From Ectocarpus siliculosus (Eukaryota; Sar; Phaeophyceae; Ectocarpales; Ectocarpaceae), in assembly GCA_000310025.1 (NCBI GenBank), contig FN649741.1:4811705-4875704 (forward strand): a DNA stretch of 64,000 nt. Direction: 5' to 3'. Shown piece by piece: positions 1 to 64,000 of this stretch. Made by a program: the position numbers and the translations under genes. Under the pieces are notes generated by a model that worked only from the letters and a program-made list of their open reading frames with translations, did not search any database and was not told the origin of the DNA. The stretch's first letter is position 1. Each line of letters starts with the position of its first letter.

Positions 1-451
1 AAAGACGTCATTGGGCGAGTTCCGCTGAACAGTAGGTCTATTCCCACGTCCGACATGAGACAGGCGGCATCTACGGATACTTGACACACAGCTGGTCTAT
101 GACCGGTAGGAGGGCCCTGTTGAAGAAACACCGGGTGTGAGGCTATTACGTTTGTCAACGCACTTGGTTCTGTGAATACAGCGATGGGTGACGAGTCGTG
201 GACGATGCCGGACGTGCGCCTTCCGCGAGCGACGAGTTTTAAATGGTACCAAACCGTAGCCCCCAAGCTCCAACATAGCTAGCTCCAAACCAAGCATCGT
301 TTTGCTACTCTCGGTTCTTCTGTTTTCCCCACCTGTCTACGCTTTCTCTCGAGAATACCTTCAAGGCGTTGGGGATTTGGGTCATTTTTGTAGATGGGGC
401 GAAGAATCCGAAACGCCGCCGCCTGCGCTTGATGTTCGTTCCTCGCTCAAG

Positions 452-3400
452 GTATCCGTTCCTGCTGCCAAACCTTGTGGGAGCGTCTTGCGCGCTCGTT
501 ATCATGGTCCTAGTGATAATTTACCTCCCGGAGACGAAGGATTACGCGACCATCGCGGCGAAACGTGCTTTTCTGCAGGAGCAGCAGCTGCAGCAAGAGC
601 AGCAGGAGCATACCAGGTATCGTTCCCCTTTCAACATCTCTTGGTGTTAGACGCCATACATCTGGTTGCTGCGCGTCGTGGTTCGTCCAGACGAAGATTC
701 GTTTCCATGACAAGCCCGCAAAAAAGTCTCCAGATTACCTCGAAAACCCTTCGCGGTATAAGTACAACTCAGCAGCGCTGTAGGTTTGTCTTCTGTTGCT
801 CGCACAGAGCGTACTACCAACAGGCTGACATCGTTCCCGAGGTACGGTCATCCGCATGGGGGGGCGCCGTGGAAAGTTTACAAGAGCACCCACCCTGAAA
901 GCGTGTTGTTTAGGAACGTGCTACGCCGTTACGCCCTTGCCGCAACATTTTCCCTTGTGGCAAGGTTACCCGAAACCACCAGTTTGATTGGAATTTTGCC
1001 GTTCTGGATCACCTAGCGTAACATATGGTGTTCGTCTGGGATGTCTTTGTACATCAGTTGTTTCAAGAAGATAGTTTCTCTCCAGTCAACAACAGCAGCA
1101 GTGCATAATTTTGGTTTCATCGGCTCCATTCCAGCTTCGTTCGTTCGCGTCCTACTCCATGCGCCCCCACATGCGTCCCCAGCGACGGCGTCAGTAACGG
1201 CTGCAGCGAGGCGATGGCCAACGGCACTAATACCAACCGCACCAATCGTGACGAACCACCACCCAGCAGCCCTACCGGCACGTCCGACGTCGACGAGAAA
1301 GGGGAGGAAGAAGAGATTGGGATATTCGGTCGTCACGGACTGCTGGTCACCCCGCACGTCAAGACTCTTCTCACCCTTGGATGTGTGGTGCAGGTAAGGG
1401 CGCGAATGCACAAACCTATTTCGGCGCACCAACCAGCAGCACCGCCGGCAGCGATTGTTGGCAAGTAACATTTACGCCAGGCTCGCTGCCTAGTCCAAAC
1501 TCACCGTTGGTGAAAAAATATTGATGATCGCTGACCGTCGTACGTTGTCGTTGTCGTCGTCAGGGCGTAGAATGAAGTGCTGTCCACTATTCGCGACTGA
1601 CCCTTGGACAACGTCTCTTGTCTCTCCCTCGAAGGCGATGCCAGGCAGAGTAGCGGTCAGATATGGTGCGGCCGTGGAGCTTAAATTGACGTCGACCCTA
1701 CGTGTTGATTTCGTTCTGAGCGCTTGGGGGTGCTACGTTCGAGACACTACCTTGCTGCGACCCCCCCGTTTAGTCTGGTTTGCTAAGAAAACGCGTACGT
1801 GCTGTGCTTCATCCAGGCCATGTGGGGATGCCTGGAACAGAAAGTAGCATGGGGCGCCAGTGCATGATATGGAATACCCGCGATCGAGGACCCCTACTCG
1901 TACGCATAGTTGACTCGAGAATGTCCTGTTTCACTAGTGTACACTCCCCCGTTGCCCTCACCACCACGTCCTCCTTCACGTGGCAAACCTACTCGAAACA
2001 GGCGCTGCAGATCGGCTTCGAAGAAGCGTACCCTCTTTTCGCGCTCAGTACTCCTGATGTGGGAGGACTTGGCTGGAACACCTTTCAGATCGGGAAGGTA
2101 AGGCTCTTTGTCGCTTGCCCATTCGTGGAGTGGGTGGAACACGATCCGGCAACACAGGATATATGGCGATGTTTTATGGCTTGAGGTCGAACCCGTCAGG
2201 GAAATCGACCGCACATGTGTGTTCTACATCATATGTGCCGATTTTGCGGCCAAATGACCCGCCGCCCGCTTGGGATTCCGCCGTCCGCTTGTGTGTCAAC
2301 TACTTCATCGCCGGCGTACACTCAGGTCTTGGTCATGACAGGCCTCTTCATGGCCTGCTTCCAGCTGCTTCTTCTCCCACCCTTAATCAAGGTGGTGGGT
2401 ATCACGAACTGGCAGCGCGTCGGATTCGTTGTGGGGGCGCTTGCATTCATCGCCATCCCTTCCGTGAGGTTGCTCAGCTGGAACTACCCCTCCCTCTTCT
2501 CGGCATCGGTGGCGGCCAACACTTTTGCCTCGTGTGGTCTAGCTGCGGTCAGTGAATGGGAGCGCGAGGGAGAGCGGAAGCACTTGACTCTTTCCGCATT
2601 CATTCACGTCGTCACGTGTTTTGTACGGGAGTCCCATTCAATTCCGCTATGTGTTCTTGATCATTCACACGTACCGACGGATGCCATCATCAACAGATTG
2701 ATTCAGGCAAAGGATGCGAAACCCAAGCTAGATCACACCCACCACACAGCAGGTCAAAGCAACATCGACAACCCAATCCGTAGAATTCGTCGACTGTGCC
2801 CTTCCACCCTGCCCACAACCCTCTAACTAAACCGTCCCCGACGAACTCACAAATACGACTTATTCTTGAAGCGCGTGTAGTGATACTGCGAGTCATTGCA
2901 CTTCCTGAGGTTGCCCTCGTCTACATGAGAACAAGAGTGTGCGCGTCGAGCGACATCAAACGGTACAGTTGCGGTTCTTAACCATCTACTCCGATCCCAC
3001 GCGTTAACGCAAACAGGTAACCTTGGCAATGTCGGTTGGGTCGACCACTCTTGTCCCTTCAAGGATGCGCGGGAAGCTAGGTGGACTCTACAACATGGCC
3101 GAGAGCCTGGGCCGATTTTTGGGGCCGGCGGGGTTCGCCATCACGTATGCATGGTCTGTTTCTCCTTCCAGCTCTGCTGCAGGTTTCGATTGGGTGAATT
3201 TCCGCTTTGTGTTCTGGGTATCGGCGGTGCTCCTGGCTTTGTGCGCGGTGCTAGCATGGCCGACGCTAACTGCCGAGAATCTGATGCAGGGAGAAGTTGA
3301 GGACGCTGTCAGCGCGTCGATTACTCCCCATTCTTCAGGTTCTTCGCCGCGACTTGGACTTGGAAGGGTTTTTTTCCGCAATAAGAATGAGCAGCCTGAC

Positions 3401-3472
3401 GCTGACGTCCACATTGAAGACTCTTTATTGTCGAGAGTAGAAATAGTGAAACGAGAGACGGACATGGTTTGA
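452..3472 (+). CDS. Major facilitator superfamily transporter, C-terminal part (5' end outside window)
   Basis: Five exons join in a consistent phase: 452-616, 1183-1393, 2002-2097, 2326-2547 and 3017-3472 (stop TGA 3470-3472), giving 382 codons. The first exon encodes a hydrophobic helix followed by LPETKDY, the usual end of the sixth helix of MFS transporters of the ZIF-like/tetracycline-resistance type, preceded by FLLPNLVG. The second is a charged cytosolic loop rich in Asn/Thr/Glu ending in helix 7. The third holds PLFALSTPDVGGLGW, typical of the 7-8 loop. The fourth is two hydrophobic helices. The last has PSRMRGKLGGLYNMAESLGR, the conserved 10-11 loop, then the last helices and a polar tail. 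So this is the second half of a 12-helix membrane carrier; N-terminal exons lie upstream of base 1. Substrate cannot be read from sequence. Family call is firm; exact first acceptor (452) is the least certain boundary. Confidence 0.85.
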
Positions 3473-3996
3473 GCCAGCCAAAGTATTTTTAGACCGAGGT
3501 TTGCGCACGGGCGTGTTCAGTACTGAAATATTGATGAAATGCGTGTTGAGCGATTGCTCGTATTCAACAGGAGGCAGTGCACAGTGGCATCAAATGTGCT
3601 TTACATGTATGCATACATGCCGCTAGATCGGGGTTTCCATGATAAATGGCTTGGCCATGGTGAGTTTTAAAACAATTTTCGATGGGTTCGTTGATTTTCT
3701 CGTAACCTTTGGATCTGCATCTGTTGTTGGGTGGGTGGTGGTGATGGTTGTCCTTCGTCGATCCGGGGCCTTTCAGGGCGTTTCGCCGCATCAAAGCGGT
3801 AGCATTCGAACAAATGCCCAAATTCCGAGAACAGTATCAGGGAAAAGCTTGCATCAATACTTCACCGCTAACCAATCATCGGGTGGACACGCAAGACCAA
3901 AAACACCACACCAGGCAAAACAGAGTGGGAGTCCCAATGTGATGTGTTGAACTGTGTATCCACCGGGATCCTATAGGATGCTTGCTGGACACTGGA
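3473..3996. other. Spacer after the MFS gene
   Basis: No coding segment with splice support was seen. Short ORFs on both strands lack recognisable motifs. The presumed 3' UTR and polyadenylation region of the transporter lie here. Confidence 0.4.
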
Positions 3997-3998
3997 TA

Positions 3999-4210
3999 CC
4001 GTAAGAGTCGGAGAGATGGCACCCCCGTGTTAGCGTTTTTTTTGTAGCGTATTTCTCCACAACTAGGAGGGTCAACTGATACCTCTCAGGAAAAGCCTCG
4101 ACGAGATCTTTCCAAAACCACCCTTTTCGGCAGTGGTACCCCCGTGGCTGTGGAGCAATACGCTATACAAAAACACTAACACGGGGGTGCCATCAATCCG
4201 ACTCTTACGG
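3999..4210. mobile_element. MITE-like inverted-repeat element with TA target duplication
   Basis: The 212 bp segment begins CCGTAAGAGTCGGAGAGATG and its last bases are the inverse complement of nearly the same sequence. The two arms match over roughly 60 bases with few differences, including GGCACCCCCGTGTTAG and GTAGCGTA further in. Both ends are flanked by TA (3997-3998 and 4211-4212), the target duplication expected of Tc1/mariner-type insertion. No ORF is inside, so it would be non-autonomous. Related but rearranged sequences occur at 8809-9052 and 9602-9742. Confidence 0.75.
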
Positions 4211-4212
4211 TA

Positions 4213-6157
4213 GTATGCGTAGAGCAATAATGTACGTCTTTTCTTCAACTATCCACCTGAAGTGAGCAGAATGTAGTCAGCATGTGCACACGACGTGACG
4301 TGTTCGCTGTGTGTGGCGCGCCCGTTGTGTACAAGCGCGCAAAGATCGAAGACCCATGCGATACTTGGGCATGATTTCAACGAGAACATGCACCTCCCAG
4401 GGGCAAGACACTGACGACTACGGGACGTTCAGCCGGGGTCACACAGGAAGTTCACACGGTAGCTGTGATTGTACTTTGTTTAGATGGTCACATACGGTGT
4501 TTTGCTTAGGTGGCCCCAGTTTCTCCTGTCGCGGCGCCTGCCTCTTTGACTCCTATCGAAAAAAGGCTCCAGCTGTATCCTTCCCTCGTCGACCGTGTGC
4601 AGTTGGAGAAACGTCTTTGTATGTCCACGAATCAATCGCTTTCCACCGCAATTTGCGGTTTTATTTCACTCCAAAGAGGGATTTAATGTGTATTGTCGCA
4701 GGTATCTACCAACGAACGTGAACCACCTGTTTGCAAATCCAACGGTTTGTCGACTGGCTTGTCGCCGGCGAATCTCAGAGTGAGTGCTCTCAAGCTTGAG
4801 TGGAGCAGACGAACACCGCCGCAGCGGGAATTCAAGCCAATTTAAGGAAATCACGACAAACTCCCAATAACCGCTGCAGACATTGGATCCGAGTCAACTC
4901 CTGCAATTCACGACTACATACATTGCACCCCAAGTGCGCTTGGAGGTGGGCGCATCACCGCGATTGGGGGGGGAACATAGTACAATGCCGCTGTTCACTC
5001 TTTCGCTAGGCAAAATTCTTGGGGATCACCCTGCCTTGCGAGAGATACGAACGCCCCAACCAAAACCAATTGACGCCAGCGTATTTACCTTGTGATTCTG
5101 ACCGTGCTAGTAACGCTTGGGTCGCAGCTATGTAAACATGACACAACAAAAGGGCGACAAAGAACGAGCGCGCGTCACAAAGGCATCACACAGGACACCC
5201 AGACTAATATGGTACAGTAGCCAATGGTGGCAGGCGCTGCTCAATCGCATCTGACGGACCAAATGCTCCCGGTGACTCCTAGCAATCGAATCACACCCGT
5301 ACCCATGCCTTCGGAGGCCGTGTAATGTAGTGTTCACCATGACAACACGATAGCCACACGCTTCCTCCAAGCCAAGGGCTGACCAATTGATCCAGATTGA
5401 TCCAGTCGAGGTCAGAGCGGTTTTTTCATATCCATTTACTGGTTGCCTGCTGTTGCTAATCGACTCGTTTTCCTTGATCGAGGCCGAAGAGGTCCGGCGG
5501 GAACTCTTCATAAATACGGCAGCTGACGTGTCCGCTGCGGAGGTCGTAGAGTCGCCAGAACCCCCCTTCCTCTCCTGTACACCCTCCCTCCTTTTCACCA
5601 CCAATGGTGTCACTATTTCCTGGGAATCTCGCAGAACGCCCAACCCGGCGGCCGGCGTTGAGAAGCTCGAATCTCGGCAGGATGTTGAGGGAGTGGAACA
5701 GTTGGCCGAGGCCTACCCTCCCAGTCTTGACCGCCTCCGCGCACGCTGCGTCGTGCACGACCTTGACGTGGGTTCGTGATTTCAGCGCAAGCGTCACGAC
5801 CACAGCAAACGCAGCCGCAGACGGGGCGTCATCGGGACGAGAAGGTTGACACGAGGTTTACGCGAGATTCAGCATGTTCGGCCTTGACTGTTTGCGGGGA
5901 AACACAAGGTATACCATCGATGCAACGCAGGTCTGTGGGAAACCCCGATTGGAGAGGCAGTCAGCTGACGAAGTACTCTCGAGGAACAAAAGAAAGAGAG
6001 ACGACCACCACAGCCAAAACAATGTAGCTCTTTCGAAACGACCGGGGTGAAAGTTACCTGTGAATGCGTTGAATGGTTCAGCCTGGTCCTGGGAATGCCC
6101 ACAAACATGTCAACATTTGGGAGAGCGGAGCAGATACGAAAAAATTGCCGGCCCTTA
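4213..6157. other. Spacer, no supported gene
   Basis: Overlapping ORFs exist on both strands at 5128-5779 (171 codons minus, 130 codons plus). The plus one (5387-5779) has a somewhat protein-like acidic stretch, but no domain, splice partner or homologous motif could be recognised, so no gene is called. Confidence 0.35.
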
Positions 6158-6480
6158 GTTTTTTTTATTTTATTTTTTTTTTGTTCCTCACTTCAAATCA
6201 GCGCTCACAGCACTAGTGCCGTTTATTCCAACCCGTGGTCACACAGAAGAGCCTCTCTCTACCCTCCCCTCCTGCGGTACTTCGCCTTCAATTTTTAATG
6301 CGAGAAGAGTTCAGCACTCTCTTCCCTCTGTGTACACACGAACTAGCGATATCCACTTGGCCAGGAGCGGAAGCGAGAGAAAAACTTACTTTGCAAGAAA
6401 AGCTCGCCTACGCCGGGATTCGAACCCCTGACCTGACCTCTAGAAGGTTACGAGGCTACCAACTACACCACCGGGGCGAC
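6158..6480 (-). mobile_element. tRNA-headed SINE-like element
   Basis: Read on the minus strand, 6480 to 6404 resembles a tRNA. The pol III A box is TGGTGTAGTTGG (6470-6459) and the B box is GGTTCGAATCC (6426-6416), 44 bases apart start to start. The cloverleaf is imperfect: the T stem pairs at only three positions and the acceptor arms do not pair well, so this is not a working tRNA. About 230 bases further on the same strand an A-rich tail occurs (T-rich on plus, 6158-6183). Head, body and tail order is that of a tRNA-derived SINE. No clear target duplication was found. A decayed isolated tRNA is the alternative. Confidence 0.5.
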
Positions 6481-6945
6481 CAGGTTGTAACACGCCCAAG
6501 GAAGCAGGCGATCCGCAAGAATCCTCCTCGTCGTGGGTGGCGCAAGCCATAGCAAACGCAACAACCATCTCGCCTGTCTGCAGTAGATGCCATCGAAGTG
6601 TCCCGTCAAGCTGGATGACCTGCCTTAATTGGTCATAGTGGCAGGGTTACGCCCCCGACGTTGCTGGTCTACGAAGAGACCATCCACTAAAAAAAGTCTC
6701 ATGACGAACGCAAACTACCGCTTGGTCCATTCCCGCAAGAAGATGCTATATAAACGGAGCGCTGACTAGGGGCGACTCGGTGCAGAGCTTGGAAAGGATA
6801 AACAAGCAGGTTGTGTTCGATCACGTAGAGGTAGGTCAACAGGCCTACCCGTTGTAATCTCATAGAGAACTAAATACCTCGAGACACACTTCCTTCCCCA
6901 TTGAAAAAAAAAAGGGTCCATCCGCTCGAATGCACCGCGACTTGA

Positions 6946-8678
6946 GCTCACCACGAGGCTCTTGGCAACACAAAACACGTGACCGAGGACGGAGATCTCC
7001 ACTTCCCGTTCGTACACGCCCGGCCCAACCTCCGTGCAGAAGATAACGTCTACCGTTACCGGGGAGTTGTAGTAGGAACTGCCGGACAGGACGGAGGCGC
7101 AGACAGGGGGGACGGGGTCATACGCTCCGTTGTGCGCCGTTGTTCATGCACCGAGCGCTGGATAGCTGCTGCCCGAAAGCAGTCCTCCAAAGTGAAGAGC
7201 CCTCCTGGTCAGTCATGCCTTGTCTACAACCCTGGTTTACATCTTGCCTCGATTCCAAAATACGCTTGGATGTAAAGTTAGGTCGACGGACCCCTTCATT
7301 GATATCCGGGTGAATGGCCGCACAACGTTTCGACTGGAACGAATCCACAAAAAACTACCTAACGGAGAGAGGTGAAGAGAGGGGGGCAAAATGGAGTGGA
7401 GGACTTCGGACGGGGAGACGAGGGGCATCAGCTCCGCACGATACACAGTCGCTCGAAAGGTTTTACGTACCTGATGCATTCTCGGTATCTAATAGCTCAA
7501 CAACAAGCACAGCGCAAAGGGAAGTAAGTGGGAATATCGCGGTCCACACCTGATGATTCGTTGAAGGTTGGCGTTGGCGGTCAGCACTACACGCTCCATA
7601 GCATCGAAGTGGCCGATGAGGTCTCCTTCTCGCCTCCCATCCTCGTCCCCCCCCCGCCCCCCGTTGATCTTCCGAAAAAACGGTGATCCGGCAAGGGCCG
7701 TCTCGAGGGTCTTCGTTCGTATCAATTTGTCATTGTTGAAGCGATGAAGAACGCGAGGCCAAAAGACGCGACAGGGGTCGAGACACAGAGAAGGAGGCAA
7801 GCAAATAAAAATGATGGTGACAAACAGGCAGAGAGAGGGCACAGGGAGAAAGCGAGAGAGGGAGGGCGAGCTCTACTACACAACCGCGGATGAGCTAGAG
7901 GGCAATACGAAACTGGCGGTGGCTTTGGCTTCAAAGCGAGGATGAAACAAAAACATGCAAAACAGACGCAACCAAAAGGAGTACGTTGGGGCTGAGCAGC
8001 GTGCCATCGTGGCAAAACGAATGACCGGGGAGGGAGGGCCTGTTACGAGTCGACTACCCCAGCAGAACCGAGGGCATGTGCCTCATGATACCATGAAGAA
8101 TGAAGGCGCGCCAGCCACCGCCTCGGCTCGGGTTGGGTTGGGTTGGGTTGGGTTGGGTTCGGGAAGGGGCAGCAATACCACCAAAACGCATCCTATCACG
8201 ATGACGACGACGACCACCACTACCACCCCCACTACATCTTTGAATGCCAACAACTACGCAAATACTCACAGTAAAACCTGACGTGGATGCAAAAATTTCG
8301 GACTGTAGGCCTACTTCCCGCGCGTGGCCGCCCCCCTCGCCGTTCAAAGTCTCCGTGGAACTGGTTATCAGGCCGTTAGTCGGCGTAACGTTGTTCTCGG
8401 GGTCCAATCTGCCGCTCTTGACGGAAAGCAAGGATCGGCGGCGCGAGCTTTTGCCGCCGCTGGTGCCGGTGTCACCAACACGGCGGGTGAGCGAGGAAAA
8501 GGCTGACGTATGGGTGAAACCGGCGGCGGGCCCGACAACGAAGCCGGGGGAAGGGCCACAGACGAGGAAGGCCGTGCTCGCCAGCTTCAGCGTTGTCGAA
8601 GGCCACGGAGGTTTCCGGACAGTAGGGGCTCGTTCACCTCGCCCTCTTCCCTCCGAGACCCTTCTCGCCCGTTTCTGA
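6946..8678 (+). CDS. Possible multi-exon gene of unknown function
   Basis: Several short plus-strand segments look protein-like and have plausible splice signals. They are about 6955-7090 (contains FPFVHARPNLRAEDNVYRYR), 7282-7371 (DPFIDIRVNGRTTFRLERI, followed by GTGAAG), about 7567-7615 (GGQHYTLHSIEVADE) and about 8278-8678 (preceded by ACTCACAG; contains FKVSVELVIRPLVGVTLFSG; stop at 8676-8678). Phases between them were not fully reconciled and no domain was recognised. A 240-codon minus ORF overlaps the last segment (8054-8776), but it runs through the GGGTT and GAC repeats and looks like a shadow. An upstream exon near 5387-5779 is possible. Treat as a hypothesis. Confidence 0.28.
8130..8159. 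repeat. (GGGTT)n pentanucleotide repeat
   Basis: Six near-perfect GGGTT units lie in tandem, followed by imperfect GAC/CAC triplets to about 8230. This is a microsatellite within the possible intron of the unknown gene. Confidence 0.9.
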
Positions 8679-8808
8679 GGTGGGGGTGAAATCAACGTCC
8701 GAACAGCAACCGGGTTCGACCGGGTGCCAGAGGGATTACTGCCTGGGGACAAAAGCTCGGACCTCCTTTGGTGCAAAAAACATTGGGACGTGTGATGTTA
8801 TCGCAAGG

Positions 8809-9052
8809 TACTGTAAGAGTCGGAGAGATGGCACCGGGTGCGATCGTTTTTTTTTTATGGTTTTTCCTCGGGGGGGGGGGTTCGCACCCCGGTGCCATCT
8901 CTCCGACCTCGGTGCGGAAATGCAATTAAATCACTTCGATTAGCTTCTTCAAGACACCCCCGGTGTGATCTCTCCGACCGGTGCGATCCCCGATGAAAAA
9001 CATACAGGTGTTGTATGCACGCACCCCGATGTCATCTCCCCGACCGGTACCA
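8809..9052. mobile_element. Rearranged relative of the 3999-4210 inverted-repeat element
   Basis: The left part TA-CTGTAAGAGTCGGAGAGATG-GCACC (8809-8836) closely repeats the arm of the 3999-4210 element. The inverse complement GGTGCCATCTCTCCGAC follows at about 8891-8907 after a T-run and a G-run. Further degenerate GGTGNNATCTCNCCGACCGG modules continue to about 9052. It looks like a nested or decayed member of the same family. Confidence 0.55.
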
Positions 9053-9600
9053 TAGTATGGATACCAGTGTAGGCAGACGGGGTTATGACATATCGCTATT
9101 TGACAATGCTATCAGTATAGAACCACACGTGTAGGTACCGTTCTTGCTGGTTGGAAGCACACCGGTAACGGTAACGTAGGCTGGTATGTAACAGCTTTCC
9201 ATGCAGCGAGTGGTCTTGTGTTTGATGCGAGTTTGGCTATGGCGTGACGACAAACAAACGATGTCGTTTCCATCTCAGGTACGGGTACATATGGTATCAA
9301 ATGTCTCCCGCTTTCGTTTCGGTCTTCCTCTACGGATACCAGTACGTACACAGCAGTACGATAGTGTCGTGTTTGTGTAAGGTGGGATAGGGTCCGGCTT
9401 GTACGTTTGTGTCTTCGGTTGACTAGAGTGTATAGTTGGCAACTTCTATACCAATAAGAAAAAACGATATATCAACTGGCATCCCGAGTGAACCCCGGGA
9501 CCGTGCATACGTACATACAGGAGTGGCGCCGCTAACACCGCCCACATTTAGAATGTTCGCACATGTATGTACCCGGCAGCTGAAAAGGGTCTCAATCTTG
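9053..9600. other. Spacer, no supported gene
   Basis: Short ORFs only; no motif, exon structure or further repeat was recognised. Confidence 0.35.
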
Positions 9601-9601
9601 G

Positions 9602-9742
9602 ATAAGGGGTTGGAGAGACCGCACCGGGTGCGATCTCACCGACCCCGGTGCGAAAATCGAAATAAATCATGCCGTTCTTGTACTCTTTTTCTGCACCCCG
9701 GTGCCATCTCCCCGACCGGTGCCATCTCTCCGACTAATACGG
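9602..9742. mobile_element. Second rearranged relative of the inverted-repeat element
   Basis: GGAGAGACCGCACCGGGTGCGATC opens the segment and GGTGCCATCTCTCCGAC near 9718-9735 closes it, ending in ACTAATACGG before a TA. The middle (CCCCGGTGCGAAAATCGA, then AAATAAATCATGCCG) is shared in degenerate form with the 8809-9052 copy. Confidence 0.5.
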
Positions 9743-10626
9743 TAGTTTTTGTGGTGTAGCAGATCTTCGCTGCAAGTGGTGGGATGGTCTTCACAGCTAC
9801 CGTTCGTTATGCATGTTTGCACTTCACTGCGAACACCAGCACAGCCCGACCTTCGTTAGAATCTGGTCTGGGGTTGACGACGGCACTTGGCCGTCTCCAC
9901 TTTCGCCACCAACAACTGACAGATGTATGGGGCCTGCGATGATGGGAAGGGGGTTCCAAAATATGATGCCAAAGCAAACGTCCATTGATCAACAGCACCG
10001 ACGAGAATTTGAGAAATTGTCCGATGGACCACAAGTGAAATAGTGTACTGCAGTGTCAGACTGGACACATAACGTCGATATTAGGCTGGGCTTGCATAAG
10101 AATGGTATGCCGTCTCGCACCTTCATCCTGCTAAATGGGTGCAGCCTTACACCTTCGTTCTCGTTCTCCCCGGCGCTGTTCCTCTCGCCCTCCCTCTCCG
10201 TTCTTATTCGAAGTATGCCGTTGTGAGAACCCCCCAAAGACCGGTTTCTTTCGCCCAGAAGCAGGCTCTCTCGCGGCTCTTCGTCTGATTCTGCCTGTGC
10301 TGCTGATGCTGAGATGCTGGTGTGTTCCTGCTGCTTAGACGGTGGTGTAGCCTTGCGGGAAAACGCGGCAGGCCTTAGCAGACCGTCTTTGTTCCCCTTG
10401 CTTTTCTGCCGTTTTCAGAGATGGGTGCCGCTTGATGTGAATCGTAGTCTACCGCAGCTATTCCCGAACAAAAGCAGTGCGGTAGGTTTGACTCTCTTTT
10501 TGAACACACAGAGGATCTCCAATTGCCCGCCGGCAACGGCTGTCAGAGCTGTCTGTCTGACAACACGTGATTTGGAGCGGCAAAGAGCAACTTTCACGAC
10601 GGGCGTTGAGCGTGTTCGCAATCTCT

Positions 10627-10682
<56 letters not shown>

Positions 10683-10936
10683 CCCCCTCTCTATCTCTCT
10701 CTCTCTCTTTCTTTCTCTCTTAAGCCAATCTCATTGATGGCAGAGCAGCAAAAAGCAGCAAGCAAGAGCACCATCCGTGGTGTCGCACCTATCGCAACGC
10801 GCAACGTCGCACGATGGAAACGTAACAATGCCTCGCCACGGAGCCCCCTGACAGTCCCGCCAACAAGAGGCGCCGCCACCACCGCGAAAGCAGTACCAAA
10901 GTGCCAAAGTAGCAAGGACCCCGTGCAGATTAACCC
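9743..10936. other. Spacer and presumed promoter/5' UTR of the ataxin-10 gene
   Basis: No recognisable coding segment. A 216-codon plus ORF (10314-10964) spans a long CT microsatellite and is not believed. The segment just upstream of 10937 is the likely promoter and leader of the downstream gene. Confidence 0.35.
10630..10720. repeat. (CT)n microsatellite
   Basis: An uninterrupted CT run covers 10630-10680, followed by imperfect CT/TTTC units to about 10720. It lies about 200 bases upstream of the proposed ataxin-10 start codon, so it may be in the promoter or leader. Confidence 0.95.
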
Positions 10937-13900
10937 ATGGCGACGGTGCAAGGAGAAGCAGTAGAGGAGTGGCTTAACGCTGCGGCGCAGTCTGCCGAGA
11001 TGAGCGATATGAGGTGTGAGGTGTGAAGGCGTGGAGGTCGAACGGCAGTACAGTATGTATATCTGCCCAGCCGCACAGCATTTGTATTTGCCTGAACTGC
11101 TGTGTGTGGCTTGGTGTCGATCGAATGCTCAAGATTCCCTCCCACCACATTCGTTAATCATCACACCGCCGCGTTGATTTGCGGGTTGGCACCTGCTATG
11201 CTGTTGCACGTACAATAGCGATGTACCCGTTGGCATGCCTTGATGAGAGCTTGTCGACTGTCGACCCATCCTCTGGTTCCCGATCGGAGAAATTGATTTT
11301 TCCGCTGAATGTTTACTGCTCTTGCTGTATTTGCCCGCACGAGGACCTTTCGAACGTGTGAAAAGCTCCCCAATATACTTGCATGGTTGAAAGCATTGGG
11401 ATCCCGTCATCACGAGATCGCGGCCTCGCAATGCTGCCGCGAAATCTCGTCGCCGCCAGAAAGAACCAGGGCCACCTCGCCTCTTTGCGCTGGACGCCGG
11501 TCCCCGTCCAGTTTGCGGTCCACCTGTGCTGTTGTGCTGCGTTTCACGGCGGCTCCGGTGTTCACTCTCCCCGGCTCGCAGCTCGTCAGTTAGAGAGGCA
11601 GGGGAACCACACAGGGTGCAGCAGTAAACTAGTTAGAAACTGCGATTTTCACCTTCCACGACAACCATACGTACGCACGTGTCCAGGGGCCGGGTTTTCG
11701 ACGACCCCTTGCTCATTCCGCGGGTCATCGACATGGTCAAGAACGCCACCGGATCGAACGAGTTCATGACGAACACCAGCGCCAAAGGCGACGGCAGCAC
11801 TTCTTTTCGGCCGCCGCCGCCGCCACCGCCGTTGCCATCTCGTGAGCCAAGAATCCATCATCACGGTGGGCACACCAATCGACAGCAGAATGGACAGGAT
11901 TGCCGCGGAGGTATCGGGGACGAAGCCGCAACGCGCGCAGGTTTTACTGGCCGAGACTTGCCCCAAGACCCCGCTTTCGATACGCCACCACCCCGGACAC
12001 CGCCCGCCGCCGCGAGAGCGCTCCGTCGGGCGTTCACCTTTTTGAGAAACGCCTGTGCCGGGTGCCCGGGCAACAACCACGCGCTTCGCCACACAGGCCT
12101 TGCAGAATCGGCAAGTGTTTTTTCCAGGACAAGGCCTCGAATGCATTTCCAGCTCTAATGGGGATCATTGTGGATCCGCTGTTTGCTGTATAGGTTACGG
12201 TGCCACCTATGTCAGGAGCGGTGGTGCGGTGAATGGCGGTGATATCGTTGTTCGGGTTCGCTTGTTTCGCATCGACTGCTACTACCACTCTTTCATCCCC
12301 TCGTGATGCGCGTCTTGTAATGTTGGCAACCACCCGGTCGGCTGCTTCTTGTGTTTCGAATGATTTACTCACCCGCGGGATGTGGGTTTGGAGCCGCCTC
12401 AAGTATCCGTCAAAACCTCAGAGTGATGTATCCGCTCGGCAATCCGTTGGCTGCTGTGTTCATCGCACACGATTGTTTGATTGACCGAGCAAGCCCTGCA
12501 ACTCCAAAGGCCTTAGATGGGCGATGGATAGCCTATGTGTTGTTTCTTGGCTGCAACGACCCTGTGCAATATGTGACAGACATCAAACCGCGTTTTATTC
12601 ACCTCGACTTTTCAGAGAGAATTACTCCAAACCTTGTTGGGGTGGGCGCGTGACGAGTGCATAGAAGAAAGGGGTTTCCAAGAGGAGATGGGGAGATCAG
12701 AGGACGTGATTGTTTGCATCTCTCGAAAAAGCAGGCATTGGAGGATATCGTGGCCACATTAAGGCTCGAGAAGGAGAAAAGAAAGGACATCGACATCACA
12801 TGCTGTAGCGCGAAACATTCAGATTGTCAATTGCGTGGATGCTCCGTTTCGAGAAAGGCGCGCAACTCATGGGTACCCATCCCAGAGTTTGAAGTCCACC
12901 TGCAGCACGCCGTAATGGACTTTCTAGGACGCCGTGAGTGCCTCCAACATGTGCCGTCCCCACCCCTGTTCTGCTGGCACCGACACAAAAAACAACCTCA
13001 ATGCAGGCGCTCCAATTCGCCGTGGATCAAGCCCCTTTCGCCTGTGCAACGACGTCCCACCCCGCCGCAAGAACTGCGGAGTGTCAAAGCGAGGTGGGGG
13101 ATGCGTCAGACGTCAGGCTCGCGGTTCGAGCCGGTCTGCAGTTTGCTTACAACTACTGCGCCGGCAGTGAGGAGAGCAAGGCCTCGCTGTGGGCCGCGTG
13201 GTTCCCTCGGGGTCTGATGGTACGTGCGAGCGTTTCCTAGTTTTTCGTTTTTGCGGCTGAACGAGTTTGATATCTTGGTACACAGCGGAAAATCCGCGAA
13301 ACCGCTCCAATCAGAGAGAGAGGGGGGGGGGGGGGGGGTGAGAAGAAGAGGGGCATCAGAGTCTTGTTTCCGCGCCATACGTTGACGCCCTTGACCGCCT
13401 TGCCGATTCGGTTGGCACGCGATGCATGCTTGCATCCCATGGCAGGAGCTGGTGAACGAGCTCAAGACAGACCGCGGCTTGCTCTCTCTCGCGGTCGCGT
13501 TGGTCCACAACTGCTGCATTTCGCCCCCGCCACGCGAGCCAAGAGAGGACGATGGTAGCCCCCGAGAAAGCAACAGAGACAACGGGACAGGAGAGGCCGG
13601 CGGAAAGGAGGCGGGTGGGGGAGAAAGAAGTAGAGGCCGAGAGAGACTCGATCTCCTCTCAGCGGACAAGGCGTTCTGTTGTCTTCTCATGAAGGTGATA
13701 TTGTGTTTTTTCCAACCCCGCAGTCATGGATGCGGATGCGGGCCACGCGAATTTGAAACCACGTGCTTTGTGTGCAAGTCTGTCGAAAGACGTGGCGCTG
13801 CGAGGGCGAAGACATCAAGGCAGGCGTTTTTCGTCCGGCGATTTGTGCTTTACAGAGTATTGCCGGAGGTATATACGGTAGCACTTTCGTTAGGTCGCTC

Positions 13901-16900
13901 GGCGTATGGACGGGTCCTCGGGGAAGTTCCAGGCGTCGCGAGAGACTAAACTCGAGCCAGCTACTTAGTGGGTTCACCCTACCCCTACCGTTTATCGTGC
14001 CATGTCCCTTGCTAAAGCTGTTGAGTTTTTTGTTCCTGTAGTTTGAAGTATACAACGGTTGTTTCGTGGAACGTTTGTTGCGCGTGCTTCCGGGGGAGTG
14101 ATCCCGGCGCTAGGTAGACCTGTTTTCTTCGCTCGGCATGTAGTCACATGCCCCGGCAGATATCACGAGATCTTCTCGCTGCTGAGGGGGACTTGGACCA
14201 CAGAGCACGTACCCCACGACACGTGGTCCCTATTGCGTTCTGCTATTTTCACTTGCCCGTCTCTTCTGCGTGAGCCCGCCTCCTTCGACGCCGTCCAATC
14301 TGTGCTCCCTTCGCCCGTTTCGTCAATTGGCCATTGCACTTGTTCGAAGGTCGTCGTTACCCCGAGCAGCGGCGGTGGCGAGTCCGAGGGCGCCAGCGGT
14401 AGTCAAAGCCGTGAAAGTAGTGGCGGCGAACGCGATGACGACCCCGCAGCAGAGTGGCTGTACCTGCTGTTTTGCTGCTTCGTCCAAGAGCGCCTGTGTC
14501 GCCGCGTCTACGACAACGTGGGTATTCGGGCGGGGAAGAGAACAAAGCGGCCACGGCGACAAGGTGGGTGCGGAGCAGTTGTTGTGGGCTCGGCGAGGGT
14601 GGCGCAAAGCAGCGGGGAAGAAGATGGAGCGGCGGCTGGCAGCGGCAGTGTGCGTGCCATGTCTGGCGTGGGGCGGGGGGAGGAGAAATGGGGAGAGGGC
14701 GGCAAAGGGAGAGTCGACGAGGCGGAGGAGGAGGAGGAGGAGGAGGAGGAGGGTGGCGATGAAGGCTTCTTCTTCCCCGTGACGCCGGAGCAGCTCATTG
14801 TGCTGAACCTGGCGGAACTCGCGACAGGCAAGTGTGGCTGGAATTGTAGAGCTCCTTTAGTTGATGAAACAGAAACCTGATTACAGTCTCCTGTGGTTTA
14901 GCAGCGAGCGTGCGTCCCGCTAGGGCGAGCGTGATAAAAGTGACAATAGTAAACAGACTATCTAGCAACTTTGTGTCTGGTCGGTGCGAACACGATCACG
15001 TGCGCAGTGTCAAAGGACGGATCGAATTTGGCGAAGCTATCCCGAACATGTGCACACCAGTGCAGATTTTTGGCGAACAAGTAGAACCGTCGAATCGCCC
15101 GGTGCAATCACCACCATTGAACGGTTCTTGCTTTTTTTTTGCGTTGAATTTCAATTGTCCCGACTTGGGTTGCGTACACCACCAGCTACTTCTTGCCAAG
15201 AACCTCAACTGTTGTGGTACCTACGTTGCCATCGATGAACACGCCAACACCCCGTTGTGGTGAAGCTACTGCACTTTTTTCGTCTCCCACGCTGCTCATT
15301 GTCCTCGCCTTCCTTGTCCGACCGCTGTTGGCGAGGCAGCCGACGAGGTGGTCACCGGCGGCGAGCGCCCCTGCCCCCGGCAGCGCCAAGCCTGCGGCGC
15401 TCTCGCGGCATGGCTGACGGGGCTCCTGTCGGCGATTCCTCTCAGCCAGTCCCTGCTCCCACGGACCGGTACCGCCCAACCGCCACCGGCGGCGGAGGCG
15501 AAGATGCCGGCAGCGGCAGCAGCAAGGAAACCGCCGTCTCCATCATCATCGGCGGGGCACGAGGAGCGGGGCGACGGGGTTGCCACCGACGCGGAGACGG
15601 AGCGGGTGCGGCGGAGCATGCGCGAGGAGGCCAGGTCCGCCGCTCTAAGGGCGCTGGCGGCGCTGCTCGCGGGGTGCAGCGACGAAACCCGGCAGCAAAT
15701 CGCCGCCGCCGCCGCCGCCGCGACGGAGACGGGTGCGGAAACAACGGCACCGGAGAAGGTCGCGCCACCGACAGCAGCGGAGGAACCCCAGCAGCCGACG
15801 ACTCTGGGTGTTGCCTCGGGTGAAGCGGAAGAAACGACGAGATCAGCAGCGAAGGTGACAGCAGCAGGGAGTGGTGGTGCCAGCGAGGGAGAAGGGTGTG
15901 AGGTAGCGAGGGTGCCGAGAGTCAGCGAAGATGGCGGCGGCGGGCGCGGTGGATCTTTACCGCTAACGCCGACGACAGCGACGCCCGTGATCGCGCAACC
16001 CGAACCCCTGGGACTCGTCCCTCTCTGCTTACGGCTTTTGCATGGTTGTGGGGGCGCCGCCGAGCCCAATCCCGCAGCTAGCAGCGGCCAGTTCTCCCGA
16101 AAAGAAGGGTCGACGGCTTCGGCAGCCGTAGCCACAGGAGCCGGAGACACGGCGCCCAACGGTAGCCACCATCGCGGGGAACTGCCGGACGGGGCGGTAC
16201 CGGCCGGGCGCAAGGTAGAGCTCTTGAAGGTGATCGGCAACGCGTGCTTCCGGTGCCGGCGGTCGCAGGACCTGGTGCGGGAGGAGGGAGGGCTGCCGCT
16301 GGTGCTAAATCACTGCAAGGTGGATGAGGCGAACCCCTTGCTCAGGTAACTGCTGCCTGCGTTGGTGATGGCGTTGATAAGTAGAGACTTTTGACCCTAA
16401 CGTTGTGTCCTACGAGTGGGTTTCCAGGAGAGCACCTCCTTTCATATTTTCGGCAAACAGCAGTTGCCCTCATTTTGCTGTGTTGTTTTATGGTCGAGAG
16501 GGTTGGCTTTCGGTGCGCTGGCGTACGGATGCACATGCGGTCGGATGTTATTTTCAAGGAGCCGCGTTGGCCCCATTGTAGTTGAGGCAGGATCCTTGTT
16601 ACGGGAACGCACATTATGTTGGTGCGTCTCTTGTTCGAGCGCCTCAACGGGCAAGGCGGCTTCATCGCGAGCAAATTGTGCTGTGCGTCTCGAGTTTTCC
16701 CGTAGGTGCTCGACTTGTGGCACGTAACGTTTCAGCGGGCTTTCCCTCACTCCCCTTTGCAAGACGCTCGATAATCGGACAAAGCTCCCTTACACAACTT
16801 CACTTATGGTGTATAGCCTCAACGCCCTTCTCCTCCCCCTTACCCCCGTCCTGCCCTTTCCGTACCTCCGTTGCCATCTCTGCCTCACTGCTGCTTCTCT

Positions 16901-17249
16901 TACCGGCTCTATCTACACTCCCGTTCGGGACTCGATTTTTACCCATCTCCGGCCGGTCTACCGGATACTCTCCTTTTTCTCCGCCCGGGGTGATCTCTTC
17001 CTCCCTCATACCCCACCTTGCTGGCGCGTTACTCCCCGGGCTGACGACCTCGAGACCTGCAGAGAGTACGCGCTGCTTGCCTTGCGAAACCTCTGCGAGG
17101 GGAACGCCGCGAACCAGGCATCTATCTCCTCGCTGCAGCCTCAAGGATGCACCCCCGGCATGGAGGAAGCCCTGGCGGACATGGGGCTCGAGGGCAGCGT
17201 GAACGCTGAGGGGAAATTCGCCGTCGGCCCTCGACCCACCACATCTTGA
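10937..17249 (+). CDS. ATXN10: Ataxin-10 homologue (armadillo-like repeat protein)
   Basis: Proposed exons are 10937-11013, 11687-12110, 13007-13219, 13446-13694, 14350-14827, 15340-16345 and 17063-17249 (TGA). All phases agree and give 877 residues. Family evidence is in the helical repeats: FLRNACAGCPGNN (exon 2), LQFAYNYCAGSEESK (exon 3) and GLLSLAVALVHNCC (exon 4). The C-terminal ataxin-10 domain is VIGNACFRCRRSQDLVREEG, then PLVLNHCKVDEANPLLR, joined by splicing to EYALLALRNLCEGNAANQ. Known ataxin-10 proteins are cytoplasmic armadillo-like proteins linked to cytokinesis and cilia. The human protein is about 475 residues; here poly-Pro, Ala/Glu- and Gly-rich insertions in exons 2, 4, 5 and 6 nearly double it. 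The first exon is short and rests on phase agreement and a good start context. Introns 2 and 5 use GC donors in this model. Confidence 0.85.
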
Positions 17250-19498
17250 AGTAGATAGGGAGAAGTGACACATGAAGGTTTAAGTCTTGCTGTAGGGCGT
17301 TACATGTTTGTAGCAACGTTGCAACGTTTGCAGGGTTGGGGAATGAACCGCGCGGTTGGATGGCACTCACAGGTAGGGGTGTGCCAATCGTAGATGAAGC
17401 GCCCTTGTACCAATTGCCCCTAAGAGTGACCGTGCCCTATTGGCCACAACGGCAGGTGGACTTTGGCTGCTATCATTGTAGATGTCGGTAGTTTGTTATT
17501 CTGTTGCGCTCACTGTGTCCCATACAGTCGTTTTCTTGGACTGCTTCCGGTAGCGGATGTACCACTCACTCATCGAGAACGGAGATATGAGCTCTCGAGT
17601 TTTTTTCTTTTCTCTAGCCCAAGAGAAGAACGTCAACTGTGTGCGTCCCTGGGTGCTTGTGAACCCACGAAGACTGTATCGGCAGCGTTGACAAGAATGA
17701 GACGTGGGTGACGTGGAGGCGGTACACCAAGAGTTGAACGATGCGACGAGCTTGTGCGACAGGAATCTTGTCCTATATTCTTATGCCGCTGGATGATTTT
17801 CGGCTGCGTCCTTCGCCGCCGTTTTTTTAGCGTGGATATAAAAGTGGGTTGCTTCCCCGCTACGTAGTCCAACTTGGCACATGCAAAGGAAAGTGTGTTG
17901 GCTGTAGAGCAATCATCCTGTGAAGGCCGGCCAAGAAGCGAAGGGTATGTTAGTAGGTACTACCATCTCTGATCAAACTGGTGCCGACGCCTTGCTGTGC
18001 TGGGCACAGGTTTATTCCTGCCCACGCTCATCGTCACCGCTGGCCTGTCTGTCGCCCCGACCACCACCACCGTTTCTCTTTACACTCGGCCACGTGAATC
18101 TCCACCGGTGGCGTATTCCAAGAGAGGGAGTAGCACAGAGTCGCTGTGAACGCGGAGAGCATGAAGCAGCGTATACTGCTGTAGTTTACCCAGCCAACGA
18201 ACGCAGCATTAAGTGTTTGGGCGGCCGACAGCCCGAATCGGTTCCAACGCTTGTCCTACTCCGGTGGTTAACCAACCTCCAGTGAAATTCTGACATCTGC
18301 CTGGCGTCTGCTCATATCTCCTGCTCGAAATGCTTTTTCCCCATGCACATTAAGTGCCATGTGAGATATGGTACTGTAGTTCAGTAGTGCACATCCCAGG
18401 GATCGGCCTGTGTTTGAAAAGGTGGAGAGGGCTGGCAGTTTTTGGGAAGAGGAGAGACGCTCAGCGATTCCTGCTGCTTCCTTCGCAATAATTCGTCAGG
18501 ATCTGTTCACCCACGAGAGACACCTCTACATAGATGGTTTGCAAAATCGACAGGTGCTCGCCTCTGTTTCAGTGACGCGTTTGGTCCGGTAGCTGTAAGC
18601 GAAGATTCATTCACGCGCGTGCGAAAGAATAACACCCACCGGGTTACGCAATGGATACACACCGTTGGTATTTGTGGGATAATGGAATGAACGCATGAAA
18701 CGTACATGTAGTTCGGCACCGATTGGATGAAGATGGGGCTCGGCTTGATTGCTCGACGGACAAGGGAACGGGAAGGAGAATATTTTCCAAAAATTGAAAT
18801 ATTCGAAGAGCCAGACAAAAAAAATCGACGATGTAGTTCTCCTTACCTAGCCTACTGGTCGTTGGCGTTCTGCCATCCACTGCAATGGGAGAGTTTGGTT
18901 ATTGCTTGACACATTTAATAGTCCTCGTGTGAGTACCAAGGCACGATGCGCTTTGGGGGAAAAACTACCGACATGAGGGAGGTGAAATATCTTTCCCGAT
19001 CGAGTGATGATGAGGTCATATGCAGCTCCTATCATCATGGCAGAAATGTTGAAATGCCATCGTTGCTGAAGCGCGTGTTGATGAGTGGGAAAAAAGTGTC
19101 GCAGCCGGTCTATTGCGCCTGGTGGGGAAGTGACTTGGAAGATCACCGGATGCCACACCCGTGCCTGCACCAAACATTCTTAGAAGGAGGACTACAGTAC
19201 ACGACGGTACCTGAAATTCCAAGCAAAAATTCGAGGAGGAATGGTGGCGACGACAGCAGGTGGTGATGGTGAGGGACCAGCTGTCGATAAACAACGACGA
19301 CCAATTGCCGCTGGTGTTATTGCATGACTCGTGTTATTATCACGATTGGGAGCTCCAAGAGGTTTGGAGTGAAACGGCCGATGACTGAGTCACGGCAGTC
19401 TGGTGAGGGTGATGAAACAAGATTTTGAAGGCACAAGCCAAACGTGGATCTGTCACAAATGTTGACCTGTTCATTTCTTTCACCATCTTGTGGGTAAG

Positions 19499-19533
19499 CG
19501 AGTGAATGAGTGAGTCAGGAAGTGAGTTAGTGA

Positions 19534-19565
<32 letters not shown>

Positions 19566-19650
19566 TTGTGTGAGAGTGAAGTAATGAATGCGTGAGTGAA
19601 TGAATATGTGAGTGGACGAATAAGTGAGTGAGCGAGTGAGTGAAAATGCA
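19499..19650. repeat. GTGA/GTGAAT simple-sequence tract with a (GT)n core
   Basis: Degenerate GAGT/GAAT units surround a pure GT run at about 19540-19570. On the minus strand it yields a Thr/His/Ser/Leu periodic ORF, which is a repeat artefact. Confidence 0.85.
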
Positions 19651-21931
19651 GGTGTGTGTAAGGGCATTTAGTTTATGAGTGACTGGGAGTGCACGTGTTC
19701 GCTGTGGGTGTGGGTGAGTAGATTGCCAAATGTAAAGGGTGTAGCGTACCGTCGTATCTGCCAGCCCTTGTTTCACAAAAATATCATCTCCTCGTCAGGA
19801 TATTTTGATGTTTTCTTTCCCACCCCGTGAGCAATGAAACTCCACGTCATGTCCAAGAGTGAGTCCATTTCTTCATGCTTTCCGGGCCAAAATCATTCTT
19901 CGGGAATACCTCCCGTTCGAACTATTCCTCGCACATATCTAGCCGTTGTGCGCATAGAGGAACCACGTTGGTTCTCCACTACAAAAATTCTCGCTCCCAA
20001 CATCCAATGTCACTTTCACCATTTTTTCTTGTATTCCCTCGGGTGGGATCTTTTCGGGATTGAGTTCAACATTCAAACCGGTTTCCGCGGAACTCTATTC
20101 CATCGCGTCTACTTTTTACGAAGTAGTTTCATGGGGGTGCTAATATTCTTGTTTTGGACAGTACTCTTTTACGTGCCCGTATGGTCCGTCCAGGAAATGG
20201 TATTCATTTTGGTTTGTTGGTCACAACTTTCCGAAATGATTCGAATATGAGGGAATTTCAGCCACGCTCGTGATCCCCACATCAAGGACAACACAAAAGG
20301 TTTCAAACAACAAAAAAATTGCACAGCACTAGGTCATGTCATTCAAAATCTCGGTTTCGCAATATACATGTGGAATATCTCAAAAATATTTGGGGGGTTA
20401 CATGATCCGAAAGACTCGTGTTCAGCGGAATTTCGAGGGGAATCGTTTGCCGCTGGAGGTTGCGAACAAAATGCCCTTCCAGATTCGGTTTAATATGGGG
20501 TATAACTTCGTTGTTTCTTGATAATTTTACAATCGGAAAAGGGCGACACCTAAATACTAGCAAATTCCAAGAGCTGTCGAGATCCAGTCTCAGGTTTTCT
20601 CTGAACGGTAGACCTTCAAGTAGATAGGGACCATTTTTTTCGGGAAAATTCTAAATAACCTGTCGGAACATTAGAAATCGAACTTCAGATTTATTTTTGG
20701 GCCTGGAGACAACTTTTTACTTTTTAGTTCGGAACAACCACCTACCCCGAGAAAAGTGCACCTGAGTGCAGGGCGGTAAAGTGGGGAAAATGTCCGCAAC
20801 GGACCATAGGACGGAGCAATATTCCTTCGAAGCCGGCGCAGCATCAGGTTCGGAATCGAACGCGAACCTCGTAGCGACTGAACTCGAGGTAATCAGAATT
20901 CATGGGATACTATGTTGAGCGCGCATGCGGGAACACCAATCGTTACTGGGGTTAGAAAGGAAAACTTCGTTGTCAAGAGGGGATTCAACGACATTTGCTC
21001 AAGTTCATTGTATTTTGGAGGTCAAGCAAGGCCTCTCCGTCCTCTGTTGCTTGGGAGGGTGCCTGCGCCAAGATGCGGTCAAACTCAAACCATTTTCAAA
21101 TCCAAGAAGTTGCGCAGCTGCACCACTCAAAGGCCGCGTGCGGGTAGGAAGGGTTAGCTGTAGTTAGCAGGACCTGGAGCATCCCTCGCTCGCAGGTCGC
21201 CCGGCACATGTACGAATATTATTACATGCCCGCCGCTCGAACGTGTGCCTTCCCTTTTTCTCGAGACGCCAGGGGCTCACATCCGTGTGTCGTGTGTCGC
21301 GCGCGGGGAAATGCCCGCCGTAAGAACAAAGTTCGCGTGTTTTGAATGTGCTGTACATGGTGTCCTTTTCGACGTCGAATTCACTGTCTAGCGGAATGTC
21401 ACCCTGTCTGTCCACAACTTTAACAAACACGCCACTTCCCGCTGTTGCGAACTTCACGACAAACAATAGGTCAAAAAGTATCTCCCTAAATAGTACCTAC
21501 ACTAACGAGCCTAACGGTAAATCCTGCGCGAATGTCGCACTTCATGGTAAACCCCTCCCCGTCGTGACGTGATTTGAAACGCGCGTTTTGTACAGGGCCA
21601 CTGAGAAAGAAGAAGCGCCTACACACCCTCTTACGCCTGGTATCCCATCGAACACTATCAAACACAGGATTCGTGGCCGATGGTTGAAAAGCATGCAGCA
21701 CGTAATTTACGGCGGAAGGGCAACGCGCTGTCCGCCTCAGTCCCTGCCCATCATCCCCATCATCCCGAACTACCACCAACGTGCTTCAGAGCGGCAAAAG
21801 GCAGGCTGGCCTCATCGGCTTCTTCATCAGAGTGAACAAAAGCACCGACACTGGAGTATGTACTTACAAAAAATCATCGCCTAGGGGGGGCGGCTACCGA
21901 TGATACATAACAGGGCTAGATGCGGGACCTG

Positions 21932-22029
21932 TCGCAACAATGCGAGCGCCGGTATGCGCATGCCCAATGAAACAGAGCGCTCGCAACAATGAGAGTGCCG
22001 GTATGCACATGCCGAATGAAACAGAGTGC
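21932..22029. repeat. 49 bp tandem duplication
   Basis: Two head-to-tail units (21932-21980 and 21981-22029) begin TCGCAACAATG and share GGTATGC.CATGCC.AATGAAACAGAG, with six or so substitutions. The second unit is followed directly by CACACCGCCACAC. Confidence 0.85.
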
Positions 22030-22472
22030 ACACACCGCCACACATGGAAGATCTCTTCAAAGGCGCAAAGCGCCTCGTGCCGCGTGGGGGATGGCTGCTT
22101 GTCACGCGAAACACACACGCGCGCGCGCTGACGTACACACGCCTCGAGGCAGCGCTCGACGTTCAGTGCATGCATTACCTCCTGCCTTCCCCTGCTGAAG
22201 GTGCTCAGAAGTATCGGCGGCTCATAAAGAGGACTCGACACAGGAAGCGAGTCTGAGATTTCGAAAGGAAAAAAAACAGACTGCGTCAAGCCTCAGCGCC
22301 ACGTGGCAAAACCATAACCAACCCCGCACGCATGTGATTGCCCAATGCCCAACCTCAGGGCTAAATTCGCTAAATAGAAGTACTACTAAATTACGCTAGG
22401 GCAGAGCCTCGATGTGTGAACTCTCGAGAGCGGGTCTTCTCGCCGGTCCCCTCGGCTCACGCATTTGGTAGC

Positions 22473-23543
22473 TCACATCTTAATCTTGTGCCTTTGAGCG
22501 ACCTGAAGGTGAGCAAACAAGCCGATTCGGGACAAGAAAAAAAAAAAATGGGCCTGAGAACGGGCGGCGGCGGGATACGCGTGAATTGAAAGCTCGTCGT
22601 TCGTATCCCTTTAGTTGCCGACCTCAAGCAAAAATCGACAAAAAAATGTCTATCTCACCTGCCATGACGCTTATGTAGCCACGGCACATAGTTCCCGAAC
22701 ACAAACAGCAACAGTCGACTTCATTCGCCCCCGAAAACAGCGTACCATGCAGTCCCGACCCCATGAGGGAACCCTACCAAGCTCACCTCGTCAAACATGT
22801 TCGGGAACGCGAAGCGGACGCTCAGCGGCGGGGCCTTCCCCTTGGGCACCTCCATCTGCTGCGCCATCTGGAGGGCGCCGGCCTCCAGCCGCTGCCTTCC
22901 GAGCACCTCCCTCAGCAGCTCCTTGTGGTCGGTGATGACCGCCCTGATCTGCTCCTGCCACCTCAGCGTCGCCTGCTGGACCTCCTTGCTCGTGCACCGG
23001 CTCAGCCCGCCACCGCCACCGCCGCCGCCGCTGCCGCTGCCGCCGCCGCCGCCGTTGCCACCAGACCCACAAGAGTCGCCCAAAATGGTGCCAAGGACGG
23101 TGCCCTCCCGCCACCGCGTCTTCAGGCGCATCTTGAGGGTCTGGACCGTGCGGCACCCGCTCCGGAGCTCTAGCCCCTCGGACTCGACGGCCTTGTCCAG
23201 CTCCACCAGGTCCACCGCCGCCAGGAACTGCCGCCGGAGGTTGTCGTGCTCGGCGAAGAACGACCGGGCGGCGGCCTCCCTCTCCAGGCACTGGTCCCCG
23301 TACAGCCGGTCGATCGCGCTGCCGCCGCCGTCATGGGGCTGTTCGGCCGGTACATAGCCCCGTTGTTGACGCCCCAACGGTCGTTCGCCTTCGGTCGTCG
23401 CCCGCCTCGTCTCCTGACGTCCCATGTCGATCACGCACTCCAGCGGCGGCGGGAACACGTCGTGGCCCTTCGGTGGCGACGGCCTCGCTTCCTTCGTCCC
23501 GGCTTTTCCGGCTCTCTTTTTCGGTGCCTTCTTCGCCGAACCC

Positions 23544-23578
<35 letters not shown>

Positions 23579-26565
23579 CGTGCTTGCCCCCGCTTCCGCC
23601 GCAGACGATGCCGCCGGCAGAGCAGGGCCCGCCGGCGGCCTTGTAGTAGCTTGCTCCTTCCTTTCCTCTAAAGCTTCCGCCTTGGCAACGACATCGCCGC
23701 TGCCCGGTGCCGCTCGATTCTTCTCGGCGACGGGTTGCACCGTTGCGGCGGCGGCAGCGATGGTTCTATTCTCAATCTCGACGTCCATCGGATCGGCGCC
23801 GCCCGCCACGCCAACCACCGTAGATCTCGCAGATCCCCCAACGACCGCGGGCGGTGGCGCACCAGCCGTGGGAAGAGCGTCGTCGGCAGCAGGCGCAAAG
23901 TTACTCGCTGTTCCCGGCGGCGATGTTTCCATGGCGGACGGCCGGTTTGTCGTCTCGGGCCCGCTGTCAGCCGCCGCCGTCGCCCGAGCGGACGTTCCCG
24001 CTTGTGCCCCAAGCGAGCCGGCAGCGGAAGAAGCTTCCGCCGCCCCGGAGACCCTTTCCGCCGGTCCTGAGCGCCCCTTGTTCGTGGTGGTAGTAGCCAC
24101 AGATGGAGCTGCCGTTGAAGTATCTCCCGCACGCACGCCGCCGCCGCCGCCGCCACTGGTGCTCCCGCCTAAGCTAGCGGCACCCTCGCCAGTCGACGCG
24201 AGAGCACCCGCGGGCTCGGTCGTGGCTGAGGAGTCGGCGTGGGCACGAGCAGCACCGCCGCCGTCCGCAGAACCGCCCATCGGAAGAACCCCTTGTTGCG
24301 CCGCGTTTTCTTGCGGCGATGGGACAGCTCCGACGGCAGCGCCAGCCAGCGGCGGCGACGACGAAGGGCCTTCCGACGATCCGCCTCCAGCCGACACACA
24401 CCCCAAAACGCTCGCGGGCTCATCTTTTCCCGGTCCTCCGGCACTCTCTGTCTCCACCGCAACGTCTCCAGCCACCACGGCGGGGCCAGGCAACGATGGC
24501 GTAACCGCCGACGTACTACCCCGAGCGGCGACCGCCGCCGATGCTTCCGTTGCGGGCGGCGAGGGTCTGGAGGAGGAAGACGCTGGTACCAGCTCCGGTT
24601 GCGGTGGTGTCGGCGTCGGCACGACCTCCGCTGCCGCCGGCTTATCGGCTCCGCCCCCGTCGCTATCGTTGCTGTTGCCGCCGCCTCCGCTCTCTTCTTC
24701 GTCTCCTGACAAATTGTCGTCGTCGTTGGCGCCGTCACTGCTATCGCTGCCGCTCTCGTTGCTTCTAGCATCGTCGGCATCAGCAGACGCCGCCGCGGCC
24801 GACAGCGTGTGCGGAAGTAGCCTCAACCCCGCTCGGTATCTCGCCCGTGCTTGCTCCAGGGTGATCGGTGTAGTCTGCCGAGTGTACAATGGGGAAAGAC
24901 GGCGGGGTACGTTAGACATGGTGGACGAGAGTGGGTTAATGACCCAAGGGGCCAGGTGGGAACAGCCTGTTGCAAGTGTTGGACAGCAGGAAGCGCGCGC
25001 GTAGAGAAGGGGAGAGCGGAAGCGATGACGGCCCATAGGAAGGCACACAACACAGTAGGGTACTTGCTTTTCGTACGCTGATCATCAGCAGCGTGACCAG
25101 TCCTTCAACCCCAACAAGACCAGCCAGCCCGTGTACCGAGAACACGCACGAGGCTCCGAGGTGCGACCACAACACACCTTCTCCGCGTCTTCTCCGAGAA
25201 AACGCAAGACATAAAAAAGGCCATCAACCTGAAACAACAAAAACGCACGGATGGTCTGCGAAAAAAAACAGTTGTACGTGTACACGCGTGTTGTGTTGCT
25301 GTCGTCTTCACGTTAAAAACGGTTCCGATCTCTCTACCCTTGTGCTCTTGGAATACACTATCCACGGTGCAGCTCTGTCTCCTCCGCTCACCTCCCGATC
25401 CCTCCTCGTCCTGCGCGTCTCCAGAAAGGCCACCAGCCCCGGGGGCACCACGGGGGGCTCAACAAGCTCGTCCTTCTCCTCGACGCGCACCACCCTCAGC
25501 TCCTCCGCCTGCTCCCCGCCTCCGGACAGCCAGCTCGAGCCTATCCCCTTGACGATGGACCCCATGTCGAAGATGCTGCCGCTGCTCCGAAGGGTGCGCG
25601 CGGCGATCCTAGACCGACGATCTCTAAGCAGCAGCTGGTCCCCGCCGCCGCCGCCGCCGCTGCCTCCTCTCGATCCTCCGCCTCCCCCGTCTGCGTCGCC
25701 GGAGGCGGAGGAGGAGTTAAGGCGCCGAGCCCTGCCGCCGCCGCTGCCGCCGCCGCCGCCGCGGGAAGTTGTTGAGGTACCTTCTTCTCCCGCTGCTCCC
25801 GATCCTCGCCGCCCTCTCTTTGGCGGCGCTGCCGTTGTCGGAGTGGAATTCTGTGCCTAAAACGGTTCATCATTGGAATTCCAGAACACGGTGAAGGGGG
25901 CAAAGGGGGGGGGGCAAGAAGAGGCTTTCCATGAAGCAAAATGCGACGTCCCAGAGCAATAATATCAATCACACAACCCATTTTATGCATGCTCGTGTTG
26001 GCGATCAGGAGTTGAATCTACGCGCTTCGAATGGAAAAATATCAGCAACGCGAGAAAACACACCCCATGACTACGGCAGCCTGACAAGCCACGTTCTTTC
26101 GCCCGCACATGGGTCATGTCATGATACAGAACTCCTGTGGTTCCACTAACAGCAGCAAATGACTACCCGGCCTGTTGTGGATACCCCATTGCCAATGCCT
26201 CGCAACCACCCGGACAAGCTCAAATGTTCAATCGTCCTGACGCGTGAAACGTTTCCATTGGCCTGCCCTCACCTCTCTTTCGTCCTGCTCGCCCTCCTCG
26301 TCAGCCGCCTTGTCCCGCTGGTCCTCGCGTGCTCTCTTCTTTCCCGGGCGTTTTGCAGGTACCGCTGAGGAATCTACACCGCCACCACTAGCTCCGCTAC
26401 CAGCACCGCCGCCGCCGCCGCCGCCGCCACCAGTAACACCACCGCTGCCGCCGCTAGCAGCTCCACTACCACTACTGTCGCCGCTGCCGCCCCCTCCAAC
26501 AGTACGACCAACAACACCACCGGTGGCGTCACCAATAGCGCCGCCACTGCCACCGCCATCACCAC

Positions 26566-26602
<37 letters not shown>

Positions 26603-29600
26603 GCCATTGCCACTATCACCACCACCCACACTTGGTCTTTTTTCGCCTCTGTCTTCTCTGGGCTTGTCTTGCTTGGCTACCTGCGCGTGTTCGCGTACAG
26701 CCGCTCCGGCAGACGCCGCCGGCCCCGCCACCGCTGCCGCCGCCGCCGCTGCCGCCGCCGCATTTGCTGCTGCTGCTGCTGCTGCCGCTGCTGCTGCCGC
26801 CGCCGCAACCGGCCCAGAAATCTCTCCGCCGCCCGCGGTCACATCGCCGCGGCCACCCGCTGCCCTCCCGAGCTGGTCTCGGTCGAGGCCCGACGCCGTT
26901 CTCCCTCTCGCTACCGCCGGAGCCCCGGCCGACACCGCAGTCGTCGCCGCCATCGACCCCTTCCGGGATTCCTTCGAGCCCGACCCCAGCACCCCGACAA
27001 TGCCAACCTCGAAGCCGAGCTCCGCCAGTCCTGCCACAGCGCTGCCCCGCCTCCTCTCGCCGAGATCTTCCTTGGCCCCGCCGCCGCTAGCGGCCCCGCC
27101 AGCGCCGCCAACAGGCCCAGCAGAGCCCTTTCCTGCCGCGGGCGCCGACGTGCCACCGGCGGCCGTCGCTCCGCCACCGCCGGTACCCACCCGACCCCGC
27201 CCGGCCCCTCCAGACCCCGCTCCGGCGCCCCGTTTTCTTCGCCCCCCACGCGAGCCCGCTGATCCCGGTGACGGCCCTCCGGGGATCATAGGGGCACCCT
27301 GCTGACCGCCGCCACCGCCGCCGCCGTCGGCAGCGCCGGTCTTGCCGTCGACGCCGCCGTCGACGCGCGTACGCTTGCGGCCGCCGCCGCTGCCGGGAGT
27401 GGAGCCGGCCGGGGACGAGAAGAGGTGCTGTTGAACGCCGGCGCCGATCGGTGATGGCGATACGGACATGGAGGTCTGGGGCGTCGGCCGGCCGGCCTGC
27501 TGCGCGTCCGCAGAGTCCCCTGTTCTTCGCCAACCCAAGGCGTTGTCTCCTCCTGCCCCTTGCCAAGTAGGACCCTGCGGCGTGACCGGCGGTACCGGGG
27601 TGGACGGCGGCAGGATGGTGGCGGCGGTGGCGGCGGCGGATGTAGCGGCAGGCTGCCGCTGTTGGTTCATCGGCGACGCGGGGACAACCCCCGTCCCTCC
27701 TGCCTCCTCTCCCACGCTCACGCCACCACCCTCTCCTTGTTGCTTACTGCTACCACCGCCTACTTCGGGGTTTCCGTTCCCGCTTTCGTTGTCGCTGTCC
27801 GCGGCGGCGCTGTCCTCGCCGTCCGTCTCGTTGTCTTCCGGCGTAAGCCTTCGACCCTCCGGCCAGGGGAGCATGGGGCGCCCAAGGGTGTCCGTGCGCT
27901 GGATAAAAGCAGGGGGAGGGGGGGGGGGGCGTGAAAAGAAAGGACAGGGGAGAGCGTAAGAGGCACAGGAGGAGGGCAGGGAGACACGCGCCCCACGGAG
28001 TGCAGGACTATCAAGTCCACCCACAAGTAGAGGAACAGAGGTGCAAGAATAGAACCTACGGGCAACACACAAAAAGACACGTTCCAAGTTGCCGAGTAGC
28101 TATCGACCTCGGACGGAGAGGTCGCCGGGGCCAAAATATTTCAGCTATTTTTTTTTCACTGAGTGAGTGCTTTCGGGACCGGGTGCGGCGATTTTTCGGT
28201 TGCTCACCTTCACGTGCAAATCTTCGCGCTGCTGCTTCTCGGTCCGGGGGAGCGCCATCAGCTCCAGCTCCTTGTCCCTTTCCTCGCCGCTCACCGCGGC
28301 GTCTCCGCCGCTCCCCTTCCCGCCCGCGATGATCAGCACGGGGAGCCCGCTCGCCCCCGCGAGGCTCAGAGCCACGGTCGGCTTGGCGTCCTCCTCCTCC
28401 ATCCCGATGCCCTCGAGCGGCTGCAAGCGCATCGTGTTGACCGCCTGGCGAGAAAAATCATTGGGGGGAGAGTGCCACACGCATACGAGAGTGACGGCAA
28501 CGTTCAGCAAAAACAGGAATGCCGTTTGGATGCCACTCGCTGGAGACCAAAGACAAAAAGCGATTGCTGAGAAAGGAGCAAGAACGTGCATGATGCGCTC
28601 GTCGGTTGAGAGGGTGTCAGAGGCTACGGGGCGGTGTCGCCCTGCGTCGGTTTTGGCATTTTCAAAAATACGGTGGTTCGTTCGCAAGGACAAGGGGCTA
28701 GGGTGCGATGACGGTTGCCGACAGCATAAAAACACCCAAGGTGGATGCAGCCATCGAGGTACATATGTATGCCATGGCTACCGTTCTCACATACGGCAAG
28801 GTCCAAGAGCCTCGTAACACATGTACCCACGCCACGAGAAACACTGTCTTTGAGGGGTGGGCAATTGATACACACCACCCCGTGTTGAGCAGACAAAACG
28901 CGCAACGAAGCTCCCTTACAAGGAAAACGCGCCCCCCCCCCCAAAAACAGGCATATCGCTCCGTCCCGGCATTGTACATGTAGGGAAACGAGGTCTACGG
29001 TGGAACGAATTACGGTACGAGTTTACATGAGTACACCCCTCCCCCCTCCCCCCTCCCCCCTTTTTTTAAAGATCGNNNNNNNNNNNNNNNNNNNNNNNNN
29101 NNNNNNNNNNNNNNNNNNNNNNNNNNNNNNNNNNNNNNNNNNNNNNNNNNNNNNNNNNNNNNNNNNNNNNNNNNGTTCTTACCCCTACTAGAGACACCAC
29201 CAACATTTGGGAGCTTTTTACGTTTCTGCCACAAACTACATAAAAATTTCTTGCACATCTTATCCCCGTCCTCTAGGGCCTCTTGTGCCCACCATTTATC
29301 CCCAATTATCGCGATCGTTTTTTCGCTGCTGTTTAATTTACCAAACTTGTCCATTTCACCCCCTTTTTGTTTCATTTCTTCCTGGAGATCTTTTTTTTCC
29401 TTCCTGTACAATTCACACTCCCCAATTTTGGGGGGTTTATTTTCTTCCGATTTCCCACAAGGACATGGGTTTTTTTTGTTGGGGGGGGGGGGGGGGTTGG
29501 AGTGAAAAAAGGGAGGGATGTTCGACCGACGAGTTTTGGTAGTGGAGGCAAAGGGAGAGACAGCAGAAGGGGGGTTGGGGGAGGATAAGGAGTTTCAAGA

Positions 29601-31786
29601 TGGGTAGTGACGCGGGGCACCACCCCCCGATTCTGGTAGTGTTGACAGGGTGTGCAGGGATGCGTCAAGTGCGACCTCCGCCAGACGGATGAAATATTGG
29701 GAGAACAGCATAGCCACGCGGAGCTGCCAAATACTTAGCAAGAATCACGCTCACGAGACACATGCGAACAATCGCATCGAAAGAAACAGCAGTGCAAACA
29801 ATAGCTCTAACTTACGCTCATCAGGACCGATCGAAAGAAAACCCTATGCAAAACGGCGAACTGGGGTCTCCAGAAATCAACCAGAATAAAAAAAAAAGCT
29901 ACCCGCCCCCCTCCCCTCGCTTGGTCTCTCACCGATCTCCATGCGGTTGGCCACCGGCGGGGCGTCAAGCTTGACAAGACTCAGCACCGTAGCTCCGCCG
30001 TAGGCGAAGTCCCCGAACACGACCCTTGTGTCCTTGGAGTTGCTGATGTCACGGAAGGAGGGCTTTGTCTGCTTCTCCTCGCTGCTGAGGTCCCACACTC
30101 GAACGTTAGCGTCCGTCGACTGTTTTGCCCACAAGGCGGTGAGGGACGGGAACAACAGCGAGCGCACACCAAACGGACACGGCGGCAGGCAACACGAACG
30201 TCTAAAGCTGCTCGCTTCGGATGTGTGCTGTCTATTGTCCCCTTTGTGCTTGGAGCGTGCGACCTCCTGTCGTGCTTGTGAATTGCGTGCGAAATCACCC
30301 TCGCGTTGCGGTTTCTACCGTACGGATAGCGAAGTGAAGCGAACACACCTCATTTTTCTTGCGGGGACGATGATTGTCGGGCGCGTGGCCATATACGACA
30401 TGAAGATGATCGTGCAGCGCTATAAACACCCACACATACACCAACAATCGGCGCGAGAGAAGTGGGCCACAGAGAGGGGGGGGGGATCGGCGGAACGCAG
30501 CAGGTACCCGCCTCCCCTCACACTCTACAACAAGCCATCGTGTAGACCAAGACGCGGGTGGGGGGTCAACGAAGGAGCCTACATGAGCCACAGCCGCCTA
30601 CGCCACGCAGACGAACACCCTTCGATTCCCTCCCAACCCCTCTGGGTAAATCACGACAACAAACACGGACGGCAACGTACCTTTGAGATGCCCTCCAAGC
30701 CGCCATTTCGGAACGCCACGAGCTCCACCGTCGCCCCGTTCGTGTGCGTGTCGTAGAGGCAGGTCCACTGCCCCCCGCCGCGGCTGCTCTTCCCGCGACC
30801 GCCACCGCCGCCCCCACCTCCGCTCCCGCCGGCCGCGCCGCCCCCGCTCGCCAAGTCCGGGACGAAAGACCAGACGTGAATGTTCTTGATGCCGCGGCCG
30901 CAGAAGAGGCGGTACCTCTTGCCCCACTCCCGGCGGGCCGGGCCGGTGCGAACGACCGCGGCGGCGCCGAAGCCCTTAAGCTTTCCGTCGGAGTGGGAGT
31001 AGGTGCGGATGAGGCGGTTCAGGTCGACGCGGCTCGCATTCAAGCTCGCCTCCTGTGGGGAAAAAAAAAAAAAAAAAAAAAAAAAACTTAGCGTGGTGAT
31101 TCTCGTTTCGGTCATAATTGTGGGTAGGTATTGTACACAACGGTATCTCGACGTGGGAAATGGAACTTCAGGGTGATGGGGAGGGGGGTTGGAGAGGGGC
31201 ACGCGAGAAGGGCACGTCAGGCTGTTGCTGACGCTGCTTGTGCCCGCTATTGTTTGCCCCGTTGGTTCTTTGGAGACAAAACAGTCCAAGAAACGGCATC
31301 GCACCACGTCATACCTTACCCCACCATTTTTCCGTGAACCAACTTCAACTGAATGCAGACCATGGCCCAACCAAAAACAAGCTACGGTACCGTCTGAAAA
31401 AGTACGCAACACCACAAGAAAACGATCCAAACCCTTGCCTCCACACCTCGACCATTCCGAGGCGCCGCACGCGTAGATACGGCCCGTGAAGAGCAACCAC
31501 ACGCCGTGTCCAAAACATGCACACGCTCAACACGCACAAAGACCGAAAGAACACTGCAGGCAGGCAGGCGGGCGCACCTCTCCGGCCGGGAGGGTCCGCC
31601 ATCTAGGCAGGTCCGAGATGTCGAGCGCGAGCATCTCCGAAGACCCTCGGAGGAGCCCGGCGAAGATGAAGCGGCCGTCCTCGCTGGCCTCCACGTGGCA
31701 CTCGACCCTCGTGTTGCTGAACATACCCTGCGCGGCAGCCCCATCACCAAGAAGCAACACAACACGGCATGGACAATACGTGTGAG

Positions 31787-31838
<52 letters not shown>

Positions 31839-32889
31839 GGCAGAGATATTGAGGGATAATGAGAGAGAGACAAGTACACATGTTGAGGGAGAGAGATGAT
31901 GCGCATGACGAGGGGGAAAGACAGAGGGGAGGATGGAAGGGAGGCGAGCAGAGGATTTTCTATGTGTGGCTTCGTTGCCAGTTTGCCAGCAGAGACAAGC
32001 CAGGCCGCAAGCAAATGCGAAAAACCTCCGAAAAATGACGACCGCCTGATACTAAATAGGGTTTCGGGCGGTCAGGGGGGCTGCGAGGATTCATCGGATG
32101 AAGAGACTGAATGAGAATATCAGACTTACTGCCCCCAACACTGCCGTAGGCCGCAAAATGGTAAAACACGGGTCTCTCTCTAGCCTGGTGTACACGCACG
32201 CATCATACACTGACACACACCCTGCTTTCTGTTGCTGGTGTCCTTCGCGGGAGCAGGTGACTTGTGCTGCTTACACACTGGGAGGTGTGCATGTCCGCAA
32301 CGCGTACAAAAATCGAAGTTTTTTTTTTTCCCAACAAATTCAAATCTCTGCAGCAGTTGTAACTGAAAACCCAGAAACAACGGGTCCGCGAGTAACATTG
32401 AACTAAACCACGAGAGATTTTGAAGCGTGCGGTTTTCCGCGGGTGGTGAACAAGTAACGCATGAAACACACAGGCCACCTCTCTCCTCCCTCCCTATCTC
32501 TCTGTCGCCATCATAATGTATCTCCTTCTGTCCCCCCTCGCTCGCGAGGGCCTCCTGCCTCCCTCTCATCACTCCCGCCCTAGACTACATACAAACCTTG
32601 TCACGTTGTCTCCTCTCCCGTTCCTCCAGGTACACCTCACCTTCGACTTGATCTGCGCGACGATGGTCCCGCTCCGGCTGGCGGCACCGACGGTCCGTAG
32701 CGCCTGGGCGTACAGGCGCACCTCTCCCCCGCCGAAGGCAGCGAACACGTAGCAGCCGTCCGGCGTCAGGGCCAAGGAGGACACCAGGCCGTCCTCCGGG
32801 AGGTCGAAGAGTCCCCTCATGCTGTCCTCCATCATCGAGCCGCCTCCGCTCTCACCGGCATGCCCGTCTGGCGGGTCTGCTGTTGCCAT
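22473..32889 (-). CDS. WD40-repeat protein with very long low-complexity C-terminal half
   Basis: Minus-strand exons in order are 32889-32641 (ATG 32889-32887), 31727-31578, 31052-30681, 30119-29933, 28444-28208, 27898-26273, 25856-25392, 24874-22787 and 22502-22473 (TGA). The first five form a beta-propeller: LVSSLALTPDGCYVFAAFGG, then FAGLLRGSSEMLALDISDLP, YRLFCGRGIKNIHVWSFVPD, DANVRVWDLSSE and PVLIIAGGKGSGGDAA. The rest, about 1,400 residues, is Gly/Ala/Ser-rich with acidic and Lys/Arg patches. A helical, charged region near the end (LRRQFLAAVDLVELDKAVES) precedes the terminal peptide VAQRHKIKM. Phases agree everywhere except between 29933 and 28444, the intron with the N gap, where an exon of length 3n+2 seems to be missing. 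WD40 propellers are protein-interaction platforms; the specific family was not identified. WD40 plus disordered tail plus helical end recalls decapping scaffold EDC4, but no diagnostic motif supports that. Confidence 0.78.
25287..25332. repeat. Short dispersed repeat, copy in WD40-gene intron
   Basis: GTCTTCACGTTAAAAACGG and TTCCGATCTCTCTACCC recur with few changes at 54420-54476, 29 kb away in the repeat-rich tract. Confidence 0.6.
28949..29060 (+). repeat. C-tailed dispersed repeat, copy 1 (antisense to host gene)
   Basis: Shares ATCGCTCCGTCCCGGCATTGT, GAGGTCTA, TACGG and a CATGAGTACACC + C-run ending with the copies near 38.2-38.4, 47.9, 48.3 and 50.7 kb. Here it lies in an intron of the minus-strand WD40 gene, in the opposite orientation to transcription. 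Confidence 0.6.
29076..29174. other. Assembly gap (99 N)
   Basis: A run of N inside the intron between WD40-gene exons 30119-29933 and 28444-28208. The bases on both sides are homopolymer-rich: C/T runs to the left, AT-rich sequence and a G-run to the right. Confidence 1.
31061..31086. repeat. Poly-A run, polypyrimidine tract of a minus-strand acceptor
   Basis: Twenty-six A on the plus strand, that is T26 in the transcript, lie eight bases before the exon starting at 31052. They would act as the polypyrimidine tract of that splice site. Confidence 0.85.
31797..31838. repeat. (GACA)n microsatellite
   Basis: About ten perfect GACA units in the first intron of the WD40 gene, within a wider GA-rich stretch up to about 31890. 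Confidence 0.95.
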
Positions 32890-33421
32890 GTCTTGTCTTG
32901 TCTTGTCTTGTCTCGCAGTTCTTCTTCTGTAGGACTTGAGACCAGCAGTACCGAGCTGTAGCTCTACTTTTCGCTCTGCCTGCTGGCCTTGCCGGGAGTC
33001 GGCGTTGCTAGTACGAGTAGAGAAGATTTCCCTCCTGATGTACAGAAGGAGCACGTACCTCCGTGCTTGCGTCAAGCGACGGGATCAGGAAGATATAAAC
33101 GATAACGACACTATCTATGCGCCCCCCCCCCACGCCGAGCGCAAGGGCGGCTTGCTTGTCTGTTGTGTGCCTTACACAGCGGCACAGGAGCACAGGAGGT
33201 CACTTGATCCTGCCTGCTCCTTGTCCTCGCTGATTCGGGGCTACGCAGCTTCTACAAATAAAAGGGATGTATACGCATATATTTCTCTCCCCATCCACCG
33301 GCCACGCACCGCTCGACACGAGACTGCTGACACGTGGGGAGGCGTGGGAAGCACACCCACCCACAAGAGAGTGAGAGACTTCGTCGCCACTCTGGCACGT
33401 AGGCGTTAGAGGGCAGAGAGG
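32890..33421. promoter_or_regulatory. Divergent intergenic region between WD40 and WW-domain genes
   Basis: The start codons of the two genes face away from each other with 532 bases between them, so this segment must hold both promoters and leaders. A (TCTTG)n repeat (32890-32913) abuts the WD40 start codon and would read as CAAGA units in its leader. No TATA box could be assigned with confidence. Confidence 0.55.
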
Positions 33422-36400
33422 ATGACGGCGAAAACCGGCCGCTCGCTCTGCCTCCTGGCGTTCTTTCTCTTTGAAGCCGCACGTGCGCTTTCAGGAGGAG
33501 GCAGCGGTCCTGGCGGCTTCCCAGCCCAGCATCATGGCGGCGGCTACGGGACCGCCCAGCAGCAGCAGCAGCAGCACTTGCAACGCCAGGAGAAACAGCA
33601 GGTGGGCGGCGGTTTCGACGGCAGTAGACTGTGGCAGAGGTAGGGCACGCGGCACAGAGTGAATGCGTTGCGCCAGGATACCCGCGTTTGCGTGTGTATG
33701 CGTTGATGTCTTGTTGGCCTAACGAAAGAGGAAGCGCGATCTACATGACTCCAATTTGTTAGTTACCGCTTCCCGAAGGTACATGATGCATGCACGATAG
33801 GCCTTTGAGCCTCAGCAGCGCATTATTGCAGTAGCGTTGGTGCTCCACTACTGCTGGCAGTCTTTCAAGACATCTGCCAATGTTTTTGTACCTTGGGCAC
33901 CTCCTCAACAGCAGTGAACAGCAGTGAAGATTTCTCGTCGAGGGCGGGAGAACTCACGTTTGCTTTAACAAACTATCGTGTCGCGCATGCTCGTGTACAT
34001 GTAGTTGAGAGCGCGCCGTTGTCTCCATACTGATCGAATGCCTTAGCAGCAATGTTTGGTTGATCTTAGGAGAAGTTGTGGCGTGGTTCATCATGCTCGC
34101 TTCCGCCTGCATACCTCAGCACAGAGCCGTGTGTCTCATGTTTGCATGTTTGCACACCGTGTGCCTGGCCGCCAGGCCGCCTCTCCTCCGTGACAGCTAA
34201 ATAACGCCAACCCCGCACCCGTCGCGCCGCCCCAACAACCCCGCACCCTTGTCCCTACACGCCCTCAGCAGCCGCATCAACACCAGCAACACCCCCACTA
34301 CCAGCAGCAGCAACAACAGCAGTACATGACAACAACGCCGTCATCGTCGCAGGCGGACCCCGACGACCCAGCCACACAGGGCCCGCCGCCGCTGCCCGCC
34401 GGTTGGGGAGAGCTCCGCACCGGCGACGGTCGGCCTTACTACGTCTACTACCCCACCGGCGCGGTCCAGTGGGAGAGGCCGAAGCCTCCAGCGGCAGACT
34501 CGGACGGGAGCGACGAGGCGGGGCAGCAGCGGGAGGAGGGTTCGTCCGCGGCGACGGCGGAGGGCGCCGCCGCCGCCGGGGATGCCGCTGCCGTTGGAGG
34601 CGAGGCAGATGCGGGGGGGGAGGCGGGAAAGGGGGGTGCGGCGGTTGCCGGGTACGGGGAGGAGGACCCCTATCGGGGAGAGGTGAGGAGAGAGCCTGTG
34701 TAAGCGGTGATACGACCTTACTTGGTGGTGGTGGAAGATGGAGTGGGCATGATCCATCCCCCCTTGCCTCGTGTTTTGTGATTTCTCGCGTTCAACGAGC
34801 GAGCAGATTTCCACGTGATTTGATTTCTACACGTGTCCTTCTGTGTTCACAGCGCATGTGTTTTTATCGCCGTGTTCGATGTGCCATGTTGTTTTTGTGG
34901 AGAGATTTCCGTTCACCATCTCGGAGGCCGTTGCGATGCGCTTTCATGCGGCAGGCCTCGCCTGTTGATCACACCAACATTCCATGCGCTTCAACTCCCC
35001 TTCCTCGCTCGTGGTTCGCGTCAACCATGACATGTTTTCAGTGCGTTGTTAAATATTTTGTCGGCCTACTGCTGTACCCCACCCAAAAATGTAACCTCTG
35101 ATCCCCCCTGCTCCACGCTCCGCTCTTGCCGGTGGGTGAAAGTCTGAGATGTCAGACGCGGAGCGCGAAATCGATACCGCCGCCGCTGGAGCGAGAAGCA
35201 GCGTGACAGGCGACACCGACTCTCCCGCCGCCGCCGGTGGTGCTCAAGCACCGCCGAGCGGGTACCAGGGCCAACCCTCGCCGATGGACAGCAGACACGT
35301 GCTGCAAGGAGCAGCGGGGAAGGAAGGGACCGCGACGGCGGGGGCTCCGGCGTATCCGTCGAGCGCTCGGCCCGAGGGAAACGAAGGTCGACCGCCTTCG
35401 CCCGATGATCCGTTTCGGCAGCTACAAGGCAGCGGGCCTGGGGGCGTCGCCGGGGGGAATGCCGCCGCCCCGGCGTCCCAGCAGGGATCACCGTGGGGAG
35501 GCGGTGCCGGCGGCGGCGGCGGCGGCGGCGGAGACAAGGCGGCGGCGTCCCCTCTTTCCGGGGAGCGGGTTGGACAAGAAAGGGGCGGTGTCGGCGGCGA
35601 GCGACCGGATCCTTGGGGGATGGGCGGCGACCGGCAAGCGCCCTCGCAACCACAGCAACCGAGCGGTACCCCTCCCAACCCCTTCGTTCAGGCGGATCAG
35701 AACCCGCCGCCGGCCTGGGGAGAGGACCGTGGGGAAGCCTCAGCAGGCGGTGGGTCTCCCACGGCTCCGGCGTCGTCATCCGTAGACCCGATGCGCGGTT
35801 CGACTCGAGACCAAGCTGGCGGGAACGAACACGGCTCGCCGCTCTCGGACCCTTGGTCGGCGAGCCGACAGCAGCAGCAAGGTGCCCCGCCGGGAGCGGA
35901 GCCGTACGGCCGGCGCCCCGCCGGTGGTAGTCCCGCGCAGCAGCACCCCGGGTACAACCAACATCAACCGGGAGACGAGGCGGCGGAGGGGCAGTCGTGG
36001 GGAGGAGGGGGTGCAGAAGGGGGGGGTCGAGGTGGCCAGCCCGCCGGCGCCGGCGCGGGCGCGAGCAGCTGTGGTCCGGGGCAAGGCGGCCCTCCTCCGC
36101 CGCAGGAGGGGCAACCGTTCCGGCCGGGAAGCGACGATTCGCGGCAGCAGCAGCAGCAGCAGCACTGGGGGTCTTCGTCGGCAATGCCGCCACCGCAGCA
36201 ACAGCAGCAGCAGCAGCCGCCGCAGGGGGGCGACCCTAGGGGGCCGACGGCTGGTCGCCCCGGGGCTGGTGGCCCATGGGAAACACCGCCCCCCCACCAA
36301 GACCGGTCTCAGGGGGGCGGAGGAGGAGGAGGGGGGAGGGAGGCGCCGCGGAATGGGGGGTACGGGGCCCCGGCGCCCGGAGGGTGGGAGAGCGGCGGGC

Positions 36401-39400
36401 GTGGGCCACAGCAACAGCAGGGGATGATGGGTGGGCAGCAGCAACAGCAGCAGCAACAACAACAGCGGCAGCAGCAGCAGCAGCCGCAGCAGCCACCTTT
36501 TCAGCAACAGCAACCCGCTCGAGGAGACTATGGTGGCTATTACGGCCGGAACGACGGGTACTACCAAGGACCACCGGGGGGGAACGGAGCGCCTACGCAG
36601 CAGGGGAATGTGAGAAAATTATACATGTCTGGGAGGCCGGCGAGGAATGCAGACAGAGCGTACAGTGCCGGTTAAGAACAAAGAGGCGTAATATCGCTCT
36701 AGGTAGCCTTGTTTTTTGTGCGATTACTACTCTAGTAGGGGCAACGCTTGGACGGGGGCGTACAGTAGGTCGTCGAAGACGCCGTCGCATTGTCTCATGG
36801 CCTCCCCTAGCTATTCTAGCCCCGCCAAACCTCCTGCTACATAGCAGAGAAGAACGCGAGAAAACGCACACACCCTTTCCCCGTCCACCTACTGTAGTTG
36901 TTTCGGTTCACTGCTGTGGTCCCCGTACCTTTCCCTTCCCCTCCCTCCCTCCACTATTCACAGTCATGGTTGTACCCTGCTGCCTGTCTTAGCTTCCGTT
37001 CTCTGCCTCTCTCGCTCCCTCCTTACTCGTCGTTTCGTTGCTGTTTTGCTGTACTTGCGCTATTCAAACGCACCCCTTAAAGGCTGAGTACGGCGGTTTC
37101 CCGGCGGGCTCTCGCGCCCTGGTGCCGAGCAACGGCGGCGCTCCGCGTGGAGGGTTGGAGGTCAAGGAGCAGGTAAGCCGTGCTCGTCACTTCGGCCCTG
37201 TTGGTGTTTGTGTCGGTGTCGTTGTGATCGTGGTGGTGGTGGTGGTGGAGATGCCACTTCGTTGTCATTGAGCTCTAGAGACGCTGTTGTTCCGCTTGGC
37301 ATCACTGCATCTTTGGTGTGAGGTCTTACATGGACTCGGATGTGTCAGGAGTCTGCTGAATATTCGCCCTAGAATGCAACCCCCTGGTGAACAAATAGTC
37401 CCGAGAGAACAGCGTTTTGTGATGATAAGTGTCTTTTCTGAGAAGGGGAACGAAGCGTTGGGCACTGCTCCCCTCAGTAGATGTTGTTCGTGCTCGGCAA
37501 GGCTTTCGCTTCCCCTTCGGCGTCTGCTCTGCAACGCTGCTTGGTAGTTCAAGCGTCCATGTAGTGCAACCTGTGTCGCTAACCAGGTCACCGCTGTCGG
37601 CGTACCGTTGCCTCATCTGTTTTGCCGCTGTTGCTGATGATGATGATGATGATGACGCTGATGCTGATGGTGCTGCAACTCCGGGCGGGATGGGAACGAA
37701 ACGAAACGGGCGAGCAGGGGCTGCAACTGGTGAAGGGGGCGTGGGCGCGCATCCTGGTCGGCAAGGACAAGACAACGGCGGCGCTTTACGAAGCCAAAGA
37801 GAAGGCTGGCATCGGTGAGAGCACGCAACCCTATAACCGCCACGCTTCGAGCTCGGTGAATCGCGCAGCAAGAGTCCGCACGTACACAACGACCGTTTTG
37901 TTTGGCTGGGGTTGATCGCTGCTCGGAACGAAAGAAGCCCATTGCGCAATTCTGTCCTTCTTGAACGAACAGCCCCCGTTTGTTTTTGCTGGCTGCCTAC
38001 AATGATCGGGAAAACTTGGTCGACCTGGCGTGGGTTTATCTGAAAACGTGCCCATTTTTTTTTTTTCGCGGCTCACGTTGAGGTCTTCTCGCGGGGCACG
38101 GAACGTGCCAAACAAGATCACCGGTTCTATTCTGTTCGAAATTGGTTGGGACCCGGCAACCGCTTCTTGGGTTTCCTTGTGAAACGTAGCCTGGGCCGGC
38201 GAAAACCGACACACATCGCTCCGTCCCGACTTTGCGAGGTCTATGGTCTACCGACAACGGCATGCGTTCACTTGAGTACACCCCCTCTCCCTCCCCCCCC
38301 CACGTAGCCCGGGCCGGCGAAAGCCCGGCATGTATCGCTCCGTCCCAGCACTTGTCGGGATGCGAGGTCTATTGGTCCACCGACTACAGCATGCGTTTGC
38401 ATTAGGTACACCCCCCATATCGTTCCCACCTCGCTTGGGCTCTCAACATGTTCGACTCCACACCACCGCCGTTAAGCTTTTTCCTGCTGCTGGCTGTCCC
38501 GCGCGGTGCGCTCGTGCGTTGATTTGTGTGTGTTGTATGTGTGCGTGTGTGTGTTTTCGGGAAATCCCACCCTCATCAGCGGCATCGACAGCAAGCTACA
38601 AGATCAAGAACACGATGGGCAGCGTCACCAGCCGGTGAGAGGTTTTGTTATGGAGAAGCGTTTCTTCGGTTTCATCAACTCGGGAGCAAGTCTCCTTTCG
38701 GGGGAGGGGGGGCACATATCCTAGTCAAGGCGGCTGCGACTTCGTTCCTCCGGCTGCTCTGCCGCAGTGTTGACCTTTCCCCGAGAATGCATATGCTTCC
38801 CACCACTGCTGGCGTGCTTGTTGACGCGGCTGACACGAACCGCGTTTGTCTGTCAACGGAGCTGATTTTTCGTTGCATTGTTCATTTATCTCTCTCTCCC
38901 GCGGCCCCTTTTGCGCCACGTGAAGTGCTGTGAGACGGGCAAGTCTGTCCCCCAATTCTGCGTTGCCATGAGAATATGCTTTTTCGTTGACATGTGGGTT
39001 GGTGTGCGCAGCGGACTCGCCTCTCGCCAAAGGGGAGGGGGCCGGGGCACGGGCGTGGTGTCAGCCCGGTCGGCTCCTAGTGCTCCGCACTCGCAGTCTG
39101 GCTAGTGAACGAGCAAGTCGGTCGGTAGGTGTCGGAAGTAGTTCTCTCAGCCCTGACTGGCTCCAACCTGATGTGATAGCCTGTCAGCACAGCAGCGCTC
39201 GACGGGTTGTTGATAAGTTGCACAGGTGCAGCATTTTTTTTTTTTCTGAGCCGTGGTCGACACAACCGAAGAAGCGGACGCCTCGCCCTCGTATCTCACT
39301 TGCCGCTTACGTATGCCCAGAAAGAAACGACGTCCTGCGTGAAACGGTACTAGACTGCGTATATACGCATCATCAGTCCCGCATCGAAAGCTCTCAATTC

Positions 39401-39844
39401 ACACGCGTACCCTTCGTCTGTACAGCCAGACTGCAGTTTCTAACCCCCCCGCCCCCCTCCTCGGCCTTCCGCGTCGCCCCTTCCTCCTGCCGCCAGCGTG
39501 GCCGACGTCCTGGAAGGCGACCCCCAAGGCCTTGCTGGTCCCTACGGCCAGCCCCCCCAAGAAGACTACTACGGCGAACCGGGAATGGGGGCCGGCGGAC
39601 AGCAGCAGCAAGATCCACGCTCCTGGCAAGGGGCGCCGCAGAATGGGTACCGTGAAGGCGGCGTTCCTCACCCTGGACAGGACCCCCGCGCAGCGCCAGC
39701 CGGCAACGGTGGTGGATATCCCGGGTACCAGAACCAGGGCGCTGGCGCATCGGCGGGCGCCGGCGGCGGTGGTGGGTACGGTGGCAACGGTGCGCGCGGG
39801 GCGGCGGGCGGTTACCCTGGTCCCCCTTTCCAAGGGCAAGCAGG

Positions 39845-39879
<35 letters not shown>

Positions 39880-40097
39880 GGGGAGAGCCGCAAGGAGGTC
39901 GCGGGTTCGATGGCGGCAGCAGCTACGGACCCCCGGTTGGACGTGGTAGCGCGCCGCCCGGTGGCGCTGGCGCGGGCATGGGTTCCTACCCGGGGCAAGC
40001 GCCGCAACCGCAGCAGCAGCAGAGACCGCAGGGGCAGGGGCAGCCGGGGGGTGGAGGCGATTGGCAGAAGGACGGGGACGGTAGTTTGTTTTGGTGA
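33422..40097 (+). CDS. WW-domain, Gln/Gly-rich prion-like protein with signal-peptide-like N-terminus
   Basis: Exons 33422-33601, 34197-34682, 35149-36609, 37083-37172, 37718-37814, 38580-38634 and 39497-40097 join in phase to 989 residues. The N-terminus is a basic start, a hydrophobic core CLLAFFLF and ARALSGG, resembling a cleavable signal peptide. Residues about 124-158 form a WW domain with both Trp and the Tyr pair: LPAGWGELRTGDGRPYYVYY, then a Thr and QWERPKP. WW domains bind Pro-rich ligands. The remainder is dominated by Gln, Gly, Pro and Ser with poly-Gln runs (around 36170-36220, 36420-36500 and 39840-39880). A short helical segment (LYEAKEKAGI, exons 5-6) interrupts it. Some internal acceptors (35149, 37718) are weak, so it could be two genes split near 34.7-35.1 kb. 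Secretion is inference. Confidence 0.7.
38187..38303 (+). repeat. C-tailed dispersed repeat, copy 2
   Basis: Starts GTAGCCTGGGCCGGCGAAAA, contains ATCGCTCCGTCCCGAC, GAGGTCTATGGTCTA and GGCATGCGTT, and ends GAGTACACC plus a C/T run. It is directly followed by copy 3 in the same orientation, in an intron of the WW-domain gene. Confidence 0.8.
38304..38416 (+). repeat. C-tailed dispersed repeat, copy 3
   Basis: Tandem neighbour of copy 2 with the same modules (GGGCCGGCGAAAGCCCGGCA, ATCGCTCCGTCCCAGC, GGGATGCGAGGTCTA, GCATGCGTT, GGTACACCCCCC). It lies about 160 bases before the exon at 38580. Confidence 0.8.
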
Positions 40098-41573
40098 TGA
40101 CGTAGCATGTTACTGTAGTAAGAGGCACCGCGGTGGCAGGTGGTGGTACTCAAAACTGTTCTAGTGGCATTATTGGTAGGAGCGGTGTTGCGGAGAGGGA
40201 AGTGAATGGCCGTGATAAAATAGAAGAATCAAAAGAAGATGTCGGCGAAGAAGAAGGAGTAGATGTGGTGCAGCATGCGGTGGAGGTGCTTGTTGGCTCT
40301 TCTGTTTCAACCCGATCGTAGTGTCGTAGTGTGTGTGCCGGGCTTCCGCTTGAACGACACGCGTCGTCAACGCTTTGTAAGAGGGGAAGCACCGCGTAGA
40401 TGTGTATGGGAATTGACGTGTGCTATCAGGCCACGATTACCGCGATGTTTTTTTTCCCTATAATCTCGGACCGTTCTCCTGGCGGTTTTCCGAAGCCATA
40501 CAGAATCCCGAGAGCGTTGTGGTCGCGCTCTTACCACATCCGTTGATTTCGAGATGATCAGGTTAAAAAGCGCATGTTCGTGCGCATGAACAGTCGGTTT
40601 GCTCCCCTGTGTTTTGGTCGGCATGCTTATGGGCTCACAGCGGTCAGGCGCGAGACTGAATTATCACTCGGGCAAGAATGAAAGGACACCGTTGTGTTCT
40701 TTCGCTCATGAGGTCTTGTTCTGTAAGCGGATGCCAACTGCCGCCATGTGTGGGCATGCAGATAACCGTTCGGTCGAGGCGCCCACATCCTTCGCCAAAA
40801 GAGCGTGCTGTAAGATGTGGTTGGTGAACAGGAGAGGAAGCCTGCCATCTAATACTCCGTAGTACGTGGCAATGCGTGAGTTGTATAACTTGGAGCTCTG
40901 CAGCCTTCTAGAATTTGTCGAGAATTAATTACTTCATTTGTTTGCTGCGTACCCTGGTACGAGATCATTCACCTCGTTCCGTCGCTCCAACTACCGCGCA
41001 TTTATCCACCAGAGCACGCTTCTTCCCCTTGCTTTGTTCAATCGTGGTGCTCACTCACGTATAGTTTTCTCGGAGTGAGGAAGAAGACATGTGACGTGAC
41101 AAGAATGATGCATCCGACGTGACATGGATGATGCTACATATATTAGTCACTCACAAACACGTACAAACCCCAAAGCGCTGGCCATGATTTATTGCGGGGG
41201 AGGGGGGTGTAAGTGTCGAATTCGCGCGCCCCCTGGTCACGCGATTGACGCGATCTCGCGATCTCCTTCCTTGCCTTTCGCTATCCAATCCCCCGCTATG
41301 TGCGCTGCCGCTGTTTTTGAGATTGTGGTCGGGATAGGCGCACGGCGTGCTTCTTGACAAGGAACCAACGGCACGGAGGAAGTAGTGAGTGGTATCGCTG
41401 TCCAATGCTGCAAGCAGGACGTTGTTTATTTGAAACTTCAAAACACCCGAGCAAATTATCGGCCGTTCGCGCCATATTTGAAACCTTCGAAGGCCTCTTT
41501 CGCTATCGAGCAGCTTGAGTGCTGCTGAAGCCCGTCGTCTCGCTCCCCGACGAGCAGCGAACGCTTCCACTGG
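40098..41573. other. Spacer and presumed XPC promoter, no supported gene
   Basis: Small ORFs on both strands without motifs. The 3' UTR of the WW-domain gene and the promoter of the XPC/RAD4 gene must share this 1.5 kb. A minus ORF (41570-41151) overlaps the XPC leader and has no recognisable domain. Confidence 0.4.
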
Positions 41574-44500
41574 ATGTCAACCCGTATGATGGACGACGAC
41601 GAGGACGACGACATTGGCTGGGAAGGTGAAAATTGTTGCTTGGTCGATAGGAGGTGAACAACAGCAGCCGCTGTCCGTACATAGTAGTCTGCAGCGGGAG
41701 CTACGCTGCTATGTAGCTATTTCAGGCTCGCTTTGTGCATTGGGAAGACACGGCAGGCCGAGAGGGCGTTCACCACACTGCTTCCATTTTCCTCAATCGA
41801 CCACCGAAATGCTGCACGGGAGCAAAGGTACGCGTGTAGGAATCGTCGAGGCCCATCAAACAGCTCCATGATCCGCTCGATGTACCCACCGCAGAAAACC
41901 TGACAGTCCCGCGATGTGTGTTTTGCACTCGCCGCCTTGCTACTTGGATACATGACAGTACGATGTACTTCATAATACTTCATTTTGTACCATGCATGCA
42001 GATATCGCTCGCACTTATTAATAATAACTTATTGTCTTGGCCAAGGCTGGGGTTCTTTGTGGACTACAAATGACCGCTGCCAGGTACAGCAGTAGTAGCG
42101 TTTAGTGTAGGGCTCACAAAATGGTGCTCACGTTCTGATGTGCGGGTGCTATGCATCTGCATCTCCCTTGTGCGTGTGTGTGTGTGTGTGTGGGCTGGTT
42201 GTGGGTGGTGTTCGCGGGTAAGATGACGACGGCCAAGAGATCGACGACGAAGACATCGCGTGGGAAGACGATGATGATGAAGGTGATGGCGATGGTGACG
42301 ACAACGGCAGGAGCAGCAGCAGCGGCAGTAGCGTTGCGGCAGGAGGTCCCGCGGGTTGCGCAGAGTTCGAAGAGGACGACGTGGAAGAGGAGCCCGAGGA
42401 ACGCCGGGTAAGACCGCTGGGTGTTTTCCAAGCAGCAACAACTTTGGACGATTTTCTGAAAAATACGCGGCATAATTTGTGTGTATTTGCATGTGTGTGT
42501 AGCTATGACTCGTTCAACGTCACCGCTGGGGACGACGTCCTGAGTCCTGAGGTTGTCCGGTGTAACGCTCTCCGCCGTGTGCCTCGTCAGACCGCGTGGT
42601 TGTTTCTTGGTACCCCGACTTTGACATGGAACTACAATGGATGCAAAACGTTCACAAACCTGGCCTCAGACAGAAGCAGGACAACTTGCAGACATTTTTG
42701 GCTCTGGGTGTACGATAGCGCTGCTTCACACCCCATGTGTTTCCGCTTGTGTTCCCTTACCCCGCTGCTTGTGGTTGTCTCCCAAACGCATCCTTAACCT
42801 TGACTGTCTTCGGGACATGGTGGCTGTGATGCAGTGGCTCGGAGACGACGGAGAGATCGTGGTCGAGCTCCCTCGGGGGGAGGACGAGGAAGGAGAGGAC
42901 GGTGACGATGACGGAGGGAGGGGTGGAGAGTCTAGCTCCGCCGGCAAGGGCAAGGGCAAAGAAAAAGCGAAGGCCCGCCGGTTCACGGCGGTGAGTAGGA
43001 CGGTTCGCGAAGCGTGTTTTGGCGTTGCGTACGCCTTGTGCGGGCCGTTGCGACTGTCTTTCCTCGACCGTCGGGCGGAGCCTTTGGCAATCATGGCTGT
43101 CTGCAGGAAAGGCTGACTCGCGCTGTGGTTTGTTATTTGTGTGGATGGAGAGAAAAAGAGGCTTGTAGAAACGAGTCAGTCAGCTGCAGCGCACAACCGT
43201 CTTGTTTACCAGATGTTTGAGCTCTGTCCGCAGCAAGAACGCCCACGATGTTGGAGACGACTTCCGCCTGTTGCAAGAAAGGTCTGCATTCTCACGTGTG
43301 GCGGGAGAGATCGTTATAACTTGTTTGGCCATGACTGCAACGACGCGAACGGCCTGACGTGCGAATATTTTGCGGTGGAACATTTTGTGTCGCTCGTTTC
43401 TTGTGGGTATCACCTGTGCTTGTCGACAAGCCAATGAAACGACGGCGCCCCTTGAAGACATCAGCGTCACGATGCCCCACCCACCCCCTCCCAGGCCGGA
43501 ATCAAAAGGTCGAAGAGGGGGGCCATCCCCGGCACCCGAAACGATTATGAAGGCTGCTTTGGTTGCAAACATCTACAGCAGTGCCACACTTTTCCCTTTG
43601 TCCGCGTGCCTATCTCTGTGTGCCGTATGTTGAGCTCAAACTCGTGCGGTGAAACGATTTTCTTTTGGTGTTTTCGTTCGTGCCGTATGATGATGGTTGG
43701 GGCGGGGGGGGGGGTCTTGCTTCAGGAAGAGACCAAACAGGCACTGAGCGTTCACAAGGCCCACCTTGCCTGTCTAGTCGCGCGCTGCGCCATGGTCAGC
43801 CGCTGGGCCGGGGACCCGACGGTGCAGGCGGCGATGGTGTCGTGCCTGCCGAGCCATCTCGCCAAGGTACAGTACGCATGTATGCCCTTGCGTGCAGCGT
43901 CGCAGTTTTGCCTATGTACAGCATGGTGCTGGCGTTCTCGTCGCGTGTCGGCATCAAGTAGGGTATCGCACCCGCACCAAGGAAACAAACGTGGCTCGCA
44001 CTACTGTTGTCATGCCATGCCGGCATCGTAGTTGCCGTCTGCTATTTAGTTGTTTCACTCTCTACCTACCCCTCCTCCCTCTCTGCAGAAACACGTGCCG
44101 GCTAGGCAGAAGCGAAACAGACGAGGCTCGTCGTCGCTGCCGGCCGTCGGGGACCGAGACGGAGGCGCGGCGGCGGCGGCGGCGGCGGCGAAGAAAACCA
44201 AGAAGAAGAAGCGAAAAGAGAACGGAGACGACGGCGCAGAAGAGACACGTGAGGACGAGGGGGAGGACGAGGTGCGATCGGATGGCGTGAACCAGCTCCG
44301 CCTTGCTGACCTCGTCGTCTGGTTCCGAGAGTTCATCACGGTCTTGAACGATGACGCCGTCGGGGGCAGCGAAGGGTCTTGGGGGTCGCGCCCGCAGAGG
44401 CTGCAGAGGGTTATCGAGCAGCGGGCAGGCTGCGCGCAGGAGGCCGTCCAGCTGTTCGTGTCCCTGTGCCGCGGCCTCGGCCTGCGGGCACGCTACGTGG

Positions 44501-47500
44501 CGTGCCTCGACCCAGTGCCGCCTTCCCCGGCGGCGGACCTCCGGCGGCAGCCGCCGCCGTCCAAACAGACGCGGAACAACACCGTCGACCTCGCGGCGGC
44601 GCCGGCGGCGCTGGCCGAGGGGAAACGGGGAAGAAGACACCACCATCGACAACGGCGGCGGGGTTCGGGGGAGTCCCGCGGCGGCCTTCAAGCAGCGGGG
44701 GGGGTCGGGGCCGGGTCCTCGCAGGCCTGGGCGGAAGTGCTCTGCCGAGAAGGGAAAGAGCTGGTGAGGACGGGGCCCCCGGGGGTGGGGTTTCTATGCG
44801 GTGTTGTACGTAGGCGGGAAGGGGGGTTGGGGTTCATGTGGTCGATGCCAGCAGTGTGTACAACTTGGGTATAATAAGGTATAGCGGAAGGGGTGCGTGT
44901 TGTGTGATGTTTTGGGGTTGGGGGGCAGTAGGTGCACACAGGATTGCCGCCGCCTCCTTTGCTTGTAAGGAAGAAGCTGTAGCGGGCAGATGGGCACACC
45001 AGGAAAACCTAACCTCTGGCCACTTGTCTATCAATCAGCGCTTATGTAGATCAACGAACATGGATTCATCTTGATTTTGCGATAACCTTTGAAACAACTC
45101 TCTTGGCCAAGCAGTTTCGCGCGCGCGCGAGCACGCACGGTCTTCGCCCTCATGGTACCGGGTGTGGCTTGCGACCACGGTGACCCCCGTTTGGCGGTAG
45201 CCAACACAACAACGCCTGCCCCCCACCCGTTGACGTCATCTCCTGCCTTTCCGTCTTCGCCGGTTGTCTCGTTCCCGTCCCCCTCGAAGCACGTCTTGAC
45301 GGAGAAGGAAGTGTCCCCGTCCCGACGCCCTCCTCCGTCGTCGCCGCCGCCGGCCCCTGCAGCATCACCACGACGGCCGTCCAAGCGGCAGCGCACTCGC
45401 GGCACTCCCGAAGCTTGTCTTCCCCCCCGAGATTCGCGGCCCAAGGTTTCCTCCAGCATGCCGGGAGGAGGAGGCAACAACAGCAGGAGCATAACCGAGG
45501 CATTGTCGATGAGCAGCGACGATGAAGACACCAACGGAGAAGCCGCCGCAGGGAGCGATGATGATGGTCATGGCGCGAGACAGCTGGCGGGAGAGCAACG
45601 GCGACAGAACCGTGCGTCCGAAAAAATGGACGTTGATCCGCCGCCGGGGGAATCGACGGCAACGGCGACAGTTTCCGGAGCGAGAGCGAGACCAACGCGT
45701 GCAGGATCCAAGCGAAAAGCAGCGGGGGTGACCGCGGCGGCAGAAACATGCACAAGGCCTTCGAACGGCAGCAGAAGGAAGCTCCCGAGGAGTCCCGAAG
45801 CAGCTTCTTCGGCCGCTGGCGCTTCTGGCGCGGCCCAGAAAACGGACAGAGAGGCCGGCGCCCCGAAAGGCGAGGGGTTCCGTGACGCAGTTCCTTGTAA
45901 CGCGGCATATCCCACCGGCGGTAGAGGTGGCGGGACTGCCGCCGACGACGGTGAGGCCACTGCGAACGGGGCCAGGGGCGCTAGCGGCGGCCACGGTGGC
46001 GGTGGTAGTAAAAAGGGGGGCAGGAGAGGAAGCGGCAGCAGCCGCGGCGGGGCTGGTGCTAATGGTAGCGCTGCTGGCGCCGCCGCCGCCGGTGTTTCCT
46101 CTACTCCGTCCACGCGGGGTGGGGCGAGGGAGAGGTGGATCCACGTCGACCCCGTCGTGGGCGCTCTTGACCAGGCGGACAAGGTGGGGTGAGGTTGGCG
46201 TGTGTTGGGTGTGGGCGGCGGTCAGAGGTTTGTCTCTCTATATTTCTATCTCATCTACTTGTGACATGTGTTTTGGGAATACTCGCTGGTCTGCTTACGT
46301 GCTTCATTCTACCCCCGGTCTCCGTCAGTCGGGTCCCGCCTTCCCCCCCCCCTCTCCTACGACTACTCACCCATAGTGCCTAACGAAATTGATGAACAAA
46401 CGTGCAATGGACATTTTTCGGGATCAGGTTCAGGACTTGCGGTTCAGGAAGCGGCTGATGCCGTACGTGGTGGCCGAGGACGAGAAGAAGCTTATCGTCG
46501 ACGTGACACGGAGGTTTGCACAAGTGTGATCGCTGCATGTATGTTCCACAGTGTCAGCTGTAATTACGCAGTGGGTAGACGCACCAACACAGCGCCCCTA
46601 AGAAGCCGCAAATAGCTCGCTCGCGTTCAATGAGCATTATTTCGTTTCATGCGGTCGGCACCGTTTTCGACAGCGGTACCCAAGTACGTTCCCAGCAGAA
46701 ATAGCACGTTGATCTCGCGTGGTTGGCTGGGGTATTCACGAGGTGTAAGCGAAAAATGTTTGTATCGCCACCACCGAAATCGGTGTACCAGCGAACAGCG
46801 GCAAGCAGGCAAGCAGCTGCAACAGCCACCACAACACCTTTCTCGTACTTGCTTGCTGCTTGGTACTCCTACTTGTACACAAACCAACAACGGCAGCAGC
46901 CAACAACATCAACAACAACGACTTGATGGCCATCCGGAGGTGTTGTGAAGCCACATCCCCGCCCTCCGACTCCAACGAACCGCCCCAGCCGGAGCAATAC
47001 CGTTGCACAACTTTGATCATCCACCCCCAATACATAATTGTGACGCCAGGTACTCTTCGGAGTGGGCTCGCACCCTTCGAACGAGGGGGCGAGCTATGGC
47101 CAGCGCGGACGGGTGGTGGAATCGGTCTCTGCGGAAGTGGGGGGCTTCGGCGCATAGGCGCAGAAGGCGCAAGGTCGGTCGTCGTGTTGCTCGCCTGTCG
47201 ATACGCGTGCGTGTACTTGGATGCGCGTCGTTCTGATCTGGTTGATACTGAGTCAAGAGTCGAGTTATCGATGATCCTTTAAAAGCTAAAAGTTGATGAT
47301 TTGCGGTTGATAGTTGTGAAGAGTCATGTCGATTTTGTCGGTGAATGAGGCCGTGTTGCTTTTGAAGCGCTACGTGTGGTGGTTGCGTCTACACTTCTCC
47401 TGGTTGATTCAACCCAGCTGTTTGTTCTGATCCGACCAACGAGTGGTTTGCAGTGGTCGCAGCTTGTTTGGTTTGGGTCAGCCATTGGCTGGTGGTGAGT

Positions 47501-50500
47501 CCATCGACCGCTGCGAGTGAGTAAAAATTGCTTTGAACGCAACCGCGGAACCATGCAGGTGTCGGACTGGTATCAGGGTCGGGCTGGTTTGACCTGGGTG
47601 TCATGATCCAACCTCTCGCGTGGTCTGTGTGGCTGATGTGTTGATCCTACGATTTGCTTGTGTTTTGCTGCTGATTCGACAGTTGATGTTGGTGTTGACT
47701 TGTATTTTGGTACGGCTGTTTTTCTTTTTTTTGGTCGGGGTCGTGTCCCCCTCGACCGATCTTAATCGGTCGGTGAATTCGGCGTTCGTGGTTGATGAGG
47801 CCTTGGTCGCTCACCCTGAATGAACCGTCTCATAGCTTCATGCGTTCACTTCATCCTCTCCAGGCATGTCGGAAAATGCGAGGTCAATGGTCTAACAACT
47901 ACGGCACGCGTTTTCATGGTTTCACCCCCCCCTTCCTGTACAGGTGATCGGTACGGGTGCAGCATCAAGTCCACTGGTCGTGGAAGGGCACGGAGACGAC
48001 GAGGCGAATGAGGACGACGATCAAGGCGCGATCGAGGAGAAAGAGCTGCAGGAGAAGGTCGACAACGAGGTGCGCTTTGGGCGGTGTTTCGCGGTTTCGT
48101 GTTGTATGCATAGGGGTGGGTTTTTGTCGTTGTTAAAAAATAAAATGTCCTTGTTGACGATGAAAACGTACCATTACCAGAATTTCGTCTCCTGCACATG
48201 CAGGAAGGGAGAATGAGCTTCACGTTCAAGGTGGTGGCGCCGTTAGGTAGTCTTCTGTCTTTCTGGTTCATCCTTATGAAACTTGTAGCCTGGGCCAGCG
48301 AAAACCCGACATACATCGTTCCGTCCCGACATTGTAGGCATGCGAGTTGTCAACAGTCTAACGACTCGTACGGCATGCGTCTCCATGAGTCCTGCCCCCC
48401 CCCTCCGTGCCCGTCCCCATATCGCAACAGCCTATCCCGAACACCATCGCCGCGCTGAAGAACCACCACAAGTACGTCCTCGGTAAGAAGCTGCTCAAGT
48501 TCGAGGCGTTGCGGCCGGGGGCGAAGGCGGCGGGGCTCGTGAAGGGGAGCAAGGTGTACCTCAAGACGGACGTCGCCACGCTGCGGGGCGCCAGCCGCTG
48601 GAAGAAGGACGCTCTTCAGGTTGGTTTCTCACTTTTTGTCCTCTTCTTTTTTTTAGTTTGTCCTGGTTTGCTCTGCTATGTAGTGAGTTGTGGCATTTTT
48701 GTTTGATTTTTGTTCGCGTATCGTCGGGTATTGAGGTTTGAATGTGATCTTGGTCCGGTGGCGGTGCGTAGGCGGATGATGTGACGTTTCGTGTATCCGT
48801 GTAGATTGATGTCGTGTAGCAACTACGGCAAGCACGAGCAGGTGCTTGTTGTGTGAGCACCCTCCACCACGAACACCATCACCAATAACAACAACAACAA
48901 TAACCACAGCGAAACATGGACAGCAGCAACACCAACGCCAACAACATCAACAGCCACAGCCGCGACAGCGAAAGTAACAGCGTACCCCCACACCCCAAAT
49001 TTTGTCCTCTAGGTGAAGAAGTCCGAGCTCGAAAAGCCCGTCAAGCTGACGACGAAGAAGGGCGAGAAGGAGGGCGACGGCACCAGCAAGCTCTACGGCG
49101 ACTGGCAGACAGAGCCCTGGGCACCCGAGGCAGCCGTGGACGGGAAGGTCGGTCATGTCATGTCATGTCATGTCATGTCATGTCATGTCATGTCATGTCA
49201 TGTCATGTCATGTGTTGTAAATAGTATCATCTATCGCCTCTATCTCTTTTTGGATGTTGCCGAACAGGTGTAACCACGCCTTGTTTTGGGGTAATAGTAG
49301 TTGGTCCGTGACCACGGAGTTCGTCCGCGTCAGTAGCAGGACCAGTGCTCATGTCAGAAGGCGCTGAGCGGAGACCGGGACCGTTTATCGTGTGACGGCA
49401 ACAACGACACTGCTACTGTTGCCTTCACGGGCGTTTGCGCGGTGCACGGTACTGCAGTACGCCTGCCCAGACGAGGGGATGTTGTCAGTTGGTGATACAG
49501 CACTGAACTGATGATCGTCATCATCGTCAACGGTTGTTTCGCCACCGCGGGGGGAGACCCTCAACGGCACCATCTCGTACCCACCAGAAGAAACAGAGAT
49601 GATTCTGAGTCTACCGAAGGGACCGATCTTCACGCAGAACAGCCATTGCGGCCTTTCGACTGAGATGTCAACCGTCCGGAAACATAAGAGTCCACACAAG
49701 CCAGTGACTGATGTAAAGAACTCTTCGAAACGTTAAGAGAGCCCACACAGTCAGTGATGTCTCCGACTGACGTAAAACTGTTCGTGCGAACAACAAACAC
49801 GCTTCTTCCAGCGGCCTTGGTTTGGCCTCCCAACCAAAGCGTGCTTTATTCACAAAACCCGTTCTTCTCATTATCCCCGACGCCGCTGCTTCCCTCGGCC
49901 AGGTGCCAAAGAACGACTACGGCAACGTGGAATTCTTCGATTGCAGCCCGGCGTTTCTTCCCACGGGCACGGCGCACCTGCGGGGAGAACAGATCGGCCG
50001 GCTGGCGGCGAAGCTTGGGGTGGACTACGCCCCCGCCCTGACCGGCTTCGAGACGAAGGTGGGGCGGCAGGTGCCTGTGCTGGACGGCATCATCGTCTGC
50101 AAGGAGCAGTCCCAGGTGCGAGGGTGGGAGGCGATGGAGAAGAGCGATGCAACCCGCGAGCAGCTGAAAGGGTTGGTTTGTGCTTCTAGACTCTCTCGAA
50201 CCAGTGTTTCCAACCATGCCGCCCCCCCGAATGGCCCCGGTGTTTGCCATCGGGGTCGGGTTTTCGTCGCTTGGCAACAACGTTGTAAAACAAGCCGCCC
50301 CCCCCCCGGTGTTTGCCATCGGGGTTGAGTTTTCATCGCTTGGCGGCGATGTTGTAAAACAAGCCGATCACTTCGTGAGCTCGACAACCAGGTTACCGGG
50401 TTTTTTTGTTGCCTTTGGTGTTTTTTTTGTTTGCGGTAACCATGAATGGTGGTCGAGTAAATTATGTTGTGCGGGGTCGAGAACCCTCACTCCGCGCAAA

Positions 50501-51177
50501 GGGGATGATCGCACCACGTTGTGTTAAATTGGTCAAGCACTCTCGAGGCAGTTACAAAGTGCGTACAACGGTCTATAGAAGTGAAAGCACCAGAAAATAA
50601 ATTAAGTCATACGCAGCTGTCATCCGTACGCAAGGAAGTAAGCACAAGATGCCGAACACCCTTAGCAGGATGCAGCGCACCCTTCATGCGACTCGCCGAA
50701 TACCTCACGGCGCTTCGCGCTTGGTGATGTGAGAGCCTGGTCCGGTGAGAACCCGGCGTGCTCCGTCCGGCTTTGTAGGGATGCGAGGTCAATGGTCTAA
50801 CGACTACGGCATGCACGACTATGAGTACCCCCCCCCCCCACCCGACCGGCCCCTTACGCCCTCAACATGGAACCAGTGGTACTATCGTCCATTCCTGTAC
50901 AATTAGAGCTCGTGTTGCAACGCGACACATCCAACCTGTCATCCCGAGAAGAGGTGTGATACGCGAAAGTTCATTGGTAACATGCGAAAATACCATGCTT
51001 TTGTTTCGGGCGCTGCGACGGCAGATGCTGCGAGACGCGCACATGACCTGGCAGCAGACGCAGCTCGAGAAGCAGGTCAAGGCCCGCCGCCAGAGGGTGC
51101 TCCGTCGGTGGCGCACGCTCTTCAAGGGAGTTCTGCTTGGCGCTCAGCTCCTGGAGGAGTACGGGAGCCACGACTGA
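41574..51177 (+). CDS. XPC: XPC/RAD4 DNA-damage recognition protein
   Basis: Twelve exons in phase give 1,004 residues: 41574-41625, 42223-42407, 42835-42990, 43726-43866, 44089-44763, 45290-46183, 46428-46523, 47944-48069, 48431-48619, 49013-49147, 49903-50115 and 51025-51177 (TGA). The start MMDDDEDDDIGWE and acidic exon 2 match the XPC N-terminus. ALSVHKAHLACLVAR begins the Rad4 region. FVSLCRGLGLRARYVACLDP and AWAEVLCREG are the first part of the transglutaminase-like fold, and RWIHVDPVVG with YVVAEDEKKLIVDVTRR the second. A disordered Lys/Ser/Gly-rich insert of roughly 280 residues separates them, as in human XPC. Beta-hairpin domain 1 is IPNTIAALKNHHKYVL, domain 2 is KLYGDWQTEPWAP, and domain 3 is VPKNDYGNVEFF with GVDYAPALTGFE and PVLDGIIVCKE. 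The protein binds helix-distorting lesions in the nucleus with RAD23 and starts global-genome nucleotide excision repair. Exons 1 and 3 and the end of exon 7 are the least certain. Confidence 0.93.
47861..47937 (+). repeat. C-tailed dispersed repeat, copy 4 (at an XPC intron 3' end)
   Basis: GGCATGTCGG, ATGCGAGGTCAATGGTCTAA, CGGCACGCGTTT and a terminal C-run. The C-run runs straight into TTCCTGTACAG, the acceptor of the XPC exon starting at 47944. Confidence 0.75.
48284..48404 (+). repeat. C-tailed dispersed repeat, copy 5 (near an XPC intron 3' end)
   Basis: GTAGCCTGGGCCAGCGAAAA, CGTTCCGTCCCGACATTGTA, GTCTAACGACT, GGCATGCGT and CATGAGTCC plus a C-run. It ends about 27 bases before the exon starting at 48431, so its pyrimidine tail probably contributes to the acceptor. 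Confidence 0.8.
49153..49213. repeat. (CATGT)n pentanucleotide repeat beside an XPC splice donor
   Basis: Twelve near-perfect CATGT units start five bases after the GT of the donor that ends exon 49013-49147. The donor itself is GTCGGT, which is weak. Confidence 0.95.
50235..50367. repeat. Tandem duplication of about 64-69 bp in the last XPC intron
   Basis: Two units (50235-50297 and 50304-50367) share CCCCGGTGTTTGCCATCGGG, TTTTC.TCGCTTGGC and GTTGTAAAACAAGCCG, separated by a C-run. Confidence 0.8.
50735..50835 (+). repeat. C-tailed dispersed repeat, copy 6
   Basis: GCCTGGTCCGGTGAGAACCC, CTCCGTCCGGCTTTGTAGGG, ATGCGAGGTCAATGGTCTAA, CGACTACGGCATGC and GAGTACC plus a C-run, in the last XPC intron, same orientation as the gene. 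The exon begins about 190 bases later at 51025. Confidence 0.8.
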
Positions 51178-52587
51178 CTTTCATTTTCTTTTTTTCATCT
51201 GTGCGCCGTGTCGTGTGCTGCACACTCTTGTCTCTCGGGGAATTTTCCTTTTGGAACGGTTAAGGCTTCTGGCGTTGGGTTCCTGTGGCGTGTTGTTTCC
51301 CCTCGTGTTCTTTGTGGTGCAAGCAGCGTATGGTTGGGTTATGCATTGATTCGGTGGTTGTGCTTTACGGAATGAAGGTCGTTCTTGGTTTCCGTGCTTC
51401 CGGGCTGTTGGTCACGAGAATGAGATGTTTCATAAATGCGTATGGTGCCCGCGTTTGTTGCGCAACACGAACGTTTTTCGTTATATGGGGTGTGGACGTC
51501 GAGGCTTTGTGTTTTTTTTCGTTGCTGTTTTCGGGCACGCGGCGCGTGTTGGGCGGGAGGAAAAGACGGGCGCATGGTTCCAGGTGGTGAGGGGGCGGGA
51601 AGCCATCTACCAGGGGTGACTCAGGTTGTTGTACGGAGGAGGTGCTAATCCGCTCGTAGGAAGCTACGTTTTGAAACAAGGGCCGCGATCTTGCCGTGCC
51701 CCAACGATTGAACACAGACCGGCTCTTGCTTTTTTTTATGCCACATGGGGTGTTTTAGTGTGATTACGCCGGCTGAGCCCATGTTATTTCTCCCCCGTCT
51801 GTTTTGTTCTTTGACCAATCTGAGCGCACATCACATTTTTTCCTGGGACGTGCGGGCTGAAGGGCCGGCACTGACTATGCTGTGTATGCCTGGCCTTGTG
51901 TGTCTGGCGTTTTTTGTTTGTGCATGCCCACGGAGCTACATACGTACGCTCTCGGGGTTGTATGGATTAGAAAACACATGTTGCAACAAGAGGTCAACCA
52001 ACCGTCGTTTTGATGAGCTTCGTATGCATGTCGCTACCGTAGGTTGCGTAAGATGCCACACCCCCTGGACCGCTTTTCAAAGCTCGATTACTCCAACGAA
52101 GAGCATGCCGAGTTTCAAATGATAAGTTTTCGGAAAGCTTTCGACGAAACGGTTCCAACAACGCCGCCTTTTCTCGGCGCCGTCACTGTTTTTCTCCTGC
52201 CGAGAAATCGAGCTTTGAACACAGGCCCAGGGGGTGTGACATCTTATGCAACCTACGGCATGTGCTTTGACTGCAGGGCATCCCTCCGGAGTGGGGTAAA
52301 GAGAGCACCACGCTGCAGAGTATCGTGTTATATAATTGCCAGGGTATTGGTGCTTGATTTCCCTGCGATCCGATGGCAGCTACGGCTGGCTGTTGCTATC
52401 GCAATCACAGCAGCAAGCAGTGGTGACAGCTTTTATAGACTTCCCCCGTTGTTTACCAACACATACATTCCCAAGCTCTAGCTTGGGTCTCAGTCGATCA
52501 AAAGTCTTTTTTTTCCGTCTGTGGAGTTTTCAGTAGCATAGCGGACCCCTTGCCCGACCGGGTCGAAAAGGCCGATCTCAGCCCACA
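51178..52587. other. Spacer after XPC, no supported gene
   Basis: T-rich spacer with short ORFs only. It would contain the XPC 3' UTR. No repeats or exon structures stood out. Confidence 0.35.
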
Positions 52588-53244
52588 CTGCGAACCTCCG
52601 AGAACTACCAGCAGTTCTGGGTAGCTAAGACGATTTCAAGACCTTTCACAGTCGTTTGAGCAGCTATCGCTTGCTGTGGGGCGAAAACCAGTTTCTCCGT
52701 CGACAAGAAGATCTGCGTTACATCGTCACATCGGAACGACCAGATTGATTGGTTGACTTGTCGTTGAGGGTCCTCTTTTTATAGATCTTTTTGTATAAGA
52801 GTCGTCTTCATTTTTTTCGCCGCCCGCGCCAAGCCTTCTTTTTTACAGATCTTTTTATATAGAGTCGTCTTCTTTTTTTCGCCGCCCGCGCCAAGCCTTG
52901 CTTGCTTCTCTCGTGTCCCGCGCCAAGTCTTGCTTGCTGGCCACGCTTCTCTCGAGATGCTGACCGACCTCAGCACACAGCTGGACATTCTGTGTACATA
53001 CAGCAGGAGCTGCTTTTGTTCTGTTGTTGCAGCTTTCTGCATGGCTCTTTTGTGGTGCGAAAACTAGCATTTATTGTTTGTTGTTGTTGATGTGCGGACG
53101 AGAGGACGAGAGTGGTAGGCAAAAAAAGCAGTACGTACCTGCAAATCTCCGGCAACTGCCAGCAGTTCTGGGTAGCTGAGACGATTTCAAGACCTGTCAC
53201 AGTCGTTTGAGCAGCTATCGCTCGCGGAGGGGCGATAACCAGTG
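52588..53244. repeat. Direct repeats of 104 bp flanking smaller tandem repeats
   Basis: Segments 52588-52692 and 53141-53244 are near copies (shared CAGCAGTTCTGGGTAGCT, GACGATTTCAAGACCT, CAGTCGTTTGAGCAGCTATC). Between them 52782-52840 and 52846-52900 form a tandem pair (AGATCTTTTT, GAGTCGTCTTC, TTCGCCGCCCGCGCCAAGCC). Confidence 0.8.
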
Positions 53245-53901
53245 ATTTTACGACTATAGTGACCGTTGTACACATGCGGTGGCTGCTGTTATGCTCGGAA
53301 GATGCTGCAAAGGTCATAAAAAGGTTATCGTCTCTGTCGCTTTGGATGCACGCCGTGCTCGCGTAGGAGATGCGCATTCCTCATTTTTCCTCTGTGCCGA
53401 TATCCATGAAGAAAAGCAACGGCAGCACGGTTGAAGATACAGACAACAGACGGTCCGCCATAGTTTTTTTTTCTTCCCTTACATGCATGGATGGGTGGTA
53501 AAGCATCGTAAGCGTGTTGCTGCCTTACTTACCTTTAGTGTGCTGCGTAGTCGTAATTTGAGCGATAAGGGGTAGATGGCAGGACAATCTTATTTGCGTA
53601 GTGAGGTTTGACAACTGGTCGTTCGTGGAACGGTGCGCGTCTATCGCGACGGCAAGCGTATGCATTGAGAAAATAGTTCGTCCGTGGTGCTTCTCGTCAT
53701 CATTTTCTATTTCGTTGTCACTTCCTACTTCATACCACAAGTAAGTAAGTGATGAAAGAGAGTCTCCACAGTTAGTTCGGAAACGGCGACTTTATATATT
53801 TATTTGGTTTGTTGCGTTTGTTTGTTGTTGCTGAGCGCACATCGGATGTCGCCGTTCGTTACAGCCTGCGGTGGGCCACAGGGACGAGAGTGAGTGTCTT
53901 C

Positions 53902-53934
53902 GGTTAAGGTTAGGGTTAGGGTTAGGGTTAGGGT
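53902..53934 (+). repeat. Interstitial telomere-type repeat (TTAGGG)n
   Basis: GGTTAAGGTTAGGG followed by further TTAGGG units, 33 bases in all, sits in unit 1 of the duplication. Unit 2 lacks it at the equivalent point (between GTGAGTGTCTTC and TCGAGAG, about 55577). Confidence 0.95.
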
Positions 53935-54419
53935 CTCGAGAGTTAATTAATGCCTTCTCTACGTTTTCTTCTGTTGGTGTACGTAGTAGTAGTAGCACCT
54001 GTCTCTCTCTCGCCTATTATCGCCGTTGGGGTCCCAACAACATCGAACGTCAACCAACCGCAATCGTTTTGCTTCTTTCTGAGTACGAGGCTATTTGTGT
54101 ATTATAGTACGTACCCGGCTGCTGTATGTGAGGCGATGGGCGCTGCCTCTTTACTTGAAGCAACGGGGGCATGATGGCCCCTATACTGTTTGCTGCATGC
54201 TGTGCTATGTGACAGCTTCCAGCGGTTCAGAGTGGCGACGGTGGTTTTCGTATGCTCTTTTTTGCCACCTCCCTGAAGCCTGTCGCGTCTGGCTCACTTG
54301 TCTTTGTCGTCCCTTCGTTTTTTTCTTTTTTTTCTTAACATAGTCTATATTTTATTTTTCAGCTTGCTTTTTGGGGGTCCGCCGGTCATCCGGCCACCAC
54401 CCATTAGTTCAGTTTTAAA

Positions 54420-54476
54420 TGTTGTTGTTGTGGTTGTTGTCTTCGCATTAAAAACCGTTCCGATCTCTCTCTACCC
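54420..54476. repeat. Short dispersed repeat, second copy
   Basis: GTCTTCGCATTAAAAACCG and TTCCGATCTCTCTCTACCC match the WD40-intron sequence at 25287-25332. Confidence 0.6.
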
Positions 54477-56480
54477 AGTACCTTCATTTGTCCTTACTGA
54501 TCCAACACTTGACGCGGTCGATTCCCGTGGTCACAGGCTAACTTGCCATAAAGAGGCACGCTAAAACAAACTGGCCACGAAAGGTCCGCAAGTCAATAAA
54601 AATCAACGACAGATATTCTTTGGAACGGGGTGTTTACTTGCCATGTCTATGACTCTGCAAGTTTCACAATTAATTTTGAAGCTTTTCTGAAGCTAATTGA
54701 AACAGTAGTGTGAAGGTTCGATATCCGTTCGGTGAGGAATCAATCGCAAATCATGACCCGTCCCCGAGTTTGAGCAGCTTCCGCCTCCTGGGGCCGGCAA
54801 GAGTCGGCCTTCACTGCTGTACCTTGTCTGTTTCGCCATGGGAATGGCCGGTTGATGAACAGCGAAAGAGGGTCCTGCGTGCTGCGTGCCACCACCTTTT
54901 TTTTTTTGCGTTTGTTATTGTGATTTTCTTCCTGAGTGACAGTTGTTGTACACAACATGCGGCTGCTGCTGTACACATACTTGCGGTTGCTGCAGTATAT
55001 GCTCGGAATGTGCTGAAAAGAAAGGTCGTAAGGTTATCGTCTCTGTTTTTTTGGGCTGCACGCGTTGCTCGCGTAGGCGATGCGCGTCTCCTACTTTTTT
55101 CCAGTGTCGTTGTCGGCAGCACAGTTAGTTCAAGAGACAAACAACAACAGACGGTCCGCCTTTTTTTGTTTTGCTGCATGCATGGGTGGTATGCATCGGC
55201 ACGCGTGTTGCTTCCTTGCCTTGAGTCTGCTGCGTAGTCGTAATTTGAGCGATAAGTAAGGTAGATGGCAGCACAATCTTAGATACTACGTAGTGAGGTA
55301 TGATAACCAACAGCTCGTTCGTGCAGCGGTGCGCATCTATGGCGGACGGCAAGCGTATTGCGATAATAGTTCGTCCGTGGTGCTATCGTGCTCTTTTTAG
55401 TTCTCACTTCCTACAACAAGATAGTCCACAGCTCGCACACGGCGACTGACTATATTTGTTTGTTGTTGTGCTTGTTTGCTGTTGCTGAGCCGACATCGGA
55501 TATCGCCGTTCGATACACAACGTGACATCATGTGTGACAGCCTGCGGTGGGCCAGAGGGACGAGAGTGAGTGTCTTCTCGAGAGAGTCAATGCCTTCTCT
55601 TCTCGAGAGAGTCAATGCCTTGTCTTCTCTCCGCTCTCTTCTTTTTGTCTACCTCTCTTTCTCTCTCTCTCGCCTTTCGCCGGTAGGGTCCCAACAACAT
55701 CGAACGTCAACCAACCGCAGTCGTTTCACTTTTTGCTTAGTAAAAGGCTACCCGTGCATCCGGCTGCTGCATGTGAAGCGATGGGCGTTATGCCAAGCAA
55801 TGGACTTGGGCCCTACCTAATATTTGCTCCATATGTAGTGCTATGTGAGAGTTTCCAGCGGTCCGGAGCGAGCGGCGACGGTGCTTTTCTTCTATGCGCT
55901 CTTTTGCCTCCTCCCTGAAGCCTGTCGCGTCTGGCTCGTTTGTTCTCGCTTCTTTCTTTCTTTTGTTTTTCATGCTTTGTTTTTTGGGGTCCCCCGGTTC
56001 CTGTGTGCTCATCGGGCGTCTTCTTGGTGTCTACCTTGATTGTTGCCCGCTGCAAAAATCGAAAGCTTCAGACAGGCAACGCGACGATACTCGTCGAGAT
56101 GCCATACACAATGAATTCATTGCTAATCTGTCTCAGACTCTTTTCTATAATGGAGATGGATTCGTTGTGTCATATTAAGAAGAATAAAAATAAAAAAACA
56201 TCCTGTCGTTACTCTATCGATACCTCACACCCACCCCTACTCACGCCGACGCAGACACAGACAGGCAGACTGAGCTCCTTCGCCTGTGCTGTATCTGTTG
56301 TTCGTGCGTGCTGAAAAATGTACATACAGCAGCAGCTTACAGCAGCAGGAGCTGCTTTTTGCTTGTTTGTACAGCTTTTCCTGCAGGGATGGCTCTTGTT
56401 GTGCGGCAAGTTGCATTGTTTGTTGTTGATGCGGACGAGAGGACGAGAGTGGTAGGCAAAAGCAGTACGTACCGTGTTAA

Positions 56481-59474
56481 AGGGACAGACAGAGTGCCTA
56501 CCGTGTGTACAAGGGAAGACAGTGTGTATGTAGACGTTGCATTTCGTGTTTCCCGAGGATCGGATGTATGTGTTGCTTTTTATTGCGTACCCGCGTCCAT
56601 CACGACCATTATTGCGTAGTGTGTCGGCTAATTAAGGTCCTTCCCGTTCGTGGTGTCAGCACACGCGCAACACGCGACTAAAATAAAAATAAAAAGCTTG
56701 GGACTAGCAACGCCGACGATATTCGTCGGCTTGCTTTCAACAATGCTACTAAACAGACAGGTACGACGTTATAGTACTACTACTGTAGTTTACACCCAGC
56801 AGCAGGAGAGACATAATCTTGAAAATGAAATCTTGAAATATATTTGCCCTTGCTGCAACACTTACTATTACTACTTGGAGATTCGAAAGGAGAGAGATCA
56901 CACCGACCAGCGAAAAAAGTGACAGCATTCAATCTTGAAAGTCGACGCGGATGTCATGTCGTGACTCCTGCTTTCGTTTCATGTCTCATGTGCCAGAAGC
57001 CTCGACCGAGGAATCAATCATATATATGCACATATAGATACGAAAAAGTCGGCCGTGGACTTGCTCGGCATGTACAGTGTTGGTAGTCAAAATAAATATA
57101 CTCCGTATATATATGTATCAGTTCATCACGCAAGGCGGCGGTGGATCTCCTTCTTCTTCTTCTTCTCTCTTGATCGCGATTTTTGGTTTTCAAAGAATGA
57201 ATGGATGGATGGGGGTGCTTGTGCGCAGGCATTGAGAGTGGCCATAGACAATGGTGTGTGACGATGTAATTTTTGCAGCAGGGAGAAAGACAAGCATGTG
57301 ACAGTGTGTGGAGCGAAGAGAGAGGTGGAGTGTTAGAGGGTCGACGGAAAATCATCTTCACTATAGTTTTTGGTCAACCAATCTGATATATCTGATGACA
57401 GGGATCGTCGGAAGTCCTAGGTTCAAAAGAGCGAAGCTTCGCTCTTTATTGTCATCTTCCATAGGTTTGTACGAATACAAATCCGCACCAGGCAGCAAAC
57501 ATCACGAGTTTGTACGAATACAAATCCGCACCAGGCGGCAGTACAACAATGCACTCGGTGAACAGAGGAGATGGGAGTTGGTGTATATATTCCCCCGCTT
57601 TGCATTGACACAGATATGCGCACAGCAGCCGCATCGTCGCCCCACCCCACGATCCAGCCACGATCCATCCATCTACGGTCATGTTTTGAACCAACCGCGA
57701 GAAAGTGGTTCGGCGCCAAAAAGCCATTCGCCCGAGCCGAATGTACACACCTGCTATCAGATCATTCATCCTCTATTAGTTCTGCTTTCTTGGCCGTTGA
57801 TGTTGCTTCCGCAGACAACGCGCGACCGCAGAGCAAATACACTAAAGATACCACAGCAGGGCGCGCGCTGGGTGCTCGGGGACGGGCTGGGGCGGGCGAA
57901 AAGCGACTGGCAGCAGCGAAAGTGGGAGAGAGGAGACGAGCCAAGAACCAACCAGGACTCATACTTGGCAGCAAGCTCCAACCAGGTGGGATGTGTGTGG
58001 GTTACACACTCTAGAACACACGCGAGATAATTAGTGTTCCCTTTCTTCTCAGCAGCAGCGGAGATCGCGCGTTAGGCGAAGTTCGTGGCGGCGGTTCGCC
58101 TGATTGACCAACTACTCGCTCGCTCGTCCCCGCTTGTCCCCCTCGAGGCAGCAGCGCGCCACACCTATACAGCCGTCCGTACGAAGACGGAGACACCAGG
58201 TATTTGGTCGTACCACAGCGCTTGCTCGTATTTCAAAGTTAAAAATTCAGTTTTTCCTGTATGTAATCGCCCTTGCACATTATGTAGATGGTTGCTGTGC
58301 AACACGGGATCGCGCGGGCGGCGTGGAAACGACAGCACGTGTGGCCTCCCTGATGAGCCCTCCCTCTCGTTTTGGCGACAGAGACAGAGACAGAGAGGTC
58401 AGGAAGCTTCGATTCTCGTGTAGCGCAACAGCAGGAATGACGACAGCAAGATGTTGATTATTTTTTCTCCCGCTACAAGTAGCTGTCTCCCGCACACGGC
58501 GCACACGGCGTTGAATGTACATGTGTAGCCACCACATGTGGGCCTTCAGGGCGCTTGTGGCAGTGGCGTGCCAGAGAGTGTCCTCCCTGCATCCCCCGGC
58601 CCGCACCAGGGGGATCGAGTGTGAATTGTGGTCAAACACTGCTTTGGTGCAATGCAATATGTATGTACAACCTGTTAAAACGATGTATTGTTTCTCGTTA
58701 CCTTCAACCCAGCAAGTCCCGCGGACTGGTTCCTGACCTGGTGCACGATGTTTTTTTTTTTAGTCATGTCGGCGGTTTGGCAGGCAAAGAGACCTGATGA
58801 AAACGTCTCCCTTTCCATGCGTAGTCTGCGGCATCATGGCATGTACAGCAGCAGAATGTACGGAGAGCGCATGTATCCTGCAGGCAACCCCCCCGCCCTC
58901 CGCACTAGAAAGATACAGGAGGGTCTGCTGAATGGTGTCTACAGCGATACCATACCATGGAATGTTGCACGTATTCCAGAAAGGCCGATCGTATGTATCG
59001 ACCACAAAGTCAAGCGCGCACGTTTTAGTGTGTACACATAGGGCGCGAAAGCTTGTCTTTGGTCAGTCTCCGAGTTGCTGTCATCATGCAGTTCTGCCCG
59101 CCTATGTATGTCATTGTCGTAGATGGCGACGCCTCGCTGGGTGGTTGTCCTAGGTTATAGACGGATTTGTTTCGTGTCGCAATAGTGCAGTAGGGTGACG
59201 GCGGGGGACCTGAAAAAACGGAAGGCTTGTCAACTTGGGCGCAGTTGACCATTTTTGGAGGCATTGTGGTCATACATGTACTGAAATAACAAAAGGGCGG
59301 ATAGATCAACTTGGATAGATACAAGATAGCTCTTACCACACTGTCTTCCTGAGCCTGTTTCTACCGGGGAGGTATCGCTGAATGCTGCTCGGGAAATCGT
59401 CGAAATACAGGTAGCTTCCGCTGACGCTATGGGTTCATAACTCATCTACCTTAGACTCTCTTTTCTTTACAATA
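56481..59474. other. Spacer with short repeats, no supported gene
   Basis: Contains a perfect 22-base palindrome (57426-57447), a 29 bp direct repeat (57465-57493 and 57508-57536) and GCCGACGA-TAT-TCGTCGGC (about 56712). A 240-codon ORF (57308-58030) and overlapping ORFs in other frames lack recognisable domains. Confidence 0.4.
57465..57536. repeat. 29 bp direct repeat
   Basis: GTTTGTACGAATACAAATCC and the following GCACCAGGC occur identically at 57465-57493 and 57508-57536, with an unrelated 14-base spacer. Confidence 0.9.
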
Positions 59475-60879
59475 CAGTCGACCCCGCTTTAAAGACGCAT
59501 ATCGTTTTTTTTTTTCAAAGCGGGGAACCGACTTTAATATTCCGGGGACGATAACTCACCACCCCCGGGGTCAATGGAGGTGTACCGTACGTCAAAAGAC
59601 GCCCCGTTGCAGCAGGGATACATAGCACGAAACGAGAACACCGTACACTCGGGGGTCACATCGTGGCAGGGGGGGTGAAAGTCGAATGTACTATATAACC
59701 GAGTTTGAAGTTGCTGCACCACTAGCAGTCACACACAACCTCCCGCAATACACTGCTGAGAGGTGGGTAGTGTTGCATGGCAACGTTTTGCTACGACAGC
59801 GTGGTCTCTATGCATTGTTATTGTTATGTTGTCGTTGTCCTCAGGTTGAAAATCTTGCCGACAGCTTTGTCATGCCGCACAAGTCTCAAGCACGGAACAC
59901 GTGCTATGCCACACGCTACCTACCCGACAGGGACAAACATAAACCAGAAATTATCGGGTAAGACAGACAGCACCAGAAACAAAAACAAGACAAACTCGAA
60001 AGAAGAAACAGATTCCATCGCTTTACGCGCCCCTCCCCAAGAAACTGCCCCCTCCACATGTCGCCAAGCGTGGCCTGCACCTCATCCCCCCCCTTCGCTC
60101 TTCGCTTGACTTGAGTTTCATGGGTAAACGAATGCACAGCAGTCCTCGAAAGAAGGTATTATAGTGTTTCGCTGTCCTTCCCCTTCGCGTTAAAAAAAGG
60201 AGCGGCAGTCCTCGAGACGAGAGCGGATGTCGACCTCTGTAAGCGACGTTGTCATGCACGACCCTGGCCTACCGTCGCCGTCTTCCTCATCACTGGACAC
60301 ATCGTCATCGAGGTCTATCTATGTTGTCAAGGTCCTCCTCCTCTACACCCCGCAGCTCAATTTCTATCTCTTCCTCCAACACCTCTGGTCCATCCTCTAC
60401 ACGACGCCACGCTCTTCACTGCCTCACGGACTTGAACCTCAATGTCTTCAGCTGTTATCTTCTGGCAATCGGTGCACTCTCTCTGCTGCCCGTAGCCCTC
60501 CGCTCCGATGCCCCGACCACAAAACGCGTGCATGGATCGCCCGCAAGGGCACAGGTGAACCCCTGACACAAGTTGAGACTTCATCGTGCACGTTGGTTCG
60601 CCACATACTGTCAAGCCGGCGGTGGACGAGCCGCCAGCACACGAGAAGAATCTCTCCATACCCACACGAAGTAGTAGCGCCAGCAGCAGCGGACAGCTTT
60701 CTGTGCTGTCTACACGGGCGTGCTGGTGTGCTGTACCATGAATTTTGGGGGGGGGGGCGCTGTAAAAATTACACCCCCTTCTATGTTATATGTCTGCGGG
60801 GCACCCTGGTTCAGATTTGTTTTCCGTCTTTATCGCGGGGAGTTGACTTAAGCGAGCGTCTTTGAAGCGGGGACGGCTG
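59475..60879. mobile_element. pogo/Tigger-like DNA transposon (Tc1/mariner superfamily)
   Basis: The left end CAGTCGACCCCGCTTTAAAG is the near inverse complement of the right end, which reads CTTTGAAGCGGGGACGGCTG. Both ends are flanked by TA (59473-59474 and 60880-60881). Each end also has a second internal copy of the motif (59517-59533 and about 60834-60850), an arrangement known in pogo-like elements. The length of 1,405 bp and absence of a DDE transposase ORF indicate a deletion derivative or non-autonomous element. Confidence 0.75.
60357..60665 (-). pseudogene. Cys/His-rich zinc-finger-like ORF inside the pogo-like element
   Basis: A 102-codon minus-strand ORF contains regularly spaced Cys and His: CGEPTC, then HLCPCGRSMHAFCGRG, then ECTDCQ. 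This suits a zinc-binding module. Its position inside the transposon suggests a remnant of an element-encoded protein such as the C-terminal zinc finger of a transposase. No catalytic core accompanies it. The start codon is arbitrary and the fragment may not be expressed. Confidence 0.45.
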
Positions 60880-60881
60880 TA

Positions 60882-61740
60882 TGTAGACTTCGTTGTGTCA
60901 TTCATGCATATGTACTTGTATTAACAGAAAAATAAAAAGAGCGGTGACTTTGACGGTATGCACACGATGGTAGTAGTTGCCGCAAGGCGCGGCTACAACA
61001 GCAGTAAACCGAAAAAAAACTCTCGTCATTCATCCCTGTCTTGTGCCTCGCAACTTCCAGCTCCTTCTTGGCATGCCTTTCCCTTGTTCCTTGTTTCTGT
61101 TTTTATCTACGTTGGGAGCGATGCTGTGCACGCGCCGTTGGTTGCGCGGTACGCACGCATGTTTTTGGGTGGATGCCGTGTGCCCATTCCATGTACAACT
61201 TGAATTCAAGTACATACTTGTGGACCGGAGACCAGAACCCAGCACCGCGCCATGTACCCACGGCGGTGAAACCCCAACGAAAGGAAAAAATCGCGGCGCA
61301 AATTTCATATACGTGCGGTACTACCGCTCTACAACAGCACTGGTGTAACGCCTTGTGACATGGCGGCGAAACCGTTTCGCCAAGAAAATGTCCAGGATAG
61401 GTACGTAAGTGATTGTACTCGAACTACGAGATGCCACTGCTGGAATGCCTACCCAGGCAGTACAGTATTCGTGGCAGAACGCAACCTGATGCGATTTCCC
61501 CGAAATGTGCGATAGACGACTCCGCGACCCCTGAGAGCTTTGGATCGGGTTGCACCGCACCCTGCGCTTCGACCTAGTCCGTCGCTCAAACATGTGCGAT
61601 GCACGTTACGGCAATCCAAAAAACTCCTCGCCATTACACATGCATATTCTGATCGAAAATCCCGTTTCTCGTCTCCGGCCTCGGCACCTCGGCAGTCTCT
61701 CGGGGCCGCACGGCCAAGACGGTACGTACGGTATCAGGGG
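60882..61740. other. Spacer and presumed promoter of the NB-ARC gene
   Basis: No supported coding segment. The predicted promoter and leader of the downstream NB-ARC gene lie here. Upstream in-frame codons extend the first exon's ORF to 61540, so a more upstream start or an extra 5' exon cannot be excluded. Confidence 0.4.
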
Positions 61741-64000
61741 ATGGTTCCTTCGCTATTTGACGGCGCGGGCCACGAACATGTCGACGCGGCTCAACGCAGC
61801 GGCGCCGGCGGTGCGGATGTGCGGGACCTAGCCGCCGACTCGCAGAAGCTCGCCATGGCGATGGCCTCCAAGACCCCGGACGCGCAGTACACGGTGCAGC
61901 GGCTCCTGACGGACCACTCACCCGCCGTGAAGGGGATACACGAGTCGCTGCTCGCCATCACCGCAACGATCGACCTCGAGGTGAAGACGAGGAGGGAGGA
62001 GCTGCTGGCCCTGGCGAAGATGTGCACCCTCGTAGCGGCGGCGTCCGTCGTGGTCGTCTCCCAAGAGCACGAGCAGGAACGCGAACGGCGCCAACAACAA
62101 CGACAACGCGAGCAGCAGCGGCATGGGCCGAGCGGGAAGGGGACAACGAGGAGCGCGACCCGCGGCCCCGACAACAACGGCGGCGGCGGCGGCGGCGGTG
62201 GCAGCGAAAGGATAATGCGGTTGCTGGACGTCGGGCCGTTGCGGGAGTGCGTCGAGGCGTTGGGGTTCTTGGTGGGGAGGAAGGATGCAAGACGACGAAC
62301 CCTGCTGCGGAGGTCAGGCAGCAGCAGCATCAAGGACGAGATCGCTGACCTCAACGGCCGCGTGCTTGACGCCGCGAGAGAGATGGGCCTTGCGGGGATC
62401 TTGGCCGTGTTCAAGGGCGTCTTGGTGAGTTTTTTTGTTTTCTTTTGTTTTTCGTGAGGCAACTCAAGGTGGGCAGCTGTTCTTGGGAAATGTAGCAGAC
62501 GTGCAATCAAAGACAGACTACCGGTTCTTTTCTGCAGCGGGTACAATAGAGATGTAGGCGTTTGGTGTTTACGAAAGTACAAGTATTTCGATAGACTATC
62601 GGAACACAACCCCCCATTTGGACGGATGACAAGCAGCAGCTCATGGCAAGGGCCACCCTCTCGTACCCATGCACACGAGGGGAGAATCCGCCGGCCTAGC
62701 GTTGGTATCCGGTCGTCTCCATACGGTTGTGAAGCACATGGGACAGATCGATTGCACGCGCAGTCTATGCGCACCAGAAGTGGGTCCCAGGTGCTTGGAG
62801 ATCCTCCATGCCTGCATGCAGGCAAACTTGCCTCGTTGCTTCCTTACCGTTCTGTGTCAGCGGTACTTTCTTACTGCATGTCCTCCTTGCGTCTACCCAC
62901 GCGAAGACGTTTGCATCACGCCCCCCTCGCTCCGCTGCCTTTTTAACTGTCTTGCTCTACCTGTGGGTCAACGTACATTTTTTTTTTGCCAGGAGGACAC
63001 CGGCGGAGGGTACGGGAGCAGCCCGGGCGGCATTGGCGACGTCCTGACCCAGCAGGAGGTCGACCTGGCGCGTCAGCCGAAGAGATCCCCTCCAAGAGCT
63101 CGAGTCCCATCCTTGCTCCCCCGCCGCGAGAGCTGGCACGTGAGGCGCGAGCTGGTCATCGGCACGGTGCTCCGAAGCCTCCTCTCCGCTCCCGGGGGCA
63201 GCAATAGCCGCGGCGGCAGGAGCAGCAGCAGCGGGGACGGCTACACCGCGGGCGGCGGCGGGCGGGCGGGAGGCGGGGGGAGGGAGGCGGGGCCCCGGGT
63301 GGTGGGTCTTGTGGGAGAGAGCGGGACCGGGAAGACCGCGACAGCGGCGGAGATCGTGCGTGGGCCCGAGGTGCTGGAGTACTTCTCCGACGGCGTGGTC
63401 TGGCTGCCCGTCAACGAGGGCGACGGCGACCGAGACCGCCTCCCGTCCCTGATGAAAAGGCTGGCGAGGATTATGTACGAGGAGGTCGGCATCAAGCACG
63501 GCTTTGGCGCCCCCCCCGTGGGCGGCGCCGGCGCTGGCGCCAGCTCCGATGACCCCTGGGGAGGACCCCGTCATGGCGGCGGGAGCGGGAGCGGTGCTGC
63601 GGACGACGGCGGCGGCGGTGGAGCGGCCTACGTCAAGGCCCTCGTGGAAGGCGGTGGTCAGCAGCAGAGGCAGGCCGCCGTCGCCGACGCCGCCGGCCAC
63701 GGCGGGGCGCGCCAGCGGCGGCCGCTACGGTGCCTGGTCGCCGTGGACAACGTGTGCGAGGCCGAGGTGGTCGCGACGCTCGCGGACACCGGCGTGTGGG
63801 TCCTGCTGACCACCCGCGACGGGGACGTGATCCGCAGGGTCGGGGGCAAGCCGGTGGTGACCGGCCGGCTTCTCGAGACGGATGCCGACTGGGTGCTGAG
63901 GAGGGCGTCGGAGCTGCCGGGCGACGAGCCCCCGCCCGCCGGGGCGAGGGAACTCATCGAGCTTTGCGGCCGGACGGTGCTGGACCTGGCGTTTGTAGGG
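61741..64000 (+). CDS. NB-ARC NTPase (NLR / NB-ARC-TPR type), 5' part, runs off window
   Basis: Exon 1 (61741-62424, donor GTGAGT) and exon 2 (62993 to beyond 64000, acceptor TTTTTTTTTGCCAG) join in phase; 564 residues are visible. Exon 1 is a mainly helical N-terminal domain with an acidic/Gln-rich and Gly-rich linker. Exon 2 holds the nucleotide-binding domain: P-loop GLVGESGTGKT (about residues 333-343), a hydrophobic/acidic Walker B CLVAVDN (475-481), a sensor-like VLLTTRD (498-504), and ELIELCGRTVLDLAFVG at the edge, the position of the GLPL motif of the ARC subdomain. Such STAND NTPases switch between ADP and ATP states and act in immune signalling in plants and animals. Brown algae are known to have families with TPR repeats behind the NB-ARC. 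Repeats, stop codon and later exons are outside the window. The start at 61741 is the best in-frame ATG but unproven. Confidence 0.85.

Follow-up and report, generated by a model that had tools for sequence, protein, structure and literature searches.

Related receptor systems and the gene at the window edge

Brown-algal NB-ARC-TPR genes have already been proposed as a class of candidate immune receptors (accessible part of PMC11378527, citing Teng et al. 2023 and work from 2012). The gene described here lies at the end of the stretch of DNA that was analysed (the window, 64,000 nucleotides, G000:C16:4811705-4875704). It shares with the published genes an NB-ARC domain probably followed by TPRs, clustered copies and an apparent repeat-by-exon clade in the same genome, but differs in that its own group holds NB-ARC and TPRs in one exon, and in its low-complexity inserts and an Asn in Walker B. 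It also resembles the fungal NLRs with HeLo/MLKL-like N-termini, in which, according to the accessible part of PMC9815663, an MLKL-related bundle is followed by a nucleotide-binding domain and repeats, although these fungal proteins belong to a separate lineage. With plant NLRs and Apaf-1 it has in common the order of the NB-ARC motifs, weak sequence matches and, within its clade, an MHD-like motif; it differs from them in that its TPRs replace LRR or WD40 repeats and in the lack of a TIR, RPW8 or CARD match. The fourth relative is the MLKL N-terminal domain (PF22215, MLKL_N), the four-helix domain of necroptosis. It matches six of nine paralogue exon 1s, but is here fused to NB-ARC and not to a kinase, is preceded by an extra N-terminal segment before the bundle, and gives no match in the window copy.

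Our best reading is that the window gene is a further member of the published candidate receptor class. We put at roughly 0.65 the probability that it encodes an NLR-like STAND receptor of a brown alga with an MLKL_N-like, NB-ARC and TPR architecture. Its NB-ARC-TPR identity as such is very probable, a cell-death receptor mechanism stands at about even odds, and its function would be an immune one. The brown-algal host named in the earlier note is supported by the EsV_1_7_cys family: of 880 candidates 150 were scored and all 150 matched, whereas none of 14 control genomes gave a match; we take this family to be expanded in brown algae and thus to mark such a host here. The genome searched comprises 189 Mb in 492 contigs. 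The features of the gene are as follows.

61741..62424, forward strand: exon 1, 228 codons if the earliest in-frame ATG is the start; encodes a helical N-terminal domain that has its homologue in the MLKL_N-like exon 1 of the paralogues
62059..62220, forward strand: Gln/Arg/Gly-rich insert (exon 1 residues 107-160), from the alignment; absent from nine paralogues
62425..62992, forward strand: phase-0 GT-AG intron, read from the sequence; donor position shared by all ten copies, CAG/GA acceptor found in the seven on C21
62993..64000, forward strand: exon 2, frame still open where the window stops; contains NB-ARC as far as the GLPL position (Pfam NB-ARC, 37.8 bits, and paralogues)
63314..63337, forward strand: P-loop GESGTGKT, sequence reading
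63509..63709 (limits approximate), forward strand: Gly/Ser/Gln-rich insert that separates the P-loop from Walker B, from the alignment of the NB-ARC region
63734..63751, forward strand: Walker B LVAVDN with Asn for the second Asp, sequence reading and alignment
63803..63820, forward strand: LLTTRD sensor/RNBS-B motif, sequence reading
63965..64000, forward strand: CGRTVLDLAFVG at the GLPL position; counterpart in the copies on contig C21, CGRVAMD[LV]AFVG

Judged from the sequence, exon 1 and exon 2 form a real two-exon gene that runs past 64000, with 228 and 336 open codons in the window. A phase-0 donor closes exon 1 in all ten copies, window gene counted (GTGAG in nine, GTGTG in one). In a scripted scan a phase-0 CAG/GA acceptor opens exon 2 in 7/7 C21 copies, while no acceptor of this type was found by the script in the copies on C476 and C180; the acceptor of the window gene itself was read by eye, the scanned range having ended before it. 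Chance can be ruled out for the gene because of homology, namely the identity to paralogues, the phase-0 intron at the same place and dN/dS values of 0.23-0.38 in five of five comparisons. The earlier observation of an NB-ARC gene at the window edge is thus confirmed by paralogues, by motifs in the expected order and by a Pfam match over the cut-off.

The NB-ARC core and its paralogues

Direct scanning of exon 2 with Pfam NB-ARC yields E 1.7e-9 and 37.8 bits against a cut-off of 23.5. The P-loop is followed by Walker B, with Asn in place of its second Asp, and then by the sensor, as expected. In the PDB, nine sequences match exon 2 up to E=1, all of them plant NLRs or Apaf-1 and weak throughout (E 0.015 to 0.57). 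The NB-ARC identity claimed before is supported, and the claimed order of P-loop, Walker B, TTRD and GLPL-equivalent motifs is found at 63314-64000. An ATPase of the AAA/ORC type in place of NB-ARC, which the earlier note had named as a refuting outcome should only such matches appear, has a practically negligible probability. AAA_16 and AAA_22 do match exon 2 with E 0.03, both below their own cut-offs, but NB-ARC is over its cut-off, the PDB matches are NLRs and Apaf-1, and the NB-ARC paralogues carry an MHD-like motif and TPRs. We rejected this identity as Pfam and PDB matches favour NB-ARC. A bacterial defence or NCBIfam identity was likewise rejected, with no PADLOC match and weak NCBIfam matches below cut-off, and a sigma-70 promoter scan, a model unsuited to a eukaryote, gave nothing.

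The NTPase core had been described as looking intact. This holds up to the GLPL position, as far as the core is seen; the Walker B Asn, the Gly/Gln-rich insert and the location of ARC2 and MHD where the sequence reads N count against it. Replacement of the second Walker B Asp by Asn is found in the window gene and 7/7 C21 copies (8/8 of the C16/C21 clade) plus one distant gene, and Asp is kept at this position in 15 of the 24 rows of our tree. The Asn may slow or alter ATP hydrolysis in the clade of the window gene. The window gene is absent from the 27 matches listed by a genome-wide NB-ARC search, although the direct scan of exon 2 did find the domain, perhaps because the insert splits the NB-ARC match.

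To be read as lower bounds, like all our genome searches (that with TPR_12 scored 112 of 761 candidates), the matches of exon 2 in the genome number 38 at E <=0.01, exon 2 itself counted. Exon 1 and exon 2 are matched in order in seven C21 copies, near 1.14, 2.91, 2.96, 3.14, 3.14, 3.23 and 3.24 Mb, and in one copy on C476; a C180 copy has the same two-exon order, with a weak match of its exon 1 to the window exon (E 0.1). Over the matched pieces the seven C21 paralogues are 47-65% identical to the window gene. In all five unbroken C21 copies NB-ARC, the MHD-like motif (YRMHD in four, YVLHD in one) and the TPRs lie within one exon of 734-932 codons. One of these, scanned whole, gives 43.8 bits for NB-ARC and 183.5 bits for TPR_12.

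The 27 frames give a tree of 24 rows, since three broken copies, present as six pieces, enter it with one row each. In this tree the window gene joins the C21 copies with a local support of 0.89, and the C21 copies form their own group (0.96). The C476 and C180 copies are paired (0.95), and the remaining rows make up two further groups. NG86 estimates of dN/dS between the window gene and five C21 copies range from 0.23 to 0.38 at dS of 0.98-1.45, which is near saturation, and suggest that the window gene is under purifying selection.

On C21 at 3.13-3.15 Mb we also noted two NB-ARC genes in inverted orientation that duplicated recently; one of them is frame-broken. Their synonymous difference is 0.33 in the TPR part versus 0.07 in the NB part; misaligned repeat units may be the source of some of this gap.

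TPR part, exon arrangement and upstream tract

Directly after 64000, 3345 bases read N. Past this stretch there is a pyrimidine-rich stretch ending in CAG, an acceptor read by eye, followed by an open frame of slightly more than 62 codons and a stop. This frame encodes a single TPR, which matches Pfam TPR_12 with E 3.2e-4 and 21.3 bits, below the family cut-off of 30.1, and scores 43.1 bits against a profile built from the repeats of the C21 clade. Its eight best genomic matches, self excluded, are TPRs of C21 paralogues. We infer that ARC2, MHD and the TPR part lie inside the N stretch and that NB-ARC and the terminal TPR share one transcript. With regard to the repeat C-terminus expected in the earlier note, one terminal repeat is thus seen beyond the N stretch and the remaining array would follow from the paralogues. 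As to the early stop lacking a repeat domain that the note had named as refuting, the first stop seen comes after the TPR, with 3345 bases before this repeat reading N. Ns are also found on the C-terminal side of the C180 copy and of a distant NB-ARC gene ~37 kb further on, on the opposite strand.

The earlier note had linked this locus to receptors that diversify by exon shuffling. Such a gene would carry each TPR on its own in-phase downstream exon and diversify by exon shuffling or alternative splicing. The pyrimidine-rich stretch and CAG ahead of the terminal TPR fit a separate exon, and ~3.3 kb before this repeat reads N. In addition, an NB-ARC gene on contig C6 (3.49 Mb) is followed by seven TPR-like segments (6.0-14.6 bits), the first five spaced 415-435 bp, and seems to have a repeat-by-exon arrangement. 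The C6 gene, however, falls in a different NB-ARC clade from the window gene, and 6/7 of its segments start at profile position 19-20, elsewhere in the repeat than the CAG site here. The nearest relatives of the window gene, in contrast, hold NB-ARC and all TPRs in one exon (5/5 unbroken C21 copies). Shuffled TPR exons are therefore not supported for the window gene and this explanation is unlikely; the group to which it belongs appears not to be of the exon-shuffled TPR type, and only the last TPR of the window gene may have an exon of its own. This limits the exon-shuffling idea, which fails for the nearest relatives: because their TPRs share one exon with NB-ARC, repeat number there must change inside that exon.

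The repeat-rich tract said to lie directly upstream is modest. Direct repeats in 56000-61740 amount to one 33-nt pair, and one element with terminal inverted repeats is present; they give no particular support for rearrangement, and we rejected upstream repeats as its source in view of the one 33-nt pair. The element spans 59474-60880, ~0.9 kb upstream of the gene, and has imperfect 25-base terminal inverted repeats with TA on both sides. Apart from many fragments, three more copies are almost complete and 89-91% identical to it; it was not listed by the direct-repeat scan. At window positions 53902-53934 there is a telomere-repeat-like (GGTTAG)5.5 array inside the contig.

The N-terminal exon and a possible route to cell death

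When the nine paralogue exons alone are made into a profile, exon 1 reaches 67.1 bits with it, compared with 6.5 bits for the best of 1000 shuffles, and the match consists of two blocks on either side of the Gln/Arg/Gly-rich insert. In the Pfam scan MLKL_N matches six of the nine paralogue exon 1s with E 1.2e-6 to 0.027, over the cut-off in one of them, and neither the window exon nor the other three paralogue exons. Pfam gave no TIR, RPW8 or CARD match in the window gene, and a TIR or RPW8 N-terminus was rejected on these grounds. The earlier view of the N-terminus as not TIR-like stands, and the paralogue exon 1s allow it to be classified as MLKL_N-like; the profile search proposed there succeeds with the paralogues and not with the window exon itself. 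A PDB search with a ten-row exon 1 profile placed MLKL at E 0.87 or worse, after unrelated helical proteins. The single-sequence structure model of exon 1 is wholly helical with low confidence (pLDDT 48.3), and that of exon 2 has a pLDDT of 35.6. The MLKL_N-like label suits the clade fairly well but reaches the window copy indirectly, through its relatives, and the N-terminus encoded by exon 1 is a probable cell-death domain. The 2023 work of Teng reportedly distinguishes three clades and an N-terminus that is a four-helix bundle; the clade of the window gene would be included there.

The segment preceding the bundle sets the window copy apart. Its hydrophobic moment is reached by 30% of 500 shuffles, compared with at most 5% in eight of the nine paralogues and 9% in the ninth; by this measure the window copy is without the amphipathic N-terminal segment kept by its relatives. 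In plants, sensor NLRs are without a MADA helix that helpers retain (accessible part of PMC6944444). Since the amphipathic segment is lost in a similar manner, it is conceivable, though speculative, that the lone C16 copy acts as a sensor for which C21 copies serve as helpers. Stramenopiles would then have evolved a sensor/helper NLR network independently, with an MLKL-type domain used in two ways, with a kinase and with NB-ARC-TPR.

The lost segment, the low-complexity inserts and the Walker B change might also point to a degenerate paralogue, and the N stretch within the gene to two genes joined across it; frame-broken copies do exist elsewhere in the genome. Decay or a scaffold artefact of this kind is nevertheless quite improbable, considering the 228 plus 336 open codons, the low dN/dS (0.23-0.38), the conserved splice sites and a terminal TPR from the right clade.

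For the favoured receptor, homology to NLRs suggests a scheme in which the TPR array would detect signs of non-self or damage, upon which NB-ARC would exchange ADP for ATP and oligomerise, and the helical N-terminal domains thus gathered might permeabilise a membrane or signal cell death otherwise. Such switch-to-membrane logic is described for HeLo, MLKL and RPW8 domains, which head fungal NLRs (PMC9815663, accessible part). Each step after the homology, including oligomerisation, membrane action and an immune role of the gene product, is putative for the window gene. The receptor reading is favoured by the NB-ARC domain, the one-exon plan of the C21 copies, the C21-like terminal TPR, the MLKL_N paralogues, genes with MLKL_N plus kinase and the apparent purifying selection. 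Arguing against it are the missing MLKL_N match of the window copy, the poor rank of MLKL in the PDB search, the low-confidence models, the amphipathic loss, the Walker B Asn and the 3345 Ns. Of the earlier interpretation, the NB-ARC domain, brown-algal host and probable TPR C-terminus are supported, and the shuffled TPR exons and upstream rearrangement are not.

Apaf-1 is an NB-ARC protein outside pathogen recognition and provides a precedent for a STAND regulator with a non-immune task, e.g. in development or stress signalling, with the TPRs as a scaffold. We consider it rather unlikely, as receptor turnover would agree with both the MLKL_N-like exons and the cluster of seven related C21 copies, some of which are broken.

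Multicellularity arose in brown algae separately from plants and animals. If an MLKL-type domain is indeed joined to NB-ARC-TPR in this clade, the route from NLR to membrane and cell death seen in plants and fungi would reach the stramenopiles. No report of MLKL-type domains in brown algae was found among the titles and abstract openings listed from one open-licence library.

Searching the genome with MLKL_N gives four loci over the cut-off, one of which is a C21 paralogue. At L082 93-2500 (G000:C10:3221300-3223800) MLKL_N (37.6 bits) is followed by a protein kinase with E 2.6e-36, and at L083 132-2100 (G000:C29:551900-554000) MLKL_N (36.1 bits) is followed by one with E 2.8e-36. Both kinases carry HRDLKSAN and DFG, indicating MLKL-like kinases in a probable brown alga. 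At L084 59-1914 (G000:C485:50300-52400), an MLKL_N frame (32.4 bits) precedes a GRF zinc finger frame (36.2 bits) on the same strand, possibly as separate genes.
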